DNA from: an uncultured Clostridia bacterium
GTDB taxonomy: Bacteria > Bacillota > Clostridia > Peptostreptococcales > Anaerovoracaceae
Length of the DNA: 64,000 bases
Direction of reading: 5' to 3'
Assembly: GCA_944383465.1 (NCBI GenBank)
Contig: CALWPQ010000033.1
Location: 1-64,000, forward strand
A program made the position numbers and the translations under genes. Below the pieces are notes generated by a model. It was not told the DNA's origin. It did no database searches and saw only the letters and a program-made list of their open reading frames with translations. Shown here piece by piece: positions 1 through 64,000 of the stretch (its first letter is position 1; each line of letters begins with the position of its first letter).

Positions 1-371
1 GCATCGCACCCCTTAAGCTCCTTGAGCAGGCTCTCTAACTCTTTTATATCCTGATTCGTAAGCTCATCCTCAGCGTAAACTGCAGCAACAAATTTCTTTA
101 TTGAATTCCCATATAAAGAATTGAGAATACTTCTTCCCGCATATTTCATATATTCATCCCTTTTAACAGCAGGTGTATAAATATATTCCTTACCCCTATG
201 CTCAACCCGTAAAAATCCGCTTTGTACAAGCCTTGCAAGCAGCGTATTTAAGGTTGAAATCTTCCATTGGTTGTCCGGCAAGCATTTTTGTATTTCCGTT
301 CTTGAAACCGGATTTTCTGCTTCCCATATAATCTGCATTACTTCAAGCTGCGCCGCAGGTAGTTGTTTCAT
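1..371 (-). CDS. BlaI/MecI/CopY-family transcriptional repressor (3' end cut by window edge)
   Basis: Penicillinase-repressor family protein that begins MKQLPAAQLEVMQIIWE; 123 residues are visible and the reading frame is still open at base 1. The family is about 120-130 residues, so only a few are missing. Residues 1-75 read as the winged-helix DNA-binding domain, with the recognition helix around residues 36-54 (WKISTLNTLLARLVQSGFL). The rest should be the dimerisation helices, where BlaI and MecI are normally cleaved by a BlaR1/MecR1 protease. No such sensor lies to the right; one could lie to the left of the window. The start is at 371, and its promoter carries a palindromic operator between the -35 and -10 boxes, so autoregulation is likely. 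Family assignment is firm; the ligand or signal is unknown. Confidence 0.88.
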   Translation of the reverse strand, partial: MKQLPAAQLEVMQIIWEAENPVSRTEIQKCLPDNQWKISTLNTLLARLVQSGFLRVEHRGKEYIYTPAVKRDEYMKYAGRSILNSLYGNSIKKFVAAVYAEDELTNQDIKELESLLKELKGCD

Positions 372-401
372 ATTATAAAACCCCTTTCTTTAATAGGTCA
401 A

Positions 402-434
402 CTTAATTCTACATTAGTAGAACTAAGTTGTCAA
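402..434 (-). promoter_or_regulatory. Promoter and palindromic operator of the BlaI-like gene
   Basis: On the minus strand, TTGACA (429-434), a 17-bp spacer and TAGAAT (406-411). A near-perfect palindrome fills the spacer and the -10 box: core TTCTAC-ATTA-GTAGAA (407-422), with flanks CTTA and TAAG extending it to 402-427 (22 of 26 positions symmetric). TACA/TGTA-type dyads inside promoters are the usual sites of BlaI/MecI repressors, so this is inferred to be the autoregulatory site. Confidence 0.8.
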
Positions 435-469
435 TTAAATTTTTTATAATTTATTGGCAAAGTAAATAG

Positions 470-498
470 TTAACAAATTAATTTTACTGTTGTAGAAT
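470..498 (+). promoter_or_regulatory. Promoter of the secreted protein gene with a second BlaI-like operator
   Basis: TTAACA (470-475), a 17-bp spacer and TAGAAT (493-498). The dyad TTTTAC-TGTT-GTAGAA (482-497) differs at one half-site base from the operator at 402-427, has the same 4-base centre length, and sits at the same place relative to the -10 box. This suggests that one repressor controls both divergent genes. Confidence 0.65.
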
Positions 499-601
499 AT
501 TTTATAAAAGTAGTATTTGCGCGTAATCTACCACTTTAATAAAAATATCTGCTTTCTTTAATAAAATATCACTAATTGCAAAACAAATACAGGAGGAATC
601 T

Positions 602-1096
602 ATGAAAAACAGAAAAACAATTGCTTTTTTGCTTACTTTGGCCATGTTAATAAGCTGTTTTCCGCTCGCGGCATCAGCAGGTGAAATCAAGCAGGGAAAA
701 ATTAACCTTTTATCTAATGGTTATTACATTACCGATGAAAATGACCATCCTGTTATTATGCCGCTTTTTATCATTGATGAAGGCATCACTCTAAGACCAA
801 ATTATTCTTTAAATGCGAGAGAAAATGTATGGTATGCAGGTGATGTAATCGGTTTTTGGGTGAGTGTCAGCAATGGTTCTGTAGAAGATTTGGAACTTCA
901 AGCACAACGAACTGACGGATCATATTCATTCAGATCTTTAGGCTGTTTTGAAGCCATACGCGGCGAATGGTACGGAGGACTTGAATTTACTTCAATGCCG
1001 CAAGGCCACGGATGCTATTATCGGCTGCGCCTTAAAAATACAGGCAGTACCACTATGACCGTTGACTCGTTTACCGGAGAAAACTACTTGCCTTAA
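602..1096 (+). CDS. Secreted or lipid-anchored protein of unknown function, BlaI-linked
   Basis: 164 residues, not recognised. The N terminus is a clear export signal: MKNRK, a hydrophobic core at about 7-22, and an AxA cleavage motif (ASA) at 24-26. LISC at 16-19 also fits a lipobox, so either secretion or lipid anchoring at Cys19 is possible. The mature part has no further membrane segment and looks beta-rich (for example GDVIGFWVSVSNGS and GCYYRLRLKNTGS). AGGAGG lies 6 bases before the ATG. It is transcribed divergently from the BlaI-type repressor, with a matching operator in its promoter, so it is probably induced when that repressor is released. A Rho-independent terminator follows. Confidence 0.8.
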   Translation: MKNRKTIAFLLTLAMLISCFPLAASAGEIKQGKINLLSNGYYITDENDHPVIMPLFIIDEGITLRPNYSLNARENVWYAGDVIGFWVSVSNGSVEDLELQAQRTDGSYSFRSLGCFEAIRGEWYGGLEFTSMPQGHGCYYRLRLKNTGSTTMTVDSFTGENYLP

Positions 1097-1128
1097 ACCA
1101 TCTAATTAGCTGAAAGTACATTTTAAAT

Positions 1129-1164
1129 AACAAAGATGGCGCTCAATTGCACCATCTTTGTTTT
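1129..1164 (+). terminator. Rho-independent terminator after the secreted protein gene
   Basis: An 11-bp stem, AACAAAGATGG (1129-1139) with CCATCTTTGTT (1152-1162), runs into a T tract. Confidence 0.85.
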
Positions 1165-1243
1165 CGTATTCCGCTGACTGCTATACATTTTATAACTGAC
1201 AGCTATGCCAAGGCATAAAATCTTCTTTTATTTTTTAATGTCT

Positions 1244-1804
1244 TTAGTCAACCGCGCTGCTCGCTCTCATCGCGAGTATCGTCTGTTCCATCAGCTTTTC
1301 GAGTTCCCAGCCGAGCATCTCAGCTCCGCTCTTTATTACTTCACGGTCACAGCCCGCTGCAAATTTCTTGTCCTTAAACTTCTTCTTTACCGAACTCACC
1401 TCGAGGTCGTCTACACTCTTCGACGGTCTCATAACGGCAACTGCACCGATAAGACCCGTAAGCTCGTCGGCGGCAAACAATACTTTTTCCATTTCGTGCT
1501 CAGGCTTTATGTCCACGCATATTCCGTACCCGTGGCTCGCCGTAGCGCGAATGAGTCTATCATCGAGGTCAAGCGATTTCATTATTTCCTGACTCTTAAT
1601 GCAGTGCTCATCAGGGTACATTTCAAAATCAAGATCGTGGAGAATCCCTACCGTCTCCCAAAAATCAGCTTCATCGCCATAGCCGAGCTTTTCCGCATAC
1701 CAGCGCATTACATCGCCGACAATGCGTCCGTGCTTCAAATGAAACTCTCCCTTATTATATTCATTGAGTAATTCCCAAGCCTCGCTCGGTGTTAATGTCT
1801 TCAT
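1244..1804 (-). CDS. HD-domain phosphohydrolase family protein
   Basis: 186 residues of the HD superfamily (metal-dependent phosphohydrolases). Visible ligands are H22/H25, the HD doublet at 56-57 (GILHDLDF), H91 in SHGYG and a conserved-looking D113 (AADE). It is a stand-alone HD domain without membrane segments or an RelA/SpoT or GGDEF partner, so the substrate (nucleotide or another phosphoester) cannot be named. AGGAG precedes the ATG at 1804. It lies downstream of metK on the same strand, about 100 bases away, and may share its transcript. Confidence 0.8.
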   Translation of the reverse strand: MKTLTPSEAWELLNEYNKGEFHLKHGRIVGDVMRWYAEKLGYGDEADFWETVGILHDLDFEMYPDEHCIKSQEIMKSLDLDDRLIRATASHGYGICVDIKPEHEMEKVLFAADELTGLIGAVAVMRPSKSVDDLEVSSVKKKFKDKKFAAGCDREVIKSGAEMLGWELEKLMEQTILAMRASSAVD

Positions 1805-1905
1805 ACCTCACATCTCCTTTTCCGTGTTTCTGAACTAAAATTCAAGTTGTAAAATAGACAAAGCCTACGCCGCAATAGCACTCGCTCATCAGCAGCGCGC
1901 TGCTC

Positions 1906-3090
1906 TTACAGTCCTGCGTCCGCCGCCAGCTTTTCTGCCATATCAGTTTTTTCCCACGGCACATCTACATCCGTTCTGCCAAAATGTCCGTAAGCCGCTA
2001 CCTGTCTGTAAATAGGGCGTCTCAAATCGAGATCGCGAATAATTGCCGCCGGCCGCAGATCAAAGTTCGCATTTATTATTTCCGCAATTTTATCATCGCT
2101 CACCTTACCCGTGCCAAAAGTATCAACCATTATCGAAACGGGCTTTGCCACTCCGATAGCGTATGCAAGCTGGATTTCACACCTCTCCGCAATACCCGAG
2201 GCCACTATATTTTTCGCAACATACCTCGCCGCGTATGTCGCCGATCTGTCCACCTTTGTAGGATCCTTGCCCGAAAAAGCTCCGCCGCCGTGGCGCGCGT
2301 ATCCGCCGTATGTATCTACTATTATCTTTCTTCCGGTAAGTCCCGAATCTCCCTGCGGCCCCCCGATTACGAAGCGTCCCGTCGGATTTACAAAATATTT
2401 TGTCTCCTCATCGAGCAGTTCTGCCGGAATAATCGGCTTTATTACATATTCAATCATATCCTTTTTTATTTGCTCAGTCGTAACATCAGGATCGTGCTGT
2501 GTAGAAATTAACACGGTATCTATTCTCTTCACCTTGTTTCCGTCGTACTCGACCGTTACCTGAGTTTTACCATCCGGACGCAGATATTTAAGTGCACCGT
2601 CCTTTCTCACATTTGCCAGCTGCCTTGCCAGCTTATGTGCAATAGATATAGGCATCGGCATCAGTTCCGGCGTTTCATTACAGGCAAAGCCGAACATTAT
2701 GCCCTGATCGCCCGCACCGATAGTCTCTATCATATCGTCAAGCGTACCTTCCTTATATTCGAGCGCTTTGTCAACACCCATCGCAATATCACCCGACTGC
2801 TTGTCGAGCGATGTAAAGATAGCGCACGAGTTTCCGTCAAATCCATAGTCGCTCTTATCATAACCTATATCGAGTATAACTCCGCGGGCAATCTGCGCAA
2901 TATCTATTGTGGCATTGGTCGTAACTTCTCCCATTATCATAGCATATCCTGTATTTGTGGTTGTCTCAGCTGCAACCCTGCCGTTTGGATCCTGAGCAAG
3001 AATGGCATCGAGTATGGCGTCCGATATCTGGTCGCATACTTTATCAGGATGCCCCTCTGTTACAGACTCAGATGTAAAAAGCTTCTTCAT
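1906..3090 (-). CDS. metK: S-adenosylmethionine synthetase
   Basis: 394 residues, full family length (about 385-400). It makes SAM from methionine and ATP in the cytosol. Diagnostic elements are GHPDK at 13-17, the ATP-site hexapeptide GAGDQG at 125-130, and the glycine-rich loop [16 protein letters not shown] in the central domain. The start at 3090 is preceded by GGAG (from GAAGGAGAAATAGAA). The leader contains a SAM-I riboswitch followed by a hairpin with a T tract, so expression is expected to shut down when SAM is abundant. A sigma-A promoter lies at 3407-3433. Assignment is certain. Confidence 0.98.
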
Positions 3091-3143
3091 TTCTATTTCT
3101 CCTTCATTATAATTCGTATAGCAAATAAACTTGTATATTCAAT

Positions 3144-3177
3144 TGCAAAAAATAAAAAGTCGCCTTGCAGGCCGCGA
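3144..3177 (-). terminator. Leader terminator of the metK riboswitch (expression platform)
   Basis: On the minus strand a short GC-rich hairpin (3160-3177, core GCCT-GCA-AGGC) is followed by TTTTTATTTTTT. It lies between the aptamer and the metK start, where a SAM-controlled terminator is expected. The competing antiterminator pairing was not worked out. Confidence 0.6.
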
Positions 3178-3261
3178 AAACAGGAAAAGTCCACTTACAG
3201 GCGCATCATAATCGCCCGTAAAACCGCACGCCCAAAGACGAGATAGATTTTATAAGTTATC

Positions 3262-3382
3262 TTTCCTCATCTTTCAGAATATACATTCTGTAGGAATTAG
3301 CACCGCTGATACCCGTAACTTAAGCGGATACCCGGTTGCCGGACGTCATAGGGCCTATTCCCTCAGTCTCTCTCGATAAGGT
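3262..3382 (-). ncRNA. SAM-I (S-box) riboswitch aptamer
   Basis: Read on the minus strand the region has the S-box landmarks in order: CTTATCGAGAGAGACTGAGG at the 5' side, GGCCCTATGACG, CCGGCAACC, GGTGCTAATTCC, and a closing GATGAGG. This is the conserved P1-P4 core with kink-turn of the SAM-I class. It precedes metK, a standard S-box target, and is transcribed from the promoter at 3407-3433. Confidence 0.96.
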
Positions 3383-3406
3383 CTATTTACTTTTTCTATC
3401 TATAAT

Positions 3407-3433
3407 ATTATAGCACAGAACATTTGTTGTCAA
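3407..3433 (-). promoter_or_regulatory. Sigma-A promoter of metK
   Basis: TTGACA (3428-3433) and TATAAT (3407-3412) on the minus strand with a slightly short 15-bp spacer, about 25 bases before the riboswitch. Confidence 0.75.
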
Positions 3434-3494
3434 TATTCTTGCAGGATTTCGGCCGCATTTCCCGCATCTTTTTTATTTGCTTGCAGGAATATAC

Positions 3495-3522
3495 TTGTAA
3501 TTTTTTTCTTTTCGGGTATACT
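3495..3522 (+). promoter_or_regulatory. Probable promoter of the 398-aa protein gene
   Basis: TTGTAA (3495-3500), a 16-bp spacer, TATACT (3517-3522), then GGAGGTGA and the TTG start at 3549. Confidence 0.55.
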
Positions 3523-3548
3523 CTAATTATAAAGCCGGAGGTGATGAT

Positions 3549-4745
3549 TTGACTGATAACAGATTTACAGTAATAAAAGGCGGCATTGACCTGCCGCCGA
3601 GCATAGATAAAAGAGATTTTGTAAACGCGTATGCTACCGACACGCGCCTCATGGGCGTGCTTGGTCTTTCGATACATTGGGAAATTGAAAAAAGCGATAT
3701 TACGGATGATTTTTATCAATTTTTTTATCTCGACGCTGAGGAATATGCCATAGAAAATTATATCAGCGTCTATGGAAACAGCCCTAAGGAAATACACAAA
3801 GTCGAAAATACACTAATCGGAGGGCTCGGCGGCAAAAAAAATGAACTCACGGAGCGCGAATGCCGCATTATACTTACTGAATTTGCAGGGCTTAACAAAA
3901 AATACGAAAAGTCTTTCCCGGGAAAATATGACGAATATGCTTTTCTGCTTGAATGTGAACCACAGCCCGATCCCCGCGAAATAAATTCGCTTATGAAAAA
4001 AATCTGTACGCCGATCGAAAACGACTACCAACTTATACACTATTTTTTGATGAGAATGTTCGGAAAAGATATGACTGCGGCGCGTTTTCTCGCCGCGGAA
4101 AATGTAGATCTCGAGCTCTTTAACGACATTCCGCCGGCATCGCTGTGCAAAAATACTATTGATGCCGACGCCTCATCAGAAAGCCCGGGTGCATATATAT
4201 GCGAATCGCTCATAGAGATCGATATCACATATATGGTAGCTGTCTCAAAAATTGAGGTGGATGGCCGCGGAACGGTTGTCAATTTTGAACGTGTAAGCGC
4301 TTTTAAGGTAACGCCTGCCGAAGCCGCATTGCAGCTTGCAAGGCCTGAGTTTATGACGATATACACGTTGCTTTTTGACGCTTCTGAGTTTGAAATGAGA
4401 TGTGGAAGTCTCATAGATAAGGCGATGACGACTTCATACGAAACCGGCAAAATGTACATGATGTTTAACAAGCACAACAATCATGTGAAGAGCCGCATTT
4501 TCCTTTTAAGCGAGGATGTGAGCGGGCTTCTTTATATCTCAGAAACCGGTCAGATGCTTGCGGTTTCATACAGCCTGCACGGTATTCACACGCTCGAAAG
4601 CAATATAAGAAAAAGTCCGATTGCCGGCAGTGCTTTTCCTATCGCCAAATATGAGTTCAAAGAACCGATACTCTACGATTTTTTACAGAGCGACTTTTAT
4701 GATTTTAACGATTTTCTTGAATTTATAAGAGACGACGATCATTGA
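3549..4745 (+). CDS. Uncharacterised cytosolic protein, 398 aa
   Basis: No family recognised. It has no signal peptide and no membrane segment; the composition is that of a soluble protein with many acidic residues. The start is TTG at 3549, chosen because GGAGGTGA lies immediately upstream and the in-frame GTG at 3540 is followed by no usable site. Blocks that stand out are IGGLGGKKNELTERE (about 90-105) and a C-terminal half with alternating hydrophobic strands (for example KSRIFLLSEDVSGLLYIS). It is a single-gene transcription unit with its own promoter, divergent from metK, and ends in a strong terminator. Function unknown; coding status is secure from length, ribosome site and terminator. 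Confidence 0.85.
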   Translation: MTDNRFTVIKGGIDLPPSIDKRDFVNAYATDTRLMGVLGLSIHWEIEKSDITDDFYQFFYLDAEEYAIENYISVYGNSPKEIHKVENTLIGGLGGKKNELTERECRIILTEFAGLNKKYEKSFPGKYDEYAFLLECEPQPDPREINSLMKKICTPIENDYQLIHYFLMRMFGKDMTAARFLAAENVDLELFNDIPPASLCKNTIDADASSESPGAYICESLIEIDITYMVAVSKIEVDGRGTVVNFERVSAFKVTPAEAALQLARPEFMTIYTLLFDASEFEMRCGSLIDKAMTTSYETGKMYMMFNKHNNHVKSRIFLLSEDVSGLLYISETGQMLAVSYSLHGIHTLESNIRKSPIAGSAFPIAKYEFKEPILYDFLQSDFYDFNDFLEFIRDDDH

Positions 4746-4760
4746 TCGCCGTCTCTTTTT
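4728..4760 (+). terminator. Rho-independent terminator
   Basis: AGAGACG-AC-GATC / GATC-GC-CGTCTCT stem overlapping the stop codon of the preceding gene, followed by TTTTT. Confidence 0.9.
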
Positions 4761-4805
4761 CTCCGCATCGCTGCCTCGTTATTCTGTGCTGCCGCACTGC
4801 TTTTC

Positions 4806-6419
4806 CTATTTCGCATCGTCAACGCGGTCTATTAATATCAACTCTGCCGAAAAGCCCGACAGTCTGCTAATGAGATTGAGCGTTGTTTTTACGCTTATTT
4901 GCCGAAAATCTATGCTTGGAAATGTGCGCCAGTTGTTCAATATCATCTGCCGTCTTCCAATAAAATTCTGTTTATTTATTGCATCTTCATAAGTTGTTAT
5001 CGCATTTTCGCGGCTCATTTTATACCTGTTTACAGTATATTTGCCGCTAAGACCTTTGATTTTTACAAGAAAATCCGTATCTATGTCCACATTTTCCACA
5101 CATTTTAATACGGCCGCCTTGTCAAACGATGCCTGCCTGAGCTCATCGCATATATCATCATTGAGGTTGTACATAAGTATACTCAGGCTTTCAGCGGCGC
5201 CCGCATCATTCTCAGCGGCCGCGATGACATAATTTATGCCGCTGGCAATCACTTTTTCATGAAAGCTATCCATAATATTATATAACCGCGCAATCGGCTT
5301 CATCGTTTCCGTACTGAAAAGACGCCCTGGAAACAAATTTTCCTTTGCCGCAAAAGCATTCACATCGCTTATATCCGCTTCGATGATGACAGGCTCTGTA
5401 ATATTCCTGAAAAGCGATTCCCGATTTAAGTCTTCAGAACGAGATTTAAGCACCTTTTTAATATCTTCAGGGGCGCTTCTCGAATATTTACATAAAAGTC
5501 CCGCATCATATCTTGACAGCATGCCCTGCTTATACCTGCTTCTATATTCCTGCGGAGTAATGCCGTAGCTTATCTCAAAGTGTTTCGTGTAATACCTGAC
5601 AGCAGAAAAGCCCATTTCCTCGGCAATAACCGATATTTTTTTACTCGTGCCCGTCAGCAGCGCCGTTGACTCATGTGCCCTGAGATAATTGAGAAAGTCC
5701 TGAAATGACATCCCTGTATATTCCTTAATAATGTGTGAAAGGTAATATATGCTCAGATTCTCGCGCTCTGCAATTTCATTAAGTGTAAGCTTGCGGCTGT
5801 AATTTTTACAAATATAATTTATAATGCGTATGAGCCTTCTCGTGAGAACTTTACTGCCGCTTCTTTCCTCCTGCTCCCCTTCCTCAAGCGAATAACTGAA
5901 GCTCGCCAGCATATGCGCCACCATATTATGCGTAGTTTCCACAACCTTATCTTTATAATGCCTGCCCTTTTCCATAATCTCCAGCATAGCTTGGTTGATT
6001 CTATCCCTTAAAATTTCCGTTCCATCGCTGTGCTGCATTTTGGACCTAATGAAAAAAAAGCGATTTTCCAGTTCCGGATAATAACGGGTAAAATATTCTT
6101 TATTTATATGACAGCAAAATACCATATTTTCTTCAGCATCTTCCTCTATGCTATGTATCTCGTTTGCATTTACAATAAAAATATCGCCGCTCGAAAGCCT
6201 GTAAGCATAGCCTCCGCTTTTTATATTGACGCTGCCTTTGAGCACATAGATAACTTCAATGTCATTATGAAAGTGAATCGGCCATTCTTTGATATCGGCA
6301 ATCAGCACCTGTATTGGCAAATTGGCCTTCCAAGCAATATTCTCTTTAATCATCTTCTTTATTTCTTCCTCCGTATTATGTAAACTTGCGTTCTTCTGCC
6401 TGCAAACATTTTTCAACAT
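4806..6419 (-). CDS. AraC-family regulator with cupin sensor and C-terminal extra domain
   Basis: 537 residues. Residues about 40-120 form an AraC-type cupin (HFHNDIEVIYVLKGSVNI...SGDIFIVNANEIHSI). About 195-295 hold the two helix-turn-helix motifs (LTLNEIAERENLSIYYLSHI, then KISVIAEEMGFSAVRYYTKHF, ITPQEYR). About 230 further residues (305-537) are unusual for AraC proteins. They include SILMYNLNDD and a segment GKYTVNRYKMSRENA that resembles the beta-sandwich end of GH39-type xylosidase domains; that comparison is from memory and weak. No good ribosome site precedes the ATG at 6419; M23 (6353) is an alternative, with GGAGG 14 bases upstream. No sugar-use genes adjoin it, so its target is unknown. 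Confidence 0.85.
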   Translation of the reverse strand: MLKNVCRQKNASLHNTEEEIKKMIKENIAWKANLPIQVLIADIKEWPIHFHNDIEVIYVLKGSVNIKSGGYAYRLSSGDIFIVNANEIHSIEEDAEENMVFCCHINKEYFTRYYPELENRFFFIRSKMQHSDGTEILRDRINQAMLEIMEKGRHYKDKVVETTHNMVAHMLASFSYSLEEGEQEERSGSKVLTRRLIRIINYICKNYSRKLTLNEIAERENLSIYYLSHIIKEYTGMSFQDFLNYLRAHESTALLTGTSKKISVIAEEMGFSAVRYYTKHFEISYGITPQEYRSRYKQGMLSRYDAGLLCKYSRSAPEDIKKVLKSRSEDLNRESLFRNITEPVIIEADISDVNAFAAKENLFPGRLFSTETMKPIARLYNIMDSFHEKVIASGINYVIAAAENDAGAAESLSILMYNLNDDICDELRQASFDKAAVLKCVENVDIDTDFLVKIKGLSGKYTVNRYKMSRENAITTYEDAINKQNFIGRRQMILNNWRTFPSIDFRQISVKTTLNLISRLSGFSAELILIDRVDDAK

Positions 6420-6536
6420 AGCTTAGAGCATTGATTTTCACGGATTTCTGGATTTTTCCACAAGTTTTTAAAAATTGTATACGAAATTATCCACTGGTGA
6501 CTGTGGATAACTTTCTTAGCCTCAACTGCTTATTTT

Positions 6537-7343
6537 TCAATGAGTTTCGTCATCATGTAATTTACTGTCAAAAGTGTTTTCCACAGATTTTTGAGTTTTA
6601 TTTAAACTGTTTACCTCTGAAATTCCTTCGTATATAAACTGTGCTAACTTTTCCTGATATTCCTCACTTTCAAGCAGCTCTGCTTCTTTATTATTCGACA
6701 AAAATCCACATTCGACTATTATCGTCGGCACGCTCACATTCTTTAAAATACGCGCATCACCTTTGGCAAGTACAGGGCGGTTTGTCCCGTCATCAAGACC
6801 CAAAGATATTTTCTCGTAAACGGCTTCCGCAAGCATTTTACTGTCCGCGATTACCTTTTCGTCTTCTTTCCCTTGCGGATAAAATACCTGCGCTCCGTGA
6901 ACACTCCTATCTCCCTTAAAGCTGTTAAGGTGTATGCTCACGGCAAAATCAGCCTTCGATTCATCAATGATACGCTTCCGCTCTATCAGATCCGCTGTTT
7001 TTTTACTTCTGATAGCACCGCTTTCTGTATCTCCGAGAAGTCTGTCATCATCCCGAGTCATAATGACCTTATGTCCGTCCTTCTCTGCCAGTTCCTTTAC
7101 GTGCAATGCTATAGCAAGATTGATGTCCTTTTCACACGTTCCTGAGCTGCTTTCCGCGCCGCCGTCCCTACCGCCGTGCCCAGGATCTATAACTATTACT
7201 GCCGTTTTCTTTCCCTCACTTTTTATGAGCTTAGCAACTCCTGTAAGAATGCTGCTTCCCGTAGGCACCGACGCTGTGATTATCATTATGCATATGAGAC
7301 AGAACAGCACCCGCAGCTTTCGCTTTACCGATGTAAATTTCAT
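6537..7343 (-). CDS. cwlD: N-acetylmuramoyl-L-alanine amidase, CwlD-like (Amidase_3)
   Basis: 268 residues from the ATG at 7343 (AAAGG about 8 bases upstream; a GTG three codons earlier overlaps that site). A single N-terminal hydrophobic segment (about 12-26) suggests a signal anchor. The catalytic zinc amidase domain starts at TAVIVIDPGHGG; ligands and catalytic residues are H56, E71 (CEKDINLA), H138 (SIHLN) and the glutamate of IIVECGF near the C terminus. This Amidase_3 layout matches CwlD, which makes muramic-delta-lactam in spore cortex. The protein lacks cell-wall-binding repeats, which supports CwlD over vegetative amidases. Other spore genes are not visible here, so the sporulation role is an inference. 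Confidence 0.85.
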   Translation of the reverse strand: MKFTSVKRKLRVLFCLICIMIITASVPTGSSILTGVAKLIKSEGKKTAVIVIDPGHGGRDGGAESSSGTCEKDINLAIALHVKELAEKDGHKVIMTRDDDRLLGDTESGAIRSKKTADLIERKRIIDESKADFAVSIHLNSFKGDRSVHGAQVFYPQGKEDEKVIADSKMLAEAVYEKISLGLDDGTNRPVLAKGDARILKNVSVPTIIVECGFLSNNKEAELLESEEYQEKLAQFIYEGISEVNSLNKTQKSVENTFDSKLHDDETH

Positions 7344-7672
7344 TTTCCGCACCTTTCATATATATTTTCATATATATTTATGCGCGGTAGTTTTGTCCTA
7401 TGTTCAGCAAATTAGTTATTTTCTTAGCAAATTATACCACAAGCGCAGGGTTTTGGACAACAAAAAAATTCATTTTCTAAAGCTTTTATTATGTAAAACA
7501 AACTTTGCCCAAGTCGTTTTCTTCCCGTTTTACCGCTGCCAACGCCAAATATTGAAATTTGTGTTATAATATTTGTATGAGATTTTATTACATTATGCCC
7601 CGCACTAATCCGCGGCGGCAGAAAAAACGTGTCTAAAGGTAAGTTATAGAAGAAAGGGAACTATTAAACTTT
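7344..7672. other. Intergenic region between cwlD and alaX with divergent promoters
   Basis: About 330 bases without a gene. It holds the cwlD promoter (7431-7460, minus) and a TATAAT at 7565-7570 (plus) without a good -35 that may serve alaX. Nothing else is seen. Confidence 0.6.
7431..7460 (-). promoter_or_regulatory. Probable cwlD promoter
   Basis: TTGTCC (7455-7460), an 18-bp spacer and TATAAT (7431-7436) on the minus strand. Confidence 0.55.
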
Positions 7673-9010
7673 ATGAAAACCGAAAGAGTATATCAAAAAG
7701 ATGTTTATATGAAAGAATGCGCAGCCCGAATTATTTCCTGTGAACCGACTGATGGCGGAATCTTGCTCGAATTTGACAAAACCATTTTTTTCCCCACAGG
7801 CGGCGGTCAATCGTGTGACACAGGCTTTATTTACATACTCGGCGATGAAAACAGCAAAGCAAAAAACACCGCCGATACAAAAATCGCCGCTTTTGAAATT
7901 GTAAGCGTATTTGAAGACGGCAAGCGCGTACTGCACAGGGCAATACCTCTTTATGATAATTGCCCGGCCGCAGAGGCAGCGGACGTTTCTGCACAATCCG
8001 CTTCTTTAAGCTTAGCGGATATTGGCATGCGCGTGCTGCAAAAAATTGACTGGGAGCGCCGTTTCGACAATATGCAGCGGCACTGCGGAGAGCATATACT
8101 TTCGGGTATGTTCTACAGCAAGTTTGGCGGAGTAAACCGCGGTTTTCATATGGGTGAGGCTTATATGACAATTGACATAAGTCTTGAAAAAAATCCAGCC
8201 TACAATACCCTCACCTGGGATATGGCAAAAGAGGCTGAGCTCGCTGCAAATGAAGTCATCTGGAACGACAGGCAAATCACAACGCACCGATTTAAAACTC
8301 GCGAAGAAGCCTCAGCTATGCCGCTCAGAAAAGCTCTTACCATAGACGAGGATATCTCGATAGTATGCATTGGAAGCATCGAAAACGCATCGGACTGCGT
8401 CGCCTGCTGCGGCACGCACCCATCGAGTGCAGGACAGGTCGGTCTTATTAAAATATGGAAAATAGAGCCCAACAAAGGAATGTTCCGCATTTACTGCGAA
8501 GCCGGCAGACGCGCATATCTCGATTATGAAAAAAAGCACGACATAATTACCGCAATAGAAAACAAATACAGCGCCGGTACAGACGACCTTGAAGAAAAAA
8601 TGGCGATAGCCGACGAAAAAGCAAAGGCTGTGCGCATGGAGCTTGCTGCTATGCGAAAAATCGTCATTGGCAGCCGCACAGCGGATATAGAAAACGAAAG
8701 GCAGCAAGACGGTCACAGCTCTCCGCTTATAGTTCGCAGATACAATGATATAAAACCTGATGATCTTCTGCACATCGGCAAGCCGTTCATAGGAAGCATC
8801 GGGAAGCTTCTCGTTCTTGCCGATACAAACTCAAATACCGTGATGCTCTTTTCGGACGGCAAGCGCTTTGACTGTGGCCGCCTCATAAAAGAAAACGCGC
8901 CGATTTACAACGGCAAAGGAGGCGGCCGCGCAGATAATGCCAGAGCCATATTCCCAAATGCCGAATACCTTGAGACTTTTATCGACCTGCTCGGCAAACA
9001 CCTTCGCTAA
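7673..9010 (+). CDS. Alanyl-tRNA editing protein, AlaX long form with DHHA1 domain
   Basis: 445 residues. It is a free-standing homologue of the AlaRS editing domain that hydrolyses Ser-tRNA(Ala) or Gly-tRNA(Ala). The N-terminal beta-barrel has FPTGGGQSCDTG at 40-51. The editing site has H137 and H141 (HCGEH) and a Cys/His pair in CVACCGTHPSSAGQVG. A helical linker of about residues 290-340 follows, then a C-terminal DHHA1 domain ending in the GKGGGRADNAR motif. This order equals the AlaX-L class and the C-terminal half of AlaRS without its catalytic core. It has a weak ribosome site (AAAGGGA) and is monocistronic. Confidence 0.92.
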   Translation: MKTERVYQKDVYMKECAARIISCEPTDGGILLEFDKTIFFPTGGGQSCDTGFIYILGDENSKAKNTADTKIAAFEIVSVFEDGKRVLHRAIPLYDNCPAAEAADVSAQSASLSLADIGMRVLQKIDWERRFDNMQRHCGEHILSGMFYSKFGGVNRGFHMGEAYMTIDISLEKNPAYNTLTWDMAKEAELAANEVIWNDRQITTHRFKTREEASAMPLRKALTIDEDISIVCIGSIENASDCVACCGTHPSSAGQVGLIKIWKIEPNKGMFRIYCEAGRRAYLDYEKKHDIITAIENKYSAGTDDLEEKMAIADEKAKAVRMELAAMRKIVIGSRTADIENERQQDGHSSPLIVRRYNDIKPDDLLHIGKPFIGSIGKLLVLADTNSNTVMLFSDGKRFDCGRLIKENAPIYNGKGGGRADNARAIFPNAEYLETFIDLLGKHLR

Positions 9011-9094
9011 ATGCGCTGCTGACAAAAGCCTGCGCATTTGCAATTAGCAGCCGGTATAGCGTTATTAAATTTTGTCATTCCGTGAATATTTTTG

Positions 9095-9124
9095 TTGCCG
9101 TCCCGCACTGCCGCATGATATGAT
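9095..9124 (+). promoter_or_regulatory. Probable promoter of the acetate transporter gene
   Basis: TTGCCG (9095-9100), an 18-bp spacer, TATGAT (9119-9124). Confidence 0.45.
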
Positions 9125-9164
9125 ATTGATACTATAACGCCTTGAAAGGAATGGTAACAACAAT

Positions 9165-9713
9165 ATGGAAACAGCTAAAACACACGCAAATCCCGGACCA
9201 CTCGGACTTATCGGTTTCGGTATGACAACAGTGCTCTTAAATCTGCACAATGCCGATATTATGCCTCTTTCGATAGTGATAGTCGCTATGGGCATTGCGC
9301 TCGGCGGCCTTGCTCAAATTATTGCAGGCATTCTCGAATTTAAAAACGGCAACACGTTTGGAGGTACTGCTTTCACCGCGTACGGATGCTTTTGGTGGTC
9401 GCTCGTAATCATCTGGATACTGCCTGTATCAAATGCTGCAGACAGCTTTTCAATGGGCGCATATCTCCTGCTCTGGGCAATATTTACAGGCGGTATGTTC
9501 GCAGGGGCACTGAAGCACAATACTATTACAAAGCTCGTATTCGGTTCGCTTACGCTTTTATTCCTGCTTCTCTCAATAGGAGATTTTACCGAAAACCATA
9601 CGATTACGCTTATTGCCGGCTACGAAGGAATTATCTGTGGTTTTACAGCCATTTACAGCGCTATCGGTCAGATAATAAACAACGAACACGGCAGGGAAAT
9701 AGTCAAGCTGTAA
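9165..9713 (+). CDS. satP: GPR1/FUN34/YaaH-family acetate/succinate transporter
   Basis: 182 residues, six hydrophobic segments and almost no soluble parts. The family signature NPGPLGLIGFG is at residues 9-19, followed by TTVLLNLHNA, and EFKNGNTFGGTAFTAYGCFW matches the second conserved block. SatP (YaaH) of E. coli takes up acetate and succinate with protons, and archaeal and fungal members act on acetate. In a fermentative anaerobe, export or exchange of acetate is equally possible. It is monocistronic with a terminator at 9795-9831. The family is sure; direction and substrate are inferred. Confidence 0.92.
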   Translation: METAKTHANPGPLGLIGFGMTTVLLNLHNADIMPLSIVIVAMGIALGGLAQIIAGILEFKNGNTFGGTAFTAYGCFWWSLVIIWILPVSNAADSFSMGAYLLLWAIFTGGMFAGALKHNTITKLVFGSLTLLFLLLSIGDFTENHTITLIAGYEGIICGFTAIYSAIGQIINNEHGREIVKL

Positions 9714-9794
9714 AAACAAATTACAGTTAAATTGCAATCATTTGCCGCACGTGGCAGTCTGCAAGGTTTTAAAAATAAAACAAATAAGCAAATA

Positions 9795-9831
9795 AAAGAG
9801 TCTCTCGGATTTCTCCGAAAGCCTCTTTTTT
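9795..9831 (+). terminator. Rho-independent terminator after satP
   Basis: AAAAGAG...TCGGA-TTTC-TCCGA...CTCTTTT stem followed by a T run. Confidence 0.88.
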
Positions 9832-9946
9832 ATTTTGTCTTCTATTCATATACGCTGCTTGGATATTTCGTGTTTATCAATTATAAAGTCCGCGTTAAAC
9901 AAAGATAAAAAAGCTTGCATTATCTATCATACAGCCGCTTATACAA

Positions 9947-9975
9947 TTGACATTGCGCTCTTTTTAATATATAAT
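9947..9975 (+). promoter_or_regulatory. Consensus sigma-A promoter of the SDR-Ldh2 operon
   Basis: Perfect TTGACA (9947-9952), 17-bp spacer, perfect TATAAT (9970-9975). Confidence 0.88.
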
Positions 9976-10037
9976 TTAGTGATGGAATTTTTCAAAATAT
10001 TTCTAATATTTTATCCACAATATGGGAGGTATTATAA

Positions 10038-10811
10038 ATGAACAAAAACAGATTTGACGGCCAGATAGCAATTGTTACCGGCGGAGGCACAGGTATAGGA
10101 AGGGCTATCGCAAAGCAGCTTGCAGCAGAGGGGGCTGAGATGGTAGTTATCGTCGGCAGAAGAGCGGACAAGCTTCAAAGCGTTGTTGACGAGATTGGCA
10201 AAGACCACGCCTGCGCAATCAGCGCCGATGTAAGCAGCGAGGAAGATGTAAAGACTCTTGTCGCGGAAGTTGAAAAGCGCTTCGGCAAAATTGATGTTCT
10301 CGCAAATATCGCCGGCATTTCCGGTCCAAGCGCTCCTGCCGAGGATTATTCGTTTGAAGATTTCAAGAGAGTGTACGAAATCAATGTCTTCGGCACTTTC
10401 CTTATGATGAAGTACTGCATTCCTGTAATGAAGAAAAACGGCAAGGGCGCTATCGTAAACACCTGCTCGTGTTCAGGAATGAGAGGCTACGACCTCGAGA
10501 TTGGTTACGGCTCGAGCAAATTTGCTGTGCTCGGTCTCACTATGAACGCAGCAGGTGAAAATGGAAGAACCGGCATCAGAGTAAACTGCTTCTCACCAGG
10601 ATGGGTTGACACAGAAATGCTCGACGGCATCCTCTCGCAGTATTCCGATGCAGGTGCAGCTCAGGACAAAAACGCTCTCAACAACGGCACTATGGACAGA
10701 CCAAGCACGCCGGAGGAAATGGCAGAGGTGGCTTGCTTCCTGCTTTCGGACGAAGCAAGATATGTAAACGGCGCCAACTTTGTATGTGACGGAGGTAAAA
10801 CTCTTCAATAA
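10038..10811 (+). CDS. Short-chain dehydrogenase/reductase (SDR)
   Basis: 257 residues of a classical SDR. The Rossmann motif TGGGTGIGRAIA is near the N terminus, NIAGISG marks the NNAG-type position, the catalytic Ser lies in CSCSG, and YGSSK gives the catalytic YxxxK. PGWVDTEM follows, and the C-terminal YVNGANFVCDGG is standard. The cofactor is NAD or NADP. GGGAGG lies 9 bases before the ATG. It is the first gene of a two-gene operon under a consensus promoter, followed after 15 bases by an Ldh2-type dehydrogenase. The substrate cannot be told from sequence; a hydroxy-acid, ketone or sugar-alcohol step shared with its neighbour is a guess. Confidence 0.9.
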   Translation: MNKNRFDGQIAIVTGGGTGIGRAIAKQLAAEGAEMVVIVGRRADKLQSVVDEIGKDHACAISADVSSEEDVKTLVAEVEKRFGKIDVLANIAGISGPSAPAEDYSFEDFKRVYEINVFGTFLMMKYCIPVMKKNGKGAIVNTCSCSGMRGYDLEIGYGSSKFAVLGLTMNAAGENGRTGIRVNCFSPGWVDTEMLDGILSQYSDAGAAQDKNALNNGTMDRPSTPEEMAEVACFLLSDEARYVNGANFVCDGGKTLQ

Positions 10812-10826
10812 AGGAGTTATACTAAA

Positions 10827-11831
10827 ATGTACAAAACAGTAAAGGTAAGCGAGCTGCGCGACTTAACTGTCCGCATACTGACAGCAGCAGGCGAAACAGA
10901 GGAAAACGCGCTGCTCGTGTTTGAAAATCTGCTTGAAGACGAATATATGGGCAAGTCATCACATGGCTTTTACCGCATTCCTGCGATCGCTCGCTACAGC
11001 AGAAGCCGCAAGGAGCGTACCGATTTAAATATCAGTATAAATGACAATGTTATATCTGTGGATGGATGCCAAAATCTCAGTTTTGTAGCGGTAAAGAAAG
11101 CCTGCGACAGCATAGTCGAGCTTGCAAAAACAAAATCTGTAATCATCGCAGGTGTGCACAACTACGTCGGCGAAACAACGGGAGCTCTCGGTTACTACAC
11201 CCGTTTCCTCGCACGCAGCGGACTCATCAGTATGATGTTCTGCCGCGCGTCGGCATCAGTTGCTCCTTATGGAGGTATGGAGCCGCATATCGGTACAAAC
11301 CCGATTTCATTTGCAATCCCGGCCGCAGATTCGCCTGTAGTATGCGATGTATCTACCGCCGGTATCAGCTACGGCAAACTTGCAATACTCGCCAAATCGG
11401 GCGAGCAGGCTCCTGAAAATGTTATTTTAAACAAGGACGGTTACCCTACAACAGATCCGCTCGATATGATAGAGCGCGGCGGCACTCAGCTTCCGCTCGC
11501 AGGCCACAAAGGTTATGCGCTCGGTATTGCCTCCGAAATCCTGGCCGGACTTGTTGTGGGCGCGCAGAGCGGCAACGGCGAAGGCATCCCGGAAGGTACA
11601 GACGGAACACTCATTATCGTCTTTAAGCCCGATCTTTTTATCGGTGCAGAAACTTTTACGCTCAATATGGACGCTTTTCTCACGGAAATTAAAAACGCAA
11701 AGCCTGCGCCGGGCTCAAGCGGCGTGAGAATTCCCGGCCAGTATGACACTGAAGAATACGAAGCAAAGAAAGCAAGCGGCGAAATTACGCTGCTTACGGA
11801 AGTATATAACGATATGCTTGCGTGTCTTTAA
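10827..11831 (+). CDS. Malate/L-lactate/ureidoglycolate dehydrogenase family (Ldh_2)
   Basis: 334 residues. Members oxidise or reduce 2-hydroxy/2-oxo acids (malate, lactate, ureidoglycolate, sulfolactate) with NAD(P) through a fold distinct from classical LDH. Family signatures are SSHGFYRIP at about 44-52, GETTGALGYY, HIGTNPISFAIP, and the late LPLAGHKGYALGIASEILAG. It follows the SDR gene at 15 bases with AAAGGAG upstream, so the two are co-transcribed. It ends at a hairpin shared with the convergent elaA gene. The substrate is unresolved. Confidence 0.9.
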   Translation: MYKTVKVSELRDLTVRILTAAGETEENALLVFENLLEDEYMGKSSHGFYRIPAIARYSRSRKERTDLNISINDNVISVDGCQNLSFVAVKKACDSIVELAKTKSVIIAGVHNYVGETTGALGYYTRFLARSGLISMMFCRASASVAPYGGMEPHIGTNPISFAIPAADSPVVCDVSTAGISYGKLAILAKSGEQAPENVILNKDGYPTTDPLDMIERGGTQLPLAGHKGYALGIASEILAGLVVGAQSGNGEGIPEGTDGTLIIVFKPDLFIGAETFTLNMDAFLTEIKNAKPAPGSSGVRIPGQYDTEEYEAKKASGEITLLTEVYNDMLACL

Positions 11832-11844
11832 TACAAGCTATAAA

Positions 11845-11882
11845 AAAATGCGCTGCAGAATCATTTTCTGCGGCGCATTTCC
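11845..11882. terminator. Bidirectional terminator between Ldh2 and elaA
   Basis: AAATGCGC-T-GCAGAA / TTCTGC-G-GCGCATTT stem with T runs on both strands; it overlaps the last codons of elaA. Confidence 0.85.
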
Positions 11883-12307
11883 ATATGCGGAATTCCATCT
11901 TCAAGATATTCCTCGGAGGTAATTTCAAAACCCTCCCGAGCATAAAAACCTGTCGCATAAGTCTGTGCCGAAAGACACATCTCCTGTGGGTTCATCATTT
12001 TCTCGGCAGCTTTTATGCCCTCTCCCAACAGCCTGCCGCCAAGTCCTGTACCGCGCATTCTCTTGCTCGTTACCACACGCCCTATCTGCACAGTGTCATT
12101 CTCGCCCTCTTTTTTAAAGAAACGCAGGTATGCCGCTATAGTTTCATCTTCATTCTCATAGAAAATATGAATGCTCCTGTAATCTATATCATCAAGATCG
12201 GGATAAATACAGTTTTGCTCGACAACGAACACATCCGCTCTAAGTTTCAAAATCTCATAAAGTTCTTTCGTCGTGAGCTCATCAAAGGTTTTAATTTTCA
12301 CTTCCAT
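11861..12307 (-). CDS. elaA: GNAT acetyltransferase, ElaA family
   Basis: 148 residues. The ElaA pattern is clear: LRADVFVVEQNCIYPDLDDID at the N terminus, the acetyl-CoA loop RVVTSKRMRGTGLGGRLL, and the C-terminal FYAREGFEITSEEYLEDGIPH motif. ElaA proteins are GNAT N-acyltransferases whose physiological substrate is not settled. The gene begins 6 bases after the SCIFF maturase stop and is therefore the third gene of the scf operon. Whether it has any role in the SCIFF pathway is unknown; it may just be a passenger. Confidence 0.9.
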   Translation of the reverse strand: MEVKIKTFDELTTKELYEILKLRADVFVVEQNCIYPDLDDIDYRSIHIFYENEDETIAAYLRFFKKEGENDTVQIGRVVTSKRMRGTGLGGRLLGEGIKAAEKMMNPQEMCLSAQTYATGFYAREGFEITSEEYLEDGIPHMEMRRRK

Positions 12308-12313
12308 TAGTCT

Positions 12314-13705
12314 CTACCTTCCCTTCTTTTCTGCCAGCAGCCTGGATGCGGCCACCATAATCGCGCATTCCATTCTCTTTTTGAAAAGTTCGCAGCCATT
12401 TTTGTATACACCGCGGACCGAGCCCGTCGAGTGATAGGCATTGGCCGCACAGCCGCCCGAACAATACAGTCTTGCCCAGCAGTCACGGCATTCTTCTCTC
12501 GCATAGACATTGCAGCCTGCAAATTCCTTTTGGACTCTGACATTACTCACTCCGTTCCATATATCTCCGAGCTTAAAATCCTCTTCGCCGACAAACTGAT
12601 GGCACGGATAAAGATCTCCCCACGGGGTCACCGCCATATACTCCGTACCCGATCCACATCCTGATATTCGCTTGTAAATGCATGGACCGCCTTTAAGATC
12701 TATCATATAATGATAAAAAGTGAAAGGCTTTCCCTCTGCATCACGCTCAAGCATAAGCTCTGCCAGCTTTTCGTACTGCTCCATTACTATTTTCAGGTCA
12801 TCTTTCGTAAGCTCCTCCGGGTCTCCCGGCGCACATACTACAGGCTCCATAGAAAGCTCCGTAAATCCGAGCTCCAGCATTTTTTCTATATCAGCAAGAA
12901 AATCGGGATTAGCATGAGTAAAGGTTCCGCGCATATAATAGCCCTTATTGCCGCGCGCCTTTACGAGCTTCTGAAATTTAGGTACTATACGCTCCCAGCT
13001 TCCGTTCCCAGCATAGTCCACACGATAGCGGTCATGTATCTCCTTGCGTCCATCGAGGCTAAGCACCACATTGCTCATCTCACGATTGCAAAAATCTATT
13101 ACATCATCGTCTATGAGCATTCCGTTTGTCGTAAGCGTAAAGCGAAAATTCTTGCCCTTTTCCTTTTCAATACTTCGAGCATACTGCGTCAGCTGCTTTA
13201 CGACATCGAAATTCATAAGCGGCTCGCCGCCAAAAAAATCAACTTCGAGGTTGCGGCGCGTTCCCGAATTTTCTATGAGAAAATCAAGCGCGCGTTTGCC
13301 CGTATCAAAGCTCATAACAGCACGGTCGCCGTGATATTTGCCTTGACTGGCGAAACAGTATGAACAGGTGAGATTGCAGGTATGAGCCACATGCAGGCAG
13401 AGCGCTTTGATTACGCCCGCCGTCTTTTCTTTAAGCTCACCCGCCATTGGCTCGAATATGTCCTGGGTAAAAAGCCTGCCTTTTGCCGCAAGCTCCGCTA
13501 CCTGATCATAACATTCGCTTATGTCCTCTGCCGTAACATCGCTTCCAACACTGTATTTTTGCGTAATTTTTTCAATAACCGTATTCCTATCCTCTTCTTC
13601 AAAAAGCTCTATTATATCGTATGCTATATCGTCTACCGCATGAATCGAGCCTGAACAGACATCTATGACGATGTTATATTCTCCGAGCTTATACTGATGT
13701 ACCAT
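12314..13705 (-). CDS. scfB: SCIFF radical SAM maturase
   Basis: 463 residues from the ATG at 13705 (AAAGGGA upstream; the frame is open 16 codons further but without a ribosome site). It installs thioether cross-links on the six-cysteine SCIFF peptide. Residues 1-95 form the peptide-recognition part (KLGEYNIVIDVCSGSIHAVDD). The radical SAM cluster is C110, C114, C117 (CNLTCSYC). FFGGEPLMNF and LTTNGMLI follow, and a C-terminal SPASM region carries multiple cysteines (CGSGTEYMAV, CHQF, CRDCWARLYCSGGC). It lies directly downstream of the SCIFF peptide, separated by a hairpin that should limit read-through. Confidence 0.97.
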   Translation of the reverse strand: MVHQYKLGEYNIVIDVCSGSIHAVDDIAYDIIELFEEEDRNTVIEKITQKYSVGSDVTAEDISECYDQVAELAAKGRLFTQDIFEPMAGELKEKTAGVIKALCLHVAHTCNLTCSYCFASQGKYHGDRAVMSFDTGKRALDFLIENSGTRRNLEVDFFGGEPLMNFDVVKQLTQYARSIEKEKGKNFRFTLTTNGMLIDDDVIDFCNREMSNVVLSLDGRKEIHDRYRVDYAGNGSWERIVPKFQKLVKARGNKGYYMRGTFTHANPDFLADIEKMLELGFTELSMEPVVCAPGDPEELTKDDLKIVMEQYEKLAELMLERDAEGKPFTFYHYMIDLKGGPCIYKRISGCGSGTEYMAVTPWGDLYPCHQFVGEEDFKLGDIWNGVSNVRVQKEFAGCNVYAREECRDCWARLYCSGGCAANAYHSTGSVRGVYKNGCELFKKRMECAIMVAASRLLAEKKGR

Positions 13706-13727
13706 TTTTGTTTTTTCCCTTTCCGAT

Positions 13728-13755
13728 AAAAATACCGCCAAAACCGGCGGCATTT
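13728..13755 (-). terminator. Attenuator hairpin between scfA and scfB
   Basis: On the minus strand a 10-bp stem AAATGCCGCC / GGCGGTATTT (plus 13746-13755 and 13730-13739) with loop GGTTTT leads into a short T run. In the peptide-maturase gap it probably works as a partial terminator that gives more peptide than enzyme. Confidence 0.7.
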
Positions 13756-13789
13756 CAGATTCGCGTTTATTTGCTTTCGCAGATCTCTC

Positions 13790-13939
13790 TTAGTTCTTCT
13801 CTGTATTCTCGCAAGTCTGGTTTGCAATGCCACAGCTTGTCTTGCAGGCCGACTGGCATGAAGTCTGGCATTCGCCGCAGCCGCCGTTCTTTGCACTTTC
13901 GCACAGATTGAGAGTTTCTATCGTTTCAATATGTTTCAT
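13790..13939 (-). CDS. scfA: SCIFF precursor peptide (six cysteines in forty-five residues)
   Basis: 49 residues, beginning MKHIETIETLNLCESAKNGG. The C-terminal part has the conserved spacing GGCGECQTSCQSACKTSC..NQTC, with cysteines at 21, 24, 28, 32, 36 and 43. It is the substrate of the adjacent maturase, which forms Cys-to-residue thioethers; the family is nearly universal in Clostridia. A seventh cysteine at position 13 is outside the core, where a non-Cys residue is usual as I remember it. GGAGG lies 8 bases upstream, and a consensus promoter is at 13975-14003. Confidence 0.97.
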   Translation of the reverse strand: MKHIETIETLNLCESAKNGGCGECQTSCQSACKTSCGIANQTCENTEKN

Positions 13940-13974
13940 TATATCTCCTCCGCTGCTCTTTAAATTTCCGTTAT

Positions 13975-14003
13975 ATTATACCGTCTTTCAGCCGCAAAGT
14001 CAA
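13975..14003 (-). promoter_or_regulatory. Sigma-A promoter of the scf operon
   Basis: TTGACT (13998-14003), 17-bp spacer, TATAAT (13975-13980) on the minus strand. Confidence 0.85.
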
Positions 14004-14091
14004 CAAATGTGCGCATATATTTTCCATCGTTAAGTTCAAGGCTCGTCTTTATAAGTATCTTATCAATTTTCTGCAAAATGTCAGACTCGCC

Positions 14092-14796
14092 CTATAAGCT
14101 TTTAAGATACTCGATTTCCTCCCGCGTAAGCTTTCTGTAATGTCCTTCCATCAGACGGCCAAGCCTGATTTCACCGAGCGCAATGCGCTCAAGCGCCGTC
14201 ACTTTGTTGCCGACAGCAGCAAACATCTTGCGCACTTGCCTGTTCTTGCCCTCGTATATCTTTATTTCAACAAGCGCCGAACGCTCGCCCTGCTTTATCA
14301 CTTTTACCTGCGCAGGAGAAGTGACAAAACCGCCTATATCAACGCCGCGGCGGAGGCGCGCGGCGCGCTCATTTGAGAGCACCCCAGCAACCTGCGCGCG
14401 GTATGTTTTGTATATGTGATGCTTAGGATGTGTAAGTCTGTAAGCCAGCTCCCCATCGTTTGTAAGTATGAGCAGCCCCGATGTGTTGTAATCGAGTCGG
14501 CCTACAGGAAAAATCCGTTCCGGTATATCGGCGACAAGATCGAGCACTGTCGCTCTTTCCTTTTCATCAGCTGATGTCGTCACATAGCCGCACGGCTTAT
14601 TTAAAAGTATATATACCTTTTTTTGCGGCTCGTAAATGCGTCTGCCTTTCACCTCAACGACATCGCTTTCTTTTACATCCGTTCCCAACTCTCTTACAAC
14701 AAAACCGTTTATTTTTACATTGCCGCAGGATATCATCTCATCCGCCTTTCGGCGGCTCGCTATTCCCGCCTGTGCTATATACTTGTTAAGTCTCAC
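14092..14796 (-). CDS. rluB: rRNA pseudouridine synthase, RsuA/RluB family
   Basis: 234 residues. An S4 RNA-binding domain (MRLNKYIAQAGIASRRKADE, residues 1-60) is followed by the pseudouridine synthase core. It contains LLNKPCGYVTT, the catalytic aspartate motif GRLDYNTSGLLILTNDG and the C-terminal EGKNRQVRKM. In Firmicutes this family is RluB (modifying the large-subunit peptidyl-transferase region, U2605 in E. coli numbering), although RsuA cannot be excluded. It is normally near scpA-scpB in Firmicutes; here that pair lies 11 kb away. Confidence 0.93.
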   Translation of the reverse strand: MRLNKYIAQAGIASRRKADEMISCGNVKINGFVVRELGTDVKESDVVEVKGRRIYEPQKKVYILLNKPCGYVTTSADEKERATVLDLVADIPERIFPVGRLDYNTSGLLILTNDGELAYRLTHPKHHIYKTYRAQVAGVLSNERAARLRRGVDIGGFVTSPAQVKVIKQGERSALVEIKIYEGKNRQVRKMFAAVGNKVTALERIALGEIRLGRLMEGHYRKLTREEIEYLKSL

Positions 14797-14897
14797 GACT
14801 TTCTCCTCTTTGTATTTTACTTTTTAATCCTCGATTGACGCGTATGCCTGCCGCAAAGCCTGCCCGCTTCAAAGCGCCGGCTTATTAGATATTAAGG

Positions 14898-15563
14898 TCA
14901 ATGTGCAGTATCCTTGTCGTAAGCGATAATTTCACCGCTTACCGCATCTATTTCGTATTCATATTCCATTCCGCCTGATAAAAATTCGATTTCATATTCG
15001 GCAGTTCCATTATCATAATCCAGCTTGAGTTTTGTAAATGTCGCTTGGCTTTCGTCAATTCCGGCATCTGTAAGCGCAATTTCCTTGGCTTTGTCTTCCC
15101 CGATATAATCCGCATTGTCTGACACCCCTGAATTTCCTGCACCCGGCGGGCCTGAACTTGCTCCTGCGTCAGAATTTCCTTGCTGCGGTACAAGCGGAAT
15201 ATCATCCTCCAAGTCAATATCGCGTTTAAGTATATATCCGTCTGTTGCCCGCAGCTCGTAGTCATATTCATAAGCAGGATCACCGCTCACAAAATTCACT
15301 TCATATACTGCAATGCCGTTTTCATAATCCATATGCGCAGTGATGTACGCCGTCTCATCAGCACTGATCCCTGCATCAGCAAGTGCGATTTCCTGCGCTC
15401 TTTGCTCGCCGATATAATCCGTCTGATTATTTTTACGCGACATTCCGCTGTATACGATAGCAACCGCTATAATCGCAGCCACAATCAAAATAACGATGGC
15501 CAAAATCACTATTGTTTTTTTGCTGCTTTTTCCCTCATTTTTTGTTCTTTCTTTTTCATTCAT
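14898..15563 (-). CDS. Membrane-anchored protein with two PepSY domains
   Basis: 221 residues. A short charged cytosolic tail is followed by one strong transmembrane helix at about 18-40 (TIVILAIVILIVAAIIAVAI). Two PepSY repeats follow: about 50-120 (DYIGEQRAQEIALADAGIS...) and 152-220 (DYIGEDKAKEIALTDAGID...), joined by a Gly/Ser/Pro-rich linker. The two repeats are clear duplicates. PepSY domains outside the membrane often act as inhibitors or sensors of peptidases. Nothing beside it shows the partner. Confidence 0.85.
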   Translation of the reverse strand: MNEKERTKNEGKSSKKTIVILAIVILIVAAIIAVAIVYSGMSRKNNQTDYIGEQRAQEIALADAGISADETAYITAHMDYENGIAVYEVNFVSGDPAYEYDYELRATDGYILKRDIDLEDDIPLVPQQGNSDAGASSGPPGAGNSGVSDNADYIGEDKAKEIALTDAGIDESQATFTKLKLDYDNGTAEYEIEFLSGGMEYEYEIDAVSGEIIAYDKDTAH

Positions 15564-15620
15564 CCTAATGTACTCCTTTTCCCTTTTTATAAATTTACTT
15601 ACGATAACTTTGTCAGTCCC

Positions 15621-16913
15621 CTAACAAAATTTCTGCTTATACATTCCCGCAAGACCCTCGCGGCGCACACGGTTTTCTATCTCGTATGTGTCTATCGAAT
15701 ATAGCCCTGTCTCTTTCATACGGCTGAAATATTCCGCACCGGCAAATGTATATCTGCTCATAAGTCCTTCTTCGGTATCAAGTCTTTCCCTTGCAAACCC
15801 TATTATATCGCCTATTGCAAGCGTGCGTGGAAGCGCTGTCTGCGGAAGCCCTTTAAGAAAACGCGCCGCATTGTAGCCGGCAAGCGTGCCTGTAGAAATA
15901 GCTTCGGTATGACCGACAAACAGCCCCGACTTTTCACCGCCTACAAGCAAATTGTCTATATCCTTTGCCCGCATAAAATCGTCGCGCTCCGCTACCGAAA
16001 GATACCGTATCGAATTGCCCTTACCGCCCGCATACGGATCTGCGTATCTCGCATTTTCAAATCCCGGTATCGTCCTAAGCCTGTCGAGCGGAAAGAACGG
16101 TGTCATAATCTTAGCATACCCCGTATCGAGTAAAATAATGTTTTCCGCGAATTCCGGCAGCGCGTACTGCTGGCAGACTTTGAGTCCGAGTTTTTCTTCC
16201 TTTATTTCTTCTTTTGGAAGCGGAATAATAGCTACGCCCTTTTCATTGAGCATCTGCCTTATTTCCTCCGCAAGCGATTCCTTGATAAGCTTGCCGGAGC
16301 CGCTAAATGCACCAAACGCACCATCAGCGCGTTTACCCATTATGTCTTCGTTTCCAGCTTTTTGCGTGATGCTCACGCGCGGGCCGAATGCCGGACATCT
16401 GAGCACACACATCGAACAGCCATTGCCGTATGCAAGGCAGTTGCCCATCGGCCCTGTTGACCCTGTGCATTCTATGAATACATCGCCTTCGATGATGCTG
16501 CCGTCCGCGAGAGTAAGGCTTTCTATATGTTTTCCCGCACCTGTTTTTACATAAGTACAATCGACTGCACGAGCGATGAGCCTTATCTCCACGCCTTTTT
16601 CAATCAGCAGCCTTCTAACCTCCGGTTCCACCATTATGACATCATAAAGGCTCGCATGCTTATGCCCCGGAAAGTCTACGTTTATATGCCTTGAACATTT
16701 GTCGGTTATGTTAAAAAGTTCATCTGCGCCAAGCGCAATATTCTCTTCCGCGGCCGTAAATCTGCCGTTATTTCTCATAATACCGCCAACATTTCCAAGA
16801 CCGAGAAGTAAATCTGTCTTTTCGAGAAGTACCACCTCAGCTCCAGCCTTTCTTGCTGCCAGAGCAGCAGCGCAACCCGACCAGCCGCCGCCTATTACTA
16901 CTGCTTTATACAC
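15621..16913 (-). CDS. FAD-dependent oxidoreductase, GidA/TrmFO-like fold, unknown substrate
   Basis: 430 residues from a GTG start at 16913, chosen because GGGAGG lies 7 bases upstream and the longer frame would overlap fumC. The dinucleotide-binding motif AVVIGGGWSGCAAALAA is at the N terminus with LLEKTD after it. A cysteine motif NGCSMCVLRCPAFGPR sits in the middle. The C-terminal FAD contact NLLVGGEKSGLFVGHTEA resembles GidA/TrmFO-type flavoproteins. It is not a standard fumarate reductase (no heme or flavin-transfer domain). It is the third gene after malic enzyme and fumarase, so a link to C4-dicarboxylate redox chemistry is possible but unproven. Confidence 0.8.
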   Translation of the reverse strand: MYKAVVIGGGWSGCAAALAARKAGAEVVLLEKTDLLLGLGNVGGIMRNNGRFTAAEENIALGADELFNITDKCSRHINVDFPGHKHASLYDVIMVEPEVRRLLIEKGVEIRLIARAVDCTYVKTGAGKHIESLTLADGSIIEGDVFIECTGSTGPMGNCLAYGNGCSMCVLRCPAFGPRVSITQKAGNEDIMGKRADGAFGAFSGSGKLIKESLAEEIRQMLNEKGVAIIPLPKEEIKEEKLGLKVCQQYALPEFAENIILLDTGYAKIMTPFFPLDRLRTIPGFENARYADPYAGGKGNSIRYLSVAERDDFMRAKDIDNLLVGGEKSGLFVGHTEAISTGTLAGYNAARFLKGLPQTALPRTLAIGDIIGFARERLDTEEGLMSRYTFAGAEYFSRMKETGLYSIDTYEIENRVRREGLAGMYKQKFC

Positions 16914-16980
16914 ATCAAACCCTCCCCAAATATATGCTTTATTGCTTTTATCAGCATATGAAATGGCGCGGGATTTGGTG

Positions 16981-18345
16981 TTACACCATTTGCTCAGGGT
17001 TGACAGCCAGGTCAAAGTCTTCGCCTGTCATATATCCAAGGGAAATCACAGCTTCACGCAGCGTAATATTTTCCCCGTATGCTTTTTTTGCCACCTCGGC
17101 AGCTTTCTCATATCCGATATGCGGATTCAGCGCTGTCACGAGCATAAGCGATTTCTCAAGATTTTCATTTATTTTTTCAATATTAGGCTTGATGCCGCTT
17201 GCGCAGTTGATTCTGAACGACTCCATAGCATCGGCGAGAAGCCTTACCGACTGCAGGTAGTTATATATGATTACAGGCATAAAAACATTTAACTGGAAAT
17301 TTCCCTGTGCTGCGGCAGCGCCAATCGCTGCGTCGTTTCCGAGGACCTGCACTGAAACCATTGTGAGAGCTTCGCACTGCGTCGGATTTATCTTACCCGG
17401 CATTATCGAGCTTCCCGGCTCGTTTGCCGGTATGAAAATTTCTCCGATACCGCACCGCGGTCCGCTTGCAAGCCATCTTACATCGTTTGCTATCTTCATC
17501 AGGTCAGCTGCCAGCGCTTTAAGCGCACCGTGCGAAAACACTACCGCGTCCTTTGAAGTAAGCGCATAAAATTTATTGTCTGCCGTTCTGAATTCATAAC
17601 CTGTAATTTCCGCTATTTTTGCCGCGGCGCCTTGGGCAAATCCAGCAGGTGCATTAAGCCCCGTGCCGACAGCCGTGCCTCCAAGTGCCAATGCCAGAAG
17701 GCCTTCCTCCGACGCTTTTATCATCTTCCGGCACTCTTTCAGCATCGCGGCAAAAGCTGAAATTTCCTGCCCCAGTGTGAGCGGCGTCGCATCCTGAAGA
17801 TGCGTCCTGCCTACTTTTATTATATCCTTATATTCCACTGACAGCCTTTCAAACTCTGCGAAAAGTGCATCGAGCGACGGCAGCAGCCTTTCTTCGAGCT
17901 CAATCACCGCCGCTATGTGCATAGCAGACGGAAAAGTGTCGTTTGAACTCTGCGATTTATTTACATCATCGTTCGGGTGAAGCTTGATACCTGCAATTTC
18001 CGTTCCGCGCCTGGCAATTACCTCATTTACATTCATATTCGACTGCGTGCCGCTTCCCGTCTGCCATACCGCAAGCGGGAAATGCTCCATACCTGTCTTT
18101 CCCCAAAGAATTTCATCGCAGACGCTCGCTATAGCATCCGCTTTTTCCTTTGAGAGAACGCCAATTTCCGCATTTGTCTGTGCCGCCGCTTTTTTGAGTA
18201 CGGCAAATGCACGCACTATTTCTTCAGGCATTTTTTCCGTGCCTATTTTGAAATTCTCAAAGCTTCTCTGCGTCTGTGCGCCCCAGTATTTGTCCGCAGG
18301 CACTTTTACAATCCCCATCGTATCGTGCTCTTCTCTAAAATTCAT
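16981..18345 (-). CDS. fumC: Class II fumarate hydratase
   Basis: 454 residues, typical for FumC. It interconverts fumarate and (S)-malate without an iron-sulfur cluster. Visible are [13 protein letters not shown] (substrate site), [18 protein letters not shown], and the family signature [15 protein letters not shown]. It follows the malic enzyme gene with a 128-base gap and precedes the FAD protein by 67 bases, on the same strand. Together these convert malate to pyruvate or fumarate. Confidence 0.97.
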
Positions 18346-18473
18346 ACGTTTTCCACCCTCTTTACACTGTTACACTGCTTGTCCTTAAATAACGCAGATT
18401 ACAAAAATGCAAACAACAAAACGGTGTGAGCAATGCCCAGTTCCGCATATTCAGCGCGTTCATTGCCTATCGC

Positions 18474-19643
18474 CTATATACGATTAAGCCCCAATCTTAT
18501 CGCTTCCGCGGCCACCGCTTCTGCTATCGCTTCTGCCGCTCTCGGATCAAACGCATCAGGCAGTACATAGTCATCCCTGAGCTCTTCGTCAGTGATTATG
18601 CCTGCCAATGCTTTCGCCGCAGCTTCTTTCATCGAGTCCGTTACCTTGCTCGCCCTTACAGCAAGCAAGCCTTTGAATACGCCCGGAAATGCGAGCACAT
18701 TGTTCACCTGATTCGGAAAATCAGACCTGCCCGTTCCAACTACAGCCGCACCTGCCTCCTTAGCCATATCCGGCATTATTTCAGGGACAGGATTAGCCAT
18801 CGCAAATACAATAGCGTCCTTTGCCATTGAACGCACCATTTCTTCCGTTACGATGTCAGGCTTGGACACACCAATAAAGACATCTGCACCGACGAGCGCA
18901 TCGGCGAGCGTACCCTGCATTTTGCCCTTATTCGTAATCCGGCTCATTTCCTCCTGCACCGGATTGTTCGTCGGACAGCCCTCATAGATAATACCGCGGC
19001 TGCCGCACATTATCACCTCACCGAAACCCATCTGAAGCACGAGTTTAGCAATCGCAACACCCGCAGCTCCCGCACCGCAGATTACTATTTTCTGTTCACC
19101 CATCTTTCTCTTGGTAAAACGCACTGCGTTCAGCAGCCCTGCCGCTACAATTATTGCTGTGCCGTGCTGGTCGTCATGAAAAATCGGAATATCACATCTC
19201 TTTTTCAGCTCCTCTTCAATCTCAAAACATCTCGGAGCGGAAATATCCTCGAGATTTATACCGCCAAAGCTTTTTGAAATGTTTGCTATCGTCTCCACAA
19301 TAACTTTCGGATCCTTCGAGTCTACGCAGATAGGAAACGCATCTATTCCCGCAAATCTCTTGAAAAGCGCACATTTTCCTTCCATTACCGGCATTCCTGC
19401 GGCAGGCCCGATGTCCCCGAGCCCGAGCACTGCTGTTCCGTCGGTTACTACCGCTACGAGATTACCTTTTCTCGTATATTCATAGGCCAGCGACTCGTCC
19501 TTTGCTATCTCCAGGCAGGGCTCTGCAACTCCCGGCGTATATGCTATCGCCAAATCCTCCTTGTTTTCTATCTCTGCCCTGGCAATTACTTCTATTTTCC
19601 CTTTCCATTCCAGATGTTTCTGTATGGCCTTCGATTTTTCCAT
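18474..19643 (-). CDS. NAD(P)-dependent malic enzyme
   Basis: 389 residues from the ATG at 19643, which has GGAGG at the right distance; a start nine codons earlier overlaps that site. It decarboxylates malate to pyruvate and CO2. The protein is the short bacterial type without the phosphotransacetylase-like C-terminal domain. Visible are AIAYTPGVAEPC, the catalytic lysine block VMEGKCALFK, FHDDQHGTAII (metal site), the Rossmann GAGAAGVAIAK, and ANPVPEI. It is the first gene of an operon with fumC and an FAD protein, from a consensus promoter at 19716-19744. Confidence 0.95.
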   Translation of the reverse strand: MEKSKAIQKHLEWKGKIEVIARAEIENKEDLAIAYTPGVAEPCLEIAKDESLAYEYTRKGNLVAVVTDGTAVLGLGDIGPAAGMPVMEGKCALFKRFAGIDAFPICVDSKDPKVIVETIANISKSFGGINLEDISAPRCFEIEEELKKRCDIPIFHDDQHGTAIIVAAGLLNAVRFTKRKMGEQKIVICGAGAAGVAIAKLVLQMGFGEVIMCGSRGIIYEGCPTNNPVQEEMSRITNKGKMQGTLADALVGADVFIGVSKPDIVTEEMVRSMAKDAIVFAMANPVPEIMPDMAKEAGAAVVGTGRSDFPNQVNNVLAFPGVFKGLLAVRASKVTDSMKEAAAKALAGIITDEELRDDYVLPDAFDPRAAEAIAEAVAAEAIRLGLNRI

Positions 19644-19715
19644 TTTCGCTCCTCCGTATCTTTTGTTCATATATATTTAATCAAAGCGTATCATCTTTCA
19701 TTATTTTTACTATTT

Positions 19716-19744
19716 ATTATACAAAAAACACTGTTGCTTGTCAA
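19716..19744 (-). promoter_or_regulatory. Consensus promoter of the malic enzyme-fumC operon
   Basis: TTGACA (19739-19744), 17-bp spacer, TATAAT (19716-19721) on the minus strand; the -35 box overlaps the stop codon of the upstream gene. Confidence 0.85.
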
Positions 19745-20799
19745 AAACTCTCTGTAGGCATAATTCCGCTGCACTTGCACATTTTGAATGTTCTGCCGAA
19801 ATCATCTGTAAATGCGCACGCTCCACAGACACCTTCACCACAGCAAAGCCTGAAATTATTGCTTCTGGCATCAATTTTAAGGATTTTACCTATTTGTTCG
19901 ATGTAATAGTCAGAAGCAAAAACGACAAGTGTATCATAGCCGCCAGCCCTATAAAGCGCTGAAATCCTCTCCGTTCCTTTAAATTCAAATTCGCGCCTGA
20001 GATCTATGTTTTCACGCTTGCCGTTAAGCCTTTGCGGCAGATATTCTGCGATGAGTTCCTCTTCTATTTTATCGGTATCGGTGTATATATCGGCGCGTGC
20101 TCTTCCGTCTATCCATTCAAGCATATGCGCCGCAGGAGCAAAGCCTACGCCTTTTGTAACGATCATCATCTTTCGGTCGGTATCCACTTTGCCGCGCGGG
20201 CCGATTAAGCTTTTTATTCCAAGAATGCCGTTTCTGTACACGCCGCGAACGCAGAGCGAATCCTCTCCGCCAATATTCTCGCGTTTATTGCTGCCCGCAA
20301 TATTTTCATTGGCTTTGCCTGCACTATCAGTTGTGCCTGCATCTATATGTTCAAAATGCGGCTGTACTTCCGTTATTCGCTTGCTCTTAGCCGACATTTC
20401 TTTTACTGCCAGATGTATTTTGCCACCCGTGATATCGCTTTTCATCACAGAAATCGGAATGTTATAAAAATCCTCATCCTCGGCACGTTTCAAAAAAACA
20501 TAAGAGCCCGGTTTAGCGCATTTTAGTGCAAAGCCGCGGCCGACATCAAGCACGAGTACGACCGTATCCTGCCCGTAGCGCTTATTCTCCTCAACTTTTG
20601 CCGTAAACTCTTCCCGTACATTATTTATTTTTTTCCCACTCTGTATGAATTCATTATATATGCACACGCCTTTCCAGTTGCAGTCGCAATAGTCCTTGCC
20701 GGCCAGTCTGCTGCATACGAGACAGTCACCCGTTGCCGCCAAATAGCACGGGCAATTTTCCGTGCCGCAGTCGATACAGTCATAAAAATTTTGCTCCAT
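19741..20799 (-). CDS. PyrK-like ferredoxin reductase with cysteine-rich N terminus
   Basis: 352 residues. The first 46 residues hold nine cysteines (8, 11, 16, 18, 26, 29, 38, 40, 46; for example CPCYLAATGDCLVCS), enough for one or two metal sites. Residues about 65-300 resemble the FAD/NAD-binding electron-transfer subunit of dihydroorotate dehydrogenase and sulfide dehydrogenase. The C terminus has the [2Fe-2S] pattern CCGEGVCGAC...CKC typical of PyrK. There is no pyrD or other pyr gene beside it, so pyrimidine synthesis is not supported. A variable serine/glycine-rich segment (about 155-185) interrupts the flavin domain. It is probably a soluble electron-transfer flavoprotein with an unknown partner. 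Confidence 0.8.
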   Translation of the reverse strand: MEQNFYDCIDCGTENCPCYLAATGDCLVCSRLAGKDYCDCNWKGVCIYNEFIQSGKKINNVREEFTAKVEENKRYGQDTVVLVLDVGRGFALKCAKPGSYVFLKRAEDEDFYNIPISVMKSDITGGKIHLAVKEMSAKSKRITEVQPHFEHIDAGTTDSAGKANENIAGSNKRENIGGEDSLCVRGVYRNGILGIKSLIGPRGKVDTDRKMMIVTKGVGFAPAAHMLEWIDGRARADIYTDTDKIEEELIAEYLPQRLNGKRENIDLRREFEFKGTERISALYRAGGYDTLVVFASDYYIEQIGKILKIDARSNNFRLCCGEGVCGACAFTDDFGRTFKMCKCSGIMPTESF

Positions 20800-20865
20800 T
20801 ACAAGCCTCCGTCTTTATTTATATGTATATATAATATGGCGGAGCTTATTTGTTGGTGCGGCTGC

Positions 20866-21783
20866 TTATTTATTCTCAAAGCAATAATCCATAAGCGCGT
20901 AAGCGTCATTAAACCAGTCGGGAGCATTCATCACGACGCAGATAAGCTGTCTTTCGCCGCGCTCTGCCGAGGCAACGAGCGTACGTCCCGACGCTTTTGT
21001 GTATCCGATTTTTATACCGTTTCCTCCTTCATATTGATGCACAGTCTTATTTTTGTTATAAAAATAGTTATATTTGTCCGCCGCGCGCTCCGCAGTATAA
21101 TCGGAGGCAGCCGCTATCTCACGAAAAGTCTCATTTTCCATCGCCTCTTTTGCGATCATCGCCATATCGTATGCCGTCGTATAATGATTATCGTCGTAAA
21201 GCCCGCTTGGATTGAGAAAATTAGTACCGGTACAGCCAATTTCCGCTGCACGTGCATTCATCATTGCGGCAAAATTCTCCGTACTGCCGCCGATTATTAT
21301 CGCCAGCGCCGTAGCCGCATCGTTGCCGGATCTCAGCATCATTCCGTAAAGCAGATCTATGATGCGCACCTCTTCATCCGCTGCAAGATATATAGACGAA
21401 CCTTCTACTCCAACAGCTTCTTTAGGAATTTTTACCTTTTGATCCAATGGGCTTTTAAGCTCTGCGAGAGTTTCCAGAGTCAGCATTGCTGTCATTATCT
21501 TCGTAGTGCTCGCCGGATATGCCTTTTGCTCTGCATTTTTTTCGTACAGCACACTTCCATCCTCTGCGTCTATGACAATGGCCGAGCTTGCAGAGATTCC
21601 CGGAGCGCCTGTTCCGTGCCTGCCTCCTGTCAGTACTGCCTGCGGCAGGCTCTGCGACGACGCCCAAAGTCCATTTCCGTTTATTATCGCCGACAGCGCG
21701 AGCACGGCTGCTATCATTGATAGGCTCGCGGCATTTTTCCTGATATATTTTCCAATTTTATTTTTCTTTTTTAATACTCCCAT
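20866..21783 (-). CDS. D-alanyl-D-alanine carboxypeptidase (penicillin-binding protein 5 type, DacF-like)
   Basis: 305 residues, serine peptidase S11. An N-terminal hydrophobic segment (about 17-37) exports it. The catalytic SxxK is S92-K95 (PASTTKIM), and the second motif is SGN (RSGNDAATAL). The third motif, normally KTG, reads KIG here (GIKIGYTKASGRT), a replacement of the hydroxyl residue that contacts the substrate carboxylate. The C-terminal PBP5 domain is absent, which makes the protein shorter than the usual 380 or so. It trims pentapeptide side chains in peptidoglycan if active. Confidence 0.88.
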   Translation of the reverse strand: MGVLKKKNKIGKYIRKNAASLSMIAAVLALSAIINGNGLWASSQSLPQAVLTGGRHGTGAPGISASSAIVIDAEDGSVLYEKNAEQKAYPASTTKIMTAMLTLETLAELKSPLDQKVKIPKEAVGVEGSSIYLAADEEVRIIDLLYGMMLRSGNDAATALAIIIGGSTENFAAMMNARAAEIGCTGTNFLNPSGLYDDNHYTTAYDMAMIAKEAMENETFREIAAASDYTAERAADKYNYFYNKNKTVHQYEGGNGIKIGYTKASGRTLVASAERGERQLICVVMNAPDWFNDAYALMDYCFENK

Positions 21784-22010
21784 AGTTTAGCCCTCCTGCA
21801 AATAATTTTACTTGCGCATCTCGAGTAAAATTCCGAAAATTATTATATTGCAGTTTTAGAATTTTAAGTATAGAATATCACTATGAGAATTACGGCTGAC
21901 CGCGCACTTTATATCTTACAGGATATGTCCGGCCTCAGCGATAAAAGTACCAATTTCCGACTATATTTTTTATAAAAAAGGAAATGCTAATTAAACAGGA
22001 GGTTTTTTTA

Positions 22011-23204
22011 ATGCTCACAATAGAAAAAATCAAAGACGCGCAAAAAATAATTGCGCCTGATATAAGAAAGACGGATTTAATTCTCGCATCCAATATTTCG
22101 GGAAAAAACAACATTTATCTTAAGACAGAAAACTTTCAGGCTACCGGAAGCTTCAAGGTCCGCGGCGCCGCCTACAAAATAAGCAAACTCAGCGATGAGG
22201 AAAAAGCGCGCGGTATCATAGCGTGCAGCGCCGGCAATCATGCGCAGGGCGTAGCGCGTGCTGCTCAAAAAGAGGGCATCAAATGCACTATATGTATGCC
22301 GGCCGGCGCACCGCTCAGCAAGGTGGAGTCAACAAAGAGCTTCGGCGCCGAAATCGTTTTCGTAAAAGACACCTATGACGACGCCTACGCAAAGGCTGTC
22401 GAAATACAGAAAGAAACAGGTGCAACCTTTGTGCATCCGTTCAACGACGAAGATGTAATCGCAGGTCAAGGTACAATCGGCCTTGAGATTCTCGAGCAGC
22501 TTCCCGAGACGGACGCTGTCATTGCCGCTGTCGGCGGCGGCGGGCTCGTTTCAGGTCTTGCACTTGCTGTCAAGAGCATCAAGCCGGAATGCAAAGTATA
22601 CGGCGTGCAGTCGATGAATGCGCCGGCAATGTACAATTCCTTCAGAGCTCATCAGCTTATGGCTTCACAAAGCGCCGACACTTTTGCTGACGGTATCGCC
22701 GTTAAGGCTCCGGGAAATATAACGTACGACTGCATAAGCAAATATGTTGACGACATCGCCCTCGCAACTGAAGATGAAATCGCCGCTGCTGTTCTTATGC
22801 TTCTCGAAAAGCAGAAGATTGTTGCGGAGGGTGCAGGCGCATCTCCCGTCGCCGCCGCATATTTTGATAAATTCAATCTTGCCGGCAAAAATATTGTCTG
22901 CGTCATAAGCGGCGGCAACATCGACGTTAACATCCTCAACAGAGTAATTACGCGCGGTATGATTCTGAGCGGCAGAAGAACGTCGTTTACCATCGCCGTA
23001 CCGGACAAGCCGGGTCAGCTCACTACTTTCTCGTCCATAATAAGCGAATACGGCGGTAATGTTATCGATATTCAGTACAGCAGCAGCGATCCGCTGATGC
23101 CTGTCAACAGCTGTTTCGTCAATCTCCTCGTAGAGACGCGCGACGCAAACCACGCCGCCAGCATAAGAGCAGCGCTCCTCGCCGCAGGCTTCAACCTCGT
23201 ATAG
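22011..23204 (+). CDS. Threonine ammonia-lyase with C-terminal ACT domain
   Basis: 397 residues from the ATG at 22011, which follows AGGAGG; an ATG nine codons earlier lacks a site. It is a PLP enzyme that deaminates threonine to 2-oxobutyrate. The PLP lysine is K49 in GSFKVRGAAYK; SAGNHAQGVA is the substrate loop and AVGGGGLVSGLA binds the phosphate. Residues about 325-397 form one ACT domain (FTIAVPDKPGQL). One ACT domain and about 400 residues fit the single-domain IlvA or TdcB-like enzymes; with no ilv genes nearby, a catabolic role is as likely as isoleucine synthesis. Confidence 0.93.
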   Translation: MLTIEKIKDAQKIIAPDIRKTDLILASNISGKNNIYLKTENFQATGSFKVRGAAYKISKLSDEEKARGIIACSAGNHAQGVARAAQKEGIKCTICMPAGAPLSKVESTKSFGAEIVFVKDTYDDAYAKAVEIQKETGATFVHPFNDEDVIAGQGTIGLEILEQLPETDAVIAAVGGGGLVSGLALAVKSIKPECKVYGVQSMNAPAMYNSFRAHQLMASQSADTFADGIAVKAPGNITYDCISKYVDDIALATEDEIAAAVLMLLEKQKIVAEGAGASPVAAAYFDKFNLAGKNIVCVISGGNIDVNILNRVITRGMILSGRRTSFTIAVPDKPGQLTTFSSIISEYGGNVIDIQYSSSDPLMPVNSCFVNLLVETRDANHAASIRAALLAAGFNLV

Positions 23205-23311
23205 TACCGCAAATATGCACCGCACTATTTATACAGCCTAACAGCAATTGGCTTGAATAGTTCTCTTGTTGTGCATAAACAATAACAAGTACAATCCCAC
23301 TTTGTTTTGAT

Positions 23312-23358
23312 GAGTTATCTTTTTTCGTTTTATTGCGCAAAGAAGATAACTCTTTTTT
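23312..23358 (+). terminator. Rho-independent terminator after threonine ammonia-lyase
   Basis: GAGTTATCTT (23312-23321) pairs with AAGATAACTC (23343-23352), followed by TTTTTT; the loop is 21 bases. Confidence 0.8.
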
Positions 23359-23477
23359 AATTTTTTGTTTGGTGTTATCTTTTTTCAAGTTTCCCCACTT
23401 TTTCCTATAGAAGCCTGCGTTTTTATGCCATCTTTTTTCATCGGCTTGTACATAAAGCAACCGCACCTGTTCTTTTT

Positions 23478-23654
23478 TCATACAAGCTTACCGCCTGCGC
23501 CAAACAACGTTCCGGCAATAGCCGCAAGACCGATGCAGATGAGACAGCGGCCTGCATTAAGTCCGAAATTGCCAAGAGACGCTTCACTTTTCGTCTGACC
23601 GCCCCATACCGCGATGACCGCCGGCGAGCCGCCAGCGAAAAGGCAAAGATACAT
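23478..23654 (-). pseudogene. Small hydrophobic frame, possible C-terminal remnant of a membrane protein
   Basis: A 58-codon minus-strand frame. It starts MYLCLFAGGSPAVIAVWGG and ends in a glycine/alanine-rich membrane-like helix (CLICIGLAAIAGTLFGAGGK). Its composition is more protein-like than the other frames here, and its stop overlaps the ATG of the next small frame (ATGA). The ribosome site is poor. It may be the decayed tail of a transporter or a genuine small membrane protein; I cannot tell which. Confidence 0.3.
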
Positions 23655-23779
23655 TCAAACAACCTGCTGCGTCTCATTTTAAAAGTATGATATAATTTTT
23701 ATGAAAAATTTTTGGATTCGATGTAGTATTTGCCGCTAAAACCGTAGTATATAGGTGAAGCCGGAAAGGAGGCGGTGTG

Positions 23780-24340
23780 ATGATAGAAGATGAAAAAATT
23801 ATTGATTTGTTTTTCGAGCGTTCAGAGCAAGGCATACAGGAACTGGATATAAAATACGGTAAAGTCTGCCACAAGCTATCAAACAATATCGTGAACAACA
23901 GACAAGACGCGGAGGAATGTGTCAATGACGCTTATTTAGGAGCATGGAATGCAATTCCCCCGGCACGCCCCAACCCGCTGCTTTCTTATATCTGCAAAAT
24001 CGTTCGCAACATTTCATTGAAAAGTTATTACAGAAAAGAAGCAGCAAAACGCAACAGCACTTATACAGTTGCTATGGAGGAAATCGAAGCCTGCCTCACA
24101 GACTCAAACACAGTGGAGACCGAGATTGAAGCCAAGGAATTAGCTCGTATCATTGAGGATTTTTTGGACACGCTGACGATTGAAAATCGTGTTATCTTTA
24201 TGCGTCGCTATTGGTTTTCCGATAACTGCAAGGACATAGCCGAGTTTGTAGGGCTTACGGAAAAAAATATCTCTGTTCGGCTGACCCGTATTCGTCAAAA
24301 AATGAAAGATTACTTAATTGAAAGAGAGGTACTAATATGA
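23780..24340 (+). CDS. RNA polymerase sigma factor, ECF type (sigma-70 family)
   Basis: 186 residues from the ATG at 23780 (AAAGGAGG 7 bases upstream; an adjacent GTG is too close). Region 2 contains NRQDAEECVNDAYLGAWNAI and region 4 contains FMRRYWFSDNCKDIAEFVGL plus a helix-turn-helix ending SVRLTRIRQKMKDYL. No region 1 or 3 domain is present. Its stop overlaps the next ATG (ATGA), so it is translationally coupled to a membrane protein that looks like its anti-sigma factor. Base composition appears more AT-rich than in neighbouring genes, hinting at transfer. Confidence 0.93.
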   Translation: MIEDEKIIDLFFERSEQGIQELDIKYGKVCHKLSNNIVNNRQDAEECVNDAYLGAWNAIPPARPNPLLSYICKIVRNISLKSYYRKEAAKRNSTYTVAMEEIEACLTDSNTVETEIEAKELARIIEDFLDTLTIENRVIFMRRYWFSDNCKDIAEFVGLTEKNISVRLTRIRQKMKDYLIEREVLI

Positions 24341-24930
24341 ACTCCAAAAAATTTTCAGAAGCCATAAGTAGGCTCGATACCCGGTATATAGATGAAGCTA
24401 TCGGTTACAAAAAAAAGAAAACTTATAAAAAACCTGTTTGGTTTAAACTGGGAGCTATGGCGGCTTGCTTATGCCTGGTTATTGCCGGTGGAGTAATGTT
24501 TGCACAAAATACTGGAGACAATATTCCAAATCCCGAAATTGTGCAAATCCCAAATCCATTTATCACTGTTACATCCGTTAAAGAAATGGAAGAATATCTT
24601 GACTTTAATGTTCCCGTTTTAGATAAAGAAGTCGAAACCTATTCTGTTCTTGTCGAGGACAGTTATCCTACAATGGGGCAAATAAACTACACAGATGGCT
24701 CGGAATTTCGCATAAAATATGGGAGTGGAGATATTAGCGGAATTTATGGCGGTACATTAGAGGAAAGCAAAGATATTGAGGGCGTAAAAGTTGATTATTA
24801 TAGATACACAGACGATACCGCACCGGAGCTTACCTATGCCGTTTGGGAACAGAGCGGATTTACTTTTAGCTATATATATAATAATGACAGTATTGCCGAT
24901 GTGGAAACTATAATTCAAGAATTTAAGTAA
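24337..24930 (+). CDS. Membrane-anchored putative anti-sigma factor
   Basis: 197 residues. The N-terminal 35 residues are cytosolic (MNSKKFSEAISRLDTRYIDE, then lysine-rich), followed by one transmembrane helix at about 38-56 (LGAMAACLCLVIAGGVMFA). The remaining 140 residues are outside the membrane, beta-rich and acidic (SVLVEDSYPTMGQINYTDGS). This topology and ATGA coupling to the ECF sigma gene are typical of anti-sigma/sensor pairs in Firmicutes, though no zinc-binding anti-sigma motif (HxxxCxxC) is present. The signal is unknown. A strong terminator follows. Confidence 0.8.
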   Translation: MNSKKFSEAISRLDTRYIDEAIGYKKKKTYKKPVWFKLGAMAACLCLVIAGGVMFAQNTGDNIPNPEIVQIPNPFITVTSVKEMEEYLDFNVPVLDKEVETYSVLVEDSYPTMGQINYTDGSEFRIKYGSGDISGIYGGTLEESKDIEGVKVDYYRYTDDTAPELTYAVWEQSGFTFSYIYNNDSIADVETIIQEFK

Positions 24931-24962
24931 ATCTTTCTACTGTCCATAATCGACTATTTACT

Positions 24963-25010
24963 AAAAGAGCAGCTATTTTCAATCAAGAAAACGACTGCTC
25001 TTTTTTGCGC
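24963..25010 (+). terminator. Rho-independent terminator after the sigma/anti-sigma operon
   Basis: AAAAGAGCAG / CTGCTCTTTT stem with an inner TTTTC/GAAAA helix and a T run. Confidence 0.9.
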
Positions 25011-25105
25011 CGACAGTAAGAAAGAAGCGGCCCTCCCTCACAAAACTTACCGGAGATCATCTTTTTAATAAAAGTGCTTCCCAAAAAGCTATTTTTTTGG
25101 TATTA

Positions 25106-25591
25106 TCACTCGACGATTACATCTGCAAAGGTGTACCTGATAACTTTTGCAAGATCGGCAGGTGCGAGCTCCACCTGATAGCCGATTTTTCCGGCGCTGA
25201 AAATAATCTTCGGAAGCTCAGATGCAGATGTATGAATGACAGTTACAAACTGCTTCTTCATACCAATCGGCGAGCACCCACCGTGCACATAACCCGTAAG
25301 AGGCAGCAGCTCTTTTGATTTAAGCATTTCTATTGCCTTTTCTCCGGCGGCTGACGCTGCTTTTTTTAGATCGAGCTCTTCTGCCACCGGTATCATAAAA
25401 ACATAATGCTCTCCCGTCCTGCCTGTGGTCACAAGCGTCTTGAATACCGCCGCCGGATCCTGCCCGAGCGCGCTTGCTACTTCAACACCGCTTATAGCAT
25501 CGGTATCCGCGTAGCTATAGCTTCCGTACGGTACTTTCTTCTGATCGAGAATGCGCATTACATTAGTCTTTTCCGTCTTATCTTTCGCCAT
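25106..25591 (-). CDS. ybaK: Cys-tRNA(Pro)/Cys-tRNA(Cys) deacylase, YbaK/EbsC family
   Basis: 161 residues. It clears Cys mischarged on tRNA(Pro). The YbaK hallmark GYVHGGCSPIGMKK is present, along with FKTLVTTG (KTL lysine) and the late SAGKIGYQVELAP. Full family length. The ATG lies inside the end of scpB (14-base overlap), with GGAGG within scpB codons, so translation is coupled. It is the last gene of the scpA-scpB-ybaK transcript. Confidence 0.95.
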   Translation of the reverse strand: MAKDKTEKTNVMRILDQKKVPYGSYSYADTDAISGVEVASALGQDPAAVFKTLVTTGRTGEHYVFMIPVAEELDLKKAASAAGEKAIEMLKSKELLPLTGYVHGGCSPIGMKKQFVTVIHTSASELPKIIFSAGKIGYQVELAPADLAKVIRYTFADVIVE

Positions 25592-26387
25592 TTTCTTCCT
25601 CCGATGCGCCTGCGGCTTTATCCATTATACCCTCCGTCTCATAAGGCAGCTCCTCTGCGGCAGGCGCCGCACATTCTTCCTTTGCTGCCGCGTTTACATT
25701 TTCAGTGCTGCCTGCGCTCGATTCCTCCTCGGAATAACCGGCGGCATTTATACCGAAAGCACCGCCTGAATCCATATCCTCGTTCATCAAACTACCCGAA
25801 AGATCAAATTCCACCTGCTGCGCGTCCGGCTCTCCTGTCTCTATACCCTCATCTCTTACCGCAATCACTCCCTCAATATCGTCTATATCCGGCAGTTCTT
25901 TTATATTCGTAAATCCGAAGCTTCTGAGAAATGTATCGGTCGTACCATAGAGTATCGGACGGCCTATTCCCGCCGAACGTCCTACTTCCGCAATCAATTC
26001 TTTTTTTTCGAGACCCTCGAGTACTCTGTCACACTTTATGCCGCGTATCGCTTCAACCTCGCTTCTCGTAACCGGCTGCTTATACGCAACTATAGCCAGC
26101 ACCTCGAGCGCCGACTGCGACAAGCGTTTTTGCTTCACAGGAGTACAAAGCCTCTCTATGTACTCGCTGTTATCCGCCAAAGTTACAAACTGAAAAGCCT
26201 TATTTACCTCGCGGATTCTGATGCCGCGCCCTTCCTCCTCGTACTCTCTCTCAAGCTCCTTAAAGCACTCATACGCTTCTTTCCAATTTATATTCACAAC
26301 CTCCGCCGCTGTTTTGGCGGAAAGCGGCTCTCCCCAAGTAAACATCATAGATTCAAGCGCCGATTTTATGCTTTTTCTACTTGTCAT
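25578..26387 (-). CDS. scpB: Segregation and condensation protein B
   Basis: 269 residues. It is the winged-helix partner of the SMC-ScpA condensin ring. The conserved core, residues 1-180, includes SALEVLAIVAYKQPVTRSEVEAIRG, ELIAEVGRSAGIGRPILYGTT and FLRSFGFTNIKELP. About 85 extra residues at the C terminus are acidic and low complexity (Glu, Ala, Ser, Gly), more than the usual tail. AGGAGG precedes the ATG at 26387. It lies downstream of scpA by 81 bases and overlaps ybaK. Confidence 0.95.
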   Translation of the reverse strand: MTSRKSIKSALESMMFTWGEPLSAKTAAEVVNINWKEAYECFKELEREYEEEGRGIRIREVNKAFQFVTLADNSEYIERLCTPVKQKRLSQSALEVLAIVAYKQPVTRSEVEAIRGIKCDRVLEGLEKKELIAEVGRSAGIGRPILYGTTDTFLRSFGFTNIKELPDIDDIEGVIAVRDEGIETGEPDAQQVEFDLSGSLMNEDMDSGGAFGINAAGYSEEESSAGSTENVNAAAKEECAAPAAEELPYETEGIMDKAAGASEEENGER

Positions 26388-26468
26388 CTATTCGTTTTCC
26401 TCCTTTATCTGTTCTGCGGCTTTTATGGCCCTATCGCGCCCCTGTCTTAAATGCTGCCGCCTAATCAT

Positions 26469-27254
26469 TTATTCCTTTGCCTGTGCCGCATCTATAGCCG
26501 CCGCATCCAGCGTATCAAGCGCACTTTCCTTTGTTATCACTATTTTTTCAAAATTTGCCCGCTGCTCAAGTCCAACTGCTTTCGATTTTGCCATCTCAAG
26601 AAGCGATGTAAAGGTCACCACTTTGTTATATCTATCCCTGTCTTCTTCTACAAGCTCATCGAATGTCACGCTTGTCTTGTTTTTGCGTGCAAAAAATGAT
26701 TTTATATAGGAAATTTTCTGCTCTATTGAAATTCTCTGGCGCTCCAGCCGCATATAATGCCTGCGCACATCCTCAATCTTTTTCTTTCTGTAAAGAAATA
26801 AATTAAATGCATTTACAAAACTGTCGATATCCATCAGGAAATACTCGTCCGGCGCTTCCGTATACATAGAAATGTCCTCCTGCGGTTTTTCATAAACGCG
26901 CAGCGAATACTCCTCCGCATCGGCAAGCATCGCTGCGGCTTGCTTAAATTTCTTATATTCAAGCAGCTTCTCCACAAGTTCTGTACGCGGATCCTCAGCC
27001 TCGATCACATTGCTGTCCGTGCCGACACGCGGCAGCAGCATCTTTGACTTTATCTCGATAAGCGACGCTGCAAGAACCATAAATTCCGTAGCCACGGCAA
27101 CCTCTCTACGCTCCATTTCATCAATATATTCGAGGTACTGCGTCACAATCTCCGCCACATTTATGTCGTATATGTTCATCTGCGCGTTTTCAATCAGATA
27201 AACGAGAAGATCAAACGGTCCCTCAAAAACATTAAGCTTTACTTTATAGCTCAT
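26469..27254 (-). CDS. scpA: Segregation and condensation protein A
   Basis: 261 residues, the kleisin that bridges the SMC heads. The N terminus YKVKLNVFEGPFDLLVYLIE is diagnostic, as is EFMVLAASLIEIKSKMLLP. The C-terminal winged helix (VTFTSLLEMAKSKAVGLEQ) contacts the SMC head. It is the first gene of the scpA-scpB-ybaK operon; the start at 27254 matches the family. Confidence 0.96.
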   Translation of the reverse strand: MSYKVKLNVFEGPFDLLVYLIENAQMNIYDINVAEIVTQYLEYIDEMERREVAVATEFMVLAASLIEIKSKMLLPRVGTDSNVIEAEDPRTELVEKLLEYKKFKQAAAMLADAEEYSLRVYEKPQEDISMYTEAPDEYFLMDIDSFVNAFNLFLYRKKKIEDVRRHYMRLERQRISIEQKISYIKSFFARKNKTSVTFDELVEEDRDRYNKVVTFTSLLEMAKSKAVGLEQRANFEKIVITKESALDTLDAAAIDAAQAKE

Positions 27255-27831
27255 ATTTTCTCCCCATCATTAAGATGCATTAAACCTCTGAAAAAGGCTC
27301 TTAACCTTTTAAGTATAACAATATTTTTGCAGAAGTGCAAGAATCAGAGTTATATTTCAATACTACGTTTCACGCGTATCAGTACGTAAAACCCTTAAAT
27401 TCTTCAAAGCGCTTAACATTCTCGGCGCGGCTCAAAGCGTATATATCACAGATAATTTTATATAACAAATATCAAACAGGCCTTCGCCAATCCCTGCTCT
27501 TACCGAGGGCAAAATCTAAATTCAGCAAGCCCTGCTATAACTTCTCAAAAATTCGTTTCTTAGATATATGTAGTTTCTATGCACCTGCTTTATGAAAACA
27601 GCGGGCGATGAAGCATCTCTATACTGCCTGATGTCTGCGGAAAAGCAGACAACCGCACGCACAAAAACTTAAATATAAAATAACCTCAAAGCCATAAATT
27701 TACCAAAAATGCTTATTTTTCTTTTTAAATAATATTTTCACTATGGTTGATTTTCTTAAGCGATTATGATAAATTGTAGTTGACAGAATATTATGCAATA
27801 TTTTTTATTTTCATAGGGAGGATTTATTAAT
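27255..27831. other. 577-base intergenic region upstream of the C_GCAxxG_C_C gene
   Basis: No convincing gene or known RNA. A GC-richer island at about 27590-27660 has a short hairpin (GTCTGC at 27633-27638 with GCAGAC at 27645-27650). The last 90 bases hold likely promoter elements for the next gene: TTGATT about 17 bases before TAAATT near 27770, and a TTGACA at about 27781. The rest is AT-rich and featureless. Confidence 0.5.
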
Positions 27832-28350
27832 ATGAAGGATTATACTAAGTTATCTGCTTCGGAAAAAGAAGCCCTTGTAAAAAAAGCAAGCGAATCTGCT
27901 TACAACTATGAAAAGACTTACGGAAGCTGTGCACAGTCGTGCCTCGGCGGACTACGAGATGCGTTTCCGGATCTCGGCGTTACAGACGAAATGTTTAAAA
28001 CCTCTTACGGTCTGGCCGGCGGCTGCGGATGCTGCCTCGAGGGTACATGCGGAGCGCTTTCCGGCGCTGCTATGGCAATAAGCATCTTAAACGGACGCGA
28101 TAAGGATCATATGGATGACGACTTCAGTGCGTGCTACGACAAAATAAAGAAAGTTATTGCGAATTTCAGGAGCAAGTACGGCGTAACCTGCCGCGAAGTG
28201 CAGACTGCAATGCTCGGAGACTGCTACGATTTCTTCACTGAGGAAGGCGAAGCGGGCTACAATGCAAAAGACGGCGACGAGAACTGCGCTAAGGCTGTCG
28301 GCTACTCGACAAAGCTCGTTGCGGAAATGATAGTAAACGGTGAACTGTAG
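27832..28350 (+). CDS. C_GCAxxG_C_C family redox-type protein
   Basis: 172 residues. The family pattern is visible: GSCAQSCLGGLRDAF (Cys 33, 37 region), GLAGGCGCCLEGTCGALSGAA (the GCAxxG-type core) and later single cysteines in TCREVQ, GDCYDF and ENCAKAVGY. The family is widespread in anaerobes, with probable redox or metal function, and is not biochemically settled. GGGAGG lies 10 bases upstream. Monocistronic with a terminator. Confidence 0.9.
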   Translation: MKDYTKLSASEKEALVKKASESAYNYEKTYGSCAQSCLGGLRDAFPDLGVTDEMFKTSYGLAGGCGCCLEGTCGALSGAAMAISILNGRDKDHMDDDFSACYDKIKKVIANFRSKYGVTCREVQTAMLGDCYDFFTEEGEAGYNAKDGDENCAKAVGYSTKLVAEMIVNGEL

Positions 28351-28398
28351 AGCGCAAGAGACACAAAAATACACACTACATACATATTATAAAAAATG

Positions 28399-28442
28399 AA
28401 ACGGCAAAGCTATGAATTTTCTCAGCGCTCTGCCGTTTATTT
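28399..28442 (+). terminator. Rho-independent terminator
   Basis: AAACGGCA (28399-28406) pairs with TGCCGTTT (28431-28438), with an inner AGC/GCT helix, then ATTTT. Confidence 0.8.
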
Positions 28443-28583
28443 TACTTCATTATATTTTTGCACAGATGCTGCGCAAAAATCGGATGTAAACCATCGTCCA
28501 CGTCCTATATCTTTTTCCCCAATTCACTTTTGTGTTCCCTAAGAAAACATTATTCCACTTTGTATATTCATTTGCAGCAGCGT

Positions 28584-28775
28584 TTATTTTCCCTTTCTGC
28601 AAGGAGCTGCAAACAGCAGCACCATGATTAAAATGTAAACGGCATAAATGAAATATGTTATGGTATTGCTCCAAGGGAAACTTGCTGTTGGATGTGTGAT
28701 AGCAAACACAAAAAATGCGATTGCAGCAATAAGCATAATCGACGCGATAATTCTGGATTTTTTCTTAAACGACAT
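28584..28775 (-). CDS. Small two-helix membrane protein, unknown function
   Basis: 63 residues: a basic start (MSFKKKSRIIA), a first hydrophobic helix at about 10-27 and a second at about 38-57, ending in a basic tail CRKGK. AGGAG lies about 10 bases before the ATG, which supports translation. No family recognised. It stands alone between the C_GCAxxG_C_C gene and the TauE-like exporter. Confidence 0.6.
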   Translation of the reverse strand: MSFKKKSRIIASIMLIAAIAFFVFAITHPTASFPWSNTITYFIYAVYILIMVLLFAAPCRKGK

Positions 28776-28870
28776 AATTATACGCTCCTATTCATTATGA
28801 TTTGCCTGGTATATAGAGCAAAATTGAGACTATCTTTTTAAACCCTTATAAAGCTATCTGCCTCCAGCTT

Positions 28871-29659
28871 TCAACGCAGATACTTAAAAATATTATAAAC
28901 ATTTATGCATATAATCAGCACCATACAAGCCTCCAACAAAAAGTTCGCCTGTTTATTATCTATGCGCTTGCTTATGCGTCTTCCTATTTCACTTCCTATT
29001 ATGCCGAAAAGCCCCATACCTATCAAAATTATTGGATCAAAATCCGGTATACCGCCCGTTATTACCGTCTTCAGCGTACTCGCAAGCTGGCTAAAAAGCA
29101 CTACAAACAAGCTGTTCTGCGTTGCCTTTTTCGTCGGCATCGAGAAAAAATACGTAAGTGCCGCCACATTAAACGGCCCGCCGCCGATACCGAGAAATGC
29201 TCCCAGCATTCCGAGAAGCAGCCCAATGACAAAGCTTACCGCTCGCGACTCTGCTTGTCTTGACTTTAATTTGTCTTTTCTGATTGTATAAATCAGCGTC
29301 AAAAAAGTCGCGGCCAAAAGCAGACACGCCTGTACGCCGCCAGCCATATTCCTGTCAGCAAAAAGCTCCGCCACAGCTATGTACATTTCCTTACCGAGCA
29401 GACCTCCTACAGCAGCTGCAAGTGCGAATATCGGCGTGCGCTTCATATCAAGCACATCTTCTTGCCTATAAAGAGCCCTGCTCACGCTCCAGCCGCTCAT
29501 AGCAATTACAGTGCAGCCCGATAAAAAGGTTATCGTATCTACGGTCATAACACCTGTCGCATCAAGCACCGGTTTTATGATAATACCGCCGCCCATGCCG
29601 CATATCGTGCCCAGCACGCAGGCAAAACATGTAACCGCATAACAAATTAAATAAACCAT
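28871..29659 (-). CDS. Sulfite exporter TauE/SafE family permease
   Basis: 262 residues, about eight hydrophobic segments. Two family repeats are visible: GTICGMGGGIIIKPVL near the N terminus and GMLGAFLGIGGGPFNVAAL in the second half. Members export organosulfur or sulfite-like anions; specificity is unknown. The gene starts 3 bases after the nadA stop, so it is co-transcribed with nadA and probably shares NiaR control, which is an unusual association. Confidence 0.9.
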   Translation of the reverse strand: MVYLICYAVTCFACVLGTICGMGGGIIIKPVLDATGVMTVDTITFLSGCTVIAMSGWSVSRALYRQEDVLDMKRTPIFALAAAVGGLLGKEMYIAVAELFADRNMAGGVQACLLLAATFLTLIYTIRKDKLKSRQAESRAVSFVIGLLLGMLGAFLGIGGGPFNVAALTYFFSMPTKKATQNSLFVVLFSQLASTLKTVITGGIPDFDPIILIGMGLFGIIGSEIGRRISKRIDNKQANFLLEACMVLIICINVYNIFKYLR

Positions 29660-29662
29660 AAC

Positions 29663-30580
29663 TTATCCAAGCTTCAGCATCATATCAATACACTTTCTCG
29701 CTTTCGTCATCACTTCACCAGAAAGCACGATTTCTTCGCCGCCTATACCTCGCACACAGTTATAGACCTCACCGAGTGTTGTCAGCTTCATATTCATACA
29801 CACGCATCCCTTTGAGAGCGGATAGAAACGCTTGTCCGGGCACTCGAACTGCAGATGCTGCACAATGCTGTTTTCTGTACCGATAATAAATTCTGAGGCG
29901 CTGCTGTTTCTCGCATAATCCATAATACCCGTGGTGCTTCCGATATAATCTGCAAGCTTTGCTACCTCAGGCACACACTCAGGATGAACAAGAAGCTCTG
30001 CCGCAGGATGCAGCTTCTTTGCCGCCTCGACATCGCGCACAGTCATTTTAGCGTGCGTCGGACAGCCGCCGTGCACGAGCTTTATATTCTTTTCCGGCAC
30101 CTGTTCAGCTACCCAGGCGCCAAGATTGCAGTCCGGAATAAAAAGAATATTTTTATTCTCAATATTTTTTACAATCTTCACCGCTGATGACGATGTCACG
30201 CACACATCGCACCGCGCTTTGAGCTCCGACGTTGTATTTATGTATGCGACCACCGTATAATCAGGGTACTGTTCTTTCATCGCGCGCAGCATTTCAAGGT
30301 CTATCTGCTCCGCCATCGGACAACCCGCCTGCGGATGCGACAGAATTGTCTTTTTATCCGGCGAAAGGAGCTTTACCGTTTCCGCCATAAAACGTACACC
30401 GCACATCAGTATTGTGCTCTGCGGCGCCTTTGCCGCCTCAAGCGAAAGACCGTAAGAATCGCCCACATAATCAGCTACTTCAAGTATATCCTGGCTCTGA
30501 TACGCGTGTGCAAGTATGCAAATATCATTTTCTTTTTTCAGCCTCAGAATCTCATCCTGAAGCTCCCTCGTTGTAAACAT
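29663..30580 (-). CDS. nadA: Quinolinate synthase A
   Basis: 305 residues from the ATG at 30580 (GGAAAGG about 9 bases upstream); the frame is open further but without a site. It condenses iminoaspartate and dihydroxyacetone phosphate to quinolinate using a [4Fe-4S] cluster. The three cluster cysteines appear in MCGVRFMAET, in VTSSSAVK/CNLGAW/GGCPTHAKM and in SKGCVCMNM. The HAYQS motif is at the N terminus. It is divergent from nadB-nadC and shares one operator/promoter region with them. Confidence 0.97.
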   Translation of the reverse strand: MFTTRELQDEILRLKKENDICILAHAYQSQDILEVADYVGDSYGLSLEAAKAPQSTILMCGVRFMAETVKLLSPDKKTILSHPQAGCPMAEQIDLEMLRAMKEQYPDYTVVAYINTTSELKARCDVCVTSSSAVKIVKNIENKNILFIPDCNLGAWVAEQVPEKNIKLVHGGCPTHAKMTVRDVEAAKKLHPAAELLVHPECVPEVAKLADYIGSTTGIMDYARNSSASEFIIGTENSIVQHLQFECPDKRFYPLSKGCVCMNMKLTTLGEVYNCVRGIGGEEIVLSGEVMTKARKCIDMMLKLG

Positions 30581-30739
30581 ATTTCTAACCTTTCCTATCT
30601 TGTTCTCGTAAACCTTGATGATCCCGTAACCCGGCAGCAAAGCGCCGATGAATTTACCAATAAATCAGCAAAATCAATAAAATAACTGACCTGATTATAT
30701 AAAAACTCTCGCTTTCTGTCAATACACAGCTTTACATTT

Positions 30740-30768
30740 ATCATAACAACTGTCTTGTCATATGACAA
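30740..30768 (-). promoter_or_regulatory. nadA promoter using the shared palindrome as -35
   Basis: On the minus strand TTGTCA (30763-30768), 17-bp spacer, TATGAT (30740-30745). The -35 box is one half of the palindrome at 30755-30768. Confidence 0.78.
30755..30768. promoter_or_regulatory. Perfect 14-bp palindrome, probable NiaR operator
   Basis: TTGTCATATGACAA is a perfect palindrome. Each half forms the -35 element of one of the two divergent promoters (nadA leftward, nadBC-niaR rightward). A dimeric repressor here would block both. NiaR, encoded at the end of the nadBC transcript, is the natural candidate, by analogy with the B. subtilis nicotinate-responsive repressor. Confidence 0.75.
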
Positions 30769-30783
30769 CTCTTATGTTATAAT
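30755..30783 (+). promoter_or_regulatory. nadB-nadC-niaR promoter using the shared palindrome as -35
   Basis: TTGTCA (30755-30760), 17-bp spacer, TATAAT (30778-30783) on the plus strand. Confidence 0.85.
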
Positions 30784-30890
30784 TATCCGGTAACATCATA
30801 AATACAATATGCACAGTTCCTGCCGCAGTACAAATCTTATTACCGCGTCTTGAAATCCGCATACAATCAAAGGAAAGAGAATTTTATATT

Positions 30891-32201
30891 ATGAAAACCG
30901 ATGTTTTAATTGTCGGAAGCGGCTGCAGCGGCCTTTACTGCGCGCTCAGGCTTCCGCGGGAAAAGAAAATTACTATTATCACCAAAGCCGATCTCGAAAG
31001 CAGCGATTCATTTCTCGCTCAGGGCGGAATATGCGTACTGCGCGGCGAGGCTGACTACGATGCTTATTTTGAAGACACTATGCGCGCCGGACACTACGAA
31101 AATGACAAAACCTCAGTCGATATTATGCTGCGCTCATCACAGCGCGTTATCGCAGACCTTGTAGACTGCGGCGTGCTGTTTGAACGCGACAAAGACGGAG
31201 CCTTTCTATATACACGCGAGGGCGCGCATTCAAATAACCGCATTCTGTTCCACAAAGACATCACCGGAAAGGAAATCACGAGTAAGCTCCTTGCCGCAGT
31301 CAAAAAGCTTCCTAATGTCACGATAATTGAAAATACAACGCTTCTCGATGTCATCGAGCATGAAAGCACATGCTTTGGCGCGGTTGTCCGCAATGCAGCC
31401 GGAAATACAGAAATCATCGAAGCCGATTTTACCGTGCTTGCAACAGGCGGCATCGGCGGCCTGTTCCGCCACTCGACAAATTTCCGCCATCTGACAGGTG
31501 ATGCGCTTGCCATAGCTGTAAAGCACGATATTGAACTCGAAAACATCAATTATATACAGGTACATCCAACAACTTTTTATTCACCGCAAAATAAAGACCG
31601 CAGCTTTCTCATCTCCGAATCTGTACGCGGTGAAGGAGCAAAGCTCTACGGTAAGGATATGAAGCGTTTTGCCGACGAGCTGCTTCCAAGAGACAAGCTC
31701 ACCTCTGCAATACGTGAGCAGATGAAAAAAGACGGCACTGAATTTGTCTGGGAAGATTTAAGAACAATCCCGCCGGATGAGCTTTACGGCCATTTCCCCA
31801 ATATAATCGCGCACTGCGCCGAAATGGGCTATGACGTAACAAAAGAATGCATTCCCGTAGTGCCTGCACAGCACTATTTTATGGGCGGCATCAAAGTGGA
31901 CTACGAAAGCCGCACCACGATGACAAGCCTCTATGCTGTAGGTGAAACAGCCTGCAACCGCGTACACGGCAGAAATCGCCTCGCCAGCAATTCGCTTCTT
32001 GAAAGTATGGTATTTTCCGGCAGAGCCGCAGATGATATCGCAGAAAAAAGTGAATCACAGGCAGAAAAGGCAGAGGCAAAAACACAAGCCATCGGCGCTG
32101 TAGACCTTTCAATTTATAAAAATTACGACAAAATCAAAGAAGAATATAAATCACTTGTTCTCGGCGCCATAGAAAAGGCGAACGCTATCAATCCGTTTTA
32201 A
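30891..32201 (+). CDS. nadB: L-aspartate oxidase
   Basis: 436 residues. It oxidises aspartate to iminoaspartate; in anaerobes the flavin is reoxidised with fumarate. The FAD motif DVLIVGSGCSGLYCAL starts the protein; SFLAQGGICVL, HSNNRILFHKDITGKEI, ATGGIGGLFRHSTN and the substrate motif VHGRNRLASNSLLE follow. It is shorter than E. coli NadB (540) because the C-terminal helical domain is reduced, as in several Clostridia. First gene of nadB-nadC-niaR. Confidence 0.96.
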   Translation: MKTDVLIVGSGCSGLYCALRLPREKKITIITKADLESSDSFLAQGGICVLRGEADYDAYFEDTMRAGHYENDKTSVDIMLRSSQRVIADLVDCGVLFERDKDGAFLYTREGAHSNNRILFHKDITGKEITSKLLAAVKKLPNVTIIENTTLLDVIEHESTCFGAVVRNAAGNTEIIEADFTVLATGGIGGLFRHSTNFRHLTGDALAIAVKHDIELENINYIQVHPTTFYSPQNKDRSFLISESVRGEGAKLYGKDMKRFADELLPRDKLTSAIREQMKKDGTEFVWEDLRTIPPDELYGHFPNIIAHCAEMGYDVTKECIPVVPAQHYFMGGIKVDYESRTTMTSLYAVGETACNRVHGRNRLASNSLLESMVFSGRAADDIAEKSESQAEKAEAKTQAIGAVDLSIYKNYDKIKEEYKSLVLGAIEKANAINPF

Positions 32202-32250
32202 TAAACAAACTCACAATATAAATAAACAAAACTGAAAGGAATCTTTAATT

Positions 32251-33111
32251 ATGTTTGATCCCGTAACACTTAAATTAAATGTAGATCCGCTCATTATGAG
32301 CGCCCTCCGCGATGATATTTCCGGAGAAGACGTATCGACAAACAGCGTTATGCCGCATGCTCAGGCAGGCGAAGCCGACCTTATCTGCAAAGAAGACGGT
32401 ATCATCTGTGGACTGCAAGTTTTTGAACGTGTTTTTTTGCTGCTCGATAATGCCACAACGGCTGAATTCTTTGTAAATGACGGCGACGCCGTTAAAAAAG
32501 GCCAGCTTCTCGGAAAAATCCGCGGCGATATCCGCATCCTTCTATCCGGTGAGCGTACGGCTTTAAATTATCTCCAGCGCATGAGCGGCATCGCAACATA
32601 CACGCATTCGGTTGTCAGCCTTCTCGACGGTACGAGTATCAAGCTTCTCGACACCAGAAAAACATCGCCGAATAACCGCATATTTGAAAAATACGCAGTG
32701 CGCGCAGGAGGGGGAAATAATCACAGGTACAACCTCTCAGACGGAGTTATGCTGAAAGATAACCATATCGGCGCCGCCGGAGGCGTAAAGAATGCTGTTT
32801 TAATGGCCAAGGCATACGCGCCTTTTGTCCGCAAAATTGAAGTCGAAGTTGAAAATATGAATATGGTAAAAGAAGCTGTCGCAGCCGGCGCTGATATCAT
32901 AATGCTCGACAATATGACTCACGAGCAGATGAAAGAAGCTATTTCATACATCGCGGGCAGAGCCGAAGTTGAAGTTTCAGGAAACGTCACTAAAGAAAAT
33001 ATTATCGCACTCGCAGATCTCGGCGTAGATTACATTTCGAGCGGCGCGCTTACACATTCCGCTCCTATCCTCGATATTTCACTCAAAAATCTGCATCCGA
33101 TTACCGAGTAA
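32251..33111 (+). CDS. nadC: Nicotinate-nucleotide pyrophosphorylase (carboxylating)
   Basis: 286 residues. It converts quinolinate and PRPP to nicotinate mononucleotide. Conserved parts are DDISGEDVSTNSV, GERTALNYLQRMSGIAT, DTRKTSPNNR (substrate arginines), AVRAGGGNNHRYNLSDGVMLKDNHI and VEVSGNVTKENI. It lies 49 bases after nadB on the same transcript; AAAGGA precedes the ATG. Confidence 0.97.
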   Translation: MFDPVTLKLNVDPLIMSALRDDISGEDVSTNSVMPHAQAGEADLICKEDGIICGLQVFERVFLLLDNATTAEFFVNDGDAVKKGQLLGKIRGDIRILLSGERTALNYLQRMSGIATYTHSVVSLLDGTSIKLLDTRKTSPNNRIFEKYAVRAGGGNNHRYNLSDGVMLKDNHIGAAGGVKNAVLMAKAYAPFVRKIEVEVENMNMVKEAVAAGADIIMLDNMTHEQMKEAISYIAGRAEVEVSGNVTKENIIALADLGVDYISSGALTHSAPILDISLKNLHPITE

Positions 33112-33187
33112 AACATATAAAAAATTTTTGACTGTGAATATTTTATCACATAAGTGGTACAAAAAACTATGAAAGGAGGTCCGCTGT

Positions 33188-33733
33188 ATGAATGGGGATA
33201 AGAGACGAAAACAACTTCTCAAAATACTTTTGGAAAGCGATAAGCCTGTCTCTGGCGGTACGCTAGCCGAAACCTTAAAGGTCAGCCGCCAGGTCATAGT
33301 GCAGGACATTGCGCTGCTCCGCGCAAACGGTTTAGACATACTTTCCGCAAGATATGGATATATGATGCTTCACAGGTCAGAGGAAGCAAGCAGAATTCTC
33401 AAAATGCACCACTCCGACAGAGAAACAGAAGCGGAACTCACTGCCATAGTCGACCTCGGCGGCAAAATCAAAGATGTATTTATATATCACAAGGTATACG
33501 GCATAGTCCGCGCCGACATGAATCTGCGTTCGCGCAAAGATATTGCCGAATTCATTGAAAAAATTCACTCCGGAAAATCAAGTCTGCTCAAAAACGCGAC
33601 TGCCGGATACCATTATCATACAATACTGGCTGACGATGAAAAAACCCTCGACGAAATTCAGGAAAAACTTGCGCAAATGGGAATGCTCGCCGAACTTCTC
33701 GACGATGAGCCCATCGATTTTTCCCGCAAATAA
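33188..33733 (+). CDS. niaR: NiaR-type transcriptional repressor (HTH_11 plus 3H domain)
   Basis: 181 residues. Residues 1-60 form a winged helix (LLESDKPVSGGTLAETLKVSRQVIVQDIALLR), and the rest is a 3H domain with its three histidines in FIYHKVYG, EKIHSG and AGYHYHT. In B. subtilis NiaR (YrxA) binds nicotinic acid and represses nad genes. Its place at the end of nadB-nadC and the palindrome over both promoters support autoregulated control of NAD synthesis. AAAGGAGG precedes the ATG. Confidence 0.94.
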   Translation: MNGDKRRKQLLKILLESDKPVSGGTLAETLKVSRQVIVQDIALLRANGLDILSARYGYMMLHRSEEASRILKMHHSDRETEAELTAIVDLGGKIKDVFIYHKVYGIVRADMNLRSRKDIAEFIEKIHSGKSSLLKNATAGYHYHTILADDEKTLDEIQEKLAQMGMLAELLDDEPIDFSRK

Positions 33734-33791
33734 ACAATAAACATTTTCTTTTTTATAGCTTCAAATCAGAAAAATCCAAGTAATTTTATAA

Positions 33792-33881
33792 AGGCATACA
33801 CCTCGCGATATACTGCAAGTTTTGTTGTCCTTAAAGACTACAAAATAAGCAGCATATCAAAGACGATGTATGCCTGTTTTT
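33792..33881 (+). terminator. Long rod-like hairpin downstream of niaR, probable terminator or structured RNA
   Basis: The outer stem AGGCATACA (33792-33800) pairs with TGTATGCCT (33867-33875) and runs into GTTTTTAT. Inside it, successive short helices pair in register: GATAT/ATATC, TGC/GCA, TTTTGT/ACAAAA and GTC/GAC, with an apical loop near 33830-33835. It lies between niaR and the convergent CoA-disulfide reductase gene, so it may terminate both. The 84-base rod is longer than a normal terminator. Confidence 0.6.
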
Positions 33882-33981
33882 ATCTTATATTTATTTAGGA
33901 TCAAACAGCTCGCCGCCTTGAAACAGCAAAATACACTTAAACATCGAATACGCTCAGCTGTTTTACTGCTAAGCGGTTAAA

Positions 33982-35682
33982 TCAGTCAAAATTGTATGCT
34001 GTCATTATCGGTTCTCTTTGCTCTTCTTTGTCATTGAAATATTCGTAAAGACTGATGCCGAGATACGAGCCGCTGATATTCACAATATTGTCAAATCCAC
34101 GGCCTTTGAGCGCTCTCAAAGCGTAATAGCTCCTCTGGCTCGATCGGCAGTGAACATATACGGGTTCATCCTTAGGAATCTCGTCGAGATGTTCTCTCAG
34201 CTCTGAAAGCGGTATATTGTGCGCGGTCTTTAAATGTCCCGCTTCATATTCGTCGGACTCTCTCACATCAATGATATATGCGCCGTCCTCAACGAGCCCG
34301 CGCACTTCGTTTATATGTACCTGCTTTGATTCCCCGTAGAGAATATTGAGAGCAACCAGCGCCGCCATATTTACGACATCCTTTGCCGTACCGAATACAG
34401 GAGAGTAGCAGAGCTCCAATTCCTTTAAATCTTCGAGCGTACCTCCCATAGTAATCATTGTCGCGATAACATCTATCCGTTTATCCGCAGAGCCAAGGCC
34501 AATAGCCTGCGCTCCGAGAATTCTGCCTGTCGGCACTTCAAAGATAAGCTTGAACGCCATATAGTGACTGTCCGGCATAGGCCCCGGTTTATCCGCAGGA
34601 AACAGAAGCACGGAATCAAAACTGTATCCGGCTTTGGCCGCCGCCTTCTCTGAAAGACCTGTTACCGCTGCATTCTGATTGAAAATGCGTACGCAAGATG
34701 AGCCGATGTACCCTTTGTTATTGTGATACTTGCCGCACATATGATCGGCGGCGGCTCTTGCCTGTCTCTGCGCAGGGCCGGCGAGCGCGAGCCTGCCGTA
34801 CGAATGCGTCATACTATTGAATATTTCCACTGCATCTCCAACCGCATAAATATCAGGATCACTTGTCTGATAATTATGATTTACCTTAATGCCCTTCGTC
34901 TCACCAAGTTTAAGGCCTGCATCCGCCGCGAGCTTCGTCTCAGGCGCAACGCCTATTGCCATAACGACAACCTCAGCCGGAACCTCAAATTCCCTGCCGT
35001 CTTTGACGGCTGTTACGCTGTTCTTGTTTACCGCGGTAACCGTGCTGGAAAGATAGATCTTAACACCGTTATCATCCATTTCCTTGTGGAGTATCTGCAC
35101 CATATCATAGTCGAAAGGCGCCATAATCTGTTCTGTACCTTCAACAAGACTTACATTCTTGCCTGCTTCTCTCAGATTTTCCGCAACCTCAACCCCGATA
35201 AATCCACCGCCAACTACAGCTACATCGTTTATACCGTTGTTGTCAATATAGCTCTTAAGTGCTACGATATCCGTTACATTTCTTACCGTAAATACATTGC
35301 TGCTTTCAATACCTTTTATACTCTTCGGCAATATCGGACTCGCACCCGGAGCAAGCATGAGCTTATCATAACTTTCCTCATACTCTTTTCCGGATATGAG
35401 CTCTTTTACCGTTACAGTCTTCTTCTCTCTGTTTATCGCTGTAATCTCGCTTTTCGTGCGTACCTCTATATCATGTTTTTTCTTAAAATCTTCCGGAGTC
35501 ACAACGAGAAGACTGTCGCTGCTTTCAACTACTCCGCCAAGATAATACGGAAGCGCACAGTTTGAAAACGATACATGCTCTCCGCGCTCAAACATAATAA
35601 TCTCAGCACTTGCATCGAGCCTTCTCACACGTGCTGCCGTAGACGCGCCGCCCGTTACTCCTCCTATTACAACAAGCTTCAT
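33982..35682 (-). CDS. CoA-disulfide reductase / NADH oxidase-like flavoprotein with rhodanese domain
   Basis: 566 residues. Residues 1-450 are a pyridine nucleotide-disulfide oxidoreductase: KLVVIGGVTGGASTAARVRR at the FAD site, the single active cysteine C42 in SFSNCALPYYLGG, the NAD site VVGGGFIGVEVAENL, and IYAVGDAVEI. The C-terminal 100 residues are a rhodanese domain with catalytic Cys in VHCRSSQRSYYAL. This is the CoADR-RHD fusion, which in other bacteria reduces CoA-disulfide or polysulfide/persulfides with NAD(P)H. It is likely a thiol or sulfur redox enzyme in the cytosol. AAAGGAAGG precedes the ATG. Confidence 0.92.
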   Translation of the reverse strand: MKLVVIGGVTGGASTAARVRRLDASAEIIMFERGEHVSFSNCALPYYLGGVVESSDSLLVVTPEDFKKKHDIEVRTKSEITAINREKKTVTVKELISGKEYEESYDKLMLAPGASPILPKSIKGIESSNVFTVRNVTDIVALKSYIDNNGINDVAVVGGGFIGVEVAENLREAGKNVSLVEGTEQIMAPFDYDMVQILHKEMDDNGVKIYLSSTVTAVNKNSVTAVKDGREFEVPAEVVVMAIGVAPETKLAADAGLKLGETKGIKVNHNYQTSDPDIYAVGDAVEIFNSMTHSYGRLALAGPAQRQARAAADHMCGKYHNNKGYIGSSCVRIFNQNAAVTGLSEKAAAKAGYSFDSVLLFPADKPGPMPDSHYMAFKLIFEVPTGRILGAQAIGLGSADKRIDVIATMITMGGTLEDLKELELCYSPVFGTAKDVVNMAALVALNILYGESKQVHINEVRGLVEDGAYIIDVRESDEYEAGHLKTAHNIPLSELREHLDEIPKDEPVYVHCRSSQRSYYALRALKGRGFDNIVNISGSYLGISLYEYFNDKEEQREPIMTAYNFD

Positions 35683-35824
35683 TAGAAATCCTTCCTTTCA
35701 TTTTTATCTGCGCGGCGTGCTTTCGTTCAGAATATACTCAGCTCTGTACCCGCATCCGCCGCAAATGTGTGAAAATTCTAAAACTATTATATTCCTATCC
35801 ATTTTAGAAATCAATATCGCGGTC

Positions 35825-35870
35825 AAAAAAGTACAAAAGCCGATATTTACATCGGCCTTTGTACTTTTCT
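35825..35870 (-). terminator. Rho-independent terminator after the lytic transglycosylase
   Basis: A long stem AAAAGTACAAA-GCCGAT / ATCGGC-TTTGTACTTTT with T run on the minus strand, 30 bases after the stop at 35900. It can also act on the plus strand. Confidence 0.88.
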
Positions 35871-35899
35871 ATTTTTATGCTTTTATTTATGTCGTGATT

Positions 35900-36985
35900 T
35901 TATTGTCCTGCGAACCCGTTTACAGTAAGGTAGTTGCCTATTCTGTTATATTCGGCAAGAACTCTGTCTGCATAGGCCGTAGAATGAGTTCCTCTGTTTA
36001 CTTTTGCGGAACCCTGATTGTAAGCTGAAAGTCCTTTGATAACATCACCGCCGTAGGCTCTTATTCTTTCGCCTACATATACGGCGCCCATATCAATGTT
36101 CTTCTTTGCGTCGTAAAGGTCATCAGTTGTGAGACCATACATTGCGCCGGTGGCAGGCATAATCTGCATCATACCTCTTGCGCCTCCGCTGGATGTCGCC
36201 CACGCATTGAAATGGCTTTCCTTGCTTGCAATAGCCATCAGAACTTCAGTCTTCACTCCGCTCACTTCTGATGCCCTTTTAAAGAGGAACAGATACTGCT
36301 GTGCAACAGTAGTCGTGATCGATGAATTCTGGCTCTTAATGTAGGATACAAGTCCTTTATTTCTAAGCGTTTCCTCCTTATTGCAGTAGCTTTCGGCGGA
36401 TACACCCTCTTCTGTGCTTATGCACAAGCCGTAATAAGGATCGAAATATATATCCCAATTAAAGCTGTCTTCCGCTGTCATTGCTCTCACAGGAAGGAAC
36501 AGGAATTTACCTGCTGCCAATACCGGCGCACCTCCAAGATCGAGCTCTGTAACGGCAAGTTCCGGGGTATCTATGATACCTGTGTCTTCATTTTGAATTT
36601 CATCGTCCTCACCCGGAACAAACGCGAGAACTTTTACTTCTGAAATAACGCTAAGTGTTACATTTTCGTTATTATTTTTCATCCAGTTTGAACTGATATT
36701 TTTTCTCGTCAGATCAGTTTTCAGAAGTTTTAATGTGCGGCTTTCCCAATCCATCTCCGCTTCCAAGTCTAAGATCTCTTGCATCTCGGGGGATAATGGA
36801 AAGTAGGTGATGTTATTATACATAAGGAATGGATACTGCAAATTATAATTTATAATTTCCTCTCCGTTGATAATAACATGTTTTTCAAAAAAATCTCCTT
36901 GAACGTCTTCTTCAGCATAAATAGAAATTGATGAGAACAGCACCATGAGTAAAGTAAGCCACACAAGAATAAGCTTCTTTTTCAT
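35900..36985 (-). CDS. Secreted lytic transglycosylase (SLT domain) with copper-amine-oxidase-like N-terminal domain
   Basis: 361 residues with a clear signal peptide (MKKKLILVWLTLLMVLFSSISIYA). Residues about 35-180 look like the Cu-amine-oxidase-N type stalk (VIINGEEIINYNLQYPFLMYN...). The C-terminal 150 residues hold a transglycosylase SLT domain with catalytic Glu in AIASKESHFNAWATSSGGARGMMQIMPATG, and AYNQGSAKV. It cleaves glycan strands of peptidoglycan to anhydromuramyl ends. It has its own extended -10 promoter (TGgTATAAT at 37033-37041) and its own terminator. Confidence 0.9.
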   Translation of the reverse strand: MKKKLILVWLTLLMVLFSSISIYAEEDVQGDFFEKHVIINGEEIINYNLQYPFLMYNNITYFPLSPEMQEILDLEAEMDWESRTLKLLKTDLTRKNISSNWMKNNNENVTLSVISEVKVLAFVPGEDDEIQNEDTGIIDTPELAVTELDLGGAPVLAAGKFLFLPVRAMTAEDSFNWDIYFDPYYGLCISTEEGVSAESYCNKEETLRNKGLVSYIKSQNSSITTTVAQQYLFLFKRASEVSGVKTEVLMAIASKESHFNAWATSSGGARGMMQIMPATGAMYGLTTDDLYDAKKNIDMGAVYVGERIRAYGGDVIKGLSAYNQGSAKVNRGTHSTAYADRVLAEYNRIGNYLTVNGFAGQ

Positions 36986-37094
36986 ATTCAGTTTCTCCTC
37001 TCTTTCCTTTGCCTGCTTGCGCAGACATTATCATTATACCATATTTATTCAAAAAGTATATCTTTTTTGCCTTTTTCAGAATATTATAAACCTT

Positions 37095-37130
37095 AAAAAC
37101 GGCTGAAATTCAATGCTTTCAGCCGTTTTT
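37095..37130 (-). terminator. Terminator of the ATP synthase operon
   Basis: AAAAACGGCTGAAA / TTTCAGCCGTTTTT stem, 68 bases after the atpC stop, with T runs on both strands. Confidence 0.92.
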
Positions 37131-37197
37131 ATCACAAAATATTCACATAAATAAACGCATTTTTATGGTCAAAATGTCATCGTTATGAGCTTATTTT

Positions 37198-39932
<2,735 letters not shown>

Positions 39933-39987
39933 CTGCGATTCACCCCTTTCTTTATACATTCTTTCGTCTTTTCGTCCACTTTCGTTT

Positions 39988-41523
<1,536 letters not shown>

Positions 41524-42057
41524 CTATTTTATTGTGTCCATAAGTGCAGACACACGCGCCCTGAGCGACGCGTCTATCATCTTGCCATCAGCGAATATTT
41601 TTACTCCGCCGATAAGGCTTTTATCCACTTCGTTTTCCAGCCGCACGTTCTTTCTGAGAAGCTTGCCCGTTTCCTTTTCAAACCTTTCAAGCCTGTCTGA
41701 ATCAAGCGGCACTGCGGAATAAATAATTCCGACTGTAATGCCCTCCTCAGTATTCACAAGTTCTGTGTATACTGAGGCAATTTTCTCAAATCTTCGCATT
41801 CTTCCTTTTTCTATGAGAATGTCCATAAAGTTTAAAAACTCACGGCTAAACTGGCCTTCAAACAAATCATGAAGTACAGCTTTTTTCTCGTCGTGAGAAA
41901 TCGAAGGCGCACTTAAAAACAGCATAAATTCCGGATTGCTTCTAAATATTTCCAGCATTTCCGCAATTTCATTTTTTATAAGCTCGATCTTGTCAAGATC
42001 TCTTGCTGCTTCAAAAAGCGCGCTTCCATATGTTCTTGCAACTGCTAATTCTGCCAT
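41524..42057 (-). CDS. atpH: ATP synthase F1 delta subunit
   Basis: 177 residues. Begins MAELAVARTYGSALFEAA, the OSCP/delta signature. The C-terminal GITVGIIYSAVPL and VDKSLIGGVKIFADGKMIDASLRARV block is conserved. It ties the peripheral b stalk to alpha. It overlaps atpF by 13 bases, suggesting coupled translation. Confidence 0.95.
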   Translation of the reverse strand: MAELAVARTYGSALFEAARDLDKIELIKNEIAEMLEIFRSNPEFMLFLSAPSISHDEKKAVLHDLFEGQFSREFLNFMDILIEKGRMRRFEKIASVYTELVNTEEGITVGIIYSAVPLDSDRLERFEKETGKLLRKNVRLENEVDKSLIGGVKIFADGKMIDASLRARVSALMDTIK

Positions 42058-42551
42058 CCCGCTGCACCTGCCTCATCAAGTATGCTGTCTATAATCTGCG
42101 TCTGTCCCACATCGTCAAGCTCTTTTTCAATGATCTTTTCAGCAGCCATAACAGCAAGCATTCCTATTTGCTCTCTTGCCTCCGTGATCGCGGCATCCTT
42201 CTGCCTCTCAATCTCCTGCTCTGCTTTCTGCATAATAAGCGCAGCCTTCTCATTTGCATCATCTATAATCTGTGATGCCTGCTTGTCGGCCTTGATTTTT
42301 GCCTCGTTTATTATACCCGCGGCTTCGCGTTCAGCTCCGGCAATTCGCTTATTATAACTGTTCATCTTCTCGTCGGCACGCTTATTGACAGCCTCCGCGT
42401 TACTGATAGCATCTTCTATCATCTGCTTCCTGCGCTCGAGATTTGCCAAAAAAGGCTTATACATAAACTTCGCGAGCACGGCGAGCAGTATCAAAAAATT
42501 CGCAATGGCAAATATTATTTCTTTTAAATCAATGCCTAATGCTTCAACCAT
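42045..42551 (-). CDS. atpF: ATP synthase Fo b subunit
   Basis: 168 residues. One N-terminal membrane helix (about 9-30, IIFAIANFLILLAVLAKFMY) is followed by a long, highly charged coiled-coil stalk (FLANLERRKQMIEDAISNAE...). Standard length for subunit b. It lies between atpE and atpH. Confidence 0.95.
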   Translation of the reverse strand: MVEALGIDLKEIIFAIANFLILLAVLAKFMYKPFLANLERRKQMIEDAISNAEAVNKRADEKMNSYNKRIAGAEREAAGIINEAKIKADKQASQIIDDANEKAALIMQKAEQEIERQKDAAITEAREQIGMLAVMAAEKIIEKELDDVGQTQIIDSILDEAGAAGWQN

Positions 42552-42596
42552 AAGTTAAAACCCTCCTGATTTTCCGGGTCTGTTTTTTTCTAACAT

Positions 42597-42824
42597 CTAC
42601 AGCTTGTTTACGAGAAGTATCGCAACGAGAAGTCCGTAAATTGTGAGAGCTTCCATAAACGCAAGTGCCAGGATCATTGTCGTACGAATTTCTCCTGCCA
42701 CTTCCGGCTGGCGCGCCATACCCTCAAGCGCTTTTGATGCCGCAAGTCCCTGCGCAATAGCAGGTGCAATAGTTGAAAGACCGATTGCGATAGCTGCTGC
42801 GATTGCAATTGTAGTTGTTGTCAT
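42597..42824 (-). CDS. atpE: ATP synthase Fo c subunit (proton-type)
   Basis: 75 residues, two membrane helices joined by the polar loop ARQPE. The ion-binding carboxylate is Glu in [11 protein letters not shown]. Sodium-type c-rings carry Ser-Thr right after this Glu (EST); here it is Ala-Leu, as in chloroplast and other proton rings, although a Gln is kept in the first helix (PAIAQG). The reading is therefore proton coupling. AAAGGAG precedes the ATG. Confidence 0.95.
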
Positions 42825-42987
42825 TTTTATAATCTCCTTTCATATCTGCGGAAAATTTTAACCCGCAGTCCTTTGACTTTTTTATATATCAATTGCGGCA
42901 TTTTATCTGCAGCGTTCTGCCGCAGAAGCTGTGCCGGAAATCAATATCGCATTTATTTTCCTCGTTTTCCACGTGATATATACTTTA

Positions 42988-43659
42988 TTACTGCAAGTGC
43001 TCCGCCGTTTCCACCGCCTCGCCTATGTATATGGCAGCGAGCAGTGAAAATACCATTGCCTGCACAAATCCCATCAGCAGCGAAAGCGCCTGCATAGGAA
43101 TAGGCAGCCCAAGAGGCACCATATTGAAGAACGAGCTTATTACGGACTCTTCACCAAAAACATTACCGTAGAGACGCAGCGTCAGCGAAAGCGGTCTCAC
43201 AAACTGTTCTATAAGCATAATAGGAAAAAGAAACGCAAACGGCTGAAACAGATGTTTAAAAAATCTCACTCCGTGAGCCTCTCTTATACCTATTATCTGA
43301 GTTGCAAAAAACACTACAAGAGCAAGCCCTATCGGAAAATTGATGGAGCTTGTCGGCGCCGCCAATCCCGGAATATGACCCGCCATAGGCAGCAGCCCTG
43401 AATAATTGCACAAAAGTATATATATAAATAATGTTGCTACAAATGGAAAATATTTTTTACACGCCTTTTCACCCATAATCCCGACGAAAAAGTTGTAAAG
43501 TTTTTCTACTGCAAGCTCAAGCGCACCCTGAAGCTTCGAGTTTGGTACAGTTTCTATGCGCTTTCCGCCTATTACCGCAATAAGCGATATCACTATCGTT
43601 ATACCTGCACTCGTTATCATTCCGTTTGTTATTCCGAGTGAATTTAAAGTCTCAATCAT
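42988..43659 (-). CDS. atpB: ATP synthase Fo a subunit
   Basis: 223 residues from the ATG at 43659 (GGAGG 9 bases upstream; six codons further up are possible but lack a site). Five or six membrane helices. The conserved arginine is in RPLSLTLRLYGNVFGEE, and LLPMAGHIPGL and FVQAMVFSLLAAIYIGEAVE are typical. It overlaps atpI by 8 bases. The 163-base gap before atpE holds no gene. Confidence 0.95.
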   Translation of the reverse strand: MIETLNSLGITNGMITSAGITIVISLIAVIGGKRIETVPNSKLQGALELAVEKLYNFFVGIMGEKACKKYFPFVATLFIYILLCNYSGLLPMAGHIPGLAAPTSSINFPIGLALVVFFATQIIGIREAHGVRFFKHLFQPFAFLFPIMLIEQFVRPLSLTLRLYGNVFGEESVISSFFNMVPLGLPIPMQALSLLMGFVQAMVFSLLAAIYIGEAVETAEHLQ

Positions 43660-43990
43660 TCGTTTTTTCCTCCGCACCCGTTTCTGCGCTTATTTTGTCA
43701 AATACTTTTCTTATCGAAAAAAACCTGCCGATGAGCGAAAGGCTGACTGCTGCAGCGATCGCCGTCACCGCAAAATCAAGCGGTAAAATAATATTTCTTA
43801 CTAAAAATAATATGACAAATGTCATAACATTTATACCGTAGTCTATCGGCATTCTTATATAAATTGTCTTTGCAGTAATCTCTTCATTCGGTCCGGCAAT
43901 TATTATTTTTCGCCAGAGCGCTATATATTTTAAACCGCCCATTAACGCCCCATAAACGAGCCCTGCGACAGCACTTATAATATATATCAA
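43652..43990 (-). CDS. atpI: ATP synthase subunit I (AtpI-like assembly protein)
   Basis: 112 residues from a TTG at 43990, preferred because AAAGGAAG lies 7 bases before it; a GTG at 44029 would add 13 residues but has no site. Four hydrophobic segments (IYIISAVAGLVYGALMGGL, MPIDYGINVMTFVILFLV, IILPLDFAVTAIAAAVSLS...). Small, poorly conserved AtpI proteins head many atp operons and help c-ring or magnesium handling. Identified mainly by position and topology. Confidence 0.75.
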   Translation of the reverse strand: MIYIISAVAGLVYGALMGGLKYIALWRKIIIAGPNEEITAKTIYIRMPIDYGINVMTFVILFLVRNIILPLDFAVTAIAAAVSLSLIGRFFSIRKVFDKISAETGAEEKTND

Positions 43991-44051
43991 TGCGGCTTCC
44001 TTTCTATGCGGATCTCCCGCTAATTTCACTAATTTGTCATATTATGATACT

Positions 44052-44079
44052 ATTATACCCAAATTTTTCATTTTGTCAA
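44052..44079 (-). promoter_or_regulatory. Sigma-A promoter of the ATP synthase operon
   Basis: TTGACA (44074-44079), 16-bp spacer, TATAAT (44052-44057) on the minus strand. Confidence 0.88.
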
Positions 44080-44201
44080 ACTATAGTTAAAAAACCGATA
44101 AAACAAAAAACTTTTAACGATATTTTTGCCTGTTTTCCCGACTGTAAAATAACTAATTTGTTGTTTTTTAAACACACATTTTTGCTGTTTATTTTACCTT
44201 T

Positions 44202-45596
44202 TTATCGACTCTCAATATCGCTCACGACATTGCGCACCCACTTGTTTGATTTAAACCTTCTTCTAAGAAAAATAAACTTTACAATATCCTCAAAGGCTAC
44301 ACACAGAGCGCATATGTATACAGGAAATTTAAGAACAAGCGCTGTTATAAACGCGACCGGCACACCAAAAGCCCAGATGCTCAATGATTCACATATCATC
44401 GCATATTTTGTATCGCCGCCAGCGCGCAGCACCCCTGTTATAAGTATGCCGTTGTGCAGCGTAAACCCCATAAAGCCACCGTATACAACAAGTATAATAA
44501 AGCAATATGTACGCGCTTCATCTGTAAACTCAAACAGGCTTATGAGCGGTCTGCCCGCCGCTATGAGCATAAGTCCGCATACTGCGCCGATAAAAGTACC
44601 TATTTTAACGAGCCTGCGCCCAAGCTCTGCTGCGTAGTTAAGATCACCTTCACCAAGTTTTTGCCCTACGAGTATAAGCGTTGCTGCTCCCACGGAAAAG
44701 GCCGTCATATTAAACATTTTTTGTATTGTATTGGCCGCCTGTACTGCTGCGTATTCCGTTACGCCTATGCGCGCATATGCAGCCACATACATTGAAGTTC
44801 CAAGACCCCACAGCGTTTCGTTTATGGTAGTTGGTATTGAATTTTTTATTATTCTTGCGGCAAAAGCCTTGTTCCAGCCAAAGAAATCCTTAAGCGGTCC
44901 GGCTATAATATTTTTTCTTACGAAAACTATGACCAAAACAAGTGTAAGCTCAACTGCTCTTGCTGCCATCGTCGCCAGCGCAGCGCCCTTGACTCCGAGC
45001 ATCGGTGCACCCGCCTTACCGAAAATGAGTATATAATTGAGGCCAGTATTTACGCTGAATGTCACAAGCGATATAAAAAACGGCAATTTTGTCTGCTGCG
45101 TGGATTTGAGCGCGCTCGTAAAAGGAACTGTGATACCGAGCATTAAAAGAAGCGGCGCTCCTGTCTTGACATAAACAGCCGCAAGCTCTATAACCTCAGG
45201 TATATCTGAAAAACAGCGCGCCACAGTGTGCGGGATAAAAAATGCAGCTGAAAAAAATATTACGCCGACAGCGCTCGATACCGTTACCGCCAAGCCTATT
45301 GTTTTTCTTATGTTTTTTATCTCACCGCTGCCAAAAAACTGTGCTGTAAACGTAGCCGTGCCTGAAACGAATCCGAAAAGCACCATCCAGTGTATGAAAA
45401 ACACCTGAACTCCTACGCCGACTGCTGAAAGCTCCGTCTCTCCGAGCGAGCCTACCATAAGATTATCAACAAAATTAAGCGAGCAGGAGATGAGTTCCTG
45501 CATCGCCATCGGCAGCGCTATGACAGCCAGTGTCTTATATAAGGTTTTGCTTTCTATCACCACGGGCTTTTTTCCCATATTAAATGAGTCCGCCAT
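44202..45596 (-). CDS. MATE-family multidrug/metabolite efflux transporter
   Basis: 464 residues, twelve hydrophobic segments in two halves. Typical beginnings of the repeats: IALPMAMQELISCSLNFVDNLMVG and IKNSIPTTINETLWGLGTSMYVAAYARIG. MATE pumps exchange cationic drugs or metabolites for sodium or protons. The start overlaps the wecB stop (TAATG), so it is coupled to the wecA-wecB transcript; a link to envelope precursors is not shown by sequence. Confidence 0.93.
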   Translation of the reverse strand: MADSFNMGKKPVVIESKTLYKTLAVIALPMAMQELISCSLNFVDNLMVGSLGETELSAVGVGVQVFFIHWMVLFGFVSGTATFTAQFFGSGEIKNIRKTIGLAVTVSSAVGVIFFSAAFFIPHTVARCFSDIPEVIELAAVYVKTGAPLLLMLGITVPFTSALKSTQQTKLPFFISLVTFSVNTGLNYILIFGKAGAPMLGVKGAALATMAARAVELTLVLVIVFVRKNIIAGPLKDFFGWNKAFAARIIKNSIPTTINETLWGLGTSMYVAAYARIGVTEYAAVQAANTIQKMFNMTAFSVGAATLILVGQKLGEGDLNYAAELGRRLVKIGTFIGAVCGLMLIAAGRPLISLFEFTDEARTYCFIILVVYGGFMGFTLHNGILITGVLRAGGDTKYAMICESLSIWAFGVPVAFITALVLKFPVYICALCVAFEDIVKFIFLRRRFKSNKWVRNVVSDIESR

Positions 45597-46702
45597 TATC
45601 CCCTGTTCCTTAGTATTTCAATTATCTTTTCGCAAGCGTGCCCGTCTCCATACGGATTAGCCGCATGCGCCATTTCATCATATGCAGCTTTATCAGTCAG
45701 AAGCTCCTTTGCCAGCGCATATATGGTATCTCTATCGACGCCCGCGAGCTTAACAGTGCCCGCAGCTACGGCCTCCGGTCTTTCGGTTTCCTTTCTGACA
45801 ACCAGCACCGGCTTTCCGAGTGAAGGCGCCTCTTCCTGCATACCGCCCGAATCTGTTATTATGAGGTACGACTTTGCCTGAAGGTTTACAAACGGCTGAT
45901 ACTGCAGCGGCTCTATTAAGTGTATATTCTCCGCGCCGTTGAGTATACGCCCTGCAATTTCTCTTACCTTTGGATTTAAGTGTACGGGGTAGACAATTTC
46001 CACATCGTCAAATTCATCGCCTATTTGCCTAATCGCGCCAAAGATATTTTCCATATTCTCGCCAAGGTTTTCACGCCTGTGGCAGGTAACCGTAATTACC
46101 CGTTTATTTTCAAAGTCGAGTTTTTTAAGCGTCTCCTCCTCAAATTCATAAGGCTTATCCGCAACTTCAAGCAGTGCGTCGATCACAGTATTACCCGTTA
46201 TGAAAATATCTGCTTCATTTATGCCCTCACGAAGCAGATTTTCCTTGTTGCGCAGGGTCGGCGCAAAGTGAATGTCCGCAATGTGTCCGGTGAGAACTCT
46301 GTTCATTTCCTCAGGGAACGGCGAATATTTGTCATATGTGCGCAGTCCTGCTTCCACATGTCCCACGCTCACCTGATGATAAAACGCTGAAAGCGCGGCC
46401 GCAAATGTCGTAGTCGTATCGCCATGCACGAGCACTATATCGGGTTTTTCTTTCTCAAAAATCTCATCGAGTCCGAGAAGTACATTAGTTGTAATCATAC
46501 TTATCGTCTGATTAGGTTTCATTATATTTAAATCATAATCAGGGACAAGCTCGAAAAGACTCAGTACTTGATCGAGCATTTCCCTATGCTGAGCCGTTAC
46601 GCAGAGGACGGATTCTATACCTTCCGTTTCTTTTAATTTTTTAACGAGCGGCGCCATTTTTATGGCCTCCGGTCTCGTTCCGAATACGCTTAGTATTTTC
46701 AT
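45596..46702 (-). CDS. wecB: UDP-N-acetylglucosamine 2-epimerase (non-hydrolysing)
   Basis: 368 residues from the ATG at 46702, which has AGGAG upstream. It interconverts UDP-GlcNAc and UDP-ManNAc for wall polysaccharide. ILSVFGTRPEAIKMAPLV at the start, VLVHGDTTTTFAAALSAFY, HVEAGLRTYDKYSPFPEE and ITDSGGMQEEAPSLGKPVLV are family signatures. It follows wecA by 88 bases. Confidence 0.96.
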   Translation of the reverse strand: MKILSVFGTRPEAIKMAPLVKKLKETEGIESVLCVTAQHREMLDQVLSLFELVPDYDLNIMKPNQTISMITTNVLLGLDEIFEKEKPDIVLVHGDTTTTFAAALSAFYHQVSVGHVEAGLRTYDKYSPFPEEMNRVLTGHIADIHFAPTLRNKENLLREGINEADIFITGNTVIDALLEVADKPYEFEEETLKKLDFENKRVITVTCHRRENLGENMENIFGAIRQIGDEFDDVEIVYPVHLNPKVREIAGRILNGAENIHLIEPLQYQPFVNLQAKSYLIITDSGGMQEEAPSLGKPVLVVRKETERPEAVAAGTVKLAGVDRDTIYALAKELLTDKAAYDEMAHAANPYGDGHACEKIIEILRNRG

Positions 46703-46790
46703 TTTTTGTTCTCCTGCTTGCATTGTTTTATATGTATAGGCACGTGTAAATACATTTTCCTTGCTTTTAATCGACTATTTACGATAGACA

Positions 46791-48044
46791 TTATTCGTCA
46801 TCCGTGCCATCAGATTCCGTCACTGTTATTCCCTCGGGCATTTGCTGCTCGATGTCCATTTTCACCTTTTCCTCTGCTTCTGGCGGCAAAGTTTCTATTT
46901 TTATTTCAGTATTTCCATTTATTTGAGTTTCCGCACTTTCCGCCGGCACCGCTTTAAGCGATACCTTCCAATGGTTGGCGTCCGTTAAAAAGATATAAAT
47001 ATACATCGCAGCGATAGCGACAAGTCCGAGCATCTCCACAAATAGGTCGCGTGAAAAAAGCACGGCTGCAACACCCATAACGCCGCTGATACCGTAAAGC
47101 GTAAGCACTGTACGCCTCTGACCCATTCCTGCCGCCATCAAGCGGTGATGCAAATGGCCTTTGTCAGCTTCCATTATCGGTCTGTGATTTGCAAGACGTC
47201 TTAAAATTGCAAAGCCGGTGTCGAAAATCGGCACACCGAGCACGAGCACCGGCCCTATCATCGCCAGCACCGTCGCGCCCTTCATCGGCCCCACTATCGA
47301 AAGCGTCGCCAGCATATATCCGAGGAACAGCGATCCACCATCCCCCATAAATATTTTTGCCGGATGAAAATTGTATGGAAGAAAGCCGAGCGCGCCGCCG
47401 GCCAGAGCCAGCATCGCAAAGGCTGTCAAATAAGCGCCGTGTATATACGCCGTGTACGCAAGACACAAAGACGCTATCGACGAAATACCAGAAGAAAGGC
47501 CATCAAGACCGTCTATCAGATTCACCGTATTCGTGATGCCCGCAATCCATATAAGCGTAATAACCAGTGAAATTGCACCTGAAAAAAAGATATGATCTGT
47601 CAGCGCCGAAAAATGATTCGTTACAAAATTTATTCTGACACCGAAATAATATGCCACTCCACCGCATACGAGCTGTCCGAGTAACTTTACTTTTGCCGGC
47701 ATTCCTTTAAGATCATCGACGACGCCGAGAATATATATCAGAACTCCGCCGACAATAACACCCGTCATTTTAGAAACGGGCTGGTCTATGAACTCTGCTC
47801 CCGGATATGCTTCTGCAAAATACTTCTGATACATAGGCAGCACCCCATATACCGTAAATATAAGCGCTGTCGTGGTTCCTATAAAAATAGCAAGACCTCC
47901 GAAACGCGGCACAGGCTTTGTGTGCATGCGCCTGTCATCCTTGGGCACATCTACCGCGCCGATTTTCGGCGCTATCTTTATCGCTATCGGCGTAAAAATT
48001 AACGCGAGCGCAAACGCCGTTAAAAATACTAACCAAAACGCCAT
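46791..48044 (-). CDS. Undecaprenyl-phosphate GlcNAc-1-phosphate transferase (TagO/WecA type)
   Basis: 417 residues from the ATG at 48044 (GGGAG about 10 bases upstream); this start avoids overlap with the deaminase gene. About ten membrane helices. Key motifs are GVVDDLKGMPAKVKLLGQ (the DD pair), NTVNLIDGLDGLSSG, IFMGDGGSLFLGY and ADKGHLHHRL (the histidine motif). It starts teichoic-acid or other wall glycan assembly on the lipid carrier. A C-terminal tail of about 70 residues is soluble, acidic and not part of the family core. Confidence 0.94.
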   Translation of the reverse strand: MAFWLVFLTAFALALIFTPIAIKIAPKIGAVDVPKDDRRMHTKPVPRFGGLAIFIGTTTALIFTVYGVLPMYQKYFAEAYPGAEFIDQPVSKMTGVIVGGVLIYILGVVDDLKGMPAKVKLLGQLVCGGVAYYFGVRINFVTNHFSALTDHIFFSGAISLVITLIWIAGITNTVNLIDGLDGLSSGISSIASLCLAYTAYIHGAYLTAFAMLALAGGALGFLPYNFHPAKIFMGDGGSLFLGYMLATLSIVGPMKGATVLAMIGPVLVLGVPIFDTGFAILRRLANHRPIMEADKGHLHHRLMAAGMGQRRTVLTLYGISGVMGVAAVLFSRDLFVEMLGLVAIAAMYIYIFLTDANHWKVSLKAVPAESAETQINGNTEIKIETLPPEAEEKVKMDIEQQMPEGITVTESDGTDDE

Positions 48045-48048
48045 TTCT

Positions 48049-48504
48049 TTAATACTCCCCCAACATAACAATTTTAAGACCAGCTTCCGCAAGTATATCT
48101 ACGGAAAGCTTGTCCGGATACCCCTCTTTAACAACAATTCTTCTGATACCTGCATTTATAATCATCTTGGCGCAGATAACACAAGGCTGATGCGTCACAT
48201 AAATAGTTGCTCCCTCTATACTCTGTCCGAGCGTTGCCGCCTGAATTATGGCATTTTGCTCAGCGTGAAGAGCCATACAGAGCTCGTGCCTTTCCCCCGA
48301 CGGCACGCCGAGCTTTTCTCTTACGCAGCCGCCTCTTTCGGCACAATGCATAATTCCCCGCGGTGCTCCGTTATATCCCGTGGCAATTATATGCTTGTCC
48401 TTTACAATCACCGCTCCCACTTTCCGTCTGAGACATGTGGAACGCTTTGCTGTAAGCACCGCCATCTCCATAAAATATTCATCCCAGCTTGGTCTTTCGT
48501 CCAT
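48049..48504 (-). CDS. Deoxycytidylate deaminase (ComEB type)
   Basis: 151 residues. Zinc-dependent deamination of dCMP to dUMP. Zinc ligands and catalytic Glu are in [12 protein letters not shown] and [21 protein letters not shown]-type blocks (here [15 protein letters not shown]). The N terminus [24 protein letters not shown] is typical. It is upstream of the wecA-like gene, 4 bases apart, so part of one operon; AAAGGAG precedes the ATG. Confidence 0.94.
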
Positions 48505-48651
48505 TATTTGCTCCTTTCAATCCCCTGTTTTATCTGTATTTTCTGTTTGTAATTTTGTATTTTACACATATAAAGTCATTATACCACAAATTTCTTAAAA
48601 TTTTGATACTTTTTTGGATGAATAATGCCAGCAATGACAGTTACTTTAAAA

Positions 48652-48686
48652 AAAGAAAAACCCGAGAATACTATTCCCGAGTTTTC
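48652..48686 (-). terminator. Terminator after the MFS transporter
   Basis: AAAACTCGGGAAT / ATTCTCGGGTTTTT stem (G-T pairs included) with a long T run on the minus strand. Confidence 0.85.
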
Positions 48687-48705
48687 TGCTATATACTGAG
48701 TATAT

Positions 48706-50007
48706 TTAGTTCTGCTCTGCACCTTCGAGGCCCGCAAGATTCATCTTTCTTCTGCCCTCAAGACACTTCTTGTTGTGTGCCCCCGCCCACATAGCGTTTA
48801 AGATACCGAGCACACAGATAACAACCATGGCTGCGAATATGTATCTGTATCCAACCGCACCTTCATTATTATCTATGAACGAGCCGAATATCGGCGTCAG
48901 AATCATAGGCACAATCGTTTCTGAAAGTGTTGCTATGCCTATTGTCGTTCCACTTACGGCTGCCGGTATGTGCAGTTCCCTTATTATAGAAAATGTTACG
49001 CTGTAAAGCGCCATTGACACACCAGCCGGTAAAATCGTGTAAATTCCTACAATCATAGCATTAGAATCAGGTCCGAAGAGGAATATAAGGCTTGCATAAA
49101 GTACTCCTGTGATTGCAAAAGCTGTAATATACCATTTGTAAGTGGCTTTCAGCACTTTATCCGCCATAATTCCGCCTAAAGGCGCAAGCACGAGTGTACC
49201 ATACTGCCTTATGATTGAAAAAGCCGACGACATTTCGACACTCATTCCGAATACATCCGTCAAATATGGATTTAAATATGACATGTACTCATAAAGTAGT
49301 ATTGTCGTTCCATATGCAAAGAACAGTATATATGTTCCCGGCCATTTTAATATGTAAGGGATATACTTTATTTTTATAGGCTCCTGCTCTTCTCCTTTAA
49401 GATAAATTCCCCTTTCCGCAAGTTTCTTTTCACTATCTAAAAATATAACAACAAGTACAGTCGCAATAAGTGTTATCGTTCCCATGGCAATTACCGTGGT
49501 ATTAATCGGGTTTCCTGAAAAATGAGTCGTTATCCACAGCGGAAGCGCATTCCCGAGCGCACCCGAAAGCCCGTTAATCAAGTAATAGCTTCCGAACGAA
49601 CTTCCTGCCTCTTCCTCTCCGCCGAGGTTATTTATGTACTTGACAAGTGAAGGCCAATATGCAACAGTTACAAGCCCGTTTACACATTGAAAAACAGAAA
49701 ATGTGGCAAAATTTCTTACAAACAGCGGGAACATGAACGCCAGCACCGTAACACCCGTTACACTGAATACAATAATTTTTTTGGCATCAAATTTGTCCGA
49801 AAGATATGCTCCCGGAACTGATAATATAAGTGCCGTTGAATTGACAATAGTAGTTACAAGTCCGAGCTGAGTGTTTGTCATATTCATAGTGTCGAGAAGC
49901 TGTGTATAAAATGTAGCTTTTAAATATGTAGTCAGATAAATTGTTCCGCCCATATAGCCGAGTGACAGCAGGGCCATAAATTTTCTTAAAGGACTTTGCT
50001 TTTGCAT
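48706..50007 (-). CDS. Major facilitator superfamily transporter
   Basis: 433 residues with twelve predicted membrane helices and a central loop (about 195-225). The MFS loop 2-3 motif is visible as GAYLSDKFDAKKII. No substrate signature recognised. AGGAGG lies upstream of the ATG at 50007. It follows a TetR-type regulator; an inverted repeat overlaps its ribosome site, so regulation by that protein or by RNA structure is plausible. Confidence 0.9.
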   Translation of the reverse strand: MQKQSPLRKFMALLSLGYMGGTIYLTTYLKATFYTQLLDTMNMTNTQLGLVTTIVNSTALILSVPGAYLSDKFDAKKIIVFSVTGVTVLAFMFPLFVRNFATFSVFQCVNGLVTVAYWPSLVKYINNLGGEEEAGSSFGSYYLINGLSGALGNALPLWITTHFSGNPINTTVIAMGTITLIATVLVVIFLDSEKKLAERGIYLKGEEQEPIKIKYIPYILKWPGTYILFFAYGTTILLYEYMSYLNPYLTDVFGMSVEMSSAFSIIRQYGTLVLAPLGGIMADKVLKATYKWYITAFAITGVLYASLIFLFGPDSNAMIVGIYTILPAGVSMALYSVTFSIIRELHIPAAVSGTTIGIATLSETIVPMILTPIFGSFIDNNEGAVGYRYIFAAMVVICVLGILNAMWAGAHNKKCLEGRRKMNLAGLEGAEQN

Positions 50008-50019
50008 AAATATACCTCC

Positions 50020-50059
50020 TGCAATAAAGTTTTAAACCATTTGTCTAAATTTTATTGCA
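50020..50059. repeat. Inverted repeat next to the MFS ribosome-binding site
   Basis: TGCAATAAA (50020-50028) and TTTATTGCA (50051-50059) are exact inverted repeats 22 bases apart. The arm near the gene directly abuts the AGGAGG of the MFS gene on the minus strand. Confidence 0.6.
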
Positions 50060-50135
50060 GTAAAGCGGTATTTGCAATTCTCACAGCATTCAATATGTTA
50101 CCTTTTACACACTTGAGTCTTTTTGACTACCAAAT

Positions 50136-50681
50136 TTAATGATCGTTTTCCTTAAAAAATTCCTCTGTCACTATTCTGCGGCTTCTTTTTATGAGATTGC
50201 ACAGTACATCTTCGGAAATCTTCATATCCGTAAGAACCCATTCTATAATCATATAACGATATCCACCTCCGTGATAATCTATGCACAGTTTAAGTTCCTC
50301 GGTCAAAGGCTCTTTTTTCAGCCGCTGATACCACCAAATATCTATACTGCGGTAATTAAGAATATAATTTTTAAGAGAATTGGGCTCATCTATAAGACAG
50401 GCGCTTTTCATAAATTTTTTATATCTGCGCATATTCCTCAGCCACTCCAGATTCCACGCATCAAGCTCACTATCGGAGGCTTCGATTTTCCACGCCGGTA
50501 CAATTCTGTCTTCATAACAATATTGTATTAAATCGTTCTTATCATGAAAATGATTATAAAAGGTTTTTCTACTCAGCTCCGTTCTTTCCGATATATCCTT
50601 TACCGTGATTTTGGACACTGGCTTTTTCTCACACAGCTCAAGAAAGCTGTCCGCGATCATTTTTTTGATATCAAGAGCCAT
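50136..50681 (-). CDS. TetR/AcrR-family transcriptional regulator
   Basis: 181 residues from the ATG at 50681, 6 bases after GGGGGA; longer frames overlap truA. Residues 1-60 are the TetR helix-turn-helix (MIADSFLELCEKKPVSKITVKDISERTELSRKTFYNHFHDKNDL). The C-terminal 120 residues are helical, tryptophan-rich and similar in size to the TetR_C_8 (DhaS-like) type. It lies 128 bases upstream of the MFS gene in the same direction and probably controls it. Confidence 0.9.
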   Translation of the reverse strand: MALDIKKMIADSFLELCEKKPVSKITVKDISERTELSRKTFYNHFHDKNDLIQYCYEDRIVPAWKIEASDSELDAWNLEWLRNMRRYKKFMKSACLIDEPNSLKNYILNYRSIDIWWYQRLKKEPLTEELKLCIDYHGGGYRYMIIEWVLTDMKISEDVLCNLIKRSRRIVTEEFFKENDH

Positions 50682-50754
50682 ATTCAATCCCCCACTCTCA
50701 CACTGTATCAGCCAATACTGCTTTCTGCTTTTACCGGCATTCTTAATACGTCTT

Positions 50755-51648
50755 TCACAGCTCGTCATAATATACTTCCGCAAGGTACAGCCCCTGCGGG
50801 GGCGCGGTATGACCGGCATTCTGCCGGCTGCCGCTTACGATGATATCTGCAAGCGAAGACGGCTTCCTCTTTCCGAGTCCTACCTCGACAAGCGTGCCCG
50901 TAATAATCCTGACCATGTTGTAGAGGAAGCCGTCACCGCGCACCGCAATTGCAATTTCGCGCTCTGCATTCTTGCTTGTTCTGATTTCGCACTCTGCGCT
51001 CCTTTCTGCTTCTCTTTCGCATTCAATATTTTTGCTCAGTGTGGTCATATCATCGCATTTCGCAATTATATTATCGTTTGCTGCTGCTTCGTATATCTCT
51101 ATTCCGTGTATCGTCCTTACAGTCGTCGTCTTTTCTTCGCCGCCGGCAGCCTGAAAGCACTTGAAATCATGCGTTCCTTCTATAAGCTTTGCCGCTTCGC
51201 GCATCTCGTCAAGGTCAAGCTGCTCCGTTATCTGATATCTGTAATTCCTGAGAAATACATCCGGCGTCTCTGCACATCTGATACGGTAAATGTATTTCTT
51301 GCCGCGCGCATCAAAGCGCGCATGAAACCCGACAGGTACGCTCTCCGCCTTCAATATGCGGATGTCTCCCGTGCCCGCAAGCTTGCTGTCTGCAAGCATA
51401 TTGTTTGCGGCAAGCGGTATGCGCTCTACCGGTATGCCGAACTCCGCGCAGAACGAGGCGCGCTGCCCGAGCGCATGCACACCCGCATCCGTCCTGCTCG
51501 TTCCGTTAATGTGTATCTCCATGCAGCACAGCGTGGACAGTACCCGTTCCAGCTCCCCTTGAACGGTTCGTTTTGCAGGCTGCCTCTGCCAGCCTGCAAA
51601 GCGCGTGCCATCATATTCTATTGTCAAAAGAACATTCTGTTTTTCCAT
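50755..51648 (-). CDS. truA: tRNA pseudouridine(38-40) synthase with a charged insertion
   Basis: 297 residues from the ATG at 51648 (other ATGs lie 12 and 16 codons upstream; no start has a strong site). It modifies uridines 38-40 in the tRNA anticodon arm. LLTIEYDGTRFAGWQRQP, the catalytic motif SRTDAGVHALGQRA (D54), GFHARFDARGKKYIYRI and GFLYNMVRIITGTLVEVG are all present. Residues about 189-230 are an extra, charged stretch (for example ECEREAERSAECE) that other TruA proteins lack; the rest is of standard length. Confidence 0.93.
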   Translation of the reverse strand: MEKQNVLLTIEYDGTRFAGWQRQPAKRTVQGELERVLSTLCCMEIHINGTSRTDAGVHALGQRASFCAEFGIPVERIPLAANNMLADSKLAGTGDIRILKAESVPVGFHARFDARGKKYIYRIRCAETPDVFLRNYRYQITEQLDLDEMREAAKLIEGTHDFKCFQAAGGEEKTTTVRTIHGIEIYEAAANDNIIAKCDDMTTLSKNIECEREAERSAECEIRTSKNAEREIAIAVRGDGFLYNMVRIITGTLVEVGLGKRKPSSLADIIVSGSRQNAGHTAPPQGLYLAEVYYDEL

Positions 51649-51786
51649 AAGCCTCTGCACTTTCTCTTCCTTAATATTCACCATCAGTATCCGCAATCAA
51701 ACCAAATTCGCATTAACATTTACTGTTACAGCCTGCCAATCACATCTCTCATTTGCCACCTGCTATTTTATTGTCCATTTTTACTT

Positions 51787-52482
51787 TTACATCATTGCCC
51801 CGTTTATAAACATATATATAGCCGCAGCTACAGCAATATACGGAGCGAGCGGAAGCGCATCGCTCTTTTTCATTTTCTTTGCTGCAAGCTTATATGCAAA
51901 CGCGCAGCACGACATAAGCGAACTCGCTGCCAGTATAAACGCAGTACCGCCGAGCCCCGCTGTAAGCCCAATGGCGCCCATAAGCTTAACGTCACCAAAT
52001 CCCAAAGCTTCACGCTTAATTATAAGTCTGCCTGCCAGCGCTGCGGCAAGCATCACGCCGCTTCCAAGGCACAGCCCCAGCAGCATATCAAGCACACTTT
52101 CCCTATATATCGACATCGGAAACGCAAAGAGTGCGAGAAAAATTACAAACTGATCCGGGATTATCATATATTTTTGGTCGGAAATTGCAATCATAAGCAG
52201 CAGCCAAAGCTCCAGCAGCGTCGCCGCCGCATAAACATAATCCTTTATTCCAAAAAAAATTCCAAGCGTTGCAAACAAAAACGAAAACATCAGCTTATTG
52301 GGAAACCCTTTTATCCGCTGAATGCTCATATCAAGCAGCTCTTCCGCAGGTTCCTCGCCGTAATCGCAGAGCCACCTTGCCGGAAGCCTGTTAAAAACAT
52401 AAACCGCGCCGCAGCCTAAAAATATCCCAAGCGGCAAAAACACACCTGTTATTATCAACATTTTAATTACATTATTTACCAT
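51787..52482 (-). CDS. Type IV prepilin peptidase-like aspartic protease (A24)
   Basis: 231 residues, about seven hydrophobic helices. The two catalytic aspartates are in AISDQKYMIIPDQF and GFGDVKLMGAIGL. The N-terminal cysteine-rich domain of PilD is absent, though a residual start VFLPLGIFLGCGAVYVFNRLPAR is present, as in Gram-positive ComC-like enzymes. It processes pilin-like or competence prepilins; no pilin genes lie in this window. Confidence 0.88.
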   Translation of the reverse strand: MVNNVIKMLIITGVFLPLGIFLGCGAVYVFNRLPARWLCDYGEEPAEELLDMSIQRIKGFPNKLMFSFLFATLGIFFGIKDYVYAAATLLELWLLLMIAISDQKYMIIPDQFVIFLALFAFPMSIYRESVLDMLLGLCLGSGVMLAAALAGRLIIKREALGFGDVKLMGAIGLTAGLGGTAFILAASSLMSCCAFAYKLAAKKMKKSDALPLAPYIAVAAAIYMFINGAMM

Positions 52483-52566
52483 ATAGATATTATATACTTT
52501 TGCTCTTCACCTGTCAACATATAAACATTGCCAATCTCATCAGCTTGAGTCTTTTGCAAAAATCTC

Positions 52567-52595
52567 TTGTTTTTTGCTTTCATATGTGATATAGT
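52567..52595 (+). promoter_or_regulatory. Promoter of rpmE
   Basis: TTGTTT (52567-52572), 17-bp spacer, TATAGT (52590-52595). Confidence 0.6.
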
Positions 52596-52679
52596 ATAAA
52601 GGCTATATCGGAGCATACTAAAACTCCGCAGGCAAAAAATTTGCGTGGCAGCAGCCGAGCAGGAAAGGAAGTAAAAAGC

Positions 52680-52880
52680 ATGAAGGAAGGAATCCATCCG
52701 GAATATAAGGAATGTAAAGTAACTTGCGCATGCGGCAACAGCTTTATCACTAAGTCGACTAAAGAAGAAATAAGACTTGATGTTTGCTCACAGTGCCACC
52801 CATTCTTTACAGGACAGCAGAAATTCGTCAACAGAGGCGGAAGAGTCGAAAAATTCAAGAATAAGTACAAGATTGACTAA
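52680..52880 (+). CDS. rpmE: 50S ribosomal protein L31 (zinc-binding type)
   Basis: 66 residues from the ATG at 52680; GGAAAGGAAG precedes it. [20 protein letters not shown] at the start and [17 protein letters not shown] are diagnostic. The C-x-C and CxxC cysteines show the zinc-binding (C+) form. In many Firmicutes rpmE follows rho on the same strand; here it is on the opposite strand, convergent with prmC. Confidence 0.97.
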
Positions 52881-52927
52881 TTTATGTAAGGTTTACTTGA
52901 TAAGATCGACCAATTTAAATAAGAGAC

Positions 52928-52959
52928 AAAAATACCGAGAAAATTCTCGGTATTTTTTA
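52928..52959. terminator. Bidirectional terminator between rpmE and prmC
   Basis: AAAAATACCGAGAA / TTCTCGGTATTTTT stem-loop with T runs on both strands. Confidence 0.92.
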
Positions 52960-52963
52960 TTTC

Positions 52964-53827
52964 TTATAAAACTGAAAGTACCGCAACCCTGTCAAGCCCT
53001 GCAAGATCACGAACTATCCTTATTCCGCCGTATTTCTGTTCATCGGATGCCATACTCGCTAAAGCCGCAGCCTGATCGCAGCCTATTTCAAGAATCAGCA
53101 TTCCGCCTTTTCTCAGAAAATCAGGCGCCTCTCTTAATATACGCCTGTAAAATTCAAGTCCGTCGCTCCCACCGTCAAGCGCAAGCCGCGGCTCGTGATC
53201 TTTCACCTCTGTTTGCAGCCCCTCTATTGCCGCCGTCGGTATATACGGCGGATTTGACACTATCATATCAAATTTGGTCCTGCCAAATTTCTTTTTGAAA
53301 GGAGCAAGAAGGTCGCCGCAGGCAAATGTCACTTTCGCACCGTTTTTTTCGGCATTGCGTTTTGCCGTTGCCAGCGCCTCTTCACTTATATCTGAAGCCA
53401 TAACGTCGGCGCCCGAAAGCTTGGCAAGCGAAATTCCGATGGCGCCGCTTCCCGTACAGAGATCGAGAACTTTTTTAATTTTCCTGTCCTTGTCCTTTAT
53501 AATATCGAGCGCCTCGCTCACAAGCACCTCTGTGTCCTGTCTCGGAATGAGCACGCTTTCGTTTACATCGAAATCAAAACCCATAAATTCCTGATGCCCC
53601 GTTATGTATTGCAGCGGCACCCCGCTGCACCTTCTGTCGAGCAGCTGAAAATACTGCTCACAGCCATTATCATCCACACTTTTCGACCAGCTCATAAAAA
53701 GCTTGTTTCTTTCAATATTGTAAAGATAGCAAAAAAGCTCTGCCGCGTCCGTCTTAAAATTAAAAATACCGGCTCTTTCAAGTCTCGTTTCACCTATTTT
53801 CAAAATATCTTTTATTAAAAGTCCCAT
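52964..53827 (-). CDS. prmC: Release factor glutamine methyltransferase
   Basis: 287 residues. It methylates the GGQ glutamine of release factors using SAM. N-terminal helical domain, then the Rossmann MTase core: VLDLCTGSGAIGISLAK, the diagnostic NPPY in FDMIVSNPPYIPTAAI, and LILEIGCDQAAAL. It is the last gene of the rho-yqhQ-prmC operon, separated by 2 bases from the previous stop. prfA, its usual neighbour, is not here. Confidence 0.95.
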   Translation of the reverse strand: MGLLIKDILKIGETRLERAGIFNFKTDAAELFCYLYNIERNKLFMSWSKSVDDNGCEQYFQLLDRRCSGVPLQYITGHQEFMGFDFDVNESVLIPRQDTEVLVSEALDIIKDKDRKIKKVLDLCTGSGAIGISLAKLSGADVMASDISEEALATAKRNAEKNGAKVTFACGDLLAPFKKKFGRTKFDMIVSNPPYIPTAAIEGLQTEVKDHEPRLALDGGSDGLEFYRRILREAPDFLRKGGMLILEIGCDQAAALASMASDEQKYGGIRIVRDLAGLDRVAVLSVL

Positions 53828-53829
53828 AT

Positions 53830-54855
53830 TTATTCCTCTGTCCCCGCAATCAGATTGCCGTCAAGGTCGCACTTGCCCGTAAAGGTCGGCGTATCTTCAC
53901 TTACCATCACGGCTTTCATCGCCGCTATTGCCACTTCCAGGTGCTCATCATCAGGCTCGCATGTCGTCAGCTTCTGTAAATAAAGGCCCGGCAGCGAAAG
54001 CACCTTTACCACGATACCGTCAGAACGACCCGCCCAGCGCAGAAGCTCATATGAAAGGCCTGCGACCACAGGTATGAGCAAAAGCCTCGATACTATGCGC
54101 ATAACGAGATTCGGCCAGCCGAGCAGTGAAAATAATACCAGCGATATTACCATTACGAACATCATAAAGCTCGTTCCGCACCGCGGATGAAGCGTATAAA
54201 ACTGCTGACAGTTTGCCGGCGTAAGTTCAAGCCCGTTTTCAAAACAGTGTATACACTTGTGCTCCGCCCCGTGAAACTGGAACACGCGCCTTATATCGCT
54301 CATTCTTCTTATGAGCACTATATACATCACGAACATTACGATTCTCAGCAGCCCTTCTATAAGATTAAGAATTATTTCATTTTCCGTAAAACGGTGGCAA
54401 AAATTCACCAGTGCCGTTGGCAGCACTATAAAAATGCCGACTGTAAATATCACCGCAAAGATCACGGAGCTGTATATCATCAGATTCCAGAGAGCTTTTT
54501 CACCAAATTTGCGTGCAAACCACGCGGAAAATCTGCCTTCGCTCTCCTTTTGTTTTTTCTCTCCGTTTTCGTCCTCAGGCTCTTCGTACGCTTCGAGCAC
54601 ATCGGCTGAATACATAAGTATTTTCGTACCGATTACGAGCGAGCTCACAAATGCGGCTACACCGCGCAGAACAGGTATCTTATTTATCTTCCTTGGCTTA
54701 GGCAGCTTTTCTGTCTTAATATGAAGAGATCTATCCGGCAGACGTATAACCGTAGCCGTTCTATCCGCACCCCGCATCATTATGCCCTCGATTATAGCTT
54801 GTCCTCCTATTTTTGTCGGGCAGGCGTCTTTAATAAATATCCTTTTTAAATCCAT
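53830..54855 (-). CDS. DUF1385 membrane protein (YqhQ family)
   Basis: 341 residues. The family start GGQAIIEGIMMRGADRTATVIR is clear, then a highly conserved FHGAEHKCIHCFENG and HPRCGTSFMMFVMVISL. Four or five membrane helices, with the N terminus in the cytosol. YqhQ is widely conserved beside rho/prmC and has no settled function. Its neighbours 6 and 2 bases away mark it as the middle gene of the operon. Confidence 0.94.
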   Translation of the reverse strand: MDLKRIFIKDACPTKIGGQAIIEGIMMRGADRTATVIRLPDRSLHIKTEKLPKPRKINKIPVLRGVAAFVSSLVIGTKILMYSADVLEAYEEPEDENGEKKQKESEGRFSAWFARKFGEKALWNLMIYSSVIFAVIFTVGIFIVLPTALVNFCHRFTENEIILNLIEGLLRIVMFVMYIVLIRRMSDIRRVFQFHGAEHKCIHCFENGLELTPANCQQFYTLHPRCGTSFMMFVMVISLVLFSLLGWPNLVMRIVSRLLLIPVVAGLSYELLRWAGRSDGIVVKVLSLPGLYLQKLTTCEPDDEHLEVAIAAMKAVMVSEDTPTFTGKCDLDGNLIAGTEE

Positions 54856-54861
54856 TTTCCC

Positions 54862-56265
54862 TTAGTCCCTCATTGTCTTTGTTATTATTTCAATAAATTC
54901 CTTGTTGTTTTTCGTATACATCAGATTATCAATGACAGTCTCCGTTATCTCCTGCACGCCTCTGTTCGCAAGTGCACGTCTCATAGTCCAGATAGCGCCG
55001 AGCTCTTCAGCACTGAGCAGCAAATCCTCTCTTCTCGTGCTCGACTTATTTATGTCTATGGCAGGAAATATTCTCTTTTCGGAAAGCTGTCTATCGAGAT
55101 GTATCTCCATATTACCTGTACCCTTAAATTCCTCAAATATAACATCATCCATACGGCTTCCCGTCTCTATGAGCGCAGTAGCGAGTATAGTAATACTGCC
55201 TCCTTCTTCCATTTTCCTCGCCGCACCGAAAAACTTCTTAGGCATATGAAGCGCCCCCGGATCAAGACCGCCGGAAAGCGTACGCCCTGATGCAGGTACT
55301 ACAAGGTTATAGGCTCTCGCAAGCCTAGTAATGCTGTCGAGAAGTATAACCACATCTTTTTTATGCTCCACAAGTCTTTGTGCCCTTGCCATTACCATTT
55401 CCGCTACTTTGGCGTGATGCTGCGGCGTTTCGTCAAATGTCGAATATATTACCTCGCCGCCGTTAAGACTTCTCTGCATATCCGTTACTTCCTCCGGCCT
55501 CTCATCAACGAGAAGCACTATAAGCTCTATTTCGGGATAATTTTTTTCTATCGTGTTCGCAATATTTTTAATGAGCACGGTTTTACCCGCTTTAGGCGGC
55601 GCTACGATGAGCCCCCTCTGCCCTCTTCCTATCGGAGCTATAAGGTCGATGAGTCTCGTCGCCAGGTCGCGGCTGTTGCCCTCAAGAGAAATTCTCTCAT
55701 ATGGAAATACCGGCGTTAGCCGTGAAAAATCCTTTCGCCTTATAGCAGCTCCCGGTTCTTCTCCGTTTACCGTGTTCACATATAGAAGCGCGCCAAAGCG
55801 CTCTCCCTCATTCGGAAGTCGTGTAATACCTTTTATTTTATCGCCCGTTTTGAGATTAAACCTTCTTATCTGCGTCTGCGAAACATATATGTCTTTTTCG
55901 CTCGTGAGAAAGTTGGAAAATCTCAAAAAACCAAATCCGCCCTCCGCGATATCAAGTATTCCTTCAACCTGTGGACGCTCCTGATCGCTGTATTCCTGTC
56001 TCGTTTTCTGCCTCGTCTCACGCTGTACATGCTGTATATGCTGTCCATCCTGCCCGTGCCTCTGCTCCTTTACGCACTCTAGCTCAGGCTCTTTAACATT
56101 TTCGATTTCTTCTACCTGTATTTTTTCATCTGTATCTTCGCTGTTTCCCATTATCGCGGCAATAATCTCCGCCTTTTTCATTTTATCACAGCCGTCTATA
56201 CCGTATGCTTTTGCTATTTCTCTCAGCTCAGCTACCTTTTTTAATTTCAAAATACTTTTTTCCAT
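54862..56265 (-). CDS. rho: Transcription termination factor Rho
   Basis: 467 residues. Residues 1-40 form the Rho_N SAP-like helices, followed by a low-complexity acidic/Gln-rich linker (45-95). The RNA-binding cold-shock domain starts at [15 protein letters not shown] (95-165), and the helicase core has the P-loop [30 protein letters not shown], and the secondary RNA site [26 protein letters not shown]. Hexameric RNA-dependent ATPase. First gene of rho-yqhQ-prmC. Confidence 0.98.
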
Positions 56266-56361
56266 TTTAAGTATTCGGGAAAACCCCGTTCCTTTCTCAA
56301 TTTTTAATTTTTGTTTATGGGAATTTTAAGACTATCTAAGAAAATTTCAGGTTTTTTCAGA

Positions 56362-56388
56362 AGAGGCGGGCATTTCTACCCCGCCTCT
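56362..56388 (-). terminator. Probable terminator hairpin after the SLH protein
   Basis: AGAGGCGGG (56362-56370) pairs with CCCGCCTCT (56380-56388). It lies 10 bases beyond the SLH gene stop, but no good T tract follows on either strand. Confidence 0.4.
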
Positions 56389-56397
56389 ATCAAGAAT

Positions 56398-57567
56398 TTA
56401 CTTCACTTCTATAAGTTTAACACCGTCAGCTATGAACGTTATTTCCGTTCCGCTCGTTATTTTTGCTGTATTTTCCGTATTCTTATCGAATATGTAATAA
56501 ACCGTTTCCCTGCCAACACCTTTATCATCGACCTGCACACCAACTTTTATTACATCGGAGGTGATGTTTTCTGTAGATTTTATTGTGCCTTTTAATGCTT
56601 CCGGTGTACCTACAAGAAAAATCTGCGGCGTTTCACCGCTTGCCGTACTTATACCCGATACGGCGCTGCAACCGGTTTCATTTCCTATTACTGTAGCTTC
56701 GCTCGAAAATCTCAGTTGGTCACTTTCCGGTTTCGCTCCCGCTGCGATTTTATAATTATACATTTCTTTAGTAATGTCGTACTCCGCCCCTGCGTTGTTA
56801 AAAACCCTATTGCTTATCGCCGCAAACTCGCTTCTCTTAACACCCGCGCTTGGCTGGAACGCAACTGTTCCGTCAGGCTGCCATGAGCCCTTCATAATTC
56901 CGTGTCTGTAAAGCATATCGACATATTTTGCCGATGCATCGTCTATTTGCGATGCGTCTGTAAAAGGCAGATAATATGCGCCTGCCGCCTGTTTATCGAG
57001 CGCCTTTGCCGTCCATATTGCAACAGCAAGGCGTGGCGCCGGATTGCCGAGCTTTGTATTTGCATCCACAAAATACGCAAGCTCACTTTCTTCTATTATA
57101 TTATATTCAAGAACGTATGCAACATAAACTTTTGCCCAATCAGCTATGTTCGCTGTACTTAAGGCTTCGCTGTGCTTTTCAACGAGCGCAGCCTGCTGCT
57201 CTTCTGTAAGAGCACTTTGTCCTGCTGCCTTGGCACTGTCTGTCTGCCCTGCACCTGCATCTCCGTCTGTTCTGAGTTTTCCTGCGGCCGCCAGCGCCCT
57301 GTACAGCATCGTCGCCGCTTCTTCATAGCTCACCTGATTTTCAGGATAAAACACATGTGTGCCTCCAGCAGCATCATATCCGTTTACAATGCCCTTCTGC
57401 GCCGCAAAATCTATATCATCGTATGCCCAATAGCCCGCCGCTACATCCGTAAAACTTACAGTCGCGGCCGCAGCCTCCCGCGGTTCTGCTCCTAAAAACG
57501 GCATACCGCTTATGATTACAGCAGCAATCGCTGCTGCGATTACTGATCTTCCTGTTTTTCTTTTCAT
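56398..57567 (-). CDS. Secreted S-layer-homology (SLH) domain protein
   Basis: 389 residues. A signal peptide is clear (MKRKTGRSVIAAAIAAVIISGMPF..., AAAA cleavage site near 34). Three SLH-like repeats follow: about 38-95 (FTDVAAGYWAYDDIDFAAQKGIVNG), 130-185 (weaker, ADWAKVYVAYVLEYNIIEE) and 200-262 (FTDASQIDDASAKYVDMLYRHGIMKG...EFAAISNRVF). The last 110 residues are a small beta domain of unknown type. SLH modules bind pyruvylated wall polymers, so this protein is probably wall-bound. It is followed by the LCP gene's product in the same direction (46 bases downstream of its stop), which may share its transcript. Confidence 0.9.
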   Translation of the reverse strand: MKRKTGRSVIAAAIAAVIISGMPFLGAEPREAAAATVSFTDVAAGYWAYDDIDFAAQKGIVNGYDAAGGTHVFYPENQVSYEEAATMLYRALAAAGKLRTDGDAGAGQTDSAKAAGQSALTEEQQAALVEKHSEALSTANIADWAKVYVAYVLEYNIIEESELAYFVDANTKLGNPAPRLAVAIWTAKALDKQAAGAYYLPFTDASQIDDASAKYVDMLYRHGIMKGSWQPDGTVAFQPSAGVKRSEFAAISNRVFNNAGAEYDITKEMYNYKIAAGAKPESDQLRFSSEATVIGNETGCSAVSGISTASGETPQIFLVGTPEALKGTIKSTENITSDVIKVGVQVDDKGVGRETVYYIFDKNTENTAKITSGTEITFIADGVKLIEVK

Positions 57568-57612
57568 ATCCTTACCCCTTTTATTTTCTCGCCTTTTACA
57601 GCTTCAGCTTCT

Positions 57613-58761
57613 CTATTGCGTCTCAACGCTCTCGACAGCGCCGCCGCTTATCGCGCCGTCCGTAGTCTCTTCCTCAGGTTGCAGCGAATATATCTCGCGC
57701 AGCATATCCTCTATTCCCTGCTGCTGCGGATATACATACCAAGGAGGCTCCTGCTGCAGTGTATGCGGCATAGTGTACGTCGTAATATTTTCCGCTTCTA
57801 TGCCAAGCGCTTTTGTTCCGAGACTCAATATCGCTTTGTACGTCAGATTTGAATCTATTTCCTGAAATGCTACATCGGCTACTTTAAGTATACCATAATC
57901 TATCGCCTGCGACATAGCATTTTTCATCCACACCTGCTGCGCCTTTATTCTTCCGATATCGCCCTCTGCATAGCCTTTTCTGTATCTTAGGAATTTTACC
58001 GAATCATCGCCGTTTAAAGTCTGCTGACCCGCTTTAAGATGTATGTGCAGAGGCGGATCGTCCCATTCATCGTCATAGTCCAAATCCTTTTCGAGATACA
58101 TCGGCACGCCGCCCATTTCGTCCACTATTTTTCTGATGTCATCGTACTCAATTACCGCATAATAATTTATAGGTATTCCGCAGAGCACATCGCTTACAGC
58201 TTTTGCCGTGTTGAGCGGATCGCCCCTGTATGCGGCATTTATTTTAAGCTGCGCGTAATCCGTTTCTGCATATCCAGGTCTATAGTAATACGTGTCGCGG
58301 GGTATTGAAATTATGTCCACATGTTTTGTTTCCGGATCAAAGCTTCCGAGCATAAGTACATCCGTAAGCGGTGGGTTTACGCCCATAAGCAGTATGTTGA
58401 TTCTTTCTGAATCCGAAAACTCCGTAAAAAATGGGCTTTCCGGGTCTACAAGCACTTCAAATTTTACTTCATTGTCCTGTCCTAAATTGATACTGCCCTT
58501 AAACGGACTTGTTTCCAAGAATGCGTTAATGGCAAACGCTGCCGGTATTAACACTATGAGAAATATAATAAGTGTTGTTGCAAATATCCTGATAAACCGT
58601 TTCTTTTCTTTTTCATTTCTTTCCGCTTTTACACTGCTTGAGATATTGCTTTTTCCTTTTCCCTGTGCGCGAGCTGCTTTTCTTTCTTCCTTCTGTCTCT
58701 TTTTTGCGAGCTTTATTACCCTCTTTTCGTGTCTCCTCTGTCTTTTTCTTTCTGCGTTCAT
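57613..58761 (-). CDS. LytR-CpsA-Psr (LCP) family wall-polymer ligase
   Basis: 382 residues. A basic cytosolic tail (1-56) and one membrane helix (57-80) precede the extracellular LCP domain. Visible are NILLMGVN, DVLMLGSFDPETKHVDIISIPRDTY, KINAAYRGDP, VDEMGGVPMYLEKDLDY and FLRYRKGYAEGDIGRIKAQQVW, with the arginines that bind the polyprenyl pyrophosphate. LCP enzymes transfer teichoic-acid-like polymers from lipid carriers to peptidoglycan. It lies upstream of the SLH protein gene. Confidence 0.94.
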   Translation of the reverse strand: MNAERKRQRRHEKRVIKLAKKRQKEERKAARAQGKGKSNISSSVKAERNEKEKKRFIRIFATTLIIFLIVLIPAAFAINAFLETSPFKGSINLGQDNEVKFEVLVDPESPFFTEFSDSERINILLMGVNPPLTDVLMLGSFDPETKHVDIISIPRDTYYYRPGYAETDYAQLKINAAYRGDPLNTAKAVSDVLCGIPINYYAVIEYDDIRKIVDEMGGVPMYLEKDLDYDDEWDDPPLHIHLKAGQQTLNGDDSVKFLRYRKGYAEGDIGRIKAQQVWMKNAMSQAIDYGILKVADVAFQEIDSNLTYKAILSLGTKALGIEAENITTYTMPHTLQQEPPWYVYPQQQGIEDMLREIYSLQPEEETTDGAISGGAVESVETQ

Positions 58762-58917
58762 TGTCAGCTACCTATTTCTCTTTCCCTTTTGCTCTTGTAT
58801 ATATTTTCTTAAACCCTTTCTGTGATCAAATCCAATCCTTAATATTTTACATTATCGCAGCCAAAAAATAAATAGCAAGTGTAAAGAATTATTTATGATT
58901 TCTTAATAAATTATTAC

Positions 58918-58946
58918 TTGAATTGTCATATTAAAACATATATAAT
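58918..58946 (+). promoter_or_regulatory. Promoter of the TolC-like gene
   Basis: TTGAAT (58918-58923), 17-bp spacer, TATAAT (58941-58946). Confidence 0.78.
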
Positions 58947-58961
58947 AATGATATTAAGTTT

Positions 58962-59015
58962 CCGACCCGCGGGTCGGCTCATATATGCGGGCAGGAGAAA
59001 GTCCGCCGCATATAT
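58962..59015 (+). other. Two stable hairpins in the leader of the TolC-like mRNA
   Basis: The first is a perfect 16-base palindrome, CCGACCCGCGGGTCGG (58962-58977). The second has a 10-bp stem ATATATGCGG / CCGCATATAT (58981-58990 and 59006-59015) whose loop adds a GGA/TCC pairing. Neither has a T run after it, so they are not terminators. No known riboswitch class recognised. Confidence 0.6.
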
Positions 59016-59050
59016 TATATATGACATTAAAAAATAAAGGGGAAAAAGAT

Positions 59051-60229
59051 ATGAAAAAAGCGCTCAGTTTTATTTTAGTATTAACACTTGTATTTGGCAG
59101 CACATCTGTAATATTTGCTGATTCTGCACAGACAGCAAGCTCGCCTGCATTTACTTTCAGCGGTGAGGAAATAAAGCTTTCTCTTGACGAAGCAATAGAA
59201 AGAATGACGACTACAGGCCCGGCTTTTGAATCCGTAATGCTCACAAAGGACGGCAACGACGCGGCGGCAAGAGGTCAGTTTGAAGCGATAAAGGCAATAG
59301 AAGAAGCCCGCGATCAATACAAAGCTTTGACTCCGGAGCAGCAGGCAGCCCTCGGCGGTGTAAGTGTTCCTTCTTTGAACTCGCTTACAGGCAAACAGGC
59401 TACTCTCGCCAAAGAATACTACAAAAATTACTCGCCTATCGCGTACGAGGCAGGCATAAACGGTATTAAGAATCAGACCATTCAGGCTTATTACGGACTT
59501 CTTATGAGTCAGGAAAATTATCGTATCGCCAGTGAAAGTACGGATATAAAGAAGACTCTTCTCGATAATACGAAGAAAAAATTTGACCTCGGTGTAGCTT
59601 CAAAGATGGATGTACTGCAAGCGGAAAACGCTTACCTTTCGGCTCAGCAGGCTGAAGCTGAAGCTTTGACATCCCTTACCACTGTAAGAATGCAGACAAA
59701 TATGGCGCTCAACTATGACACACTCCAGAATCTCACGCTGACAGACAGCCTCACATTAGTAACAGCTCCGTCAATCGACCTCGACAGCGCCATTGAATCA
59801 GCACTCACAAACAGAGCAGACGTAATGCAGGCCAAGTACAATATGGATAATGCCGAACTCGAATTCAACAGCGTCAAAGCTTATCCGAAAAATTCCGCAA
59901 CATATATGGGTGCTCAGGCTTCGTTTCAGGGACAAAAGCTCGCATATGACACAAAGCTCACAAGTGTGGAAATAGAAATCCGCCAGGCATATATGGAGCT
60001 TGAAGACCTTAAGAAGGCCGTTGATGTTGCACAGTCAACATACGAAAATGCAAAGGAAGCAGCCCGTCTGACTCAGCTTCAGTACGATACGGGAATGTGC
60101 ACGCTTACAGATCTCCAGACGGCTCAGAACAATTCGTCTGCGGCACAGCTCGGCGTATACAGCGCAATTACGAATTACGATCTTGCTGTTTACAGTTTTG
60201 AGTACAACTCCAAGGCCGGAATTTTGTAA
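59051..60229 (+). CDS. TolC-family (outer membrane efflux protein-like) secreted protein
   Basis: 392 residues from the ATG at 59051 (AAAGGGG 6-7 bases upstream), with a signal peptide (MKKALSFILVLTLVFGSTSV, cleavage near FA/DSA). The body is long amphipathic helices in two repeats. Each repeat has the TolC/OEP-type pattern: YYGLLMSQENYRIASES...KKKFDLGVASKMDVLQAENAYLSAQ, then YMELEDLKKAVDVAQSTYENAKEAARLTQLQYDTGMCTLTDLQTAQ. TolC forms the outer-membrane channel in diderms. In a Clostridium-type cell it must do something else, or act as a scaffold. No efflux pump or membrane-fusion gene is adjacent. Confidence 0.88.
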   Translation: MKKALSFILVLTLVFGSTSVIFADSAQTASSPAFTFSGEEIKLSLDEAIERMTTTGPAFESVMLTKDGNDAAARGQFEAIKAIEEARDQYKALTPEQQAALGGVSVPSLNSLTGKQATLAKEYYKNYSPIAYEAGINGIKNQTIQAYYGLLMSQENYRIASESTDIKKTLLDNTKKKFDLGVASKMDVLQAENAYLSAQQAEAEALTSLTTVRMQTNMALNYDTLQNLTLTDSLTLVTAPSIDLDSAIESALTNRADVMQAKYNMDNAELEFNSVKAYPKNSATYMGAQASFQGQKLAYDTKLTSVEIEIRQAYMELEDLKKAVDVAQSTYENAKEAARLTQLQYDTGMCTLTDLQTAQNNSSAAQLGVYSAITNYDLAVYSFEYNSKAGIL

Positions 60230-60274
60230 AAGTCTATTTCAGATATAAGCTGCGGCTTTTGCCCGCATAAATAC

Positions 60275-60312
60275 AGAGCCCGCCCTGCATAAAATGCAAA
60301 GCGGGCTCTTTT
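60275..60312 (+). terminator. Rho-independent terminator after the TolC-like gene
   Basis: AGAGCCCGC-C-TGCAT / ATGCA-AA-GCGGGCTCT stem followed by TTTT. Confidence 0.9.
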
Positions 60313-60345
60313 AACTTTCATTATGTCTTTTCCTTCTGCTGCGTC

Positions 60346-61368
60346 CTATTTGAAAACGCGTACCATATCGCGTGTAATTTCACCGAGCGAATACGCCCCG
60401 CACATCGCCATTGTATCAGCAAGCTCAGCACCGATTTTTTCTATGTAGCACCTAACGCCTTCTTCGCCTCCGCCGTATACCGCCGTCACAAACGGGCGGC
60501 AGATAAGTACGCCGTCCGCGCCGAGCGCAAGCGCCTTAAACACATCCGTACCGCTTCTGATGCCGCCGTCGACAAACACTTTTGCTCTTCCCTTCACAGC
60601 TTCTGCAATTTCCTCGAGCACCTCCGCCGTAGCCGGACACTGATCGAGCACGCGGCCGCCGTGATTTGAAACCACAATGGCGTCGGCCTGCGCCGCAATG
60701 GCTTTTTCAGCCGTCTTCACATTCATTACTCCTTTGATTATGAACGGTACTCCCGCCATCTTTATTATTTCTCTGAGCTCATCGACGCTCTTGCTGCCCG
60801 CAGGCGGCGTCATATTTTTGAGAAACGGCAGTCCCGCCGCATCTATATCCATGGCCATCGCAAACGGATTTGATTTCCTTACAAGCTCCATTTTCTCGCG
60901 CACTGTATCTGCATTCCACGGCTTTATTACAGGTACACCGATGCCCCCTGCTGCTGCAATCGCAGGTGATGCCGCTGCCATTACTTTCGGGTCGGTGCCG
61001 TCGCCCGTAAACGCCGCAATTCCTGCTTCGCAGCACGCCTTTACAAGCACATTGTTATATGTCATATCCGTGTATTTTTCGCTGTAATGCAGATTAACGG
61101 CACCTACCGGCCCTGCAAAAAACGGATACTTAAATGACTTGCCAAAGATACTGAATTCCGTGCTAACCTCACGATTTTCAGTAATAGTGTCCATTTGCAC
61201 TCTGATATCGCGCCACTTTTTATAATTCCTGATAGCAGTGTCGCCCATACCTTTTGAGCCCGGCCCCGGAATTTTATTGCCGCATGCCAGACCGTCACAT
61301 ATGCTGCACGCCTTGCACTTGTCGCCTATGCACTCCCGCGCTGCTTTTACCACTTCATTGTAATCCAT
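60346..61368 (-). CDS. FMN-dependent alpha-hydroxy-acid dehydrogenase with N-terminal cysteine motif
   Basis: 340 residues. The catalytic part is a TIM-barrel FMN enzyme of the lactate/glycolate oxidase family, with ADAIVVSNHGGRVLDQCPAT (the catalytic His and substrate Arg), KVFVDGGIRSGTDVFKAL and the early FAGPVGAVNLHYSE. The start carries five cysteines (13, 18, 21, 24, 29: CIGDKCKACSICDGLACG) not found in the classical enzymes, suggesting a metal or iron-sulfur site. Likely oxidises L-lactate or a similar acid. A promoter with perfect TTGACA is upstream. Confidence 0.88.
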   Translation of the reverse strand: MDYNEVVKAARECIGDKCKACSICDGLACGNKIPGPGSKGMGDTAIRNYKKWRDIRVQMDTITENREVSTEFSIFGKSFKYPFFAGPVGAVNLHYSEKYTDMTYNNVLVKACCEAGIAAFTGDGTDPKVMAAASPAIAAAGGIGVPVIKPWNADTVREKMELVRKSNPFAMAMDIDAAGLPFLKNMTPPAGSKSVDELREIIKMAGVPFIIKGVMNVKTAEKAIAAQADAIVVSNHGGRVLDQCPATAEVLEEIAEAVKGRAKVFVDGGIRSGTDVFKALALGADGVLICRPFVTAVYGGGEEGVRCYIEKIGAELADTMAMCGAYSLGEITRDMVRVFK

Positions 61369-61450
61369 CGTCTTTCCCTCCTATAATAATTTTTTGCTTG
61401 GCATTGCCCTCCGCTTTGTTTTACTTTCCTCTGCAATTCTTCTTCCTTTT

Positions 61451-61480
61451 ATAATAACTTGTTTCATATTTTAATGTCAA
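61451..61480 (-). promoter_or_regulatory. Promoter of the alpha-hydroxy-acid dehydrogenase gene
   Basis: TTGACA (61475-61480), 18-bp spacer, TATTAT (61451-61456) on the minus strand. Confidence 0.72.
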
Positions 61481-61510
61481 TAATCGCTGCTTTAATATTT
61501 CCTATACAAT

Positions 61511-61546
61511 AAGGGCAGCCATATATATATTTTACTGGCTGCCCTT
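61511..61546 (-). terminator. Terminator after glnS
   Basis: An 11-bp perfect stem AAGGGCAGCCA / TGGCTGCCCTT, 36 bases after the glnS stop; the T tract is short. Confidence 0.75.
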
Positions 61547-61582
61547 GTTCTTATTGTTATATCGTTCTGCCGCTTGCCGCTT

Positions 61583-63217
61583 TTACTTTTTCCACGATGA
61601 TTTGAGGTCTACAATTCTGTTAAATACCGGATTTTCCTTACTATACAGCTTTGCGTCAGCTATATAATAGCCGTGGCGGAAAAATTGGAAACGATCCCCC
61701 GCCTTGGCCTTGGCAAGCTCAGGCTCTGCATAACCCTGTATCACCTCAACCGATTTCGGATTAAGCTGATTGTTGCCCTCTTCATCAGGCAGCATCAGAT
61801 ATCCGTAATTTCTGATTGTCACAGGAATGGCCGTCTTTGCGTCTACCCAGTGAATCGTGCCTTTTACCTTTCTGCCTTCAAAGCCCGAGCCCGAACGCGT
61901 CTCCGGGTCATATGTGCAGAGCAGTTCTTTTATCGAGCCGTCTTCGTTTTTCACAACTTCATTGCAGGTGATAAAATATGCGCCTTTAAATCTTACTTCG
62001 TTACCCGGGAAGAGACGAAAATACTTTTTCTCAGGCACTTCCTGGAAATCGGCGCCATCTACCCAAAGCTCACGCGAAAACGGTACCATCCTGCTGCCCA
62101 TTTCCGGCACTTCCTTATTATTTTCTATCTCCATCATCTCTGTCTTATCTTCAGGATAATTCGTAATAATGACTTTGAGCGGATTTTCTACCACATTCCT
62201 CGACTCAACGCGCGTCTTTAAGTCCTCACGCACGCAATATTCGAGAAGTGCCACATCCACCATACTGTTAGCCTTTGATACACCTATACGCTCGCAGAAA
62301 TCCCTTATTGACTCCGGCGTATAACCGCGGCGGCGAAGTCCGGCTATGGTTGGCATTCTCGGATCATCCCATGACTCTACCGCACCGTCATCAACAAGCG
62401 CTTTAAGATATCTCTTGCTCATCACTGTATTTGTAAGATTGAGCCTTGCAAATTCTATCTGCTGCGGCGGTGTTTCCCACCATCCTATTTCGCGGAGCAC
62501 CCAATCGTAGAGCGGCCTGTGATCTTCAAACTCAAGCGTACATATCGAATGTGTTATGCCTTCTATTGCATCCTCGATAGGATGTGCATAATCATACATA
62601 GGATAAATGCACCATTTGTCTCCTGTATTGTGATGCGTTGCATGAGCTATCCTGTAAATTACCGGATCCCTCATATTGATATTGGAGCTCGTCATATCTA
62701 TTTTAGCACGCAGCACTTTTTCTCCGTCCGCATATTTTCCGTCTTTCATTTCCTCAAAAAGTCGGAGATTCTCTTCTACGCTCCTGTTTCTGTACGGAGA
62801 TTCCCTGCCTGGCTCTTTGAGCGTGCCCCGGTATTCCTTTATTTCCTCCGCAGACAGGTCGCAGACATACGCCTTGCCCTTTTTAATGAGCTCTATTGCC
62901 CCTTCATACATTTTATCAAAATAATCAGAAGCCCAAAGACGCTCGTCCCATTCCCAGCCAAGCCACTTTACATCCGCTTCGATGGAATTAATATATTCAA
63001 TATCTTCCTTTACCGGATTTGTATCGTCATATCTTAAATTGCATTTGCCCCCGTATTTTTTTGCAGTCGAAAAGTTAAGGCATATCGACTTTGCGTGTCC
63101 TATATGAAGGTATCCATTTGGCTCCGGCGGAAATCTCGTATATACTTTCCCCCCGTATTTGCCCGTTTCATTGTCTTTTTCTATGATATTATGAATAAAA
63201 TTATTTGATTCCGCCAT
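61583..63217 (-). CDS. glnS: Glutaminyl-tRNA synthetase
   Basis: 544 residues from the ATG at 63217, preceded by GGAGG 6 bases away; the longer frame has no site. Class I synthetase with the HIGH motif at 38-41 in [17 protein letters not shown] and a KMSKS-type [29 protein letters not shown] and the [24 protein letters not shown] block separate GlnRS from GluRS. The C-terminal anticodon-binding beta-barrels are complete. Many Firmicutes lack GlnRS and amidate Glu-tRNA(Gln) instead; some Clostridia have acquired it. Monocistronic with its own promoter. Confidence 0.97.
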
Positions 63218-63245
63218 ATCATTCCTCCAAAAAAATCTTATTTGT

Positions 63246-63274
63246 AGTATACCACAAAGCCCCAATAAATACAA
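63246..63274 (-). promoter_or_regulatory. Promoter of glnS
   Basis: TTGTAT (63269-63274), 17-bp spacer, TATACT (63246-63251) on the minus strand. Confidence 0.65.
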
Positions 63275-63283
63275 TTACGAATA

Positions 63284-63338
63284 CAAAAAAAGGAAGATCC
63301 CCTTCGCACGTCCAAAATGTCCGCCGAAAGGGCTCCTC
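63284..63338 (-). terminator. Terminator after the thiolase gene
   Basis: AGGAGCCCTTTCG pairs imperfectly with GCGAAGGGGATCTTCCT on the minus strand, followed by TTTTTTT. Confidence 0.75.
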
Positions 63339-63392
63339 TAAAAAATTGCAAAATTTATTAAACCTCAACCACAAGATTTTTTATTTTCGCAC

Positions 63393-64000
63393 TTAGTTTC
63401 TCTCTACGATAAGAGCTGTTCCCTGTCCGCCGCCGATGCAGAGCGTAGCAAGGCCAGTCTTTGCGTCTCTTCTTGCCATCTCGTAAAGGAGGGTGATGAG
63501 AATTCTGCAGCCCGATGCTCCAATTGGATGTCCAAGAGCAATGGCTCCACCGTTTACGTTGAGCTTGGAAGCGTCAAATCCGAGTTCCTTGCCAACTGCT
63601 ACCGACTGAGCAGCAAATGCTTCGTTAGCTTCGATGAGGTCGATATCCTTAATCTCGAGGCCAGCCTTTGCAAGAGCCTTCTGAGTTGCAGGAACAGGAC
63701 CGATACCCATGATCTGAGGATCAACACCAGCAGATGCATATGACTTAATTGTAGCCATAGGCTTAATTCCGAGCTCGTCAGCCTTTTCCTTTGACATAAC
63801 GATAACAGCAGCGCCCGAATCGTTGATACCTGATGCGTTAGCAGCAGTTACCATACCGTCCTTCTTAAATGCAGGCTTGAGTCCAGCAATACCTTCAGCT
63901 GTAACTCCTGCTCTTGGGAATTCATCTGTATCGAAAATTTTAGGATCGCCCTTCTTCTGAGGGATTTCTACAGGAACGATTTCGTCCTTGAACTTTCCTG
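63393..64000 (-). CDS. Acetyl-CoA acetyltransferase (thiolase), N-terminal part beyond the window
   Basis: The C-terminal 202 residues of a thiolase; the frame runs off the right edge, so the ATG at 63854 is internal. It condenses two acetyl-CoA to acetoacetyl-CoA, or the reverse in beta-oxidation. Visible are [32 protein letters not shown], the catalytic His in [16 protein letters not shown] and the second catalytic Cys in [19 protein letters not shown]. The residues match ThlA/AtoB of butyrate- and acid-forming Clostridia, but the partners are not in the window. Confidence 0.95.

Follow-up and report, generated by a model that had tools for sequence, protein, structure and literature searches.

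The 310-bp intergenic region between nadA and nadB in the window (that is, the whole 64,000-nucleotide stretch of DNA analysed, from an uncultured Clostridia bacterium) can be read with good confidence as a divergent NAD control region with two promoters and two operators, predicted to be repressed by NiaR; both arms are very probably under the control of NiaR acting at this region. Regulation of this kind, with NiaR governing de novo NAD synthesis, here in an uncultured clostridial bacterium, is ordinary vitamin control of an already understood type, and existing knowledge of NiaR is left unchanged. What is corrected, by means of comparative footprinting over about 48 relatives, is a tempting single-switch model, which two promoters and two operators replace. 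From the same comparison a clear NiaR consensus emerges for the gut/rumen Clostridia group concerned, useful for annotating NAD regulation.

Pfam and NCBIfam models confirm the gene order named in the original prediction, a leftward nadA-tauE arm facing a rightward nadB-nadC-niaR arm of which niaR is indeed the final gene:

28871 to 29659, minus strand: tauE, a TauE/SafE permease gene (PF01925), 3 bp past nadA
29663 to 30580, minus strand: nadA, quinolinate synthase (PF02445, E 2.7e-115; NF006878 above cut-off)
30891 to 32201, plus strand: nadB, L-aspartate oxidase (NF004820 above cut-off)
32251 to 33111, plus strand: nadC (TIGR00078 above cut-off)
33188 to 33733, plus strand: niaR, a repressor with HTH_11 and 3H domains (PF02829 and PF08279 above cut-off)

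The nadA start is the ATG at 30580, the frame being extendable to a TTG at 30640. Incidentally, a tauE-like permease gene beside nadA was seen in the window genome and its sister species only, among the loci first checked. The identity of the niaR product as NiaR is firmly indicated by its sequence: it has the architecture of the NiaR (YrxA) family, with an N-terminal HTH (PF08279) and a C-terminal 3H domain (PF02829), it aligns with the solved NiaR proteins 7cv0, 1j5y and 9ebr at E about 5e-33 (HMMER), with which it shares an identical recognition segment, SRQVIVQD, and all four metal/niacin residues of TmNiaR (His79, Glu87, His146 and His148) are identical in the same alignments.

The elements of the control region are the following:

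30694 to 30722, minus strand: nadA promoter, 12/12 to consensus, with -35 TTGACA (30722-30717), a 17-bp spacer and -10 TATAAT (30699-30694)
30717 to 30726, plus strand: candidate second NiaR core TGTCAATACA on the nadA -35, an exact TGT-N4-ACA, 9/10 to TGTCAAGACA, lying 34 bp away from the nadB-side core
30740 to 30768, minus strand: originally predicted leftward promoter-like site, TTGTCA-17-TATGAT (-10 at 30745-30740), 10/12 with TG, not conserved
30743 to 30768, plus strand: extended nadB-side candidate operator, ATAACA-AC-TGTCTTGTCA-TA-TGACAA, with outer and inner arms, the palindrome being its right-hand half
30751 to 30760, plus strand: nadB-side type I NiaR core TGTCTTGTCA, candidate operator on the nadB -35, TGT-N4-ACA with one mismatch, near-invariant in 46 relatives
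30755 to 30768, no strand: the originally flagged palindrome TTGTCATATGACAA, a perfect 14 bp, read in the sequence
30755 to 30783, plus strand: nadB promoter, 11/12, with -35 TTGTCA (30755-30760), a 17-bp spacer, extended -10 TG (30775-30776) and -10 TATAAT (30778-30783), kept in relatives

The letters of the palindrome are as originally described, with TTGTCA on both strands and, 17 bp away on each, a -10-like hexamer (TATAAT rightward, TATGAT leftward), both with the extended -10 TG. Likewise, the role of its hexamer as the -35 of nadB holds, and this -35 sits inside a NiaR box. That the palindrome should serve as the -35 of both operons does not hold, for nadA has a perfect and conserved promoter of its own, overlooked originally and lying 46 bp nearer nadA than the palindrome-anchored leftward site. 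The chance of a 12/12 leftward promoter in such a region is about 0.0005, that of a 10/12 promoter on one strand of such an intergenic about 10%. The comparative set comprised 49 divergent nadA/nadB intergenic regions, the window included, gathered from genome searches and GTDB contigs; in 48 of them the nadA promoter reaches 10-12 of 12, the palindrome-anchored leftward promoter being absent in 30, scoring 9 in 13 and 10 in 5, the window among these last. In the sister species (L031), the leftward -10 reads, by eye, CGTGAT, and the 12/12 nadA promoter is intact. Since nadA has a 12/12 promoter at 30722-30694, the palindrome-anchored leftward promoter is secondary at best. From the two conserved promoters, start sites can be predicted at about 30790 (plus strand) and 30687 (minus strand), some 103 bp apart, and therefore both polymerases could nearly fit together; the strict mutual exclusion that had been proposed is thus not required of two complete promoters so arranged.

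The type I NiaR box is TGT-N4-ACA (PMC7713382), and this core is present at the promoters on both sides, on the nadB side with one mismatch. In the nadB-side alignment (46 relatives), the core reads TGTCTTG(T/A)CA at 1.1-2.0 bits, with (T)TTACA-like outer arms before it and TGTAAA- or TGACAA-like ones after it, followed by TG-n-TATA(C/A)T; the layout of outer and inner arms in the extended operator matches the published type I operators TTTACATATGTCTTGACAT of B. halodurans and TACAATTGTCTTGACAATTGTA of S. pneumoniae (PMC7713382, PMC5343564). The mismatch in TGTCTTGTCA is a T, the commoner form there (31/46 relatives); as position 4 of the nadB -35 (TTGTCA) it departs both from the -35 consensus and from the symmetric NiaR box, and it may set promoter strength. 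On the nadA side, the box is weaker than its nadB-side counterpart, its outer arms being poor, and it is imperfect both in the window (TGTCAATACA) and in the sister species (TGTCAATATA). Its half beyond the -35 hexamer is less conserved (0.18-1.40 bits), and its conservation is owed partly to the -35 TTGACA alone. No type II operator (ACA-N5-TGT) was seen at either promoter when the sequence was read directly, nor does a separate NiaR box precede niaR in the nadC-niaR gap of about 76 bp. Exact TGTCTTGWCA occurs in 8 copies in the window genome, of which the nadB-side copy alone lies outside an ORF; a search of the genome for a wider NiaR regulon thus returned, apart from it, exact sites within ORFs only.

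A further line of evidence concerns the company that the box keeps. Among co-directional nadA-nadB operons, 42 of the 48 with an adjacent niaR and 5 of the 11 without a detected one have a box upstream of nadA; in the coding controls the figure is 2 of 147. Of the divergent genomes, the two that lack any box, L116 and L146, have no 3H protein and have kept both promoters, whereas all ten box-bearing genomes tested have a 3H protein. L116 and L146 are close relatives, so that the loss of box and NiaR probably amounts to about one evolutionary event, a control that is limited by genome completeness.

According to the preferred two-promoter, two-operator model, when niacin is plentiful, NiaR dimers loaded with zinc and niacin would sit over the -35 elements and so shut RNA polymerase out of the nadB and nadA promoters separately, whereby the output of both nadA-tauE and nadB-nadC-niaR would be reduced. 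NiaR binding, the niacin response, repression itself and the co-transcription of niaR are here, like the start sites, deduced from sequence. That a single repressor dimer shuts both arms, as had been held, is not supported, as the nadA -35 carries its own NiaR-type box. Because niaR sits inside the repressed operon, it would also limit its own level; in B. subtilis, too, the regulator gene lies inside the regulated locus.

How much the palindrome contributes was assessed on its own. TTGTCATATGACAA occurs a single time in the 1.72-Mb genome, up to 1 mismatch being allowed, yet perfect 14-bp palindromes number 7 in the window versus about 5 expected, and the chance of finding one in a 310-bp intergenic of like composition is about 3%; so near to chance, the bare palindrome is evidence of little weight. 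The motif search in related genomes that had been proposed as a check bears out a conserved NiaR box at the nadB -35, and does not bear out the right half of the palindrome or the leftward promoter. In the 46 relatives, that right half carries 0.05-0.54 bits, save one T at 1.05; TGTAAA stands at that place in 11 of them, and the right half is not kept even in the sister species, where the broken palindrome reads TTGTCATATATCAA. Mean symmetry in the relatives peaks at the box centre, 30755.5 (4.46/8 pairs), with 3.83/8 pairs at the palindrome centre, 30761.5, and a background of 2.13. The palindrome consists of the inner right arm, TTGTCA, and the outer right arm, TGACAA, of the nadB-side operator, and arises because the latter here mirrors the former; its symmetry is, as far as the alignment goes, a real yet subsidiary feature of the operator. 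The 14-bp palindrome was also considered as the NiaR operator itself, and rejected, its spacing being TGT-N6-ACA and not the type I TGT-N4-ACA and the symmetry being strongest at 30755.5.

The original proposal that the palindrome is one operator and the common -35 of two overlapping, mutually exclusive promoters accords with the presence of both hexamer pairs, with 17-bp spacers and extended -10s, and with the exact TTGTCANNTGACAA found in just 5/46 relatives, L095 and L170 among them having a 10/12 leftward pair starting from it; this reading is nonetheless highly improbable, given the N6 spacing, the perfect nadA promoter conserved elsewhere, the leftward promoter missing from 30/49 loci, and a sister species in which both the leftward -10 and the palindrome are degraded. 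A hybrid, in which the main nadA promoter at 30722-30694 is joined by a minor, species-specific palindrome promoter competing with nadB, the strong NiaR site at 30743-30768 acting on nadB as well as on the minor promoter, and the weak box on the main one, is unlikely but better placed: the leftward 10/12 site with its extended -10 is a fair sigma-A match, which is however not conserved and has the chance of about 10% given above for this intergenic. Comparably doubtful is the view that NiaR binds the nadB-side site only, nadA being constitutive or indirectly controlled and the nadA-side box a mere -35 consensus. The weak conservation of the nadA-side core beyond TGTCAA and its poor outer arms in the window speak for it; against it, many relatives have exact TGTCAAGACA, often with an outer TGTAAA arm, which exceeds what a -35 needs.

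As for known systems, nifS and nadBCA of B. subtilis and B. halodurans are divergent, with a common promoter region regulated by NiaR (YrxA) (PMC7713382), and resemble the window in being divergent NAD operons with type I boxes and repression by niacin-NiaR, both of which are predicted in the window; they differ in that here nadA-tauE faces nadB-nadC-niaR and the -35 of either promoter bears a separate box. The S. pneumoniae nadC region has two NiaR sites, R1 and R2, of which only R2 proved functional (PMC5343564); it shares with the window the layout TACA-NN-TGT-N4-ACA-NN-TGTA and two sites per promoter region (PMC5343564), but is transcribed in one direction only. E. coli bidirectional promoters (PMC12825309) likewise send divergent transcription out of one short region, yet they share a symmetric -10, whereas the window has two complete promoters with predicted starts about 103 bp apart and polymerase footprints that would barely overlap. 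A bidirectional promoter with a shared core element was rejected for the window: the conserved promoters share no element and the shared leftward site is not conserved.

The centre-to-centre distances between the two boxes (L031-L189) fall into groups of 12, 20-24 and 31-36 bp, with single cases at 66 and 97 and with 13-19 and 25-30 bp unused. A period near 11 bp beats uniform spacing at p below 0.001 (18 clusters at 75% nadB identity, shared ancestry partly remaining), and the 31-36 bp group covers half a helical turn; helix-phased spacing is, on these distances, only a lead. That two NiaR dimers might sit on the same face of the helix and bind cooperatively, thereby coupling both NAD arms, is correspondingly a tentative idea, and rather an improbable one.

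Finally, the window genome carries a nicotinate phosphoribosyltransferase-like gene (PF04095; L199, C31:39137-39697), near which no box of at least 9/10 was seen, and which suggests that niacin salvage may be possible in this organism.
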